Part shown: in pieces, positions 1-43,991 of the stretch
Layout of the letters: every line of letters starts with the position of its first letter
Position numbering within the stretch: position 1 is the stretch's first letter
Assembly (NCBI GenBank): GCA_902776945.1
Contig: CACYSH010000013.1
Span: 1 to 43,991, forward strand
DNA length: 43,991 nt
From: an uncultured Ruminococcus sp.
GTDB lineage: Bacteria > Bacillota > Clostridia > Oscillospirales > Ruminococcaceae
Reading direction: 5' to 3'
Translations under genes and position numbers: made by a program
Notes under the pieces: generated by a model
Database searches by the model: none
Told to the model about the DNA's origin: nothing
The model's input: the letters and a program-made list of their open reading frames with translations, nothing else

Positions 1-1
1 C

Positions 2-3000
2 TTTAAGTTCATTTCGCTCGGAGAACTGTCCGGTGACACGATAATCGCAAGCGGCACCTGCGGCGAGAATCTTACATGGAAACTCACCAAAGAGGGAACG
101 CTCACCATAAGCGGCACGGGAGAGATGAAATTTGCCAAAGGTGACGTTGGACGTGAAAAGCCCTGGTCTGACAAGAAGGAGAGTATAAAGAAAGTTATAA
201 TCGAAGACGGCGTTACAAGCGTCGGCGACGAGGCTTTCTACGGCTGCAAAAACCTTGCGGACGTAAGCCTGCCCGACAGTATCACAGGCGTTGGCAGCAA
301 TGCTTTTAACGATACGCCGTGGTTAAGCGCAAAGCAAACCGAAGATCCTCTTGTTATAGTGAATAACCTTCTTATCGACGGAAAAAAAGCAAAAGGAAAT
401 ATTATTATTCCCGACGGCGTTACAGGCATTGCCGATAATGCTTTCCACTACACCAACGGCATTACTGGCGTAAAATTCCCCGACAGCCTTACAAGCATCG
501 GAAACTGTGCCTTCAATGACTGCGAAAAGCTTGCGGGTGCTTTAATAATACCGGACAGCGTTACATACATTGGCGAGGGCGCTTTTGAAAGCTGTATAAG
601 CATTACAAAATTATCTTTGCCCAACAGCATTACGAGTATTAGCAAGGAAGCGTTTTGGGACTGTAACAGTCTTACGGAAGTTACCCTGCCGGACAGCGTT
701 ACAAGCATAGGCGATACGGCTTTTGCCAGCTGCGCAAACCTTGCAGAAGTAAATATCCCCTGCGGCGTTACAAGCATAGGCGAAAGTGCTTTTCAGGGCT
801 GCATAAAGCTGAAAGGCATAAAGCTGCCCGAAAGCCTTACAAGCATCGGGGAATATGCTTTTTACTTCACCGGTCTTGAAAGCCTTACCATTCCGGACGG
901 CGTTGAAAGCGTCGGCAAAGAAGCCTTCTTTAACTGCCGGGATCTTAAAAATGTCACTATCCCGAAAAGCGTTCAGAACATAGGCTCTTATGCTTTCGGA
1001 TACAGAAATGAAGAACGTGATTATTTCAAATATGATGGTTTCACAATAACGGGCTATATAGGCACCGCCGCCGAGACTTACGCAAATCGATACGGCTTTA
1101 AGTTCATATCCCTCGTTGACAGCGGCACCTGCGGCGAGAATCTCACATGGGAGCTTGACAGCAATGGTACGCTTACCATAAACGGCATGGGGGAAATGCT
1201 TTTTGACAGCGATGAAGCGCCGTGGTACGAAAACCACAATAATATAAAGAATGTCATCATCAAAAACGGCGTTACAAACATTGACGACTATGCTTTTGAC
1301 GGCTGCAAGAACCTTACAAGCGTCACTATCCCCAAGAGCGTTATCCGCATAGGCAAGGAGGCTTTCTGCGGCTGCGCAAGCCTTACCGGCATAGTTATCC
1401 CCGACGGCGTTGCAGGCATCGGCAAAGAAGCGTTCTCGGGCTGCAAGAGCCTTGCGGACATAACGTTCCCCGAAAGCCTGACGTACTTCGGCAGTCATGC
1501 GCTTGACGATACGGCATGGTTCAAAGCAAAGCAGGAGGAAAACCCGCTCGTTATTGTGAACAACATTCTTATCAACGGGCGCAAAGCAGACGGAGACGTT
1601 ACCGTTCCCGACGGCGTTGTGCTTATCTGCCCGAGCGCTTTTTACGGCTGCAAAAGCATTACAAGTGTTGTTCTGCCTGACAGTGTTGAAAACATCGGCA
1701 GCTGCGCTTTCGACAGCTGCACGAACCTTGCGCGGGTAAAGCTGCCGGAAGGCATTACCGGGATAGCAGGCGGCACCTTCCATTTATGCACGGCGCTTAC
1801 CGATGTTACTATCCCCGAAAGCGTTGAAAATATTGAAGAATCGGCTTTCTACGGCTGCAAGAGCCTTGAAGACATAACTATCCCCGACGGCGTAAAGAGC
1901 ATAAGAAACAGCGCCTTTATGGGCTGCGAAAGCCTTAAAAACATTACGATCCCCGCAGGAGTTTCCGTCATAGAAGACAAGGCATTCGGTTATACCTACT
2001 TAGAACCGGACAGTTCTTCCGAGCTTGCTGTCACAGACTTCACGATAACAGGATACGCAGGCACCGCCGCCGAAACTTATGCCAACGAAAACGGCTTTAA
2101 ATTTACAGTACCCGCGCCCAAAAGCGGCACCTGCGGGGCATACAGCCAGAATCAGGGCAAAAACCTCACCTGGACGCTTGACAGCGAGGGTACGCTCACG
2201 GTCAGCGGCATGGGGGCTATGGCTGACTATAACAACGGCAATGAAAACGCTCCGTGGTACGAAAGCAGGAATGACATTAAGAAGGTAGTTATAGAAGGTT
2301 TCGTTACAAACATCGGTGCCCGTGCTTTCTATGGCTGCAACAACCTTACGGACATTACTTTACCGAGAGGCATGAAAAGCATCGGCGAAACAGCCTTCTG
2401 TTTCTGCGAAAGCCTTGAAAGCATAACTCTCCCGGACAGTATTGCAAGCATAGGCAGCTATGCCTTCCAGGACTGCAAAAACCTCAAAAACATAAATATC
2501 CCGAATAATGTTACAAGTATTGGCAGAAATGCTTTCTATGGCTGCAAACGCATTACAAGCATAACGCTGCCGGACAGTATTAAAAGTATCGAGGAAGCTA
2601 CGTTCTATAATTGCTCAAGACTTACAAGCGTTACTATCCCGGATAGTGTTATAAGCATCGGCAAAAATGCTTTTAACAACTGTCAAAGGCTCAGAAAAGT
2701 TACTATCCCGGCGAGCGTTACAGACATCGGCAGCAACGCTTTCGGGTATTATGTAGACAGTAAATATTTTGTCAGCAAGATCGACGGCTTCAAGATAACA
2801 GGATACGCAGGCACCGCCGCCGAAACTTATGCCAACGAAAACGGCTTTGAGTTCATCGCGCTTGAAAAAGAAGTTTTCGCCGACCTCGACGGCAGCGGCG
2901 CGGCTGACGTTGACGACCTCGTTTTAATGCAGAAAAAGGTCGCGGGCTGGAAGGTCGGCTTGGACGAAAAATCCGCCGACTTAAACGGCGACGGCAATGT

Positions 3001-3076
3001 TGACGTTGAAGACCTTGTTCTTATGCAGAAGATAGTTGCGGGCTGGAAGGTCGAAAAGCCCGAAGCTCTTAAATAA
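2..3076 (+). CDS. BspA-like leucine-rich-repeat surface protein with C-terminal dockerin (5' end outside window)
   Basis: The reading frame is open from the first bases of the window, so the true start lies upstream; 1,024 residues are visible. The protein is made of repeated modules: a header of the type CGENLTW-LD-GTLTISG-GEM (around residues 20-40, 375-395 and 710-730), then many LRR_5 repeats of about 23 residues (pattern IPDGVTSIG-AFxGCxxL), closed by a GFTITGYAGTAAETYAN-type segment. The last 65 residues hold two calcium-binding dockerin repeats (DLDGSGAADVDDLVLMQK and DLNGDGNVDVEDLVLMQK). Dockerins bind cohesins on scaffoldins, so this should be a secreted protein attached to a cellulosome-like complex or the cell surface; LRR_5/BspA proteins often mediate adhesion. 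Ligand unknown. It is closely related to the next gene and probably arose with it by duplication. Confidence 0.9.
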   Translation, partial: FKFISLGELSGDTIIASGTCGENLTWKLTKEGTLTISGTGEMKFAKGDVGREKPWSDKKESIKKVIIEDGVTSVGDEAFYGCKNLADVSLPDSITGVGSNAFNDTPWLSAKQTEDPLVIVNNLLIDGKKAKGNIIIPDGVTGIADNAFHYTNGITGVKFPDSLTSIGNCAFNDCEKLAGALIIPDSVTYIGEGAFESCISITKLSLPNSITSISKEAFWDCNSLTEVTLPDSVTSIGDTAFASCANLAEVNIPCGVTSIGESAFQGCIKLKGIKLPESLTSIGEYAFYFTGLESLTIPDGVESVGKEAFFNCRDLKNVTIPKSVQNIGSYAFGYRNEERDYFKYDGFTITGYIGTAAETYANRYGFKFISLVDSGTCGENLTWELDSNGTLTINGMGEMLFDSDEAPWYENHNNIKNVIIKNGVTNIDDYAFDGCKNLTSVTIPKSVIRIGKEAFCGCASLTGIVIPDGVAGIGKEAFSGCKSLADITFPESLTYFGSHALDDTAWFKAKQEENPLVIVNNILINGRKADGDVTVPDGVVLICPSAFYGCKSITSVVLPDSVENIGSCAFDSCTNLARVKLPEGITGIAGGTFHLCTALTDVTIPESVENIEESAFYGCKSLEDITIPDGVKSIRNSAFMGCESLKNITIPAGVSVIEDKAFGYTYLEPDSSSELAVTDFTITGYAGTAAETYANENGFKFTVPAPKSGTCGAYSQNQGKNLTWTLDSEGTLTVSGMGAMADYNNGNENAPWYESRNDIKKVVIEGFVTNIGARAFYGCNNLTDITLPRGMKSIGETAFCFCESLESITLPDSIASIGSYAFQDCKNLKNINIPNNVTSIGRNAFYGCKRITSITLPDSIKSIEEATFYNCSRLTSVTIPDSVISIGKNAFNNCQRLRKVTIPASVTDIGSNAFGYYVDSKYFVSKIDGFKITGYAGTAAETYANENGFEFIALEKEVFADLDGSGAADVDDLVLMQKKVAGWKVGLDEKSADLNGDGNVDVEDLVLMQKIVAGWKVEKPEALK

Positions 3077-3089
3077 CACACCGACCGCA

Positions 3090-3119
3090 CGGCGGAGCTT
3101 TTACGGCTCCGCCGTTTTT
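3090..3119 (+). terminator. Rho-independent terminator of the first LRR-dockerin gene
   Basis: Nine-base-pair GC-rich stem (CGGCGGAGC / GCTCCGCCG) with a TTTAC-type loop followed by TTTTT, 14 bases after the stop codon. An almost identical hairpin ends the second LRR gene at 6634-6663. Confidence 0.9.
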
Positions 3120-3135
3120 GTTAAAATGAAAACAA

Positions 3136-3500
3136 AGTGAGGGCAAACTAAAAGTCTTAGGAAGGGGGGCTGGGGGACAACCCTTCTTCAGAAGGGTTTC
3201 CCCCAGCGACTGAGCGGTTCAAGCATCAAATCGGAGAAAGAAAATTGAACGGCTAAAAAATAAAATCGGCAATTTCAAGAAAGACTAACAAAAACGCACA
3301 AACGATAAAATCAGCAGAACGTAACGGAAACAAAGAAATTGCCGATTTTATTGCGTGAAAGAGCGCAGCGATTTTCACGCAATAATAGCGCGACGGCAGG
3401 AAATATCCTCGCGGCATGGAAATGTCTGTGTGTAGGGGCGCAAATTTTCTCGTCCGTGAATTGCCATATCCTCGCGCAATTCTTTGCGCAAATTACAGCA
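3136..3500 (+). repeat. Composite intergenic repeat, copy 1 (forward)
   Basis: Fills most of the 530-base gap between the two LRR genes. In order: a conserved stretch with AAAGTCTTAGGAAG, a G-rich hairpin (CTGGGGGA...TCCCCCAG), GAGCGGTTCAAG, a 90-bp core with perfect 15-bp inverted arms TAAAATCGGCAATTT (3261-3275) and AAATTGCCGATTTTA (3336-3350), a GCGTGAAAGAGCGCAGCGATTTTCACGC hairpin zone, and GTAGGGGCGCA. The same order recurs at 20495-20777, 25470-25800 and 40140-40465, and partly at 15541-15700. Confidence 0.85.
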
Positions 3501-3610
3501 TCACTCATTTATTATATTTAGATAAATAAAACCGTACATCAGAACCTTTTATCTCTGCTCTTTTCGCGTATTGCACAAATTCGATATTAAACAATTGTGA
3601 AATAACGTGC

Positions 3611-3639
3611 TTGATTTGCAATACAAAATAGTGTATAAT
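3611..3639 (+). promoter_or_regulatory. Promoter of second LRR-dockerin gene
   Basis: TTGATT (3611-3616), 17-base spacer, TATAAT (3634-3639). It overlaps the apparent upstream GTG start at 3607, which supports starting the protein at the ATG at 3676. Confidence 0.8.
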
Positions 3640-3675
3640 AGTATAGAAACATTTTATATACAAGGAGGTCATTTT

Positions 3676-6621
3676 ATGAATAAACGATTTTTAAGCGGAC
3701 TGGCTGCACTGGCTATGGTCTTTTCGGGAGCAGGTGCGCTCCCCGGAGGGACGTTCGAGTGGGTCGATCTTGTCGCAAGCGCGGATATTATTATTGACAG
3801 CGGCAAATGCGGCGAGAAGCTCACATGGGAGCTTGACAGCGAGGGTACGCTTACCATAAGCGGCACGGGAGAAATGTATAATTTCGGCGACTATCTTGGT
3901 GAACCCAATCCTCAGCCGTGGCTCGATAACATCGAAAATATCAAAAAGGTCGTTATAGGCAACGGAGTAACGACCATCGGATCGGACGCATTTTACGAGT
4001 GCGAAAACATTGAAAGCGTCGAACTGCCCGACTCTCTGACTCATATCGGTACTTTCGCGTTTTCTTTCTGCTACGGTCTGAAAAGCGTGACTATCCCCGA
4101 CAATGTAGAGACGATCGACTTTTATGCGTTCGCGAGATGCACGAATCTTGAAAACGTCACTATCTCCAACAGCGTTAAGGTCATTATGGACGGAGCCTTT
4201 TTCAACTGCACGAACATCAAAAACGTAACTATCCCAAAAAACGTTACGATGATCGGCGATATAGCCTTCGGTTATCATTATGATGATACTAAAGGAGACG
4301 TTATAAACGAAGGCTTCACCATAACCGGCAGCAAAGGCTCCGCCGCCGAAAAGTACGCCAAAGATAAAGGCTTTGAGTTCATCGACATTAACACCACGTT
4401 CGAAACAATCGCCGGCGGCGAATGCGGCGAAAACTGCACATGGACTCTCGACAGCGAAGGCACATTTACCGTAAGCGGCACCGGGGACATGATAGATACC
4501 GCTGACGACCCGTTCTCATTGCCTTGGAACAGCTATCGGAATGACATCAAAAAGGTAGTCATCGAGGACGGCATTACATCTATCGGCTGCGAAGCATTTT
4601 ACGGCTGCACGAACCTCACAAATGTAGTTTTTTCCAAAACTCTTATAAAAATCGGCGGACGGTGCTTCTATTGCTGCCCGAACCTTAAAAACGTGAATAT
4701 CCCGAGAAACGTTTCCGAGATAGGATACAGAACTTTCGGCTACGACGAGGATGCAGGAGTTGTCAAGGTTGAAGGCTTTACCATAACGGGCTATACCAAT
4801 TCCGATGCCGAGCTTTACGCCAGGAAAAACGAAATTGAGTTTGTTTCGATAGGCTATCTGCCCGCCGTTATTTTATACGCCGGCAATTACGGCGATGAGA
4901 TCTCATGGTCGCTCGACACTGAGGGAACGCTTACCTTAGAAGGCTATGGAACAATGCCCAATGCAACGTTACTATCGGATCTGCCGTGGAATGATTACCT
5001 TGAAGATATAAAGAAAGTAGACATCGAATACGGCGTTTATAACATCGGCGGTGCTGCTTTCGCCGATTGCCCGAACCTTGAAAGCGTGTCTATCCCTTAC
5101 GGCGTTAACGACATAGGCTATAATGCGTTCACCTACTGCACGAAGCTCACAAGCGTAACGCTGCCCGAAAGCGTTATGTCGATAGGCTACGGCGCTTTCT
5201 ATAACTGCCCGAATCTTTTGTACATAAACATACCCGAAAGCGTTACCGAGATCGGCTCGGGCGCATTGGACGAAACAGCATGGATGAAAGCCCGTCAGGA
5301 AGAAAACCCGCTGGTAATCGTGAACGATATGCTTATCAACGGATTGGCGGCGAAAGGCAGCGTTACCATACCTGACAGCGCTACCGAAATCATTGAGGGC
5401 GCGTTCTATGAGAGCAGCGATCTTGAAAGCCTTACCGTTACCGGCGACACCGAGAACATCGGCGATTTTATATGCTTCAAATGTGAAAACCTTTCAAGCG
5501 TTACTATTGAGGAAGGCGTTAAGAAGGTAGGCGAATATGCTTTCTGCCTGTGCAGCAACCTGAAAAACGTTACTATCCCCGCAAGCGTTGAGGAGATAGG
5601 AAACTTCGCCTTTGGCTATATTGATAAGTATAACGATTATGAACCCCTTGAAGGCTTCACCATTACCGGCTACAACGACACTGCCGCCGAGATCTACGCT
5701 GCCGAAAACGGCTTTGAGTTCATCTCGCTCGGCGAGATCCCCGAGCCCCAGGTAATCGCCGACGGCGAATGCGGCGAGAACTGCACATGGACTCTCGACA
5801 ACCTCGGTACGCTCACTATCAGCGGCACGGGAGATATGGAAGATTATACTTTTTCAAAAGCTCCGTGGTATACATATAGAGACAACATTAAAAATCTTGT
5901 AGTAGAGGACGGCGTTACGGGCATCGGCAAAAACGCTTTCCAGGACTGCAAAAAAATCAAAAACTTTACTATCGCGGACAGCGTTAAGCAAATTAAAGAG
6001 TATGCTTTCTGCGGATGTTCGGGTATCAAGGAATTAAATCTACCGGATAGCGTTGAGACTATCGGCAGCCGTGCTTTCAAGGACTGCACAGGTCTCAGAA
6101 TCATATATGACTGGAACGGCGTTAAAAGCATCGGCAACTCGGCTTTTGAAAGCTGCACAAGCCTTGAAAGCATAATACTTCCGGACAAAATTACAAGCAT
6201 CGGCAAAAATGCTTTCTTAAACTGCCCGAAGACATTGTTCGTATATGTTCCGCTTAACGTTACCAAGATCGGCGAAAAGGCTTTCGGCTATGCCGGAGAT
6301 AAGAAGACCGAAGGCTTCACCGTAGCAGGCTACTCGAACACTGTCTCTGAAAAGTACGCGGCTGACAACAAATTTGAGTTCATTCAGCTCACTATTTACG
6401 GCGACATCAGCGGCGACAACAAAACCGACGTTGACGACCTCGTTTTAATGCAGAAAAAGGTCGCGGGCTGGAATGTCGATGACCAGTTAAAAGATCCTTA
6501 TCCTTACGACGACAGAGAGCCTGCCGACCTGAACGGCGACGGCAATGTTGACGTTGACGACCTTGTGCTTATGCAGAAGATCGTCGCGGGCTGGAAGGTC
6601 GAAGAAATCATTAATTTCTGA
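3676..6621 (+). CDS. Secreted BspA-like leucine-rich-repeat protein with C-terminal dockerin
   Basis: 981 residues from the ATG at 3676, which follows AAGGAGG at the right distance and lies downstream of a consensus promoter; a GTG at 3607 in the same frame lies upstream of the promoter and is not the start. Residues 1-35 form a signal peptide (MNKRFLSG, hydrophobic core, VASA cleavage region). Four modules follow, each beginning CGE-xxTWxLDxxGTLTIxGxG and containing several LRR_5 repeats, each ending in a GFTITGY-type segment. The C-terminus carries two dockerin calcium loops (DISGDNKTDVDDLVLMQK, DLNGDGNVDVDDLVLMQK) separated by an acidic insert. The expected location is outside the cell, docked to a cohesin. 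It is a paralogue of the upstream gene; function beyond adhesion or scaffold attachment cannot be read from sequence. Confidence 0.93.
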   Translation: MNKRFLSGLAALAMVFSGAGALPGGTFEWVDLVASADIIIDSGKCGEKLTWELDSEGTLTISGTGEMYNFGDYLGEPNPQPWLDNIENIKKVVIGNGVTTIGSDAFYECENIESVELPDSLTHIGTFAFSFCYGLKSVTIPDNVETIDFYAFARCTNLENVTISNSVKVIMDGAFFNCTNIKNVTIPKNVTMIGDIAFGYHYDDTKGDVINEGFTITGSKGSAAEKYAKDKGFEFIDINTTFETIAGGECGENCTWTLDSEGTFTVSGTGDMIDTADDPFSLPWNSYRNDIKKVVIEDGITSIGCEAFYGCTNLTNVVFSKTLIKIGGRCFYCCPNLKNVNIPRNVSEIGYRTFGYDEDAGVVKVEGFTITGYTNSDAELYARKNEIEFVSIGYLPAVILYAGNYGDEISWSLDTEGTLTLEGYGTMPNATLLSDLPWNDYLEDIKKVDIEYGVYNIGGAAFADCPNLESVSIPYGVNDIGYNAFTYCTKLTSVTLPESVMSIGYGAFYNCPNLLYINIPESVTEIGSGALDETAWMKARQEENPLVIVNDMLINGLAAKGSVTIPDSATEIIEGAFYESSDLESLTVTGDTENIGDFICFKCENLSSVTIEEGVKKVGEYAFCLCSNLKNVTIPASVEEIGNFAFGYIDKYNDYEPLEGFTITGYNDTAAEIYAAENGFEFISLGEIPEPQVIADGECGENCTWTLDNLGTLTISGTGDMEDYTFSKAPWYTYRDNIKNLVVEDGVTGIGKNAFQDCKKIKNFTIADSVKQIKEYAFCGCSGIKELNLPDSVETIGSRAFKDCTGLRIIYDWNGVKSIGNSAFESCTSLESIILPDKITSIGKNAFLNCPKTLFVYVPLNVTKIGEKAFGYAGDKKTEGFTVAGYSNTVSEKYAADNKFEFIQLTIYGDISGDNKTDVDDLVLMQKKVAGWNVDDQLKDPYPYDDREPADLNGDGNVDVDDLVLMQKIVAGWKVEEIINF

Positions 6622-6633
6622 TATTTTACCGCA

Positions 6634-6663
6634 CGGCGGAGCTTTTACGGCTCCGCCGTTTTT
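6634..6663 (+). terminator. Rho-independent terminator of second LRR-dockerin gene
   Basis: Stem CGGCGGAGC / GCTCCGCCG followed by TTTTT; same as the hairpin after the first LRR gene, including flanking bases, which indicates duplication of the whole 3' end. Confidence 0.9.
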
Positions 6664-6801
6664 GCGCCCGAACGCGAATAGAACGCCTTTTTTCGGCAGA
6701 TAATACTCCGCAGAAACGCAGTTTTGTCCAATTGTGCAAGATGTACAAAATATCTTGCTTATAATCTGCTAAAATTTGCAGGCGTTTTTTTGCAAATATA
6801 C

Positions 6802-6828
6802 TTGACATTTTGCTTAAAAAGGTATAAA
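6802..6828 (+). promoter_or_regulatory. Promoter of the hrcA-dnaK operon
   Basis: TTGACA (6802-6807) and TATAAA (6823-6828), spacing 15 bases; an overlapping TAAACT would give 17. It lies directly upstream of the first CIRCE operator, the usual arrangement for HrcA-repressed sigma-A promoters. Confidence 0.75.
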
Positions 6829-6834
6829 CTATTA

Positions 6835-6861
6835 TTAGCACTCGGAGAGTATGAGTGCTAA
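6835..6861 (+). promoter_or_regulatory. CIRCE operator 1 (HrcA binding site)
   Basis: Perfect match to the CIRCE consensus: TTAGCACTC, nine bases, GAGTGCTAA. Binding of HrcA here represses the operon until heat shock. Confidence 0.97.
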
Positions 6862-6884
6862 CACTCGGAAATGACCAGTGCTAA
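6858..6884 (+). promoter_or_regulatory. CIRCE operator 2 (overlapping, slightly degenerate)
   Basis: CTAACACTC, nine bases, CAGTGCTAA: 7/9 and 8/9 matches to the two CIRCE arms with the correct N9 spacing, offset 23 bp from the first site and sharing CTAA with it. Confidence 0.7.
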
Positions 6885-6903
6885 CTTGAAGGGAGCGGAT
6901 AGC

Positions 6904-7929
6904 ATGGACAGCCGAAAGCTGAAGATCTTACAGGCGGTCGTTGACGAATATATCGTTTCTGGCGAGCCTGTCGGCTCCAAGGCGATAATGAAGCACGTTA
7001 AGGCTTCGTCGGCAACTATCCGCAACGAAATGGCGGAGCTTGAAAAGCAGGGCTACCTCGAACAGCCGCACACCTCCGCAGGCAGGGTGCCGACCTACAC
7101 GGGCTTTCGGCTTTATGTCGATACGCTCATGGAAAGAAGCTCACTCTCCGACGACGAAAAGCGAATGCTCGACGGTATGCTCGACAGAAACGCCTCGACC
7201 GAGGAAGAGCTGGTAAGCTCCGCGTCGTTGGCTCTTTCGCAGCTGACGAAATGCGCGTCGGTGGTGGCAAGCTCCGCGCCGAAGTTCTCGCTTATCTCCA
7301 AAGTCGAGGTGATACCCACAGGAAAGCGTATGTACGTTATCCTTATGATAACCTCGGGCGGCACGATAAAGAACAAGGTCTGCCGGCTGGAATTTGACCT
7401 TACGAACGATCAGCTGCAATTCCTTGACAGCTATCTTTCGGAGCATCTGGAGGGCGTTCCTGTCGATGAAATTTCGGACGAGACCTTTGAAAAGCTAAAG
7501 ACCGCTATGGGCGCTTACATGATGTCGCTCACGCCGCTGCTTTCCGAGCTTTTCACTCTTGCCAAAGAGATGACCGCGCAGGACATAAAGCTCTCGGGAG
7601 CGAAAAACCTGCTTACCTGCAAGGATTTTGACCAGACGGAGATAATCAACTTTTTGGACAGCGACAACCGCCGCGAGATAATGCGGTTTGTGGACGACAG
7701 TTTCAGCGGCTTGCAGGTGACGTTTTCGCCCGAGCATGACGGGTTTGTGATACACAATTCGTCGGTGATAACAGCGCCTTTCAAGAAAGGCGGCAGGACG
7801 GCGGGAGCGTTGGGGCTGATAGGTCCGATGAGGATTGATTATGCGAAGTTTATTCCGTATCTTGAATACTTCTCGCAGCGGATAACCGATCTGCTTGAAG
7901 AACGAGGAGAAACGGAAGAAGACGAATAG
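6904..7929 (+). CDS. hrcA: Heat-inducible transcription repressor HrcA
   Basis: 341 residues from the ATG at 6904 (AAGGGAG upstream); an in-frame ATG at 6871 lies inside the second CIRCE and is less likely. N-terminal winged helix with the family signature SSATIRNEMAELEKQGYL and the QPHTSAGRVPT segment, then a GAF-like dimerisation region with the usual C-terminal GPMRIDYAKFIPYLE motif. HrcA binds CIRCE and is kept active by GroE chaperonin in the known systems. First gene of the operon hrcA-grpE-dnaK-dnaJ; autoregulated through the two CIRCE sites at 6835-6884. Confidence 0.97.
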   Translation: MDSRKLKILQAVVDEYIVSGEPVGSKAIMKHVKASSATIRNEMAELEKQGYLEQPHTSAGRVPTYTGFRLYVDTLMERSSLSDDEKRMLDGMLDRNASTEEELVSSASLALSQLTKCASVVASSAPKFSLISKVEVIPTGKRMYVILMITSGGTIKNKVCRLEFDLTNDQLQFLDSYLSEHLEGVPVDEISDETFEKLKTAMGAYMMSLTPLLSELFTLAKEMTAQDIKLSGAKNLLTCKDFDQTEIINFLDSDNRREIMRFVDDSFSGLQVTFSPEHDGFVIHNSSVITAPFKKGGRTAGALGLIGPMRIDYAKFIPYLEYFSQRITDLLEERGETEEDE

Positions 7930-8043
7930 AAGATAATCGCAAAGAAAAGCGCGAAGGTCAAAAAATCCCACCCCTACAATAAACACGCATAGATAATTAC
8001 AATAAATAACAATAAAAAATTATACGAGGAGGCAGTATACAAC

Positions 8044-8616
8044 ATGGGTAAAGACATCGACCTTGAAAACGAAATAGAAAAGGAAGCCGCCGAAGCAGAA
8101 GCCGAGGCAGTCGAGAAAGAAGCGGAAGAGACCGAAGAAGAAGCCGCCGAATCCGCGGAAGAAAGCGCAGACAACTCCGCAGAGGAAAAGCTCAAAAAGG
8201 AGCTTGCCGAGCAGAAGGACAAATATTTAAGGCTTATGGCGGAGTACGACAACTACCGCAAGCGCACCGCAAAACAGCAGCTTGAAACGAGAGAATCCGC
8301 AGTCGGCGATACGGTGCTTAAAATAATCACTATCTTCGACAACTTCGAAAGAGCCGCCGAGACCGAATGCTCCGACGAGAAATACAAGGCGGGCGTGGAA
8401 ATGATACTTAAACAGTTCAGGGACGCGCTCGACAAGATGAACGTGAAAATAATCGACCCGACAGGCGAACAGTTCGACCCCGCAAAGGCGAACGCTGTGA
8501 ACCAGATAGAAGACCCCGAACTCGGCGAAAACGTCGTGGCGCAGGTCTTCGAAAAGGGAGTTATGATAGGCGACAAGGTTATCCGCTATCCTATGGTAGT
8601 GGTTGCCAATCCGTAG
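8044..8616 (+). CDS. grpE: Nucleotide exchange factor GrpE
   Basis: 190 residues, started by AGGAGG about 12 bases upstream of the ATG. The first 60 residues are an acidic Glu/Ala coiled coil, followed by the conserved EYDNYRKRT helix and the C-terminal beta domain ending VIRYPMVVVAN. GrpE is the cytoplasmic dimer that releases ADP from DnaK in the chaperone cycle. It lies 114 bases after hrcA and 87 bases before dnaK, as in other Firmicutes. Confidence 0.97.
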   Translation: MGKDIDLENEIEKEAAEAEAEAVEKEAEETEEEAAESAEESADNSAEEKLKKELAEQKDKYLRLMAEYDNYRKRTAKQQLETRESAVGDTVLKIITIFDNFERAAETECSDEKYKAGVEMILKQFRDALDKMNVKIIDPTGEQFDPAKANAVNQIEDPELGENVVAQVFEKGVMIGDKVIRYPMVVVANP

Positions 8617-8703
8617 TCAAAAAACTACACCGCTTAATTTTTCAAACACATGAAGCAAAAGAATACACCAGTATAATATATGATATAAAAGGAGATATGA
8701 CTT

Positions 8704-10584
8704 ATGAGCAAGATAATCGGTATTGATTTAGGTACGACCAATTCGTGCGTAGCCGTTGTAGAAGGCGGCGAGGCAGTAGTTATCCCCAACAGCGAGGGCG
8801 CAAGAACTACTCCGTCCGTTGTCGGCGTTTCCAAGACGGGCGACAGACTGGTAGGACAGGTAGCAAAGCGTCAGGCTGTTACTAACTTCAAGGATACAGT
8901 TATTTCCATAAAGAGAAAAATGGGTTCGGATTACAAGGCGCAGATGGGCGGCAAGGAATATACCCCGCAGGAGATCAGCGCTATGATTCTCCAGAAGCTC
9001 AAGACCGACGCTGAGGCTTATCTCGGCGAGAAGGTAACTGAAGCTGTTATCACCGTTCCCGCTTACTTCACCGACGCTCAGAGACAGGCTACAAAGGACG
9101 CAGGACAGATCGCGGGTCTTACCGTTAAGAGAATAATCAACGAGCCGACCGCGGCTGCTCTTTCCTACGGTATCGACAAGGAAGAAGATCAGAAGATCAT
9201 GGTTTACGACTTAGGCGGCGGTACCTTCGATGTATCTATCATCGAAATGGGCGACGGTGTTACCGAGGTTCTTGCTACCGCAGGTAACAACCACTTGGGC
9301 GGCGACGACTTTGACCAGAGAATAATCGACTGGATGGTAGAAAAGTTCAAGGCGCAGGAGGGCATCGACCTCACCAAAGACCCGATGGCTATGCAGAGAC
9401 TTAAGACCGAAGCCGAAATGAGAAAGATCGAGCTTTCGTCTACTGCCTCCACCACTATCAGCCTGCCTTACATCAGCGTATCGGCAGACGGTCCTAAGCA
9501 CTTAGAGCTTACCCTTACTCAGGCAGAGTTCAACAAGATGACCGCCGACCTCGTTGAAAAGACTATGGGACCTGTTCGTCAGGCGCTTTCCGATTCGGGT
9601 CTTTCTATCGGCGAGATAAACAAAGTCCTCATGGTAGGCGGTTCTTCGAGGATCCCCGCCGTTCAGGAGGCTGTTAAGAGCCTTATCGGCAAGGAGCCTT
9701 TCAAGGGCATCAACCCCGACGAGTGCGTTGCTCTCGGTGCGGCTTATCAGGGCGGTATCTTAGGCGGCGATGTTGAAAACGGTCTGCTGCTGCTCGACGT
9801 TACCCCGCTTTCGCTCTCTATCGAGACTGCTGGCGGCATCGCTACCAAGATGATCGAGAGAAACACCACCATTCCTACCAAGAAGACACAGACCTTCTCC
9901 ACCTACGCGGATAATCAGACCGCTGTTGACATAAACGTTCTCCAGGGCGAAAGAGAGTTTGCAAGAGACAACAAGCAGCTCGGTATGTTCCGTCTTGACG
10001 GCATCGCTCCCGCCCCGCGTGGAATCCCCCAGATCGAGGTAACGTTCGACATCGACGCTAACGGTATCGTACACGTTTCCGCTAAGGACTTAGGCACCGG
10101 CAAGGAGCAGAACATCACCATTACTTCCTCCACCAATATGTCCAAGGACGACATTGACAAGGCTGTTAAGGAAGCCGAAGCATACGCCGCCGAGGACAAG
10201 AAGAAGAAGGAAGAGGTTGACGAGAGAAACGCTGCCGATCAGCTGGCGTTCCAGTGCGAAAAGGCGCTTAACGACTTTGGCGAAAAGGTAAATCCCACCG
10301 ACAAGAGCGAGGTAGAAGCCCGCATTGCCGATGTTAAGGAAGCGCTCAAGGGTACCGACATCGACAAGATCAAGGCGGCTCACGAGGCTCTCCAGAAGTC
10401 CTTCGAGAAGGTAGCTACTGCGGTATATCAGCAGGCGGCACAGGCTCAGGGCGGTCAGCCCGGCGGCTTTGACCCGAACAACATGGGCAACATGGGCGGT
10501 TTCGGCGGTCAGGGCTTCGGAGGCCAGGGCGATGGCGGAAATGGCGGCAATGACGACGTTATCGACGCGAGCTTCACAGACTGA
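8704..10584 (+). CDS. dnaK: Molecular chaperone DnaK (Hsp70)
   Basis: 626 residues after AAAGGAG. The ATPase domain shows [14 protein letters not shown] (residues 4-17), [32 protein letters not shown] and [11 protein letters not shown]; the substrate domain follows from about residue 360, then a helical lid and a Gly/Asn/Gln-rich tail ending [10 protein letters not shown]. The N-lobe lacks the extra loop found in proteobacterial DnaK, which is the Gram-positive form. Works with DnaJ and GrpE in refolding of proteins in the cytoplasm. Third gene of the CIRCE-controlled operon. Confidence 0.98.
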
Positions 10585-10608
10585 TAAGTAATAATAGTTT
10601 CACTGGCG

Positions 10609-10635
10609 GGACGGCGGCGGCAAAGCTGCCGTCCT
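10609..10635 (+). other. Hairpin between dnaK and dnaJ
   Basis: GGACGGCGGC and GCTGCCGTCC form a ten-pair stem with one mismatch and a short loop. It is followed by TTATGG rather than a T-run, so it is more likely an mRNA processing or stability element, or a weak attenuator, than a full terminator. Confidence 0.45.
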
Positions 10636-10709
10636 TATGGTGATTAATTCGCCGGCTGCGGGGAAGATTTTTTGAGATCCCGATAAGGCATACATGGAGG
10701 GAAAAGAAT

Positions 10710-11864
10710 ATGGCGGACAAGAGAGATTACTACGAGGTTCTCGGCGTTAGCAAAAGCGCCAGCGAGGACGATATAAAGAAAGCATTCCGCAAGCAGGCGA
10801 GACTGTATCACCCCGACCTGCACCCCGATGACAAGGAAGCGGAAGCAAAATTCAAGGAAATCAACGAGGCATACGAGGTTCTTTCCGACCCGGGCAAGAA
10901 ACAGAAGTACGACCAGTTCGGCTTCGCGGGCGTTGACCCGAACTACGGCGCGGGTACGGGCGGCTTCGGCGGTTTCAGCGGATTCACGGGCGGCTTCGGC
11001 GGCGGCGTGGACGATATACTTAACGCTTTCTTCGGCGGCGGTACGACAAGGCGGGCAAATCCCAACGCCCCGCGCCGCGGCGAGGACGTAGAAATGAGCA
11101 TAACCCTCGACTTCATGGACGCTTGCAAGGGCTGTCAGCAGACATTAAAGATCCCGAGAACCGAGAACTGCCCCGACTGTGGCGGCACGGGGGCCGCAAA
11201 GGGCAGCACCAAGCACACCTGCCCCGACTGTAAGGGTACGGGTACCATAAGAGTTACCCAGAACTCGCCGTTCTTCGGGCAGGTTACGCAGACTATCCGC
11301 TGTCCGAAATGCGGCGGCACGGGTCAGAAGATCGACACTCCCTGCCCCACCTGCTCGGGTCGCGGAAGAGTTAAAAAGACCCTCACCAAGACGATCAACA
11401 TTCCGGCGGGCGTTTACGACGGCGCACAGATGAGCGTGCGCGGCGAGGGCTGTCAGGGCATCAACGGAGGTCCTGCGGGCGATCTTTACCTGAATGTACA
11501 CGTAAAGCCCGACCCCGTTTTTGAGCGCAGGAACACCTTTGACATCTGGACAGACCTGCCGCTCACCTTCGCGCAGGCGGCTTTAGGCGACGAGGTAAGC
11601 GTTCCGACGATACACGGTCCCGTACATTTCCCCATTCCCGAAGGCACTCAGCCCGGAACGGAGTTCAGGCTGCGCGGCAAGGGCGTAAAGCGCGGCAGCC
11701 GCGACGAATACGGCGACCACTATTTCAAGGTGACAGTCGAGGTTCCCCGCGGACTTAACAAAAATCAGAAGGAGCTGCTGAAAAAGTTCGAGGATTCGCT
11801 TGAAGCCAAGAATTACAAAAAGCGCGAGAGCTTCTTCGACAAGATCAAGGACAAGCTGAAATAA
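10710..11864 (+). CDS. dnaJ: Chaperone protein DnaJ (Hsp40, type I)
   Basis: 384 residues. J domain at residues 5-70 with the HPD motif (LYHPDLHPD), a Gly/Phe-rich stretch at about 75-115, then four zinc-binding CxxCxGxG repeats ([32 protein letters not shown]) and the C-terminal substrate-binding domains. Stimulates the DnaK ATPase and delivers clients. Last gene of the heat-shock operon; a terminator follows immediately. Confidence 0.98.
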
Positions 11865-11869
11865 ATAGC

Positions 11870-11907
11870 AAAGGGCTGTTCCCACAAGAAATGGGAGCAG
11901 CCCTTTT
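11870..11907 (+). terminator. Terminator of the hrcA-grpE-dnaK-dnaJ operon
   Basis: AAAGGGCTG and TCCCA pair with TGGGA and CAGCCCTTTT across a small loop, a few bases after the dnaJ stop. Confidence 0.9.
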
Positions 11908-11908
11908 C

Positions 11909-12045
11909 AGTTAATAGTGAACAGTGAATAGTGAAAAGTTTTGGTATCGGCTTCGCCGATATTTTTTTGCACAACAGCAGCGCGAAGCGTCCGCAAAACC
12001 GCTCCGCAGGCGCACCTTATACTATTCACTCTTAACTTTTTTCAC
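11909..12045. repeat. Heptamer-bordered intergenic element, copy 1
   Basis: Left border is a run of the 7-bp unit AGTTAAT/AGTGAAT/AGTGAAC; right border is its inverse (ACTATTCACTCTTAAC). Between them are GGTATCGGCTTCGCCGAT and a core with GCGTCCGCA...CAGGCGCACCTTA. The core and right border recur at 13400-13480 and 35405-35475. Confidence 0.7.
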
Positions 12046-12051
12046 GGAATA

Positions 12052-12081
12052 CAAAAAAGGACGCACATTTCCGGTGCGTCC
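12052..12081 (-). terminator. Terminator of the phosphodiesterase gene
   Basis: Read on the minus strand: GGACGCAC, short loop, GTGCGTCC, then TTTTTT. It starts about 20 bases after the stop at 12101. Confidence 0.88.
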
Positions 12082-12100
12082 TGCATATAATATTATTGGT

Positions 12101-12574
12101 TCAAATATCAACGTGTCCGCAGATTATGCCCTTCGGCGTGATGTCCACAAAGGCATAACAGGGATTCTTTCCGTCACGCGGAAGCGCCGCGCTGCCGGGA
12201 TTCAGAAAATGCACTCCGTCGCGGTACTCGTAAAGGCGGGTGTGGGTATGCCCGAAAAGCACCAGCTCCGCGCCCAGCGCCTTCGCCTTTTCATAAAGCG
12301 TGTCAGTGCCGTACTTTACATTGTAGCGGTGTCCGTGCGTGAAAAGCACCTTGACCTTGCCCGCGTTGTAAAGATCGGTATCGGGAGTATAGGAATTGTC
12401 GCAGTTGCCTGAAACGTTCAATATCGTTTTCTCAGGATAGATTATCCTGAGCTTGTCTATCTCCTTTGCGCCGTCACCCAGGAAGATAAACGTATACGAG
12501 CCGGGATTGCGCTCGATGACCTCTCTTGCCGCCGCAAAGCTGCCGTGGGTGTCCGAAAAAACGATCAGACGCAT
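12101..12574 (-). CDS. YfcE/MJ0936-family metallophosphoesterase
   Basis: 157 residues. All five metal-binding motifs of calcineurin-like phosphoesterases are present: FSDTHG near the start, LGDGAKEID, VSGNCD, FTHGHRY and FGHTHT. Family members are two-metal cytoplasmic phosphodiesterases; MJ0936 and E. coli YfcE cleave bis-p-nitrophenyl phosphate, but the natural substrate is not known and cannot be deduced here. Transcribed alone, divergently from the small gene at 12689, with its own promoter and terminator. Confidence 0.92.
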   Translation of the reverse strand: MRLIVFSDTHGSFAAAREVIERNPGSYTFIFLGDGAKEIDKLRIIYPEKTILNVSGNCDNSYTPDTDLYNAGKVKVLFTHGHRYNVKYGTDTLYEKAKALGAELVLFGHTHTRLYEYRDGVHFLNPGSAALPRDGKNPCYAFVDITPKGIICGHVDI

Positions 12575-12627
12575 TGATATATACCCCCGTTCTGAAAAGA
12601 CTGCCTGTTAATTCCGCACTATTATTC

Positions 12628-12656
12628 ATTATAACACATTTTTACTCAATTGTAAA
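12628..12656 (-). promoter_or_regulatory. Promoter of the phosphodiesterase gene
   Basis: On the minus strand TTTACA (12656-12651), 17 bases, TATAAT (12633-12628). It overlaps the divergent promoter at 12641-12669. Confidence 0.7.
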
Positions 12657-12669
12657 GAATATTTATAAT
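12641..12669 (+). promoter_or_regulatory. Promoter of the small gene pair 12689-13318
   Basis: TTTACT (12641-12646), 17 bases, TATAAT (12664-12669). Back-to-back overlap with the minus-strand promoter suggests the two directions compete for RNA polymerase. Confidence 0.7.
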
Positions 12670-12688
12670 AAAAAAGGAGAAAATTTTT

Positions 12689-12964
12689 ATGACCGAAAAT
12701 TTGAACAAAAATTTAAGGGGCGAACCCTCGCCGAAGGTTTTGGAAACTTTGCTTAAAGCCGCGTCGGCGAAGCTCGGCACCGATCCCGAGACCCTGCGGC
12801 GCAGTCTGGAAAACGGCTCGCTTGAAAAAAGCATTAAAAACGCCCCTGCGGACAGCGAGGGCATGAAAAAGCTAAAGCAGGCGCTTTCCGACCCGAAAAC
12901 AGCGAGGCAGCTGATGAACGACCCCCGCGCCGCCGAAATATTAAAACGCGCAGGGGGAAAATAA
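12689..12964 (+). CDS. Small helical protein of unknown function
   Basis: 91 residues with AAAAGGAG upstream of the ATG. Soluble, predicted all-helical, basic at the C-terminus (EILKRAGGK), with short repeated patterns (LETLLKAASAKLG, MKKLKQALSDPKTARQLM). No signal peptide or membrane segment. Small proteins of this general look are common in Clostridia, but I do not recognise a named family. It is the first gene of a pair with the next one (18-base gap), so both are probably made together. Confidence 0.75.
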   Translation: MTENLNKNLRGEPSPKVLETLLKAASAKLGTDPETLRRSLENGSLEKSIKNAPADSEGMKKLKQALSDPKTARQLMNDPRAAEILKRAGGK

Positions 12965-12982
12965 ATCGGGAGGTGTTATATC

Positions 12983-13318
12983 ATGGACGATATAATGCAG
13001 GCGCTTTCGCAGGCGATGAGCGACCCCGCGACGGCGGCGCAGGTCAACGGGCTTATTTCGGCGCTTTCGGGGAGCGACCGGCAGGAGAGCGGTTCGGCAG
13101 CGGCGGCGGCACCCGCTGTACAAGACCCTGACATAAGCAAGCTGATGAGCGTAGGCACGGCGATAATGCAGAGCGGGCAGAATGACCCGAATATCGCGCT
13201 GATAATGGCGTTAAAACCGCTGCTTAAAGAAGAAACGCGGTATAAGGCTGACCGTGTGATGAAGATATTTAGGCTGTTGTCGGCGTATCCGATGTTGAAG
13301 GACAGCGGGATAATATAG
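12983..13318 (+). CDS. Small protein of unknown function
   Basis: 111 residues; GGGAGG precedes the ATG. An N-terminal helix (MDDIMQALSQAMSDP), a short Ala-rich linker at about residues 36-46, and a helical C-terminal half (LIMALKPLLKEETRYKADR, then MKIFRLLSAYPML). No membrane segment. It resembles a type of small clostridial protein with the same helix-linker-helix plan, but no function is known to me. Co-transcribed with the upstream 91-residue gene. Confidence 0.75.
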   Translation: MDDIMQALSQAMSDPATAAQVNGLISALSGSDRQESGSAAAAAPAVQDPDISKLMSVGTAIMQSGQNDPNIALIMALKPLLKEETRYKADRVMKIFRLLSAYPMLKDSGII

Positions 13319-13332
13319 AAAACGAAAAATCC

Positions 13333-13385
13333 GCAAAGCGAAGGCAAACCAAAAGTCTTAGGAAGTGGGTTTGCCCGCGCTTTGC
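13333..13385. repeat. G-rich hairpin module alone (composite-repeat fragment)
   Basis: Nested stems GCAAAGCG / CGCTTTGC and GGCAAACC / GGTTTGCC enclose AAAAGTCTTAGGAAG, the same conserved loop sequence found in the large composite repeats. May also help end the upstream gene pair. Confidence 0.6.
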
Positions 13386-13394
13386 TGTGTTGGT

Positions 13395-13480
13395 CAATTT
13401 GCGGAGCGGAGCGTCCGCAATAACGCGCCGAAGGCGCACCTTATACTATTCACTATTAACTATTCATTATTCACTTTTAT
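13395..13480. repeat. Heptamer-bordered element, partial copy 2
   Basis: Core GGAGCGTCCGCAATAACG and AAGGCGCACCTTA followed by ACTATTCACTATTAACTATTC; the left heptamer border is missing and its place is taken by the hairpin module at 13333-13385. Confidence 0.65.
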
Positions 13481-13508
13481 AAAAGAAAAAGCCGCCCGTC
13501 GGCAGCTT
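13481..13508 (-). terminator. Terminator of the O-acetylhomoserine sulfhydrylase gene
   Basis: Minus strand: AAGCTGCC, GACG loop, GGCGGCTT, then TTTTC TTTT. Located about 70 bases after the stop at 13577. Confidence 0.8.
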
Positions 13509-13576
13509 TCTCAAATGGCTTTTCATAAGATGGAGATATATATGAATGATCTATTAATGGCAAAGAAATTTTTTTA

Positions 13577-14860
13577 TCAAAGCGCTTTGAATGCGCCGTC
13601 AAGGTCGGCAATAATGTCGTCGATATGCTCGGTACCTATCGAAAGCCTTATCGTCGCGGGTGTGATGCCCTGCTCCGCAAGCTCGCTCTCGTCGCACTCG
13701 GAATGAGTCGTCGAAGCCGGGTGAATCGCCAGCGATTTAACGTCAGCAACATTAGCAAGCAGCGAGAACAGCTTCAAATTGTCTATAAACTTCTGAGCAT
13801 TCTCTGCGCCGCCCTTGATCTCAAAGGTGAAGATCGAACCGCCGCCGTTCGGGAAATACTTCTTGTAAAGCGCCTGCTGCGAGGGGTCTGCCGAAAGCGC
13901 GGGGTGATTTACCTTAGCGACCTGCGGCTGCTTAGAAAGATATTCCGCTACTTTCAGCGCGTTCTCAACATGGCGCTCAACTCTCAGCGAAAGCGTTTCA
14001 AGACCTTGCAGGAAAATGAATGCGTGTACCGGCGAAAGCGTGGCTCCCGTGTCGCGCAGCAGAATTGCGCGGATATAGGTGATGTAAGCCGCCGCGCCAA
14101 CGTCCTTGGCGAAGCTGATGCCGTGATAGCTCTTGTTCGGCTCGGTCAGCCAGGGGAACTTATCCGAAGCCGCCCAGTTGAATTTGCCGCTGTCGATGAT
14201 AACGCCGCCGATAGTCGTTCCGTGACCGCCGATGAACTTTGTCGCCGAATGAACAACGATGTCCGCGCCGTATTCGATAGGTCTTACAAGATAGGGCGTT
14301 GCAAAGGTGTTGTCAACGATGAGCGGAATGCCGTGCTTGTGAGCGATATTGGCGATAGCTTCAATGTCTACCACTTCGGAATTGGGATTGCCAAGCGTTT
14401 CGATATGGATCGCCGTTGTGTTTTCCTGAATAGCGCCCTCAACTTCGGCGAGATTGAACGGGTCAACGAACGTGGTGTCTATGCCGTACTCGGGCAGCGT
14501 GTGTTTAAGCAGATTATATGTGCCGCCGTAGATATTCTTGGCGGCTACAATGTGATTGCCCTTGTGGGCGACCGCCTGGATAGCGTAGGTAAGAGCCGCC
14601 GCGCCCGAGCCAACGCCCAGCGCCGCAAGACCGCCTTCAAGAGCCGCTATTCTCGTTTCAAAAACGCCCTGCGTGGGGTTGGTCAGTCTTCCGTAAATGT
14701 TGCCCGCATCGCGCAGACCAAAGCGGTCAGCGGCGTGCTGCGAGTTGTGGAAAACGTAAGACGAGGTAAGATATATCGGAACAGCGCGTGCGTCGGTAAC
14801 GGGGTCGGGGGTCTCCTGACCCGCGTGCAGCTGTAATGTTTCAAATTTATATTCACTCAT
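13577..14860 (-). CDS. metY: O-acetylhomoserine aminocarboxypropyltransferase (sulfhydrylase)
   Basis: 427 residues, the normal length for this branch of the Cys/Met PLP-enzyme family. Conserved features are FETLQLHAGQ at the start, YGRLTNPT, the LIVDNTFATP segment and the PLP-lysine motif SATKFIGGHGT, with the family C-terminus TIRLSIGTEHIDDI. The enzyme makes homocysteine (or methanethiol to methionine) from O-acetylhomoserine and sulfide in the cytoplasm. The ATG follows GAAAGGAAAG. Upstream lie a consensus promoter with an overlapping palindrome and a Cys-ending leader peptide, which point to control by cysteine or sulfur supply. Cystathionine gamma-synthase is the main alternative, less likely given the length and the HAGQ start. 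Confidence 0.93.
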   Translation of the reverse strand: MSEYKFETLQLHAGQETPDPVTDARAVPIYLTSSYVFHNSQHAADRFGLRDAGNIYGRLTNPTQGVFETRIAALEGGLAALGVGSGAAALTYAIQAVAHKGNHIVAAKNIYGGTYNLLKHTLPEYGIDTTFVDPFNLAEVEGAIQENTTAIHIETLGNPNSEVVDIEAIANIAHKHGIPLIVDNTFATPYLVRPIEYGADIVVHSATKFIGGHGTTIGGVIIDSGKFNWAASDKFPWLTEPNKSYHGISFAKDVGAAAYITYIRAILLRDTGATLSPVHAFIFLQGLETLSLRVERHVENALKVAEYLSKQPQVAKVNHPALSADPSQQALYKKYFPNGGGSIFTFEIKGGAENAQKFIDNLKLFSLLANVADVKSLAIHPASTTHSECDESELAEQGITPATIRLSIGTEHIDDIIADLDGAFKAL

Positions 14861-14926
14861 GGCGATCTTTCCTTTCGTATATCAAATTATCTTTATTATT
14901 TTTCTCCGTAAGCAAGTCTTTAAAAT

Positions 14927-14986
14927 TCAACAGCGGCACATTCGCCCGTGCAGGCTTTTTACCGCTGTCACCTGAACAGTTGTCAT
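14927..14986 (-). CDS. Candidate cysteine-sensing leader peptide (19 aa) upstream of metY
   Basis: Minus-strand ORF from ATG at 14986 with AAAGGAG nine bases upstream. The peptide is MTTVQVTAVKSLHGRMCRC. The last codons before the stop read TGC CGC TGT, i.e. Cys-Arg-Cys. Those codons form the 3' arm of a hairpin (ACAGCGG / CCGCTGT with an inner GCAC / GTGC). Ribosomes stalling at scarce Cys-tRNA would open this hairpin; this would fit translational or transcriptional attenuation of metY about 65 bases downstream. An overlapping 50-codon frame starting at 15002 lacks a Shine-Dalgarno sequence. The role is inferred; the ORF, RBS and hairpin are seen. Confidence 0.6.
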   Translation of the reverse strand: MTTVQVTAVKSLHGRMCRC

Positions 14987-15035
14987 AAGCCCTTGCTCCT
15001 TTCATATCGGTTTACTATGAATTGACTGTGATGTT

Positions 15036-15064
15036 AGTATATCATACTTATCCTATTTTGTCAA
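15036..15064 (-). promoter_or_regulatory. Promoter of the leader peptide-metY unit
   Basis: Minus strand TTGACA (15064-15059), 17 bases, TATACT (15041-15036). Confidence 0.85.
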
Positions 15065-15069
15065 TAGGA
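15051..15069. promoter_or_regulatory. Palindromic candidate operator over the metY -35 box
   Basis: TCCTATT, five bases, AATAGGA: perfect 7-bp arms centred on the -35 element. The position suits a repressor; an Rrf2/CymR-type sulfur regulator is one possibility (inference). Confidence 0.5.
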
Positions 15070-15166
15070 AATCTGCAAATTAGAATAAAATCGTCACATA
15101 AGCCTATTTAGCGAATGAATATTCCGAATAATATATAATAAATCAACAAAAAAGGAGGTCTGCGCC

Positions 15167-15457
15167 GTGCCTGACAACACCGATGACATGAAAACAATGC
15201 AGGAAGAAGCCGTGCGCCGTGTGCGCGAGATGCAAAAGCGTTCACAGAGCTACATCGGTCAGCCGCCGCCCCCTCCCGTGCCGGAGCAGGAGCCTCCTCC
15301 TCCGCCCGCGCCGCCGAAGCCCCCACCGCCGCTCCTTGACCTTGCGGGAATAAAGCTCGATGAGGAAAAAGCGCTTATCGGCTTGCTTATCTATGTTTTG
15401 TATAAAAACGACGCGGATATGAAGCTGCTGCTGGCGCTCGGGTATCTGCTGTTATAA
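15167..15457 (+). CDS. Small proline-rich protein with hydrophobic C-terminus
   Basis: 96 residues from a GTG start directly after AAAGGAGG. Residues 1-30 are charged and helical, residues 34-60 are a Pro-rich linker with runs of PPPPP, and the C-terminal part is hydrophobic (KALIGLLIYVLYKNDADM then KLLLALGYLLL), which could be one or two membrane-associated helices. No recognised domain. The C-terminal pattern resembles small clostridial proteins of unknown role. Single gene. Confidence 0.7.
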   Translation: MPDNTDDMKTMQEEAVRRVREMQKRSQSYIGQPPPPPVPEQEPPPPPAPPKPPPPLLDLAGIKLDEEKALIGLLIYVLYKNDADMKLLLALGYLLL

Positions 15458-15498
15458 ATCATTGTCCGTACAAATTTTTCCGGCTTGCAATGAAATTT

Positions 15499-15524
15499 GT
15501 AGGGGCGCACCTGTGTGTGCGCCC
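15499..15524 (+). repeat. GTAG-tagged REP hairpin (GGGCGCAC stem)
   Basis: GTAG followed directly by GGGCGCAC, six-base loop, GTGCGCCC. Same layout as the REP copies in and around the transposase gene but with a different, self-complementary stem. Confidence 0.6.
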
Positions 15525-15540
15525 GCGCTATTCCTCTCCG

Positions 15541-15700
15541 TTATGATATTTCCTACATTAGCGTAAGTCATTTGCGAAAATCGCTCCGCTCTTTCGCAAA
15601 TTAAAATCGGCAATTTACTTGTTTCCGTCACGGTTTGCAGATTTATTCAATTTGCTTGTTTTTGTGGGCTTTTCTTTAAATTGCCGATTTTAATTTTGAC
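15541..15700 (-). repeat. Composite intergenic repeat, partial copy (reverse)
   Basis: Contains the TTTGCGAAAATCGC...CTCTTTCGCAAA zone and the 91-bp core with arms at 15602-15616 and 15678-15692 (perfect 15 bp). The G-rich hairpin module is missing. Confidence 0.8.
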
Positions 15701-15753
15701 CGATCACCTCTGCGTATTTTTAGGCTTTTGCTGATTTGTCGGCTTTGCGTTTT

Positions 15754-15843
15754 ATGCGCCTGCGGCGCATATGGGGCGCTGCCCCATACCCCGCTTAGGG
15801 GGCGCTGCCCCCTAAGAACCCCCGCAAGGGGGCAGAGCCCCCT
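15754..15843. repeat. Cluster of perfect triloop hairpins downstream of the MATE gene
   Basis: Consecutive palindromes: ATGCGCC-TGC-GGCGCAT (15754-15770), TATGGGGC-GCT-GCCCCATA (15770-15788), TTAGGGGGC-GCT-GCCCCCTAA (15795-15815), then CCCCCGCAAGGGGG and GGGGGCAGAGCCCCC. No T-run follows on the minus strand, so they are not ordinary terminators. Confidence 0.7.
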
Positions 15844-15893
15844 TGACCCCATTTTTGCCCTTGTTTTGCGGCTTTTGTATGTTTGGATTAGCC

Positions 15894-17300
15894 CTATGCT
15901 TCCCTCGTGGTAAGATTTTTCAGCCAGCGCTCCTTTTTCAGCCAAATATGGAATACCACTATCTTGATTATATCAAGCAGCTTGATATAAAAATACATGG
16001 CAACAGGTCCGATATTCGTCAGAAAACCCAGTGCAAAAAGCATCGGCATCATTATAAAGATAGTTATGACCGAATCCGTATAAGCGCCCATCGCCGTATC
16101 GCCGCCCGCTCTGCCGACGGCTATCTGCGCATTCATGTATACCCATATCGGCATGAAAAACGACATCATTATAACCATACTGCGGCATATCTCAACAGCG
16201 CTTTCGCTGAGTTTGCCGAATACCAAAGGGATAACGAGAGTTGTGACAAAGCCGAATAACATCATTATAACCCCGAACACCGCCGACCCCGACAGCAGCC
16301 AGTTTTTCTGCTGACGCGCCTTTTCGAGCTTGCCTTCGCCCAGTGTTTTCCCGAGAATGACCCCCGTTGACGAGTAGATCCCGCCAAATGCCACAAAGAA
16401 CAGGTTGGCTATCGCAAAGCTCGAAGCCATGCCCGATACTACGTCCGCGCCGCCCCTGCCGTTATAGATAGCGGTTGTTACAGTCTCCGAAAGCACCCAT
16501 ACCATTTCGCAGAAAAGCACAAGAAAGCCTTTTTTGAGTATCTTGCGGAATAGCTTGCCGTCGAGCTTGAGTATCTCGGTGAATTTTACGGCAAACTGCG
16601 GCTTTTTGCGCACATAGATTACCATAAATATCACAAATTCAAGGGTGCGGGCGATGACGGTAGCCGCCGCTGCGCCCCTTACGCCCATTTTCGGAAAGCC
16701 CAAATTTCCGAATATCAGCAGCCAGTTGAAAAGCGTGTTCGTGGCGGTCGCCGCAATTGATACATACAGCGGCGTTTTTACTTTGCCCATGTCCCTTAGC
16801 GAGCTTGCAATGCAGAACGAAACTATCTGCGGCAGACCGAGCAGCGCCGTTATGTTGATGTATTTTACCGCCTCGTCAAGTATCGCCTCCGCTTCGGTGT
16901 TGCCGATAAGCATAAGCGAAAGCACCTGCCGCGGAAACACCGCGCAGGTAAGCAGGTACGGCACCAAAGCCGCAAGCCCCATTATGAGCTTGAACAGGAA
17001 CGTCTGTTTCATGCCGTCGGTGTCCTTAGCGCCGAAGAACTGGGTCAGGAAAATGCCGCCCGCCATACATATCGCGTTAAGGTATACCATAAATATGAAC
17101 ATCACCTGTCCCGCGACGTTTACGCCCGACATGGAGATGTCGCCAAGCCCCGACACCATGAAATTGTCGATAAGCGAGACCATGCTTTGTATAAGCTGCT
17201 GGAGCATTATCGGCACGGCAAGCGAAAGCGCTCCGCCGTAGAATTTCCGCGTTCCGAAATACTTGTTTTTTGTCAATGTTGTTGTTTCTGTCTGTTCCAT
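15894..17300 (-). CDS. MATE-family efflux transporter
   Basis: 468 residues with about twelve membrane helices arranged as two MATE halves; the N-terminal half opens with LSLAVPIMLQQLIQSMVSLIDNFMVSGLGD and each half shows the family pattern of Gly/Pro-rich helices. Such proteins export drugs or metabolites using sodium or proton gradients; the substrate is unknown. It is preceded by its own promoter (17376-17404) and lies 128 bases downstream of the glycosyltransferase gene on the same strand. A glycosyltransferase-exporter pairing might mean the transported product is a glycosylated small molecule, but this is speculation. Confidence 0.92.
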   Translation of the reverse strand: MEQTETTTLTKNKYFGTRKFYGGALSLAVPIMLQQLIQSMVSLIDNFMVSGLGDISMSGVNVAGQVMFIFMVYLNAICMAGGIFLTQFFGAKDTDGMKQTFLFKLIMGLAALVPYLLTCAVFPRQVLSLMLIGNTEAEAILDEAVKYINITALLGLPQIVSFCIASSLRDMGKVKTPLYVSIAATATNTLFNWLLIFGNLGFPKMGVRGAAAATVIARTLEFVIFMVIYVRKKPQFAVKFTEILKLDGKLFRKILKKGFLVLFCEMVWVLSETVTTAIYNGRGGADVVSGMASSFAIANLFFVAFGGIYSSTGVILGKTLGEGKLEKARQQKNWLLSGSAVFGVIMMLFGFVTTLVIPLVFGKLSESAVEICRSMVIMMSFFMPIWVYMNAQIAVGRAGGDTAMGAYTDSVITIFIMMPMLFALGFLTNIGPVAMYFYIKLLDIIKIVVFHIWLKKERWLKNLTTREA

Positions 17301-17375
17301 TTTCCTTTCCTCATACTATTTTTTGTTGTCTACTGCCGAACGTGCGTTTGTCCGGCTTCGGGTGTGCAGAAATTT

Positions 17376-17404
17376 ATTATACTATACTTTGTCTTTTTTG
17401 TCAA
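17376..17404 (-). promoter_or_regulatory. Promoter of the MATE gene
   Basis: Minus strand TTGACA (17404-17399), 17 bases, TATAAT (17381-17376), a full consensus match. The leader downstream contains inverted CCGAA / TTCGG. Confidence 0.88.
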
Positions 17405-17428
17405 TAGTTTTTTTGTGGACAAAAAATA

Positions 17429-18589
17429 TCAAAAATTGCGGTTTCCCGCTTTTTCCGCGAGCTTTTCTATCCTTGTGATGATCTCATCCCAGGTAGGCTG
17501 GCGCTTTATCAGACGGCGCATTTTTTCGGTTCGCTCTTTGAAGCTCTTGTCCTCCCATACCTCGCAGACGGTGCGGTAAAGCTCCGCACCCCTGCTCGGG
17601 AACGAACGAACCCTCTTGCCAAGCCCAAGCCGCGTTATGCGCACGGCGTTCGTTATCTGGTCGTTCATGAACGGCATCGCCACCATCGGCACGCCAAAGC
17701 AGAGCGCCTCGTTTATGCTGTTCATGCCGCAGTGCGTGAGGAAAACGTCCGTGTGGGAAAGCACCTCTATCTGCGGCACGAACGGATAGGCATAGATATT
17801 TTCGGGTATCTTGCCAAGCGTTTCGGGCTTTACCTTGCCCGTGTTCAGTATCACCGAAAACGGCGCATGAGCTTTGTTCGTGCCGCCGCCGAATGCCTTT
17901 ATGCACTCCTTGCAGAATCCCTTGTTGCTGATTATGCTGCCGAGCGAGATATAGACTATCGGGCGGGTCATTTTTTCGTAGGGAATGACAATATCGCTTT
18001 TCGTCATGGCAGGTTCGGGCAGAACGAAAATATAACTGTCATCGAACGAGTCGCGGTGTCCCTGGAACTGCTTCGGCAGATAGACGATATTCAGTTCGGG
18101 CTTGCTGCCGATTATCCCGTCGTGCAGACAGGGTTTTTCAAGCCCCATGCGGCGTGCGTCCTCCTTCGGCGGCATTTGCCGGTCTATCAGGAATGCCGAG
18201 ATTTTGAACATCGCGGGGGCAGACTGCCATGTTTTTTCCGACCATGCGGGCTGCGAGAACTGCCGCACGCAGGGAATGCCCATTCGCCGTGCGATCTCTA
18301 TTCCGGGGTAGAAGAACATTTCGTAGATAAGCAGGTCGTACCTTTGTTCGAGCGACATTGCGGTATCGAAGGCGGCGGGGAAGCAGAGTTTTTTCAGCTC
18401 ACGGTCGGTCGGCTCGGCAGGGAAATTTATGTAGGGGACGAATTTTGCGCCTGTTTCCTCGATTTTTTGGCGGAACATTTCGGCGTTTATGTAGGTGACG
18501 TTGTGACCGCGTTTGATAAGTTCGCGTGTCAGCGGGAGAGTGGGGTTCGTGTGACCCGAAAAGGGCAGATTTATCATAAGTATGTTCAT
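17429..18589 (-). CDS. GT1-family (UDP-)glycosyltransferase, macrolide-glycosyltransferase type
   Basis: 386 residues from the ATG at 18589, which has GGAGGTG upstream; an in-frame start at 18622 overlaps the promoter-proximal leader and is less likely. GT-B fold: N-terminal MNILMINLPFSGHTNPTLPL acceptor domain and C-terminal nucleotide-sugar domain with IVYISLGS and the signature THCGMNSINEALCFGVPMVAMP. Family members glucosylate macrolides, lipids or other small hydrophobic acceptors in the cytoplasm; acceptor unknown here. Divergent from the GGDEF gene and upstream of a MATE exporter on the same strand. Confidence 0.9.
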   Translation of the reverse strand: MNILMINLPFSGHTNPTLPLTRELIKRGHNVTYINAEMFRQKIEETGAKFVPYINFPAEPTDRELKKLCFPAAFDTAMSLEQRYDLLIYEMFFYPGIEIARRMGIPCVRQFSQPAWSEKTWQSAPAMFKISAFLIDRQMPPKEDARRMGLEKPCLHDGIIGSKPELNIVYLPKQFQGHRDSFDDSYIFVLPEPAMTKSDIVIPYEKMTRPIVYISLGSIISNKGFCKECIKAFGGGTNKAHAPFSVILNTGKVKPETLGKIPENIYAYPFVPQIEVLSHTDVFLTHCGMNSINEALCFGVPMVAMPFMNDQITNAVRITRLGLGKRVRSFPSRGAELYRTVCEVWEDKSFKERTEKMRRLIKRQPTWDEIITRIEKLAEKAGNRNF

Positions 18590-18624
18590 AGCTTTGCACC
18601 TCCGTGTTAATTCTCTGTACATTG

Positions 18625-18653
18625 ATTATACATCGCCACGGAATAAATGTCAA
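18625..18653 (-). promoter_or_regulatory. Promoter of the glycosyltransferase gene
   Basis: Minus strand TTGACA (18653-18648), 17 bases, TATAAT (18630-18625). A palindrome AACCGAATCGGTT (18652-18664) touches the -35 box and could be an operator. Confidence 0.88.
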
Positions 18654-18766
18654 CCGAATCGGTTTTTCATACCTTGTGACAAAGAAAGGATACCTCCGTA
18701 ACTCGGCGGAGTCTCTTTTTCAAGACAAAAACTCAAAAAAATTGTATTAAATCTGCTCAAAAATCC

Positions 18767-18795
18767 TTGAAATCTATTTAAAAATATGGTATAAT
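18767..18795 (+). promoter_or_regulatory. Promoter of the GGDEF gene
   Basis: TTGAAA (18767-18772), 17 bases, TATAAT (18790-18795). The start of the transcript carries inverted AACAGA (18801-18806) and TCTGTT (18834-18839). Confidence 0.85.
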
Positions 18796-18853
18796 ACTAT
18801 AACAGACTTTTTAATGGGACAAATCTGTTACCAAAAGCAAGGAGTGAGCTTTT

Positions 18854-20266
18854 ATGGATTTTCAGTCTTTAATAGATTATATGACCGGTATGGGCAGCGT
18901 TTACTCGTTCGAGATCAGGCCCGACGGCAGCTTCGGAGAAATACTGCTTATGGCGGTGAACAAAAAAAACGCCGCTATTCTGTCGCGTAATCCGGAACGT
19001 CCGAAATTCTATCCCGGCATACCTTGGCGCACCTACTTTACCGATCTGAATTTCGAGGCTTTCTGCTACAAATGCGGCAGCACAGGCGAGCCGCTTTATT
19101 CCTATGTGAACGCGCACGGCTACTGGCTCAAAGGCTTTTATCTGCCGCTTTACCCCGAAGGTCAGCCGTTGCAGCCGATCCCACCCGATCAGCCCCGAAC
19201 CGCTTATGTGCTGTATGTTGTCACTAATTCGAAGGAGGTAAACTCCGACGCGATGTCGCGCCGTTCCGCCGAGACCTCCGCCGCCGTTATAAATATCAGT
19301 ATCAAGCTGCACGAAACGCAGGATTTTAACAAGGCGATGACCGAGACTGTCGGCGAGCTGAGAAAGGTGTGCGGTTCCGATCTCTGCTCACTTATCACCG
19401 TTGACAAAAACGCGCAGAAATGCTCGTTTATCAATGAATATGGTGTGCAGACCGAGATGCTTGCGAATATAGCGAAGTCTATGGGGCGTACCCCCTACGA
19501 AGTCGCGCTGGCGTGGGAAAAGGATCTTGACAGGAGCGACTGCCTTATGCTGGAGGAGCTTGACGTATTGAAGGAGCGCGACCCCGACTGGTACAGGTCG
19601 CTTGTGGAGTTTAAGATCAACAGACTTGTGCTGTATGCGGTGTGCTATAATCAGAATCTGGTCGGGTTCATCTGGGCTGCAAATTTCGATAAGTCGAAGA
19701 TACTGCACATCAAGGAAACGCTTGAACTGACAACGTTTCTGATAGGCGCGGCGGTCGCCAATCATCAGCTTATGTCGCAGCTTAGAATACGCAGCGAAAT
19801 TGATGAGCTTACGCAGGTAGGCAGCCGCAATCTGATGAACGAGCGCGTTGACGCTATTCTCGCGGGGAACGAATCTCTTCCCGAAACAATGGGTGTAGCC
19901 TTTGCCGATCTTAACGGGCTGAAAACAGTCAACGACACCGAAGGTCACGCGGCGGGCGACAAGCTGCTTATGAGGGCGGCAACGCTTTTGAAGCTCGCCT
20001 ACGGAGATCAGGAGATATACCGTGCGGGCGGCGACGAGTTTGTTATCTTTTGTCCGGGCGTTACGGAAGAAGAGCTTGAACGCATGACGGCGCAGCTTCG
20101 CGCTTTTGCAGGGACTACGGAGGACGTTAGCTTTGCGGTAGGCACGGTATGGCTTTCGGGAGAATATGATATTTGCCGCGCAATGCAGACTGCCGACAGC
20201 AGAATGTATTCCGATAAGGAAAGATATTACCGCGAGAATCCCGATAAGGACAGGCGCAGAAAATAG
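18854..20266 (+). CDS. GGDEF-domain protein (probable diguanylate cyclase) with N-terminal sensory region
   Basis: 470 residues, no membrane segment. The first 130 residues are a unique region; residues 140-305 look like a GAF-type sensor (VINISIKLHETQDFNKAM, RLVLYAVCYNQNLVGFIWA); residues 310-460 are a GGDEF domain with ELTQVGSRN, DLNGLKTVNDTEGHAAGD and an intact RAGGDEF motif at about residue 392. The intact active-site motif supports c-di-GMP synthesis from two GTP. The inhibitory RxxD site expected just before the GGDEF motif is absent (AYGDQEIYRAGGDEF), so product inhibition through that site is unlikely. Monocistronic with own promoter and terminator. Confidence 0.88.
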   Translation: MDFQSLIDYMTGMGSVYSFEIRPDGSFGEILLMAVNKKNAAILSRNPERPKFYPGIPWRTYFTDLNFEAFCYKCGSTGEPLYSYVNAHGYWLKGFYLPLYPEGQPLQPIPPDQPRTAYVLYVVTNSKEVNSDAMSRRSAETSAAVINISIKLHETQDFNKAMTETVGELRKVCGSDLCSLITVDKNAQKCSFINEYGVQTEMLANIAKSMGRTPYEVALAWEKDLDRSDCLMLEELDVLKERDPDWYRSLVEFKINRLVLYAVCYNQNLVGFIWAANFDKSKILHIKETLELTTFLIGAAVANHQLMSQLRIRSEIDELTQVGSRNLMNERVDAILAGNESLPETMGVAFADLNGLKTVNDTEGHAAGDKLLMRAATLLKLAYGDQEIYRAGGDEFVIFCPGVTEEELERMTAQLRAFAGTTEDVSFAVGTVWLSGEYDICRAMQTADSRMYSDKERYYRENPDKDRRRK

Positions 20267-20301
20267 ACTTGTCCAATAACCTTATTGACCTACAATATTT
20301 T

Positions 20302-20323
20302 GTAGGGTCGGGGCTTGCCCGAC
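20302..20323 (+). repeat. GTAG-tagged REP hairpin
   Basis: GTAG (20302-20305) followed by GTCGGG, GCTTG, CCCGAC. Member of the REP family associated with the transposase at 30836. Confidence 0.55.
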
Positions 20324-20360
20324 TTGTCACTATGATTGCCTGACCATTTGTTTTTGCGGA

Positions 20361-20404
20361 AAAAATCCGGCTGACACGTTTTTATCGCATCAGCCGGATT
20401 TTTA
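20361..20404 (+). terminator. Terminator of the GGDEF gene
   Basis: AAAAATCCGGCTGA pairs with TCAGCCGGATTTTT across a 15-base loop, followed by a T-rich tract. Confidence 0.8.
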
Positions 20405-20424
20405 TTTTTGCACTGTTTATGGGT

Positions 20425-20453
20425 GTGGGGCGGGGGCTTGCTACACCGCCGCT
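20425..20453. repeat. Degenerate REP copy
   Basis: Contains GGGGCGGGGGCTTGC and CACCGCCGCTTG; matches the REP copies near 40.1 and 40.5 kb except for a few extra bases in the hairpin. Confidence 0.45.
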
Positions 20454-20494
20454 TGACTGCGCAATTCTGCCCCACTATCGCGGTTTCGGAACAT

Positions 20495-20777
20495 TAGCGC
20501 AAATTATTTGCGAAAATCGCTGCGCTCTTTCGCAAATATAAAATCGGCAATTTACTTGTTTCCGTTACGCTCTGCTGATTTTATCACTTCTGCTTTTTTG
20601 TGGGCTTTCTCTTGAAATTGCCGATTTTATTTTTGAACCGATTAAATTCTTGCTGTTTCTCACAATACTTGAACCGCTCAGTTTCTGGGGGAAACCCTTC
20701 TGAAGAAGGGTTATCCCCTGCACGAACTTGTTCGTGCCACCCCCTTCCTAAGACTTTTGGTTTGCCCTCACTTTGCG
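20495..20777 (-). repeat. Composite intergenic repeat, copy 2 (reverse)
   Basis: Full element in reverse: TTTGCGAAAATCGC hairpin zone, 91-bp core with arms at 20539-20553 and 20615-20629, CTTGAACCGCTCAGT, G-rich hairpin, CCTAAGACTTTTGGTTTGCC. An 18-bp palindrome GCACGAACTTGTTCGTGC (20720-20737) sits in the G-rich module. It fills most of the 528-base gap before the epimerase. Confidence 0.85.
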
Positions 20778-20794
20778 TTTCAAAATATCTTTTA

Positions 20795-21874
20795 TTATCT
20801 TTTATTTTCTTTGTAATACCTTGCGTACCATTCGGCAAATGCACGCAGTCCCTCACGAATACCTATTCGCGGCGTAAATCCGTAATCCCTTTCAAGTGCC
20901 GCCGAATCGGCATACGTCACAGGAACATCACCGGGCTGCATTCCCACAAGCTCCCTGTGCGCTTCAAAATCATAATCCTCCGGCAGAACCTCCGCACGGA
21001 CAAGCTCCTCCTGCAAGGTGCTGATGTAGTCAAGCAGATTTTCCGGCTGCCCCCCGCCGATATTGTACACCGCATACGGCGGCACAGGCAGTCCGTCCTC
21101 GCCGACCGCCCTTGACGGCGCTCCATGCATAACGCGGTAAACGCCCTCAACAATGTCGTCAATGTAGGTAAAGTCGCGCTTGCAGTTTCCGTAGTTGAAT
21201 ATTTTTATATTCTCATTGGCAGCGAGCTTGTTAGTCGCCGAAAAATAGAACATATCGGGTCTTCCGGCGGGACCGTAGACCGTAAAGAACCTAAGTCCCG
21301 TCGAGGGTATGTCGTAGAGCTTCGAATAGCTGTGCGCCAGCAGTTCGTTTGATTTTTTGGTCGCCGCATAGAGCGAAACGGGATTGTCAACCTTGTCGTC
21401 AACCGAAAACGGCACCTTCTTGTTGCCGCCGTAAACCGACGAGCTTGAAGCGTAAACAAGGTGGCTGACAGGAAAATTACGGCAGGCTTCAAGGATATTG
21501 TAAAAGCCGATTATGTTGCTTTCGATATAAACATCGGGGTGGTCGATTGAATACCTCACGCCCGCCTGTGCCGCAAGATTTACCACAACGTCAAAGCGGT
21601 ACTCGCTGAAAAGCCCGTCAATAAGCGCTTTGTCGGCGATAGTTCCCTTGACGAAAACGTGCCGCACGGCGCTGCTTTCCGCCGCCTTTTCGATAAGCGA
21701 AAGACGGTATTCTTTCAGCGCGGGGTCGTAGTAATCGTTCATGTTGTCAAGGCTTACCACCGTGCCGCCGTTCATTTCCTTGAGCAGCCGCAGCACTAAA
21801 TTCGCGCCGATAAATCCCGGCGAGCCTGTCACGAGTATGGTCTTTCCGTTAAGGTCGATTGCAGTTTTTGACAT
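20795..21874 (-). CDS. NAD-dependent nucleotide-sugar epimerase (probable UDP-glucuronate 4-epimerase)
   Basis: 359 residues, extended short-chain dehydrogenase fold. NAD-binding TGSPGFIGANL near residue 16, ASSSSVYGG and the catalytic YAATKKSNE (YxxxK), then LRFFTVYGPAGRPDMFYF, the segment typical of UDP-glucuronate 4-epimerases. Converts UDP-glucuronate to UDP-galacturonate for surface polysaccharide. The gene starts three bases after the UDP-glucose dehydrogenase stop, with its AGGAGG inside the end of that gene. The two steps are consecutive: UDP-glucose to UDP-glucuronate to UDP-galacturonate. UDP-glucose 4-epimerase is the alternative. Confidence 0.88.
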   Translation of the reverse strand: MSKTAIDLNGKTILVTGSPGFIGANLVLRLLKEMNGGTVVSLDNMNDYYDPALKEYRLSLIEKAAESSAVRHVFVKGTIADKALIDGLFSEYRFDVVVNLAAQAGVRYSIDHPDVYIESNIIGFYNILEACRNFPVSHLVYASSSSVYGGNKKVPFSVDDKVDNPVSLYAATKKSNELLAHSYSKLYDIPSTGLRFFTVYGPAGRPDMFYFSATNKLAANENIKIFNYGNCKRDFTYIDDIVEGVYRVMHGAPSRAVGEDGLPVPPYAVYNIGGGQPENLLDYISTLQEELVRAEVLPEDYDFEAHRELVGMQPGDVPVTYADSAALERDYGFTPRIGIREGLRAFAEWYARYYKENKR

Positions 21875-21877
21875 TTA

Positions 21878-23371
21878 TCAATCCCTCCTGAACAGGTCGC
21901 GGGTGTAAACTTTTTCCTCAACGTCGTCAAGCACGCTGTCGTAGCGGTTGGCGATAATGCAGCCGCACATCTTCTTGAACTTATTAAGATCGTTCACAAC
22001 GACCGAGCCAAAGAATGTGGAGCCGTCCTCTAAGGTAGGTTCATATATTACTACTGTCGCGCCCTTTGCCTTGATGCGCTTCATTACGCCCTGTATCGAG
22101 GACTGACGGAAATTATCTGAATTGGATTTCATTGTCAGACGGTAAACGCCTACTACAACTTCCTTCTGCTTTTTCTCCTGCGCCGCATTGTACTTTGAGG
22201 ACGCGGTGTAAGTTCCGGCGATCTCCAGCACGCGCTCGGCGATGAAGTCCTTTCTCGTGCGGTTCGATTCAACGATAGCGGACATCATGTTCTGCGGCAC
22301 GTTCGCGTAGTTGGCGAGCAGCTGCTTGGTATCCTTCGGCAGACAGTAGCCGCCGTAGCCGAAGGACGGGTTATTGTAATAATCGCCCACGCGGGGGTCA
22401 AGGCAAACGCCCTTGATTATCGAGCCTGTGTTGAGCGACTTGACCTCCGCGTAGGTGTCAAGCTCGTTGAAGTACGAAACGCGCAGCGCTAAGTAGGTAT
22501 TAACGAACAGCTTAGTCGCTTCGGCTTCGGTGGTCGGCATGAAAAGCAGCGGAATATCGGTCTTGACAGCGCCCTGTCTGAGCATCGCCGCGAAGGTCTG
22601 TGCGGCTTCGGCGTTTTTCTCGTCCGACCCGACGATTATGCGGCTGGGGTACAGATTATCGTAAAGCGCCTTTGATTCACGCAGAAATTCGGGGCTGAAA
22701 ATGATGTTGTCCATACCCATTTTCTCGCGCACCTGCGCTGTGTAGCCGACGGGGATAGTTGACTTGATAACGATAGTCGGCTTTTTGTCGCTGTCAGCCG
22801 TTACCGATTTAATGAGCGTCAGCACGGCTTCAACGGCGGAGCAGTCAAAGAAATTGGTCTTGGGGTCGTAATTGGTCGGGGCGGCGACTATGATATAATC
22901 GGCGTTTTTGTATGCGGATTCTCCGTCGGTGGTGGCGGTGAGCGAAAGCCCGCGCTCGTCGTACTCGGCGAGATATTTTTCGATATAATCGTCCTGAATG
23001 GGGCTGATGCGGTTGTTGAGCTTTTCCACCTTTTCGGGAACGATGTCAACGGCGGTAACGTCGTTATGCTGGGAAAGCAGCACCGCAAGCGAAAGTCCGA
23101 CATAGCCGGTTCCCGCAACGGCGATCTTTTTGCGTTCCACGGGAGCGGTCTCGGTCTCGTTGTCGGTGATAACGTCCGACGGGCGGAAATCGAGCGCTTC
23201 GGCAAGCGCGAGCAGCTGATCTACCGACGGGCTGTAATCGCGCATTTCGAGCCGCGAGATAACGGCGCGGTTGATACCTGTCTTTTCGGCAAGAGCCGCC
23301 TGAGACAGTTTAAGCGATTTGCGCTTTGCAGTAACAGTCCCGGCAAGCAGTTCAAGAGATAAGTGTTTCAT
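21878..23371 (-). CDS. ugd: UDP-glucose 6-dehydrogenase with N-terminal XRE DNA-binding domain
   Basis: 497 residues. Residues 8-70 are an XRE/Cro-type helix-turn-helix ([20 protein letters not shown], then RAVISRLEM). Residues 82-490 are a nucleotide-sugar dehydrogenase: NAD-binding [40 protein letters not shown] and catalytic Cys343 in GGYCLPKDT. Usual dehydrogenases are about 390-430 residues, so the HTH is an addition. The reaction makes UDP-glucuronate with two NAD; the DNA-binding domain suggests the enzyme may also sense its substrate or cofactor and control genes, perhaps its own. The reading frame is continuous between the domains, with one promoter and RBS (AAAAGGAG) in front of the HTH. 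Confidence 0.92.
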
Positions 23372-23386
23372 AATAATACTCCTTTT

Positions 23387-23401
23387 GCCGCTGACAGCGG
23401 C
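23387..23401. promoter_or_regulatory. Palindrome in the leader of the XRE-dehydrogenase gene
   Basis: GCCGCTG A CAGCGGC, perfect 7-bp arms, between the promoter and the RBS. Possible operator for the gene's own XRE domain or an mRNA hairpin near the RBS. Confidence 0.45.
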
Positions 23402-23423
23402 AGATTAGTTATTTGACTGTATT

Positions 23424-23452
23424 ATTATAGCACAATATTTTCGGCTTGTCAA
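23424..23452 (-). promoter_or_regulatory. Promoter of the ugd-epimerase operon
   Basis: Minus strand TTGACA (23452-23447), 17 bases, TATAAT (23429-23424). Confidence 0.9.
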
Positions 23453-23515
23453 GCGTTTTGATTAAAATAGCAACATTAAATTGAAATCCTCAGACAAAAT
23501 AATTTAATAAATGCT

Positions 23516-23556
23516 GCTGATAACATCAGGAGAAAAACGACATTGATGTTATCAGC
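23516..23556. terminator. Long inverted repeat, possible terminator of the nucleotidyltransferase unit
   Basis: GCTGATAACATCA and TGATGTTATCAGC, perfect 13-bp arms with a 15-base loop. The T-tract after it on the minus strand is weak (CATTTATTAAATTATTTT), so an operator role cannot be excluded. Confidence 0.5.
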
Positions 23557-23620
23557 GTCATTAATCGTATCGTCGTTATGAAAAAACACGGCGGTTTTGA
23601 CCCTGCGGCTGTATGCGTAT

Positions 23621-24733
23621 CTATTTTTTTGTAAGATTCTCAACATTGACTTTCAGCAGGTCGCGGCGGAAAAACAACGCCCTCACCCAGCGATAGACCA
23701 CGCCGACAGGATACAGCGCGGGGCATTTTTTCACGAACCATACAGACCGCTCAATGTGTCCCACAGGCGGGAACATCTGCCGCAGTACATACCGCAGCCG
23801 CGAGCTTTGCTCGATGTCGCTTTTCACCCTGTCATTGTAGGTGCCGCAGGTGCTGACGGCGGCGAGGTATTTGTCAAGCAGGCGGCGTTCGTCGGGTGTG
23901 AGCGTTGTGCCGCGATCCGGCGTGAAAATCTTCTCCGCCACGCTGCGGCGGGTGCGCTCGAAATCGTCGATACCCATTTTTTTCAGCTCGCGGCGGATAT
24001 ACTCGCGGTCGAGGGTATCGCCCTTTGCGCGGTCGAAAAGATAACAGTCGATAAGCGCCCGCAGACCCGCGCCGCCCGCCGTGAAATGCTCCCACTCGTG
24101 CGCCGTGATGTAGATATAGAAATCCTCGTCGGTAAGACGGCGGCGGCAGCCCACGCCCTTCACCATGCGGCTTATCTTTTCCGCGCTGTAATAGCTGCCG
24201 AGCCTGCCGGGAGCAAATTCGTCGAAAAGCCGCGTGTGCATCTCAAAGCAAAGCACGGGCGGCTTTGAGTAGGTGTCGTGGTATATCTCGCCGTATTTTC
24301 CGGCGGTAAAGCCGAGACCTTCCATGACCTCGCGGACTTCCCCGCGCCTTTCGGGGTCGATAAGAATATCGTTGTCGAGCATCTCCCGCAGATAGTCCTT
24401 CGGGTAGAGCGCGGCTAAGTCAAGCCCCTTTAGCGGCAGATACCATATCCCGCGCCGTTCAAGCTCGTCCAGTATCGCCGACCGCTCTGCGCCGTATAGA
24501 ATGCTGCGGTAAAGCGCGGTGCTGCGGGCTTTCTCGAAATGCGGGTCGGAAATCCCGGCTTTGTGCAATGCCTGCGCCGTGACCGCCGATACGCTGTGAG
24601 CGGCGGCAGTCTCGTAAAGCTCTTGCAGATCAATTCTGCCGAGCCTTTCCTCAGAGGGCTGTCTGCCGTTCAGCAGACACCGAATAAGATATATTATATA
24701 ATAAGCATTTTGTTTGCTGTTATGCTCCGTCAT
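23621..24733 (-). CDS. Uncharacterised nucleotidyltransferase-family protein (NTP_transf_5 type)
   Basis: 370 residues. The central region has the pattern of this family: YLPLKGLDLAALYPKDYLREMLDNDILID with a Lys and a pair of Asp residues, followed by EMHTRLFDEFAP and an ITAHEWEHF helix. Family members lie in exopolysaccharide and surface-glycan clusters but have no established activity. The neighbours here are UDP-sugar genes downstream on the same strand and a DUF4303-like gene 31 bases upstream, probably co-transcribed. No membrane segment is evident. Confidence 0.78.
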   Translation of the reverse strand: MTEHNSKQNAYYIIYLIRCLLNGRQPSEERLGRIDLQELYETAAAHSVSAVTAQALHKAGISDPHFEKARSTALYRSILYGAERSAILDELERRGIWYLPLKGLDLAALYPKDYLREMLDNDILIDPERRGEVREVMEGLGFTAGKYGEIYHDTYSKPPVLCFEMHTRLFDEFAPGRLGSYYSAEKISRMVKGVGCRRRLTDEDFYIYITAHEWEHFTAGGAGLRALIDCYLFDRAKGDTLDREYIRRELKKMGIDDFERTRRSVAEKIFTPDRGTTLTPDERRLLDKYLAAVSTCGTYNDRVKSDIEQSSRLRYVLRQMFPPVGHIERSVWFVKKCPALYPVGVVYRWVRALFFRRDLLKVNVENLTKK

Positions 24734-24764
24734 AGCGCCGCCCGCGCTCCTTTCATATTTCTTG

Positions 24765-25439
24765 TTATGATAAGTCCGAATAGTCGGTCAGCCGTTCGAA
24801 CAATTCCTTGTCAACGGTTCGGCTGACACCTTCGGCGAAATCTTCGTTGCTCTCGTCGTGGTCGCACATGAACATGATGAAATCCGCCGTCTTGTCAAGC
24901 CCGAGGTCGTCGGCTTTAAGGCGCTCGATACAGTTCACGATAATGTCCTCGAAAAGGCTGAACAGCTTTTCGGAAAGACGGTTTTCGCATTCCAGCAGTT
25001 CCTTTACGGGCGTATCGCATTTCAGCGTTTTGCCCTTGTATTCAAAGGCAACGTCGGGTCTTTCGGCGTTTTCGTCCTCGAAAACATCGATCTCGTAACG
25101 CTGAACTCTGTCGTACCAATCGCGGAATTGATCTAAAATGTCGTTGGCAGCGTCGCATTCGATATAGTTAAAATCGCCTATCGAGCTGTATTTGTAGCCG
25201 AAAAGCCCCTTTAAGCCGTAAGGCTCGTACATATGGGCATACCTTTCATAATCCGCAAGCAATTTTTCGTAATCGCTTTCGCTGGCGTATCTGGGATAAA
25301 CATACTGATCGGCGACCTCGCAGTCGAAAACTATCGCGTAAACGTCCTTGTTTGCTTCGGTCTTGGCAAATTCCGTCAGCGTTTTTTTGAACGTCTGATA
25401 GAGCTGTTCTTCTACGTCGTTAAGATTTATATCTTCCAT
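24765..25439 (-). CDS. DUF4303-like acidic protein
   Basis: 224 residues, strongly acidic, soluble. The beginning (LYQTFKKTLTEFAKTEANKDVYAIVFDC) and the later YEPYGLKGLFGYKYSSIGDFNY resemble DUF4303 proteins, a family often found with immunity-type genes. I assign the family with moderate confidence and no function. AAAGGA precedes the ATG. First gene of the unit with the nucleotidyltransferase-like gene. Confidence 0.65.
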   Translation of the reverse strand: MEDINLNDVEEQLYQTFKKTLTEFAKTEANKDVYAIVFDCEVADQYVYPRYASESDYEKLLADYERYAHMYEPYGLKGLFGYKYSSIGDFNYIECDAANDILDQFRDWYDRVQRYEIDVFEDENAERPDVAFEYKGKTLKCDTPVKELLECENRLSEKLFSLFEDIIVNCIERLKADDLGLDKTADFIMFMCDHDESNEDFAEGVSRTVDKELFERLTDYSDLS

Positions 25440-25469
25440 AGCTGATTGTCCTTTATACTTATTTGTCTT

Positions 25470-25800
25470 TGATTATGTAGGGGTGCGCATTGCTCGCCCG
25501 TGAATTATCCCCGCCGTGATGATATTTCCTACTTCGCGCTTTTCATTTGCGAAAATCGCTTCGCTCTTTCGCAAATATAAAATCGGCAATTTATTTGTTT
25601 CCGCTCAATTCTGCTGAATTATCATTTTGCTTGTTTTTGTTAGCTTTTCTTGAAATTGCCGATTCTATTTTTGAACCGTCCGGCTTTCTTTCTCCGATTT
25701 AATACTTGAACCGCTCAGTCTCTGGGGGAAAACCCTTCTGAAGAAGGGTTATTCCCCCAGACCCCCTTTCCTAAGACTTTTGGTTTGTCCTCACTTTGCA
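25470..25800 (-). repeat. Composite intergenic repeat, copy 3 (reverse)
   Basis: Fills the gap before the purD terminator. Includes GTAGGGGTGCGC, the TTTGCGAAAATCGC zone, the 90-bp core with arms at 25578-25592 and 25653-25667 (one mismatch), TTGAACCGCTCAGT, and the G-rich hairpin CTGGGGGAAAACCCTTCT / AGAAGGGTTATTCCCCCAG. Confidence 0.85.
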
Positions 25801-25805
25801 TTTTC

Positions 25806-25841
25806 CTTAAAAAATCTCCCCCGCGTGTATCTGCGGGGGAG
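25806..25841 (-). terminator. Terminator of the purine operon after purD
   Basis: Minus strand CTCCCCCGC, eight-base loop, GCGGGGGAG, then ATTTTTT; nine bases after the purD stop. Confidence 0.92.
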
Positions 25842-25849
25842 GGGATAGC

Positions 25850-27202
25850 TTACTGTCTTAAATAGACCCCGTTGGATTCGATATAGTCCTCCATGTCGTC
25901 CTTATAATCGAGCGCTAACGGGTCGGTCTGCGCTTTCAGCGCCCGCTGTCCGATGTCGCGGCGGAAATGCGCACCCTCCCAGCTTATCTTGCCGACAGCT
26001 TCATAAGCGCGGCGGAGCGCTTCCTCCAGCGTGAGCGCCGTGCAGGTAACGCCCAGCACTCTGCCGCCGTTCGTGAGGAATTTTCCGTCCGAGAGCTTAG
26101 TTCCCGCATGATAAACGAACGCGCCGTCAACCTGACCCTTTTCGTCAAGACCGCTGATCTCCAGTCCCTTCGGATAGCTGAGAGGATACCCGCCCGAAGC
26201 CATAACAACGCACGCGCACGAACCGCTCTTCCATTTAATGTTAGCGTTTTTGAGCTTGTGGTCGCAAACCGCCTCGAAAATATCGCAGAGGTCGCCTTCA
26301 AGCATCGGGAGAACTACCTGTGTTTCGGGGTCGCCGAAACGGCAGTTATACTCGATGACCTTCGGACCCTTCGGGGTCATCATCAGCCCGAAGTACAGAC
26401 AGCCCTCGAACGTCCTGCCTTCTGCGTTCATGGCATTCATGGTCGGCAGGAAGATCTTCTCCATGCACTCCTTAGCGAGCGTGTCGGTGTAGCAGGGATT
26501 CGGCGAGACCGTACCCATGCCGCCTGTGTTAAGCCCCTCGTCGCCGTCAAGAGCGCGTTTGTGATCCATTGAGGAGACCATAGGAACTATTGTTTCGCCG
26601 TCGGTGAAGGAAAGCACCGATACCTCGGGTCCTGTCAGATATTCCTCGATAACGATTCGGGCGCTCGATTTGCCGAATTTCAGCTCGTCGATCATCTCAT
26701 GCACCGCCTGAACGGCTTCTTCCTCGTTCTGCGCGAGTATTACGCCCTTGCCGAGCGCCAGACCGTCCGCCTTGATAACGGTCGGATAGGTGTTCTGCTC
26801 TTTGATGTATTTTATCGCGCTTTCGCTGTCGGTGAATACCTCGTAAGCCGCCGTCGGGATATTGTATTTTTTCATAAGCTCCTTTGAAAAGACCTTAGAG
26901 CCTTCGATTATCGCGGCGTTGGCGTTGGGTCCGAACACCTTGAAGCCCTTAGCCCGCAGAGCGTCCGCCATACCCATAACGAGAGGGTCGTCGGGGGCTA
27001 CTACCACCATGTCGGGAGAGAGCTTTTCTGCAAGAGTCACCACGCCGTCAATGTCGGTAGCGCCAACGTCAAAACACTCGGCGTACTTCGATATACCGCC
27101 GTTGCCGGGGGTACACCATATCTTTTCCACGCGGGGGGATTCGGCGAGCTTCATTATAATGGCGTGTTCTCTGCCGCCGCCGCCTATTACGAGTATGTTC
27201 AT
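25850..27202 (-). CDS. purD: Phosphoribosylamine-glycine ligase
   Basis: 450 residues from ATG at 27202. An ATG at 27211 in frame sits directly against the GAAAGGA ribosome site, so the second ATG is preferred. N-terminal GGGGREHAI, ATP-grasp domain with VIKADGLALGKGVI, GLNTGGMGTVSP and VIEYNCRFGDPETQ, and the C-terminal domain. Converts phosphoribosylamine, glycine and ATP to GAR, step 2 of purine synthesis. Last gene of the minus-strand operon that begins with purE; terminator follows. Confidence 0.97.
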   Translation of the reverse strand: MNILVIGGGGREHAIIMKLAESPRVEKIWCTPGNGGISKYAECFDVGATDIDGVVTLAEKLSPDMVVVAPDDPLVMGMADALRAKGFKVFGPNANAAIIEGSKVFSKELMKKYNIPTAAYEVFTDSESAIKYIKEQNTYPTVIKADGLALGKGVILAQNEEEAVQAVHEMIDELKFGKSSARIVIEEYLTGPEVSVLSFTDGETIVPMVSSMDHKRALDGDEGLNTGGMGTVSPNPCYTDTLAKECMEKIFLPTMNAMNAEGRTFEGCLYFGLMMTPKGPKVIEYNCRFGDPETQVVLPMLEGDLCDIFEAVCDHKLKNANIKWKSGSCACVVMASGGYPLSYPKGLEISGLDEKGQVDGAFVYHAGTKLSDGKFLTNGGRVLGVTCTALTLEEALRRAYEAVGKISWEGAHFRRDIGQRALKAQTDPLALDYKDDMEDYIESNGVYLRQ

Positions 27203-27220
27203 ATTTTTCATTCCTTTCGG

Positions 27221-28012
27221 TTATTTGAATTTAAAGCTGTCAATGATTTCATTTATCCCAAATTCATTTTCATTGATCTCTTCAGGTGCAATGGCGTAGT
27301 TTAACAAATAGAGCTTATTGTCTATGGGGATCCCGATCAATACCGCTTTCATCACGTTAGTTTCATCGTCATCTTTGATACGACGGAGCGTTATTTTGAA
27401 AGCGCTGTGTCCGTCGATCTCGGTTTCTTCTATATTTGAATCAAGTACGGTAACATCACTGTTTTCTTTTTTTTCTTTAAAATTATTTTCAAAGATTTTT
27501 CCCAGCTCGCCGATGTTCAATTCGTTGATCTTTTCATGTTCTTCTATAAGTAAACTGATTGCGGCACGGGAATCTTCCCTTATTATTTTATAAGCAAAGT
27601 CGAAATTTTTGTTATCCTCGGGTACCCATATTGATTCGTCAATATCTACGCTGTAACCGTTTCCGCATACCGTCGTTATTCCTTCGGGAACGGCGCTGTC
27701 ATCGGGAGCGGTCTCTGTCGTTGTCGTTTCGGAGACTGCTTCTGCGGCGGTGGTGGTCGTGGTCTCTTCGGTCGTGACTGCGGCAGTAGTTGTGACAGTT
27801 GTTTCCGTCGTTGTTTCGGTTTCGGTCACTGTCACGGGCGGCTGAGTGGCGGTCGTAGTGCTTTCCTGCGTGGCGGCGGCAGTTTCCGCGTTCGCTGATG
27901 TCTCTGCCGCTGTGCTTGCTTTTGATTCATCTGCACCGCTGCCGCCGCATGATACTATACATAGCGCCGTCATAAGCATAGCCGAAAGGGAGAGCAATTT
28001 ATGTTTTATCAT
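27221..28012 (-). CDS. Lipoprotein with Thr-rich linker (paralogue of the next gene)
   Basis: 263 residues from ATG at 28012; an ATG two codons earlier abuts the GAAAGGA site. Signal peptide ends in a lipobox (ALCIVSCGGS), so it should be anchored to the outer face of the membrane through Cys. Residues 30-110 are a low-complexity Thr/Glu/Ala linker, typical of surface proteins; the C-terminal 150 residues are a globular domain beginning GNGYSVDIDESIWVP and ending IIDSFKFK. Similar in plan to 28028-28723, which ends DSFKFE. Function unknown. Its position between purH and purD, with an 18-base gap to purD, places it in the purine operon. Confidence 0.8.
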   Translation of the reverse strand: MIKHKLLSLSAMLMTALCIVSCGGSGADESKASTAAETSANAETAAATQESTTTATQPPVTVTETETTTETTVTTTAAVTTEETTTTTAAEAVSETTTTETAPDDSAVPEGITTVCGNGYSVDIDESIWVPEDNKNFDFAYKIIREDSRAAISLLIEEHEKINELNIGELGKIFENNFKEKKENSDVTVLDSNIEETEIDGHSAFKITLRRIKDDDETNVMKAVLIGIPIDNKLYLLNYAIAPEEINENEFGINEIIDSFKFK

Positions 28013-28027
28013 AGACATTCCTTTCGG

Positions 28028-28723
28028 TCATTCGAATTTAAAGCTGTCGCGCACTGCGTCGGTCTCCGCTGTGTAATTATCGTTGCCGGTGAAGCCGTAG
28101 GTGGTGAAAAGCAGCAGCTTACGGTTGTTATACGCCATGAAATTTGAGACAGTCATCGTCACTTTGTCCGCTTTGGTCGTGTATTTGAACTTGTAAGCCT
28201 TGCGCCCGCAGAAGGTCGTTTCGCCGTCTTCGAGCATAACGTCGCCGCTTTGGAAATCAACGGTCGAGCTTGCGATCGCTCTGCCTATATCGAAAATACC
28301 CTCTGTCATGGCGGTGTCAATGTCCTCGTCGGTACCCTGTGCCGACTGATTCAGTACGTCCTCGTTTATGTCGATAACAAGCACGCTGAAAATACATTTG
28401 CTGCCGTTCGCGGAGCTGTCGCCGATGTATTGAAACTCATACTCATTGTGGTAGGTGAAAATATTGTCGCCGCCGTCCGCAGAGCTGCTGCCGACATTTT
28501 CCTTCATGAGCTTCCACTTTGCTTCATCAACGGTAAAGCTGTACCCCGTGCCTTTTTTTGCGGCGGGGGTATTTTTTTCAGCCGCAGTTTCTCCTGCGGA
28601 GACGGTGGTTTGATCTTCGGTCTCCGCATTCGTTTTTTCGTTAGTATTCAAATCTTTTCCACCTCCGCAGGAAACAAGACACAGTGAAACGGCGATCACC
28701 GCCGCGATCTTTTTAGTGTTCAT
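28028..28723 (-). CDS. Lipoprotein of unknown function
   Basis: 231 residues. Signal peptide with lipobox SLCLVSCGGG; short Thr/Glu linker to about residue 58; globular domain starting GYSFTVDEAKWKLM and ending AVRDSFKFE. The domain plan matches the next lipoprotein (GYSVDIDESIWVP...IDSFKFK), so the two are tandem paralogues. The ribosome site is weak. The sequence around the stop and the following RBS is also duplicated between the two genes. Confidence 0.8.
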   Translation of the reverse strand: MNTKKIAAVIAVSLCLVSCGGGKDLNTNEKTNAETEDQTTVSAGETAAEKNTPAAKKGTGYSFTVDEAKWKLMKENVGSSSADGGDNIFTYHNEYEFQYIGDSSANGSKCIFSVLVIDINEDVLNQSAQGTDEDIDTAMTEGIFDIGRAIASSTVDFQSGDVMLEDGETTFCGRKAYKFKYTTKADKVTMTVSNFMAYNNRKLLLFTTYGFTGNDNYTAETDAVRDSFKFE

Positions 28724-28747
28724 TAATTATCTGTCTTTCTTATAATA

Positions 28748-29929
28748 TTAGTGGTGGAACAGTCTTATCCCCGTGAACGCCATAGCCATTCCGTACTTGT
28801 TGCAGGTCTCGATAACGTTGTCGTCGCGGATAGAGCCGCCCGGTTCGGCGATGTACTTAACGCCCGACTTGTAGGCGCGTTCGATGTTGTCGCCGAAGGG
28901 GAAGAATGCGTCGGAGCCTAAAGCCACGTCGGTGTTCTTAGCGAGCCATTCTTTCTTTTCCTCGCGGGTGAATACGGAGGGCTTTACCTTGAAGATGTTC
29001 TGCCATGTACCCTCGGCGAGAACGTCCTCGTATTCATCGCCGATATAAACATCAATGGCGTTGTCGCGGTCGGCGCGGCGAATGTCGTCCCTGAACTGCA
29101 AGCCCATTACCTGCGGCGACTGACGGAGCCACCAGTTGTCGGCTTTCTGACCCGCAAGGCGTGTGCAGTGAATCCTCGACTGCTGACCCGCGCCGATGCC
29201 GATAGCCTGTCCGTCCTTGACGTAGCAAACCGAGTTCGACTGCGTGTATTTCAGTGTGATGAGCGAGATAAGCAGGTCGATCTTCTTATCATCGGGAATG
29301 TCCTTGTTTTCGGTAACGACGTTTGCGAGCATATCGTTGTCGATAAGAAGCTCCTGTCTGCCCTGTTCGAAGGTCACGCCGAACACCTGCTTGCGCTCCA
29401 CGGGATTCGGGGTGTAATTCTCGTCTATCTGAATGATATTGTAGGTACCCTTGCGCTTTGATTTGAGTATTTCAAGCGCCTCGTCGGTGTAGCCGGGAGC
29501 GATGATTCCGTCCGATACCTCGCGCTGGATAATTTTCGCGGTGGGAACGTCGCAAACGTCCGAAAGCGCGATAAAATCGCCGTAGCTGGACATTCTGTCA
29601 GCGCCTCTTGCTCTTGCGTAAGCGCAGGCAAGGGGCGAAAGCTCGCCGAGGTCGTCCACCCAGTAGATTTTCTTTAAGGTGTCGGACATCGGTTTGCCGA
29701 CAGCCGCGCCCGCAGGCGAAACGTGCTTGAACGACGTAGCGGCGGGAAGTCCCGTTATCTTTTTAAGCTCGCGCACGAGCTGCCAGCCGTTGAAAGCGTC
29801 GAGCAGGTTGATATATCCCGGCTTGCCGTTCAGCACGGTTATAGGCAGGTCGGAGCCGTCCTCCATAAAAACTCTCGACGGCTTCTGATTCGGGTTGCAC
29901 CCGTATTTTAACAGCATTTCGTTTGACAT
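28748..29929 (-). CDS. purH: Phosphoribosylaminoimidazolecarboxamide formyltransferase (stand-alone)
   Basis: 393 residues, only the AICAR transformylase half of classical bifunctional PurH. Shows GCNPNQKPSRVF, KHVSPAGAAVGKP, GIGAGQQSRIHCTRLAG, GSDAFFPFGDNIERA and EPGGSIRDDNVIE. Transfers a formyl group from 10-formyl-THF to AICAR giving FAICAR. The IMP cyclohydrolase step is supplied by a PurO-type gene at 31372-32115 in the same operon. AAGGAGG precedes the ATG. Confidence 0.95.
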   Translation of the reverse strand: MSNEMLLKYGCNPNQKPSRVFMEDGSDLPITVLNGKPGYINLLDAFNGWQLVRELKKITGLPAATSFKHVSPAGAAVGKPMSDTLKKIYWVDDLGELSPLACAYARARGADRMSSYGDFIALSDVCDVPTAKIIQREVSDGIIAPGYTDEALEILKSKRKGTYNIIQIDENYTPNPVERKQVFGVTFEQGRQELLIDNDMLANVVTENKDIPDDKKIDLLISLITLKYTQSNSVCYVKDGQAIGIGAGQQSRIHCTRLAGQKADNWWLRQSPQVMGLQFRDDIRRADRDNAIDVYIGDEYEDVLAEGTWQNIFKVKPSVFTREEKKEWLAKNTDVALGSDAFFPFGDNIERAYKSGVKYIAEPGGSIRDDNVIETCNKYGMAMAFTGIRLFHH

Positions 29930-29984
29930 GGTATTATTCCTCCTTCTTATGCTTATGCGAGGACTCCGCCCTCGCGCTCCCGCT

Positions 29985-30046
29985 GGGGGAAACCGCTTTA
30001 AAAAGCGGTTTCCCCCAGACCCCTTTCCCTAAACTTATTTTTTGGG
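29985..30046. repeat. G-rich hairpin module, variant
   Basis: CTGGGGGAAACCGCTTT and AAAGCGGTTTCCCCCAG form an almost perfect stem, followed by ACCCCTTTCCCTAAACTTATTTTTTGGG. It corresponds to the hairpin of the composite repeats but with the upper stem changed on both sides. Confidence 0.7.
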
Positions 30047-30478
30047 TCAGGTCAGATTGATTTTTTCAAATTGCTTTTTCTTGTCGGCTGTTGTGTGTAA
30101 TATTATTGTACTGCTTGTCAGCTTTGCCGACTTGATAATGTTTGCGGTTATGAAATTAATGTATTCATCGCGTTTGCTGCTGCCGTATCTCGGCAGGCAT
30201 ACGGGTAACGGCTCGGTCGCTGACATTCCGAACGCTATGGACGGCTTTAGATAAATTCCGCCGCACATCTGCTTTAGCCTTTCGGTGTCTCCTGCCTGGT
30301 CGGCTTCAATGAATGCCAAATATTCATCATGCGTCAATTCGTACAATTCTTCATGGTCAGTCGAACCGATGCGCTGTGAATAAACGTACTGCCCGCCGTC
30401 CGTTATGCCCAATATGAAATCATCGGACAGATACAGGCAATAATAATTGACAAATTTTCTCCCGGCGGTCAGTCCCAT
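30047..30478 (-). CDS. Hypothetical protein, coupled to the Imm51-like gene
   Basis: 143 residues. The ATG lies ten bases inside the end of the Imm51-like gene, so it would be translated by coupling; only a weak GGCGAG ribosome site is present. The sequence has a short beta-rich start (YYCLYLSDDFILGITDGG) and a basic C-terminus (ADKKKQFEKINLT). No recognised domain. The start is uncertain. Confidence 0.6.
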   Translation of the reverse strand: MGLTAGRKFVNYYCLYLSDDFILGITDGGQYVYSQRIGSTDHEELYELTHDEYLAFIEADQAGDTERLKQMCGGIYLKPSIAFGMSATEPLPVCLPRYGSSKRDEYINFITANIIKSAKLTSSTIILHTTADKKKQFEKINLT

Positions 30479-30831
30479 TCGATCTCGCCGCCGTATTCCC
30501 TGACAAAATCAAACAGCTTTTCGGTGTCCTCTGTCAGCGAAGTAATTATTTCGGCGAGCGTTTCGGCGTTCGTTTTGCCCTCGCCGGTGTTTTCGAAATA
30601 CGCCGCATATAAGCCCGCCTCGCTGTCGGTCTCGAATGTGTCAAGAAGCTCGGGCGCGTTGTTTTCGATATAGCAATTTAACACCGCCTCCCAGTTATAG
30701 CCGTTCATGTAAGCGTTTTCGTCTATCTCGGAAAGCTGTTCGCCAATATCCATTATTTCCGGATTTTCAATGTAAAAGCAGACGGATATTTGATCGTCGT
30801 CGGTGAATATTTTTACATTTTCGTTCGGCAT
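30469..30831 (-). CDS. Imm51-like immunity-type protein
   Basis: 120 residues, acidic. The pattern NGYNWEAVLNCYIENNAPELLD, then TDSEAGLYAAYF and the end FDFVREYGGEIEWD agree with what I recall of the Imm51 family, immunity proteins of polymorphic toxin systems. No toxin gene is visible nearby, so it may be an orphan immunity gene. AGGAG precedes the ATG. Confidence 0.7.
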   Translation of the reverse strand: MPNENVKIFTDDDQISVCFYIENPEIMDIGEQLSEIDENAYMNGYNWEAVLNCYIENNAPELLDTFETDSEAGLYAAYFENTGEGKTNAETLAEIITSLTEDTEKLFDFVREYGGEIEWD

Positions 30832-30835
30832 GATG

Positions 30836-31372
30836 TTAATTCTCCTGTGTATTATGTTCGTGATACCATTTCATCGGATTTTCGTAAATATAGCGGCAAA
30901 TATCGTTGTATGCGTTTTCGTTTCTTATGATGTGTTCGTAAAATGACGTTTGAAAAATCTTGCGACCCTTTACGTTATCACGTTTGTTGCAAATCAATGT
31001 TGTCATTGATTTATATGTACATATTATATCGCACAATGTAGGGCGGGGGCTTGCTCCCGCCCGTCCGCCTTCGTCGAATAATATTATTATCATGTGGATA
31101 TGATTTGGCATTATCACACATCTATCAATTGAAATAAACGGATAGCGATTTTCCAATTCTTTTAATTGTTCAAATGCGGTTATTCCTATTTCCGTTAATC
31201 TCGTCCGGTATAGGGCGGGAGCAAGCCCCCGCCCTACATCGTATTGCAAAGAATCAAATATTATTTCAGATAGGATTTCTAATGCGTTTTGTGTGCAGAT
31301 AGTTACATAGTAATAGCCTGCTTTGGAATAATCATATTCCTTTAAGCGCGGGTGTTTTCTGTGGTGTTCCAT
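30836..31372 (-). CDS. REP-associated tyrosine transposase (RAYT, Y1 HUH family) with REP sequence inside the gene
   Basis: 178 residues. Start RKHPRLKEYDYSKAGYYYVTICTQ is the family N-terminus; HUH motif H91-I-H93 in VIMPNHIHMI; C-terminal FYEHIIRNENAYNDICRYIYENPMKW contains the likely catalytic Tyr (Y161). RAYTs act on REP hairpins with a GTAG guide. Two REP hairpins lie inside this gene in opposite orientation and encode VGRGLAPAL (residues 46-54) and GGRAGASPRP (102-111) in frame. The ATG overlaps the purO stop by one base (TAATG), so translation is coupled to a purine gene. Probably active or recently active since motifs are intact. Confidence 0.9.
   Translation of the reverse strand: MEHHRKHPRLKEYDYSKAGYYYVTICTQNALEILSEIIFDSLQYDVGRGLAPALYRTRLTEIGITAFEQLKELENRYPFISIDRCVIMPNHIHMIIILFDEGGRAGASPRPTLCDIICTYKSMTTLICNKRDNVKGRKIFQTSFYEHIIRNENAYNDICRYIYENPMKWYHEHNTQEN
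31038..31062 (+). repeat. REP hairpin inside the transposase gene (copy A)
   Basis: GTAG (31038-31041) overlapping GGGCGGG, loop GGCTTGCT, CCCGCCC. Orientation opposite to copy B, 150-200 bases away. Confidence 0.85.
31213..31237 (-). repeat. REP hairpin inside the transposase gene (copy B)
   Basis: Inverse of copy A: GGGCGGG, loop AGCAAGCC, CCCGCCC, CTAC (GTAG on the minus strand at 31237-31234). The pair resembles a BIME-type inverted REP pair. Confidence 0.85.
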
Positions 31373-32115
31373 TACACCTTATTAAATTTATTGACCACCT
31401 TAGTCTTTTCCTCGCCGGTAGCGATGTCAATAAACCTTACAAACAGCGATACCTTGTTATCCTCGTTGAGGGCGTTCCATAGACCGTCGGTGAACTCGTC
31501 AATGTCGTTCGGAACGGAAATTTTTTTCGGCTCGCCTTCGAACGAGGGCAGGGGATTGCCGTCGCCCATGTAGGTGTGAATGAAATGACCGAAGCCCGCC
31601 ACAGGGTTCGAGTAGGTAAATGTGAAGCGCTCAACGCACGAGGGGTCGCCGTCGGCGGATTTCAGTATCGACATGGCATAGTTATAGGTGTTGTCGTGCG
31701 CGTCAGCGCTAAGACGGTTTTCGATGTGCATGATTCCCGAAATGCGGGGGGTGTAGTTGGGCGCGTCGTCCTCGTATTCGCGGGTGCGAAGGGACTGCTC
31801 GAAGGTCTGCTGCTTGTCCATAAGCTCGTAAATTGTGTCGGTCTGGTCGCCGTTGGTAACGATCGTCTTGTTGCCGAGCTTCCTCACCGGCGAATAGATG
31901 ATAAGATGCGGGTCGGAGAGCTTCGAGGGGTCGGCGGCTTCGGTCTTGATGCCGTCGGCGGTCTCGGTGAACACGCGGTTGCGGCTGTTCACGCTGCGCC
32001 CCATAATAAAGTAGGCGGTCACGGCGCTTTTGCCGTCGGCGCTCTTGCCGATGATGATACCTCTGCCGGGATAGCTGTTGCCTTTCAGTTCCTCGTAAAT
32101 GTCAAGTGTTTTCAT
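31372..32115 (-). CDS. purO: IMP cyclohydrolase, PurO-type
   Basis: 247 residues. Starts YPGRGIIIGKSADGKSAVTAYF with NSRNRVF, then PHLIIYSPVR and VTNGDQTDTI, as in the PF07826-type IMP cyclohydrolases first described in archaea (PurO). Closes FAICAR to IMP, the final step of the pathway, and complements the stand-alone formyltransferase at 28748. GGAGGT precedes the ATG; the stop overlaps the start of the transposase gene. Confidence 0.93.
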   Translation of the reverse strand: MKTLDIYEELKGNSYPGRGIIIGKSADGKSAVTAYFIMGRSVNSRNRVFTETADGIKTEAADPSKLSDPHLIIYSPVRKLGNKTIVTNGDQTDTIYELMDKQQTFEQSLRTREYEDDAPNYTPRISGIMHIENRLSADAHDNTYNYAMSILKSADGDPSCVERFTFTYSNPVAGFGHFIHTYMGDGNPLPSFEGEPKKISVPNDIDEFTDGLWNALNEDNKVSLFVRFIDIATGEEKTKVVNKFNKV

Positions 32116-32121
32116 GTGTCT

Positions 32122-32514
32122 TTACCTCCTTATATCTTCATTTCCGAACAAGCTGTCCAGATCAAGCTCCTGCAATGCTTCTGCAACATCGCACGCCGAA
32201 ACGCACAGCTCGTTGAAATCTATATTTATTGTTCCTTCCGGGATCTCCGGTTCGGAAATCTCGCCCCGCAGGAACGCTTCGATGTCTATGTCGGTTTTGT
32301 CGGCTTTGGCGGGTTTTTCGATCAGATTCTGATTGGAATTGATAAGCGCGTATATGTCCCGCGTGAACATACCGTCAGCATACTGAAAAACGAATCTCAC
32401 ATACCAAAACAGGTCGTTATTGACCCAAAGCACCGCGTCAAAAAAGCCGTCATTTTCATAAATATGCTCGACTTCGACAGGGAAACAGCGTTCTGTAAAT
32501 TCCTCACGGGTCAT
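32122..32514 (-). CDS. Hypothetical protein in the purine operon
   Basis: 130 residues from ATG at 32514 (AAGGAG upstream); a longer frame to 32691 overlaps the preceding gene and is rejected. The start MTREEFTERCFPVEVEHIYEN leads into a beta-rich region (DAVLWVNNDLFWYVRFVFQY), then an acidic C-terminal half. No family recognised. It may belong with the next gene upstream as part of a small accessory set. Confidence 0.7.
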   Translation of the reverse strand: MTREEFTERCFPVEVEHIYENDGFFDAVLWVNNDLFWYVRFVFQYADGMFTRDIYALINSNQNLIEKPAKADKTDIDIEAFLRGEISEPEIPEGTINIDFNELCVSACDVAEALQELDLDSLFGNEDIRR

Positions 32515-32530
32515 TATTATACTCCTTGTA

Positions 32531-33022
32531 TTATGATCGGTATTTTTCCATAAATGCGTTATATTCCTCGTCGGACATGACCCCGTGAACGCCGTCAAGC
32601 TCTTCCGGGGAAATGCCGAGCTTATCAAGAATGAACGCCGCCATTCCCTCGCTGTCGAATTTTGCGCGTTTGCTTTTGCGGCAGCGCTCACCTATCGCCG
32701 CTATCGACTCGGCGATATTCTTTACCGTCATGAGATAGCGTGTGTGCTTGTCCGCTTCGATAAGCTCCCTGTACGGCATCGGCAGACGTATATCGGCACG
32801 GTGTTCGTTATATCTTACCAGTCGGCGCGGCTTGCCCCAGCCTGCCGCAAGAGAATTTTCATCAAAGCAGTTTATTATAATGCCGACATCGGTTATATCG
32901 GTCGAGTAGGGCGAGAGGTCGAAGTTATTCCCGTCTATCTTTTGACGTATATCTTTCAATATCGGAAAAAGTATTCCGCCCGCCGCGTTTGAGACCTCCA
33001 TGCTGATAAAAAGCTGTCTCAT
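32531..33022 (-). CDS. Hypothetical protein, possibly Imm44-like
   Basis: 163 residues; GGAGG before the ATG. The pattern MRQLFISMEVSNAAG, ITDVGIIINCFDE, GWGKPRRLVRYNEHRADIRL and the helical C-terminus resemble Imm44-type immunity proteins as I recall them, but the match is weak and from memory. No membrane or signal segment. Lies between purN and the 130-residue gene, both on the same strand. Confidence 0.6.
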   Translation of the reverse strand: MRQLFISMEVSNAAGGILFPILKDIRQKIDGNNFDLSPYSTDITDVGIIINCFDENSLAAGWGKPRRLVRYNEHRADIRLPMPYRELIEADKHTRYLMTVKNIAESIAAIGERCRKSKRAKFDSEGMAAFILDKLGISPEELDGVHGVMSDEEYNAFMEKYRS

Positions 33023-33037
33023 TCGGCTGAACCTCCG

Positions 33038-33664
33038 TCACAGGTCAACGTAAGCCCTGCCGTCCTTAACGGTTATCCTGTCCTCGCAGAAAAGCGCGAC
33101 CGCCCGCGGCAGGATCTTCCACTCGACGTTCTCCATAATGCGCCGCTGGAGCGTTTCGGGAGTATCATCGTTTTGCACCTGCACGGTGTCCTGCAAGATT
33201 ATGGGTCCGCCGTCGCATTCCTCGGTAACGAAATGCACCGTCGCGCCCGAGACCTTCACGCCCTTTGCAAGCGCGGCTTCGTGAACGTGCAGTCCGTAAA
33301 AGCCCTTGCCGCAGAAGCTGGGGATCAGCGCGGGGTGAACGTTTATCATTTTGTAGGGGAAAGCCCGCACGATCTGCTCGTCAAGTATCGTCATAAAGCC
33401 CGCGTATACGATAAGGTCGGCTTTTTCCGCCTGCATGGCTTCGGTGACGGCTTTCGTGTAGGCGGCAATGCTGTCATAGTCCTTACGCGGGATAACAAAC
33501 GTTTTTATGCCGGCTTTTTCGGCGCGTTCGAGAGCGTAAACGCCCTCCTTCGAAGAAATAACGCAGGTTATCCTGCCGTCCTTTATCAGCCCGTTTTTCT
33601 CCGCGTCGATAAGCGCCTGCAAATTAGTCCCGCCGCCCGAGACCAGCACACAAATGTTCTTCAT
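33038..33664 (-). CDS. purN: Phosphoribosylglycinamide formyltransferase
   Basis: 208 residues. Substrate site VSGGGTNLQALID at the start; catalytic Asn and His in INVHPALIPSF and Asp in TEECDGGPII, the standard GART triad. Transfers formyl from 10-formyl-THF to GAR giving FGAR, step 3 of purine synthesis. In the minus-strand operon between purM and purO. Confidence 0.96.
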   Translation of the reverse strand: MKNICVLVSGGGTNLQALIDAEKNGLIKDGRITCVISSKEGVYALERAEKAGIKTFVIPRKDYDSIAAYTKAVTEAMQAEKADLIVYAGFMTILDEQIVRAFPYKMINVHPALIPSFCGKGFYGLHVHEAALAKGVKVSGATVHFVTEECDGGPIILQDTVQVQNDDTPETLQRRIMENVEWKILPRAVALFCEDRITVKDGRAYVDL

Positions 33665-33670
33665 TATGTA

Positions 33671-34057
33671 TCACCCTTCTCGCTTTACGCGGTCAAGATT
33701 AGTTTTCTTCTCAAAAAAAGCGCGGCGCATTACTTCAAATTCCTCGTTGGTGCAAGCTGCCCGACACTGCGGGATAAATTTCTCCGTAGCGGCAAAGCAA
33801 TCCGTTATTTTCCCGCAGGGATATTCCCCGCATTCGCCGCAGTTGGAAAGCCCTTTTGCGCTCACGCAGCCAATTATGTCGTATCTGCACCAGTTTTCCG
33901 CCCGGCACCCCGCGCATGAAATTTCCCCATTTGAAACAACGCGGTCGCGGTAGCCGATATTATGCCAAAGCTCCGCCGTATGTTGAAGCTCGCTGTCGGT
34001 TTTCGGCAGGTGTCGGGGACAGAGTTCGCAGTCATTGCCGCAAGCCGCGAGTATCAT
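33671..34057 (-). CDS. DUF3795 cysteine-rich protein
   Basis: 128 residues with about thirteen Cys: CGNDCELCPRH at the start, then CAGCRAENWCRYDIIGC and CGECGEYPCGKI. This is the DUF3795 pattern, probably zinc or iron-sulfur binding; function unknown. The start overlaps the previous stop by four bases (ATGA), so the two genes are translationally coupled. Six bases before purN. Confidence 0.82.
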   Translation of the reverse strand: MILAACGNDCELCPRHLPKTDSELQHTAELWHNIGYRDRVVSNGEISCAGCRAENWCRYDIIGCVSAKGLSNCGECGEYPCGKITDCFAATEKFIPQCRAACTNEEFEVMRRAFFEKKTNLDRVKREG

Positions 34058-34557
34058 TTCTCCAGCCCCTTTACTTGTATTCCGCCGTCGCTGTCAAGAA
34101 GTACGGCTATGGCGCGTCCGGCGAAGTAATCGGGCTGACAGACGATGAATATTGCAACATCGTTTACGTCAAGCTCCTCGTCGAAGTAGATGCAGACGGA
34201 TTCAATATAAAGGCTGGAGCAGAAATCGTCATCTGTAAGCGGGAGATATACCTTATCGCCGCTGTCCATGATATAGCAGTTCGCGTCGTTTCTGGAAACT
34301 CTGCAATGCGAAGCCCAGTCCTCGGCAGTTTCGAGCCAGCCGTCATCAAGCAGAGCGTCCTCTATTTTGTGCCGCCTTATATCGAGCTTCTGCACTATCC
34401 TGTCGATCAGGGGATAGATCTTTTCAACGGTATGTCTTCCGCGTGGGGTGTCGCTGTCAAGTATGATATACAATTTCGCTTCGTCGCCCCAAACGTCCGC
34501 CCTTGCAGTAAAGGCAGCCTTATCGTCGGTTCCCCTGCTGAAATCTCTTATACTCAT
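34054..34557 (-). CDS. DUF2262-like protein (second of a tandem pair)
   Basis: 167 residues from ATG at 34557 with AAGGAG upstream; a longer frame to 34689 overlaps the preceding gene. The order of blocks (RADVWGDEAKLYIILDSD, a helical middle, LPLTDDDFCSSLYIESVCIYFDEE and PDYFAGRAIAVLLDSDGG) matches the upstream gene and resembles DUF2262 proteins. Function unknown. The family call is moderate. Confidence 0.7.
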   Translation of the reverse strand: MSIRDFSRGTDDKAAFTARADVWGDEAKLYIILDSDTPRGRHTVEKIYPLIDRIVQKLDIRRHKIEDALLDDGWLETAEDWASHCRVSRNDANCYIMDSGDKVYLPLTDDDFCSSLYIESVCIYFDEELDVNDVAIFIVCQPDYFAGRAIAVLLDSDGGIQVKGLEK

Positions 34558-34624
34558 AAAGTGTAACTCCTTGTTATAAATGTGTTCCGTTCTATGCCTC
34601 ATCGGAGAGCTTGCCGCTTCGGGG

Positions 34625-35143
34625 TCAGATACCCCCGCAGGTGATCGCGTTTTCCTCGTCGATCTCGATATGTACGCGGTGTCCCGCAAAATAATCGGGT
34701 TCGCAGCCCAGTTCGAGATAAGCCTGACAAGCGCCGACGCTTTCGCCGAACTCCAGTCCCAGCGCTATCGGGTAAAGGCTTGCTTTGAACTGTTCGGGCG
34801 TAACGTCTGCGGAAACGAATACTCCGTCCTCTGTCTCGACCTCTGCGCCTTCGCCGTCGTCGTCATCGCCGTCGGCATCGACAAGCTCACAGAGCCAGTC
34901 CGAAGCCAGCTCGTCGAGGTGCGCGTCCGAAACGGTGGAATCCTTTACCGCCGCCGCGTTGTTTTCGATGAACGCGAGCTTTTCGTTTATCGCGGGAAGA
35001 GCCGCCGCAAGAGTTTCCTCAGTCTTGCCAAGCTCTTCCTCAAATTCCGCGTCTATGGATATTTCCGTCCCCCAGAGGGTGGTTTTCCCCGCGAAGTCGG
35101 TATAGCGCGTATCGCCGCGTGTAAAATCGTTTATGTTAAGCAT
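34625..35143 (-). CDS. DUF2262-like protein (first of a tandem pair)
   Basis: 172 residues; AAGGAG before the ATG. Blocks TTLWGTEISIDAEFEEELGK, a helical segment, an acidic stretch (DGDDDDGEGAEVETEDG), TPEQFKASLYPIALGLEFGE and PDYFAGHRVHIEIDEEN. Same architecture as 34054-34557, so they are tandem duplicates that have diverged. Probably soluble; function unknown. Families of this kind often occur in immunity-gene arrays. Confidence 0.7.
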   Translation of the reverse strand: MLNINDFTRGDTRYTDFAGKTTLWGTEISIDAEFEEELGKTEETLAAALPAINEKLAFIENNAAAVKDSTVSDAHLDELASDWLCELVDADGDDDDGEGAEVETEDGVFVSADVTPEQFKASLYPIALGLEFGESVGACQAYLELGCEPDYFAGHRVHIEIDEENAITCGGI

Positions 35144-35178
35144 TTTTTCTCCTTATTTCCATTACTTTCCTTATGTAA

Positions 35179-35475
35179 AAAGTTAATAGTTAATAAAGTT
35201 AATAGTTAATAGTGAATAGTGAATAGTTAAGGTGTCCGCTTCGCGGACGATATTATGCGGACGCTGCGCGCCGCACTGAATTTATTACTGCTACCCACAA
35301 TTTAAGGTTGATGAAGTTGTAGGGCAAGCCGCCCTACGAATATAGCGGTTAGTGGACAGGTCTTGTAAAATAACATCAGTGCGGAGCCTGCGCGAGCGCA
35401 GCTCGTGCAGCTTCCGCATAATCGCGCCGAAGGCGCTCCTTAACTATTAACTATTCACTCTTCACTATTAACTGA
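35179..35475. repeat. Heptamer-bordered intergenic element, copy 3 (complete)
   Basis: Fills the 333-base gap upstream of the DUF2262 pair. Left border has several copies of AGTTAAT/AGTGAAT; right border has the inverse (TTAACTATTAACTATTCAC). Inside: GTCCGCTTCGCGGAC hairpin, a REP (GTAGGGC-AAGCC-GCCCTAC, 35319-35337) and TTCCGCATAATCGCGCCGAAGG. The right 70 bases match copies at 11980-12045 and 13395-13480. Confidence 0.75.
35319..35337 (+). repeat. GTAG-tagged REP hairpin inside the heptamer-bordered element
   Basis: GTAGGGC, AAGCC loop, GCCCTAC, perfect 7-bp arms, with GTAG on both strands. Confidence 0.6.
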
Positions 35476-35476
35476 A

Positions 35477-36511
35477 TCAACTGATGATAACGCCCTCGTC
35501 GCTCTCGGTAAGTTCGCCGAGAACGTAAGCCGTTTCGCCTGCGGCGGTGAGCGTTTCTATCGCCTTGTCAACATCGTTTTTGTCAACAACGACCGTCATT
35601 CCCACGCCCATGTTGAACGTATTGAACATATCGCGCTCGGGGATCTTGCCCGTTTCCTTGATTACGTCGAATATCGGCAGAACGCGGACGGCGCTGCGCT
35701 CGATCTTCGCCGAAAGACCCTTCGGCAGCGAACGCGGGATATTCTCATAGAAGCCGCCGCCCGTGATGTGCGAAATGCTCTTGACGTTTACTGCGTCAAG
35801 AAGGGCAAGTATCGGCTTTACATAAATTCTTGTCGGGGTGAGCAGCACGGTACCAAGCGCCGCGCCTAAGTCGGCATTGTGGCGGGCTAAATTCTGCTCG
35901 TTCACGGTGAATACCTTTCTTACGAGCGAAAAACCGTTCGAATGAACGCCGCTCGAAGCAATGGCTATCATAACGTCGCCTGCCTTCTGAGTTTCGGGCT
36001 TTAACATCTTGTCCCTGTCGGCGATACCTACGGTAAAGCCCGCGAGGTCGTATTCGTCCTCGGGCATAAGTCCGGGGTGTTCGGCAGTCTCGCCGCCCAC
36101 AAGAGCGCAGCCCGCACGCACGCAGCCCTCAGCCACGCCCGAAACGATAGCGGCTATCTTCTCGGGGATATTTCTTCCGCAGGCTATGTAGTCGAGGAAG
36201 AAAAGCGGCTTTGCTCCGCAGCAGATAACGTCGTTTACGCACATCGCCACGCAGTCGATACCAACGGTATCGTGCTTGTCCATAAGGAACGCCAGCTTTA
36301 TTTTTGTGCCTACGCCGTCGGTGCCAGATACCAGCACGGGCTTTGAAATGCCCGTAAGGTCAAGCTCGAAAGCGCCGCCGAATCCGCCGATACCGCCGAG
36401 AACTCCTGCGGTCATCGTCCTTGCAACGTGCTGCTTCATCAGTTCCACTGCCTTGTAACCGGCGGTAACGTCAACGCCCGCCTCCTTGTAGCTTTCAGAA
36501 AAACTTTTCAT
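35477..36511 (-). CDS. purM: Phosphoribosylformylglycinamidine cyclo-ligase (AIR synthetase)
   Basis: 344 residues. SGTDGVGTKIKLAF and DTVGIDCVAMCVNDVICCGAKPLFFLDY form the ATP-binding region; GVHSNGFSLVRKV and ITGGGFYENIPR follow. Converts FGAM and ATP to AIR, step 5 of purine synthesis. AAAGGA precedes the ATG. Second purine gene of the operon after purE. Confidence 0.97.
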   Translation of the reverse strand: MKSFSESYKEAGVDVTAGYKAVELMKQHVARTMTAGVLGGIGGFGGAFELDLTGISKPVLVSGTDGVGTKIKLAFLMDKHDTVGIDCVAMCVNDVICCGAKPLFFLDYIACGRNIPEKIAAIVSGVAEGCVRAGCALVGGETAEHPGLMPEDEYDLAGFTVGIADRDKMLKPETQKAGDVMIAIASSGVHSNGFSLVRKVFTVNEQNLARHNADLGAALGTVLLTPTRIYVKPILALLDAVNVKSISHITGGGFYENIPRSLPKGLSAKIERSAVRVLPIFDVIKETGKIPERDMFNTFNMGVGMTVVVDKNDVDKAIETLTAAGETAYVLGELTESDEGVIIS

Positions 36512-36540
36512 GATATAATTCCTTTCAAAGCTGCGGCTTA

Positions 36541-37032
36541 TTAGTCCGCTGCGTAATTATCAAACCAATATGCGGCAAATTCTTCCTCTATGCCCTTGCC
36601 GAAACGAGATGCCTTGTCCGATGTGAAAAAACGGTAGCTGCTGCCTTCGGGCAGCTCTTCCATTTCCTCGCCGAGCATAAACTTAAATACGATAGGGTAA
36701 TCCTGATTGATGTCTAATCCGCTTCTGCCGTAGCTGTCCTTATCCTCAGCCAGCCATTCCTCCATATCGGAGCCTTCGTTTTCAGCGGAAACATATAAAT
36801 GCTCCGACCGTTTTTCGGAATGGTTCCTTGACCAGCCAAACAGCCTGTCGCGCCCGTATCTTTTGTAAAGACGGTAGCTGCGGAAGCTGTATTTTCCGGT
36901 CTCGCCGTTTTTGAAAACGCGGAAAACTATCTCCTTGTTCCGCAGATGCCATACTATTTTCGCGGGAGTGACGGGTTTAAGCTCCTTAAAGCCGTTCTGC
37001 TCCGCGACAGAAAAATTATTCTTCCGATCCAT
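36541..37032 (-). CDS. Hypothetical protein in the purine operon
   Basis: 163 residues, charged, soluble. Begins MDRKNNFSVAEQNGFKELK, contains a basic Tyr/Arg-rich stretch (KYSFRSYRLYKRYGRDRLF) and an acidic C-terminal half ending AAYWFDNYAAD. AAGGGTG lies upstream. No family recognised. Confidence 0.7.
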   Translation of the reverse strand: MDRKNNFSVAEQNGFKELKPVTPAKIVWHLRNKEIVFRVFKNGETGKYSFRSYRLYKRYGRDRLFGWSRNHSEKRSEHLYVSAENEGSDMEEWLAEDKDSYGRSGLDINQDYPIVFKFMLGEEMEELPEGSSYRFFTSDKASRFGKGIEEEFAAYWFDNYAAD

Positions 37033-37051
37033 TCACAGTCACCCTTGTCTG

Positions 37052-37702
37052 TCATGCGCCCGTAAGCATTTCGGTTAGCTCCTGAGGGGTCTTCGCCGTG
37101 TAAAGAGCGCCCGATTCTTCGGCTTCTTCTTTTCCGCCGTACCCCCACAGCGCATACAGACAGTCAAGCCCCGTCTGCGCTGCGCCGATTACGTCAAATT
37201 TTCTGTCTCCGATCATCAGCACGCGCCCGCGCCCGGGGTTTCCGAGATTTTCAAGCACATATTCGATGACCTCGTGTTTTTCGTTGCGTTCGCCGTTCAC
37301 CAGTCCGCCGCCGATAAATTCGAAGAATCCCGAAAGTCCGAACCTGTCAAGTATCCTCACTGCGAAGACCTCGGGCTTGCTTGTCGCCACCGCCAGACGA
37401 TACCCGGCGGCTTTCAGCGCCGAAAGCATTTCGGGAATGCCGCCGTAAACGGCGTTTTCGAAAAGCCCGAGCGTTCCGTATCTTTCTCGGTAGAGCCGCA
37501 CCGCCTCCTGCGCATCCGCGCGGGTCATGCCGCAGAAATCAATAAAGCTGTCAATAAGCGGCGGCCCCACGAACCGCAGCATATTCTCCGGCTCGGGTCT
37601 GCCCATTATGTTCAGAGCGTGGCGGGCGCAGTTAAGTATGCCGGACGCAGAATCGGTCAGCGTGCCGTCAAGGTCGAATAACAATATTTCGTACTTTTTC
37701 AT
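37052..37702 (-). CDS. HAD-superfamily phosphatase, phosphoglycolate phosphatase-like
   Basis: 216 residues. HAD motifs: LLFDLDGTLTDS (I), LAVATSKPE (II) and a Lys in GERNEKHEVI (III), then MIGDRKFDVIGA (IV), with a helical cap between I and II. Closest in plan to Gph/PpaX phosphatases acting on small phosphorylated metabolites; the substrate cannot be fixed. The ATG directly follows the stop of the small membrane gene (TAAATG). Confidence 0.88.
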   Translation of the reverse strand: MKKYEILLFDLDGTLTDSASGILNCARHALNIMGRPEPENMLRFVGPPLIDSFIDFCGMTRADAQEAVRLYRERYGTLGLFENAVYGGIPEMLSALKAAGYRLAVATSKPEVFAVRILDRFGLSGFFEFIGGGLVNGERNEKHEVIEYVLENLGNPGRGRVLMIGDRKFDVIGAAQTGLDCLYALWGYGGKEEAEESGALYTAKTPQELTEMLTGA

Positions 37703-38002
37703 TTACTCTCCTGTTTGCGGGTATTTGGATTCGAACTTATCGCTGTCGTAAACGGTGAAGAACAGCACTCTTACCTCTGTTCCCGCGTTATAGCCCATGC
37801 CGAGTTCCTTGTCGCAAGCGATACGGTGTTTGTTCGTGACACCCCACAGCACGGCTTCATAGCTCACGGTGCCGCCGTCAAAGAAACTTAACCGAACGGG
37901 TATACACCCCGCGATAAACAGCACCGCGCCAAGTATCGCTGCGAGCCTTTTTGCAGACCCGTGCTTTCTTCGGCGCGGACGTTCTGCGGTCTCGGTCTTC
38001 AC
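37703..38002 (-). CDS. Small membrane-anchored protein
   Basis: 99 residues from a GTG that overlaps the purE stop (GTGA), so translation is coupled to purE. Basic N-terminus ([12 protein letters not shown]), one membrane segment [17 protein letters not shown], then an extracytoplasmic domain. No known family. Confidence 0.75.
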
Positions 38003-38493
38003 AGCGCCTTTATCTGCTCCTGGAGAGCCTTATCCTTCGCGATAACGCCGTCTACCATGTTCTGCTTGGCGGCTTCGAGCTTTGCGGCAAGCGCGTCGTC
38101 GGAGAGCGCCAGCATCTGTATCGCTAAGATAGCCGCATTCTTCGCGCCGTTTACCGCGACGGTCGCAACGGGTATGCCCGAGGGCATCTGCACGGTGGCA
38201 AGCAGCGCGTCAAGCCCCTCAAACGTAGACTTTATCGGAATGCCGATGACGGGGAGCGTGGTGTTTCCCGCGATAACGCCCGCAAGGTGAGCCGCCATGC
38301 CCGCCGCACAGATTATCACGCCGAAGCCGTTTTCCTTTGCGCTTTTTGCGAATCCTGCGGCAAGCTCGGGCGTGCGGTGAGCGCTCATAACGCGGCACTC
38401 AAACGGAACGCCGTAGGTCTTAAGCTCCGAAAGGGCGTTTTTCACAATGGGAAAATCACTGTCAGAACCCATGATAACAGCAACTTTTTTCAT
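37999..38493 (-). CDS. purE: 5-(carboxyamino)imidazole ribonucleotide mutase / AIR carboxylase
   Basis: 164 residues. [15 protein letters not shown] and MSAHRTPE at the start, [40 protein letters not shown]. Forms CAIR from N5-CAIR (with PurK) or directly from AIR and carbon dioxide (class II). No purK is seen here, so the class cannot be decided. GGAGGT precedes the ATG. First protein gene of the long purine operon; preceded by a structured leader RNA and terminator. Confidence 0.96.
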
Positions 38494-38516
38494 ATTATTA
38501 CCTCCGAAGTGCGGCT

Positions 38517-38553
38517 AAAAAAAGCAGCAGCCTGCAATTAGATAGACTGCTGC
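38517..38553 (-). terminator. Intrinsic terminator between the leader RNA and purE
   Basis: Minus strand GCAGCAG (38553-38547), 16-base loop, CTGCTGC (38530-38524), then seven T. It would end the leader RNA or attenuate purE. Confidence 0.9.
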
Positions 38554-38573
38554 CATAAGCCGCGATGATAACA

Positions 38574-38742
38574 AGGATACGATCCAATGCCGCAAGCAAA
38601 AAAGCGGGTACAGCTGTTTGCGCAGAAAAAGCCGCCGTCCGGGACGACGCAGCGCTTGACGCTATCAAAAAACGAGCGTTCTGAAAACAGCATAGCACTT
38701 GCTCCTCACAAAGTCAGATACCGATACGGCGAACCGAATCCT
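38574..38742 (-). ncRNA. ssrS: Candidate 6S RNA upstream of purE
   Basis: About 169 bases starting at the predicted transcription start. The 5' end AGGATTCGGTTC (38742-38731) pairs with GGATCGTATCCT (38585-38574) at 11 of 12 positions. An upper helix is formed by GCTGTTT (38691-38685) and AAACAGC (38619-38613), leaving a large asymmetric central bubble (39 and 27 bases) with a CCGC/GCGG hairpin on the 3' side. This closing-stem, bubble, apical-stem plan is that of 6S RNA, which sequesters sigma-A RNA polymerase; 6S genes are known next to purine genes in some bacteria. A purine-responsive leader is the alternative. Confidence 0.6.
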
Positions 38743-38750
38743 ATATTATT

Positions 38751-38779
38751 ATTATAAAGTATTTTGACGGGAAATTCAA
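38751..38779 (-). promoter_or_regulatory. Promoter of the leader RNA and purine operon
   Basis: Minus strand TTGAAT (38779-38774), 17 bases, TATAAT (38756-38751). Confidence 0.88.
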
Positions 38780-38797
38780 CCGAATTTGATAAAAAAA

Positions 38798-39001
38798 TTA
38801 GTACAAAATTCCCGCGCTGTTTTGTGGGATTTGCATAAAAACCTGACTGCTGCCGTCGTCGGGAAGGGCGGGGCGGGGCGGCGTTTCGAAGCTCGCGGCA
38901 AATTCTTCCCTTTCGTCGGCGGGAAGCGAGGAAAAAGCGTTTTGTGCCGCCGCGCTGTCCGAAAGACGGTGCGGAAGACTGCGGATAGTGTAGACTGTCA
39001 T
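38798..39001 (-). CDS. Small hypothetical protein
   Basis: 67 residues from ATG at 39001 with AAAGGAG upstream; a longer frame to 39046 lacks a ribosome site. Starts MTVYTIRSLPHRLSD, Pro/Ala-rich, no membrane helix. No family recognised. It is divergent from rsmA and lies just upstream of the purE promoter; whether it is expressed is uncertain. Confidence 0.5.
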   Translation of the reverse strand: MTVYTIRSLPHRLSDSAAAQNAFSSLPADEREEFAASFETPPRPALPDDGSSQVFMQIPQNSAGILY

Positions 39002-39073
39002 TGAAATTCTCTCCTTTGCTTGAATATCATATATATTTTTGAACATAAATGAAAAAAATATGCGCTCGGTATA

Positions 39074-39102
39074 TTGACTTTTTTATATACAAGTGTTAAA
39101 AT
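39074..39102 (+). promoter_or_regulatory. Promoter of rsmA
   Basis: TTGACT (39074-39079), 17 bases, TAAAAT (39097-39102). It overlaps the longest possible reading frame, which shows that translation starts further downstream. Confidence 0.75.
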
Positions 39103-39157
39103 ATTTTGTAGGTATTTTTTCTTAAAAAAACGACATATCGGAATCGGGGTGGCAGAT

Positions 39158-40036
39158 GTGGAGGGCTTGTACGAGCCTGCGGTGATACGCTCGGTGCTGG
39201 AGAAGCACGGGTTTTCTTTCTCGAAAAGGCTGGGGCAGAATTTCCTGATAAATCCGACCGTCTGCCCGCGCATCGCGGAAATGGGCGGCGCGGCGGCGGG
39301 AGCAGGCGTGATAGAGGTCGGCACGGGCGTTGGCGTGCTTACTCACGAGCTGGCAAAACGCGCCGAAAAGGTCTGCGCCGTCGAGCTTGACTCGCGGCTT
39401 ATGCCCGTGCTTGCCGAAACTCTTGCGGAGCATGACAATATAAAAATATTAAACGACGATATTATGAAGACCGATCTTGCGGCGGTGATCTCGGAGGAGC
39501 TTGCGGGGCTTGATGTGGTGGTCTGCGCTAACCTGCCTTACTATATCACGTCGCCCGTTATCATGCGGCTGCTTGAAGAACGTCTGCCGATAAAGGCGGT
39601 CACGGTCATGGTGCAGAAAGAAGCGGGAGCGCGGCTTTGTGCGGAAGAGGGCAGCCGTGAATGCGGCGCTGTCACCTTTGCCGTGAGGTATTTTTCCGAG
39701 CCGAAAAAGCTGTTCGACGTATCGCGGGGGAGCTTTTTTCCCGCGCCGAATGTTGACAGCTGCGTGATACGTCTTGACATGAAGGATAAGACAATATTCG
39801 CTCCCGGCAGCGAGGAGGAGCGCTTTCTTTTCCGCACGGTGAGGGCGGCGTTTTCTCAGCGGAGAAAAACGCTTTGTAATTCGGTGTCGGCGGCAATGGC
39901 GGCGGAAGGGTATTCAAAGCAGCGGGTCGCGGCGGCGATCGAAAGTGCGGGGCTTGCGGCGGCAGTTCGTCCCGAAGCGCTGACGCTTGCGCAAATGGCG
40001 GAGTTTTCGAGTTGTCTTATGAACGCCGGCAAATAA
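39158..40036 (+). CDS. rsmA: 16S rRNA dimethyladenosine transferase (RsmA/KsgA)
   Basis: 292 residues from the GTG at 39158 (GGGGTGG five bases upstream), giving (M)EGLYEPAVIR..., the usual start of the family; a GTG three codons earlier is possible. SAM-binding IEVGTGVGVLTHELA, substrate motif NLPYYITSPVI and the C-terminal domain with RAAFSQRRKTL. Dimethylates two adenines in helix 45 of 16S rRNA during small-subunit assembly. Transcribed divergently from the purine operon. Confidence 0.95.
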   Translation: MEGLYEPAVIRSVLEKHGFSFSKRLGQNFLINPTVCPRIAEMGGAAAGAGVIEVGTGVGVLTHELAKRAEKVCAVELDSRLMPVLAETLAEHDNIKILNDDIMKTDLAAVISEELAGLDVVVCANLPYYITSPVIMRLLEERLPIKAVTVMVQKEAGARLCAEEGSRECGAVTFAVRYFSEPKKLFDVSRGSFFPAPNVDSCVIRLDMKDKTIFAPGSEEERFLFRTVRAAFSQRRKTLCNSVSAAMAAEGYSKQRVAAAIESAGLAAAVRPEALTLAQMAEFSSCLMNAGK

Positions 40037-40110
40037 GCCGAAAGTAAACGTCGGAATGAGTTGCGCGACGGTCTGAAAATCGCGGCGGTGTGGAAAATAG
40101 TGCCGACAAG

Positions 40111-40135
40111 CGGCGGGGGCAAGCCCCCGCCCTAC
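40111..40135 (-). repeat. REP hairpin (GTAG on the minus strand)
   Basis: GCGGGGGC-AA-GCCCCCGC followed by CCTAC. The stretch before it, GTGCCGACAAGCGG, recurs before the copy at 40507. Confidence 0.75.
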
Positions 40136-40139
40136 AAGC

Positions 40140-40465
40140 TCGCAAAATGAGGGCATACCAAAAGTCTTAGGAAGGGGGTGGCACGAACAAGTTCGTGCAG
40201 GGGATAACCCTTCTTCTTGCACGAACTTGTTCGTGCAAAGGGTCTTCCCCCACAAAAGTCGGCGGCGTTCGCAAGCTAACGGTAAAGAGAAAATTGAGAG
40301 GTTCAAAATTAAAATCGGCAATTTCAAGAAAGACTAACAAAAACAAGCAATATGATAAAATCCGCAGAACGTGGCAGAAACGAGCAAATTGCCGATTTTA
40401 ATTTGCGAGAAGAGCGGTCTGAACGAAGTTCAGACAGGCGATATTTCGCAAAGAATAGCGCAAAT
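40140..40465 (+). repeat. Composite intergenic repeat, copy 4 (forward)
   Basis: Fills the middle of the 780-base gap between rsmA and spoIIE. Starts GAGGGCATACCAAAAGTC, has two 18-bp palindromes GCACGAAC-AA/TT-GTTCGTGC (40181-40198, 40219-40236) in the G-rich module, then the 91-bp core with perfect arms at 40310-40324 and 40386-40400 and a TTTGCGAGAAGAGCG zone. REP copies flank it on both sides; the rest of the gap shows no gene. Confidence 0.85.
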
Positions 40466-40506
40466 GTTCGCAAAATCACAAAGGCGGGGAAAATCGTGCC
40501 GATAAG

Positions 40507-40531
40507 CGGCGGGAGCAAGCCCACGCCCTAC
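40507..40531 (-). repeat. REP hairpin (GTAG on the minus strand)
   Basis: GCGGGAGCAAGCCCACGCCCTAC; same preceding sequence (GTGCCGATAAGCGG) as the copy at 40111. Confidence 0.65.
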
Positions 40532-40746
40532 GAAGCGTGAAAAGGCGTGTTAATTCGCACGGACGGAAAATTAACGGATACCTACAAAACCGCGATTTTA
40601 CAGCATTTTTGAATAAATTAGTGCGTATTGGAGCAAGCCGCCGCCCTGCAAGCCCTGTGACAGTCGGGTTTTGTGCAGGCCGGCGGCACCGCTCATTTAC
40701 AGATTTATAGCAATAAGCCTGAAATACGGCGGCTTTTCGCTTACGG

Positions 40747-40780
40747 TTCGACACAAACCGCCGCATAAATATGTTATAAT
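40747..40780 (+). promoter_or_regulatory. Spo0A-type promoter of spoIIE
   Basis: TTCGACA (40747-40753), the inverse of the Spo0A box TGTCGAA, lies where a -35 element would be; TATAAT follows at 40775-40780 after 21 bases. The long spacing with a Spo0A box over the -35 is the arrangement known for B. subtilis spoIIE and spoIIG. Confidence 0.7.
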
Positions 40781-40816
40781 GCCTTTACTATCTTTTGCAA
40801 AGGGAAGTGTAAGGGC

Positions 40817-42316
40817 ATGAGCATTGGTATCGGAACGGGGCTTGAGGGGCTTGGTACGGCGGCGGAACTTGACGGAGGCGGTTCGCGGCGGCTTCGGCAC
40901 GGCAGGGAAGTCCTGCTGAAATGTGCGCTGGCGGCGGCTGCGGGGTTTCTTTCGGGATTCGGGAAAATGGTGGGCTTCGGCAGCTATATGTGCGTGGCGG
41001 CTGCCGCAGTGTCGGGGAGGTATTCGGGAGCGGTGCTGATCGGCACGGCGTTCTCCTGCCTGCTTGGCGACGGCTTCGCGGCAATGGCGGCGCAGCTTGG
41101 TTCGATGCTTACGATAACCGCGCTGAACGTCTTTTTCCACGATTATTCGCACGGCGGCGAGCCGATAAGGCTGACGCTCTCCACCGCCGCCGTAACGCTG
41201 CTTTTCAGCTGTATCATAAGCGCGGGGGGCGCTGACAGCTTTACGCTCTCGATGCGGGTGATCGGTTCGCTGATGAGTGCCTGCATCGTGTTCGCGGCTG
41301 CGACGGTCTCGGGCAAAAGAAAGCTCGGCGAGCCTGTGCGGGTCGGCGGGCTTACGGCGGTCTGCCTTGCGATGATATACATTGCGGCTGTTTCAACGCT
41401 CTGTTCGTGCGCTTTGGGGAAGTTCAATCTCGGCAGGATAATCGCCTGTGCCGTTATCCCCGCCGCAGCAAAGAAACGCCGCGCCGCAGGCGGTGCCGTG
41501 CTTGGAGCGCTTTCCGCCGTTGCCGTGACGATGTGCAGCGCGACCCTCGCCGTGAATACCATGCTGCTTGCGGCGGCGGGACTTATCTGCTCCGCCTTTG
41601 CCGATCTGGGACGGCTTCCGTGCGCGGCGGCTTTTCTCGTTTCGGCGGCGGCAGCGCTTGCGGCTTCGGGGCTGAACGGCGATACTTTTTCTATGCTTGC
41701 CGACCTTATCACGGGAACGGTCATCTTTGCGGCGGTGCCTTCGGGAACGCTTGCAAAGCTGTCCACCGTGTTCATGGTGACTGGCTCGACCGCCGACTGC
41801 GCGGGGCAGACCGCTTCGGCGCGGCTGAATTTCGCGGCAATGACTATTTCCGACATACGGCAGAAGCTCGTTCAGGCTGCCGATACCGCCTGCCGCCGCA
41901 CCGAATCCGTAACGTTCGGCGAAAGGGTGATGAACAGGCTCTGCGCGGGCTGCCGTCTTTACGACGAATGCCGCGCAAACGGCTGTGCCGCAAATATCGA
42001 GCGTTCCTGCGAGAGCGACCCCGAAAAGCCTTCGGCGGTGGGCTGTATACGCGGCGACGAGCTTGCCGCCGTGTGCGCCGAATGCCGCAGCCGCGAGCTT
42101 TACGAGCGTGCGGAGGCTATCCGCATGAAGGAAATGGGTACGCTCTTCCGCGAACAGCTGGGCGTTATGAGCGACCTGCTGAACGATCTTTCATGCCGTA
42201 TATCAAGGCGGCGCGAAACAGATGTAAAGCTCTCCGCGGCAGCGAGGAGCTTTTTCGAGCGCAAGGGCTTTGCGGGGGTCAGAGCCTGCGTTTATACCGA
42301 TTGGCAGCGAGCCTGA
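40817..42316 (+). CDS. spoIIE: Stage II sporulation protein E, N-terminal part (frameshifted)
   Basis: 499 residues ending at a stop caused by a frameshift. Residues 30-320 are about ten membrane helices (for example AALAAAAGFLSGFGKMVGF and GSMLTITALNVFFHDY), followed by the cytoplasmic region with the Cys-rich block RLCAGCRLYDECR. SpoIIE dephosphorylates SpoIIAA to activate sigma-F in the forespore and acts in septum placement. Frame is lost at the TT of 42301-42302: dropping one T gives ...CVYTDGSEPDDRTLSL, which runs into the phosphatase domain of the next entry. Preceded by a Spo0A-type promoter. Confidence 0.9.
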   Translation: MSIGIGTGLEGLGTAAELDGGGSRRLRHGREVLLKCALAAAAGFLSGFGKMVGFGSYMCVAAAAVSGRYSGAVLIGTAFSCLLGDGFAAMAAQLGSMLTITALNVFFHDYSHGGEPIRLTLSTAAVTLLFSCIISAGGADSFTLSMRVIGSLMSACIVFAAATVSGKRKLGEPVRVGGLTAVCLAMIYIAAVSTLCSCALGKFNLGRIIACAVIPAAAKKRRAAGGAVLGALSAVAVTMCSATLAVNTMLLAAAGLICSAFADLGRLPCAAAFLVSAAAALAASGLNGDTFSMLADLITGTVIFAAVPSGTLAKLSTVFMVTGSTADCAGQTASARLNFAAMTISDIRQKLVQAADTACRRTESVTFGERVMNRLCAGCRLYDECRANGCAANIERSCESDPEKPSAVGCIRGDELAAVCAECRSRELYERAEAIRMKEMGTLFREQLGVMSDLLNDLSCRISRRRETDVKLSAAARSFFERKGFAGVRACVYTDWQRA

Positions 42317-43079
42317 CGACCGCACGCTCTCGCTGACGGCGGGGCTTTGCCGCGCTCTGGAGATAGACCTTGAAATGCCCGGCATAACGACCGCGGGCGG
42401 CGTTACGAAGCTCGAATTTGACGAACTGCCGCCTTTTTCGGCTGAAACGGGCAGCTGGTCGGCGGCGGGCGGGGAATGCTCGGGGGATTCGCTTGAATTT
42501 ACCGAAACGTCGGCGGGCGAGAAGTTCGTGCTGCTTTCGGACGGAATGGGTTCGGGGCGAAGGGCGCGGCTCGATTCGGGCGTTACGGTCAGCCTTGCGG
42601 GGCGGCTGCTGCGTTCGGGGCTTTCGATGAGGACGGCGCAGCGCGTGATCAATTCTGTGATGCAGGCGAAGGACTGGGAGGAGAGCTTTGCCACGCTTGA
42701 TTTTCTGCGGCTCGACCTGTTTTCGGGGCGGGCGGAATTTCTCAAATCGGGAGCTGCGCCCGCATATCTCTGCCGCGACGGCAGCATGGTGAGGATCGCT
42801 TCTGATTCGTACCCGGCGGGGATATTTGTTTCGGCAGACCCCGACCTTGCTTCGGTGAAGGTCTTTGACGGCGATATTCTCATGCTGGCGACGGACGGCG
42901 CTCCCGAGGAGGCGTTGGAGGAAGCGGCACGGCTTTCGGTGGAAAGTCCCGAGATGAAAGCGGGAGACATTGCACGGCTGACGGGGCTGAGGTGCCGCGA
43001 GCTGGCGGGAGCGCGTCATGATGATATGACGGTAGCGATAATCAAGATAGCCCTGCGAAAGCCGCCGCGTGACCGGTGA
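42270..43079 (+). CDS. spoIIE: Stage II sporulation protein E, C-terminal PP2C phosphatase part (frameshifted)
   Basis: The frame is open from 42270 but belongs to spoIIE from about 42303. It encodes the serine phosphatase domain: EKFVLLSDGMGSGRRARLDS, a helical core, SYPAGIF, and the metal-binding ends LMLATDGAPEE and RHDDMTVAIIKI. All metal-binding Asp positions I can identify are present, so the domain itself looks intact. Joined with the N-terminal part the protein would be about 753 residues, near the usual SpoIIE size. Either the gene is a recent pseudogene, or the extra base is a sequence error. Confidence 0.9.
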   Translation: MRGSEPAFIPIGSEPDDRTLSLTAGLCRALEIDLEMPGITTAGGVTKLEFDELPPFSAETGSWSAAGGECSGDSLEFTETSAGEKFVLLSDGMGSGRRARLDSGVTVSLAGRLLRSGLSMRTAQRVINSVMQAKDWEESFATLDFLRLDLFSGRAEFLKSGAAPAYLCRDGSMVRIASDSYPAGIFVSADPDLASVKVFDGDILMLATDGAPEEALEEAARLSVESPEMKAGDIARLTGLRCRELAGARHDDMTVAIIKIALRKPPRDR

Positions 43080-43319
43080 CAGCCCGGTGTTTATTGACAA
43101 ATATCAACGTATTGCGGAATGAAATTTCTCTCAAACCGAGGTGTACCCAATTATTTGTACCAAAACGGTATAGTTTCTTTCGGACGTATTTCGGACATGA
43201 TCAAGACATATTTTCAATGCAGACGACATTTTTTTAGCAAAACAAGGAAAATTTATCGTCAAAATATACATATCCGAGTGTTGGAATATGTAAGATAATG
43301 AAAAGTATAACTAAAACAC

Positions 43320-43348
43320 TTGCATTTTTGTTCTGAAAATGTTAAAAT
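43320..43348 (+). promoter_or_regulatory. Promoter of the small gene at 43472
   Basis: TTGCAT (43320-43325), 17 bases, TAAAAT (43343-43348). The leader contains a CCGCA (43382) / TGCGG (43403) hairpin. The rest of the 390-base gap after spoIIE is AT-rich and shows no other feature. Confidence 0.65.
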
Positions 43349-43471
43349 AATAGTGGGTAGGTGTGCCGTTGCGGCTGCACACCGCATCGGGAGTTTTTTC
43401 GGTGCGGAAGATTTTCATTATAGTTACAAAGCCGCATGGCTGATAAATGTTGAAATCGGGAGGAATTGATT

Positions 43472-43744
43472 ATGAGCGATATGAAAAATGATCTTTCTGA
43501 AGGGGGCAAAATTGCTGTTGGTTTGGGTTTAGTAACAGCAGTAGCAGCATTGGGAGCTAAAGTTTTGGACTCAAAAGATAAAAAAGAGATTGAGGAAACA
43601 AAAAGGCATATTTCGGATAATGAAACCGAAGCTGCAAAACATTCCGAGGATAAGAAAACCGAACGGACAAGGACAGTTGTTGGCGGAATAAAAGATGTGG
43701 CTGACGGAATAATTAAGGGCATGAATAATATTAAACAGTTTTAA
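43472..43744 (+). CDS. Small charged protein with a possible membrane-associated segment
   Basis: 90 residues from ATG at 43472 (GGGAGG upstream); a TTG two codons earlier is less likely. Residues 10-30 are hydrophobic and Gly/Ala-rich (GGKIAVGLGLVTAVAALGAKV), residues 31-65 a highly charged helix (KDKKEIEETKRHISDNET), then VVGGIKDVADGIIKGMNNI, an amphipathic end. No family recognised. The base composition is more A-rich than its neighbours. Confidence 0.75.
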   Translation: MSDMKNDLSEGGKIAVGLGLVTAVAALGAKVLDSKDKKEIEETKRHISDNETEAAKHSEDKKTERTRTVVGGIKDVADGIIKGMNNIKQF

Positions 43745-43756
43745 GATCTGAACCAA

Positions 43757-43786
43757 TTGACAGAAACGGCATATATCTACTAAAAA
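43757..43786 (+). promoter_or_regulatory. Possible promoter of glgB
   Basis: TTGACA (43757-43762) and TAAAAA (43781-43786), spacing 18. The -10 match is moderate. Confidence 0.5.
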
Positions 43787-43821
43787 TAATACTATGATTC
43801 ACAATTTAAGGAGGATAGGAT

Positions 43822-43991
43822 ATGATAAAGAAAATACCCGGAGATTACGAACTTCCGCTTTATCTTTTCCATGAAGGCTCTATGCAGACGGCATACGATT
43901 TTTTCGGCTGCCACCCCGAAGAGCGCGACGGCGTTAAGGGCCACGTTTTCAGAGTGTGGGCGCAGAATGCCAGAAACGTTTCGCTCGTCGG
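43822..43991 (+). CDS. glgB: 1,4-alpha-glucan branching enzyme, N-terminus (3' end outside window)
   Basis: 56 residues visible before the window ends; AAGGAGG precedes the ATG. The stretch LYLFHEGSMQTAYDFFGCHP and HVFRVWAQNARNVSLVG is the start of the CBM48 domain of GlgB, which introduces alpha-1,6 branches into glycogen. Only the N-terminus can be judged; other GH13 enzymes with CBM48 are the alternative. Confidence 0.85.
   Translation, partial: MIKKIPGDYELPLYLFHEGSMQTAYDFFGCHPEERDGVKGHVFRVWAQNARNVSLV

Follow-up and report, generated by a model that had tools for sequence, protein, structure and literature searches.

An inverted pair of REP hairpins inside the coding sequence of a RAYT gene from Ruminococcus and its relatives

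We found that a gene for a REP-associated tyrosine transposase (RAYT) of an uncultured Ruminococcus sp. contains, inside its open reading frame, two exact inverted copies of GTAGGGCGGGGGCTTGCTCCCGCCC, a 25-nt GTAG hairpin (REP). The REPs lie at two fixed places flanking the codons of the HUH motif, one having GTAG on each DNA strand, in nearly constant phase. The feature is real, well supported and widespread. Comparison of homologues shows that the gene retains a matched pair of REPs; how the copies are exchanged and what the pair is used for are inferences. On balance we favor the reading that an inverted pair of cognate REPs is a permanent component of the RAYT gene, making it a self-contained REPtron whose in-gene copies are exchanged with those of the genome. 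All coordinates refer to the window, i.e., the whole stretch of 43,991 nucleotides that was analyzed; the genome to which it belongs (G000) comprises 4.0 Mb in 280 contigs. The gene and its REPs are arranged as follows.

30836..31372, minus strand: RAYT open reading frame, 178 amino acids, ATG start
31213..31237, minus strand: site A REP, lying upstream of the HUH codons with its GTAG on the coding strand and encoding V46 to about A53
31094..31102, minus strand: His-Ile-His codons (H91-H93) of the HUH motif, between site A and site B
31038..31062, plus strand: site B REP, lying downstream of the HUH codons with its GTAG on the non-coding strand and encoding approximately G103-T112
30890..30892, minus strand: codon of Y161, the presumed catalytic tyrosine (YIYENP), a role assigned from the family

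GTAG points outward at both sites, with the HUH codons in between. The in-frame readings are VGRGLAPAL at site A and GGRAGASPRPT at site B; the two inverted copies, which had been noticed in a preliminary description of this DNA, are both exact and are translated in an open frame. The same description had assigned the gene to the Y1/HUH-type RAYTs, and this was borne out. The profile NF047646 (REP-associated tyrosine transposase) matched the window protein with 60.9 bits (E 1.2e-16), short of the 80 bits set as its cut-off, and the three homologues that were scored likewise all stayed below that cut-off; Pfam Y1_Tnp gave 17.2 bits, below its cut-off of 23. The best solved structure found by sequence search was 4er8 (E 4.2e-4), a RAYT-REP complex, which was also the top fold match of an AlphaFold2 model (56-row alignment, mean pLDDT 86.9), at E 2.9e-6 and a TM-score of only 0.52-0.56. 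H91, H93, and Y161 are invariant in the alignment of 56 sequences, and the HUH motif and the single Tyr of the Y1 fold are present. Judged by sequence and model, the gene encodes a RAYT-type HUH/Y1 protein, a putative transposase. No second RAYT was found in the window genome by similarity or with the NF047646 profile, and the window gene is the only one found there.

In the model, the site A peptide is located between strands 35-39 and 55-59, and the site B peptide between strand 91-98, which carries the HUH motif, and helix 113-132. Residue blocks 41-50 (pLDDT 56) and 101-110 (pLDDT 69) contain most of the two REP-coded peptides, and both peptides are predicted to be loops of the RAYT protein. 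The residues of the E. coli enzyme that contact GTAG are given in the text of Quentin 2018 (PMC6006769) as W94, Q95, E100, H101, and R104. By spacing, without superposition, F140, Q141, E146, H147, and R150 of the window protein correspond to them; Q141 and R150 are invariant and H147 nearly invariant in the 56 aligned sequences, while the position of W94 is F in the window protein and W in most homologues.

The preliminary description had also proposed a dispersed family of GTAG REPs, and the genome contains one: the 25-mer REP was found in 155 copies with up to 3 mismatches vs. 0 for the control, and the pattern GTAGGGCGGGN{0,12}CCCGCCC in 50 copies vs. 0 for the reversed control. Outward pairs of REPs also occur elsewhere in the genome, for example at C72:4125/4250 and C75:2968/3058. 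Gene context was determined for 30 positions out of the 50 pattern copies, two of them being both strands of one palindrome. Three of the 30 were inside open reading frames of at least 100 amino acids: two in the RAYT gene and one in a frame whose TTG start lies six bases ahead of the REP, probably not a true gene. The only evident gene containing a REP in this sample is thus the RAYT gene, with two of the 30 positions. Five further sites of the window had been described as having the same layout.

40111..40135, minus strand: dispersed copy of the window REP, 2 mismatches
40507..40531, minus strand: dispersed copy of the window REP, 2 mismatches
15499..15524, plus strand: REP belonging to another GTAG family, of which G000 has 94 exact-pattern copies
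20302..20323, plus strand: GTAG hairpin of a related-looking type, stem GTCGGG/CCCGAC, read from the sequence
35319..35337, plus strand: short double-foot GTAG/CTAC palindrome, read from the sequence

The sites at 40111 and 40507 are indeed of the same family; 15499 is not, 20302 has a hairpin that only looks related, and 35319 is a short palindrome. Because the five sites span different families, their stem differences, which had been taken for compensatory changes, reflect family membership at least in part; it is between the two in-gene sites of homologues that compensatory change was shown. The second GTAG-REP family is mostly GTAGGGGCGCACCTATGTGTGCGCCC and often forms inverted pairs about 50 bp apart; on contig C42, a second-family pair is nested within a first-family pair (22149-22363). 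A second RAYT was considered as the source of this family, and none was found in G000. REPs without a cognate RAYT do exist: besides the 94 copies of the second family, 17 copies of the window REP are present in another member of the bacterial family (G154), where no RAYT matched the A1 profile, a search whose empty result is weak by itself.

A search of 197 genomes of the family yielded 18 loci (window gene included), with hits in 12 of the 197 genomes. A further 80 loci were taken from GTDB contigs and are the best 80 by similarity of at least 592 stretches from at least 484 relatives. Because the query by which these best matches were ranked included the REP-coded residues, frequencies in the set are not population estimates. 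We analyzed 97 of the 98 loci, leaving out L065, which had no match to the HUH pattern; the window gene is one of the 97, as are genes containing a stop (L036, L038), and near-duplicates (L056/L057, L088/L091, L106/L118, and others) were counted separately. In 90 of the 96 other homologues listed, the reading frame stays open for 130-260 codons counted from the match start.

Among the 97 listed genes, REP hairpins were present at both sites in 52, at site B only in 25, at site A only in 3, and at neither in 17; site A thus has a GTRG hairpin in 55 genes and site B in 77. The inserts, which might have been peculiar to the window gene, are shared by these 52 listed homologues, and the nearest relatives among the matches listed are Clostridia, not the Proteobacteria in which the partnership of REPs and RAYTs had been placed. 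The hairpin threshold, six pairs, was chosen after a first scoring at seven (26 genes with both, 25 with B, 2 with A, 44 with neither), which missed six-pair stems with clear A/B matches; in the newer scoring, a threshold of seven gives 29/97 at site A and 51/97 at site B among the listed genes. In 2910 first-order Markov resamples, a hairpin occurred at site A in 0.9% and at site B in 0.7%, and the background in the same loci was 149 of 7290 other 150-nt stretches. When the 130 nt before the HUH codons were paired with the 100 nt after them, an ungapped inverted match with a score of at least 16 was obtained in 53 of the 97 listed genes vs. 15 of 776 mismatched gene pairs. The resamples, together with the genome pattern controls, rule out a chance origin of the in-gene REPs. 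Neither of the two outcomes named beforehand as speaking against the feature, i.e., homologues carrying the residues with no hairpin-forming DNA and a lack of over-representation in the genome, occurred. The observation itself is confirmed, and its first interpretation is partly supported.

The phase of GTAG at site A was the same in 54 of the 55 listed genes that have it; at site B, 66 of the 77 listed genes were in one phase and 11 in a second. The outer span of the in-gene pair had a median of 194 nt (52 listed genes). The segment at site A had a median length of 28 residues in the 55 listed genes with a REP there and 21 in the 42 without, while the segment at site B measured 29 residues with a REP and 31.5 without (medians, listed genes). 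A quick tree was calculated with the REP codons masked and with SH-aLRT support only. Its supported set that holds the window gene has both REPs in 33 of 38 listed rows. Counted by hand, 24 of the listed rows belong to a named phylum other than Bacillota; 1 of these (Omnitrophota) has both REPs, 13 have B only, and 10 have neither. On the tree, REP presence changes 16 times for site A and 19 times for site B. Since the segment is longer with a REP at site A and not at site B, and in view of the distribution on the tree, site A looks like an extra insertion, mainly in Clostridia. One genome (G105) has four RAYTs (L034, L044, L046, L048), three with the downstream REP only and one with both, and their REP types differ.

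We compared the two copies in the 52 genes scored as having both. The REP at site A agreed with site B of its own gene at a median identity of 0.96 (identical in 21 of the 52 listed genes) vs. a mean of 0.62 with site B of another listed gene, and there were 37 distinct site A sequences among the listed 52. Site A was closer to its own site B than to site A of the nearest relative in 27 of the 52 listed genes, tied in 12, and farther in 13; for site B, compared with its own site A and the nearest relative's site B, the listed genes numbered 27 closer, 17 tied, and 8 farther. Concerted turnover of the two sites is therefore clear from these sequence comparisons, but it is partial and not universal. 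The two copies differ in 31 genes, and compensatory differences were counted in the 30 of these where A and B have equal length. Of 44 differences at paired positions, 19 were compensatory, 15 were unpaired in both copies, 6 broke one hairpin, and 4 were G-U. All compensatory differences were within the outer seven pairs; counted by hand over the outer eight pairs, 19 of 22 were compensatory, 2 breaking, and 1 G-U. These changes are in part not independent, being shared by close relatives (L093, L097, and L100, for example, share one). Since A/B differences in the outer stem are mostly compensatory, each site is maintained as a separate hairpin, and it is the DNA hairpin that is kept. The encoded peptides, in contrast, are free to vary.

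The in-gene REPs were further compared with the REP pools of whole genomes. Four in-gene types were searched in the same 12 genomes, 6 of which served only as non-cognate, and the counts include the in-gene copies. The cognate REP was dispersed in all 6 genomes searched for their own in-gene type. The window type had, next to its 155 copies in G000, 38 copies in the genome of L049 and 40 in that of L055, and the other types had 32 (L087), 35 (L088), and 21 (L106) copies in their own genomes. In contrast, 38 of 42 non-cognate combinations had 0-4 copies, the exceptions being G203 (23 and 80), G204 (12), and G207 (30). Hand counts of exact copies gave, in G000, 42 ending in CCC vs. 14 that differ only by a CCG end, the RAYT gene having CCC; in the genome of L055 they gave 4 copies ending in CCC vs. 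26 ending in CCG, the RAYT gene having CCG. In these two genomes, in-gene and genomic REP sequences thus agree even at the last base. Outside the gene, loci contained on average 0.72 copies of their own REP vs. 0.068 of mismatched REPs (50 of 55 genes counted, 5 having no recognizable tag in the matched part); any such copy was found in 14 of the 50 loci, and 13 of the 36 copies were in one locus.

If the favored reading of a lasting, cognate pair is right, the RAYT protein would bind the in-gene hairpins as single-stranded DNA (GTAG plus palindrome), by analogy with E. coli TnpA-REP, and the in-gene copies would swap sequence with the genomic REP pool through RAYT strand transfer or ordinary gene conversion. 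The protein would tolerate the REPs because both encode loops. With enzyme and substrate on one DNA segment, the two could be transferred jointly and seed a new REP family. With exchange with the pool and a pair inside the gene, the gene would thus be a self-contained REPtron; the pair may act as a source of REPs, as a linkage of enzyme and substrate, or in self-regulation. Several results speak against this reading or against a tight coupling of RAYT and REP: the REPs found without a cognate RAYT, the four non-cognate combinations with 12 or more copies, the partial character of the concerted turnover, the 17 listed genes with neither REP, the compensatory changes shared by relatives, and profile scores below the curated cut-offs. 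A gene with its own substrate would allow the likely cognate REP of an enzyme to be named from sequence alone, would offer natural pairs of enzyme and REP by the dozen in which specificity can be tested, and would let their co-evolution be measured directly across Clostridia, which bears on how RAYTs recognize, spread, and keep REPs. We more tentatively suggest, as something that may well prove wrong, that the RAYT coding sequence of Clostridia is a master REP element, its pair being kept matched to the REP population of the genome by the enzyme's own activity. Were this true, gene and substrate would form a single transferable unit in evolution, and each genome would have its REP dialect written in the gene of the enzyme.

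A somewhat unlikely account is opportunistic insertion, in which REPs land repeatedly in two permissive loops and are tolerated without a function in the gene. Intragenic REPs are read in this way in the texts of Di Nocera 2013 and Quentin 2018, and the lower-confidence loops of the model at both sites, the approximately 7 additional residues of the site A segment when a REP is present, and the frequent changes of REP presence on the tree all agree with it. However, three observations exceed what free insertion would give, although a strict insertion hot spot could mimic them: the near-constant phase, orientation, and position, the presence of both REPs in 33 of 38 listed rows of the supported set around the window gene, and the rarity of REPs in other evident genes among the 30 sampled positions of G000. 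The site B segment, moreover, is not longer when it contains a REP.

Self-regulation, i.e., limitation of RAYT expression by the RAYT protein or by a stem, through the REPs in mRNA or single-stranded DNA, seems improbable to us. Folding of a single mRNA, that of the window gene, predicts a stem of about 30 bp between A and B that surrounds the HUH codons (z -7.4). However, the 19 compensatory changes of the outer stem keep each hairpin and not the A:B pairing, so the long A:B stem does not appear to be the conserved thing, and an mRNA stem as the conserved unit is unsupported; in addition, the RAYTs described in PMC8266576, as far as its text covers them, act on single-stranded DNA. The idea that the peptides matter and the hairpins are incidental draws on the near-constant phase, the Val-Gly with which most site A peptides start, and the Pro-Thr with which most site B peptides finish, but it is highly improbable, being largely refuted, except for the residues coded by the tags, by the 35 distinct nine-residue peptides at A and 41 at B in the 52 listed genes (selected for the palindrome) and by L032, whose A hairpin is read in another frame.

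REPs within a RAYT gene had been thought unusual; they are already known. In the text of Quentin 2018 (PMC6006769), TnpA-REP subclass 2.4 (Bertels group 4) has REPs inserted in the reading frame of the gene, in general between HuH and Y, its hosts being Cyanobacteria, Bacteroidetes, and various phyla, and its motif table gives NH[IFV]H, WQ, and YIxNNP. The window protein, with NHIH, FQ (W in the majority of homologues), and YIYENP, resembles this subclass in its NH[IFV]H, W/FQ, and YI..NP motifs, its long GTAG REPs, and their in-frame position, although the table has N where the window gene has E. Site B corresponds to the subclass 2.4 REP between HuH and Y. The window gene differs by the additional inverted REP upstream of HuH, by the match of the pair to a dispersed REP, and by its Clostridia relatives; no mention of the upstream REP, the pair, or the agreement with genomic REPs was found in the sections consulted of PMC6006769, whose figure S10 may show a pair. 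The REPtron of E. coli (TnpA-REP, subclass 2.2, PDB 4er8) shares the HUH/Y1 fold, the GTAG-contact positions, and the dispersed REPs, but according to the same text its REPs flank the gene and have a bulge, and its HUH motif is DHLH.

The text of Di Nocera 2013 (PMC3733652) describes GTAG/CGTC REPs that are in frame, as here, but inside unrelated genes, many of them for DNA synthesis and repair; for tyrosine transposases it describes REPs that flank the genes or overlap their ends. The sections consulted of PMC8266576 (2021) deal with the single-strand cutting mechanism and with group 2 and 3 enzymes tried with REP substrates, and those of PMC8049555 with REPINs, which are commoner in E. coli with a RAYT. 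A literature search found no paper, by title or abstract, on in-gene RAYT REPs in Clostridia. Single in-frame REPs are therefore known, and what seems new, as far as these texts go, is the second REP upstream, which results in an inverted pair around HUH, found mainly in Clostridia and matching the genomic REP.

The arrangement recalls that of another element. REPINs are short elements, for the most part non-coding, in which two inverted REPs have their GTAGs facing outward; they are present in several copies with a related spacer. The GTAGs of the window pair likewise point outward, but between its two REPs lies the catalytic portion of a gene. No second protein-level copy of the REP-to-REP segment of the RAYT gene was found in the window genome, and recent copying of this segment was rejected on this ground. 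With a coding spacer that has no such copy, the in-gene pair is REPIN-like and not a REPIN copy.

Upstream of the RAYT gene, a purO-like gene was found, flanked together with it by genes for immunity-like proteins.

31372..32115, minus strand: IMP cyclohydrolase-like (purO-like) gene, PF07826 229 bits, stop overlapping the RAYT start (TAATG)
30469-30831 and 32531-33022: immunity-protein-like genes, one at each flank of the purO/RAYT pair

Co-translation of RAYT with purO had been called unusual in the preliminary description. The purO neighborhood was found in only 1 of the 97 listed homologue loci, namely that of the window; at least 17 of the remaining loci extend no more than about 1.5 kb past the match. 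A conserved operon with purO was not found in the listed loci of relatives. In 21 of 93 listed loci, counting the window's, an upstream frame on the same strand has its end no more than 40 nt from the match start. The flanking genes are Imm51-like (81 bits) and Imm44-like (22.9 bits, below the cut-off).

Two other kinds of repeats were seen in the window. One, at most about 280 bp long and by eye unrelated to the REPs, is intergenic and dispersed in both orientations.

3117-3391, 15558-15699, 20494-20777, 25533-25814, and 40141-40416: copies of this intergenic repeat

Positions 1-6600 contain a long repeat run with a period of 69 nt (23 residues) and four units of 81 nt, which we take to resemble dockerin or EF-hand repeats.
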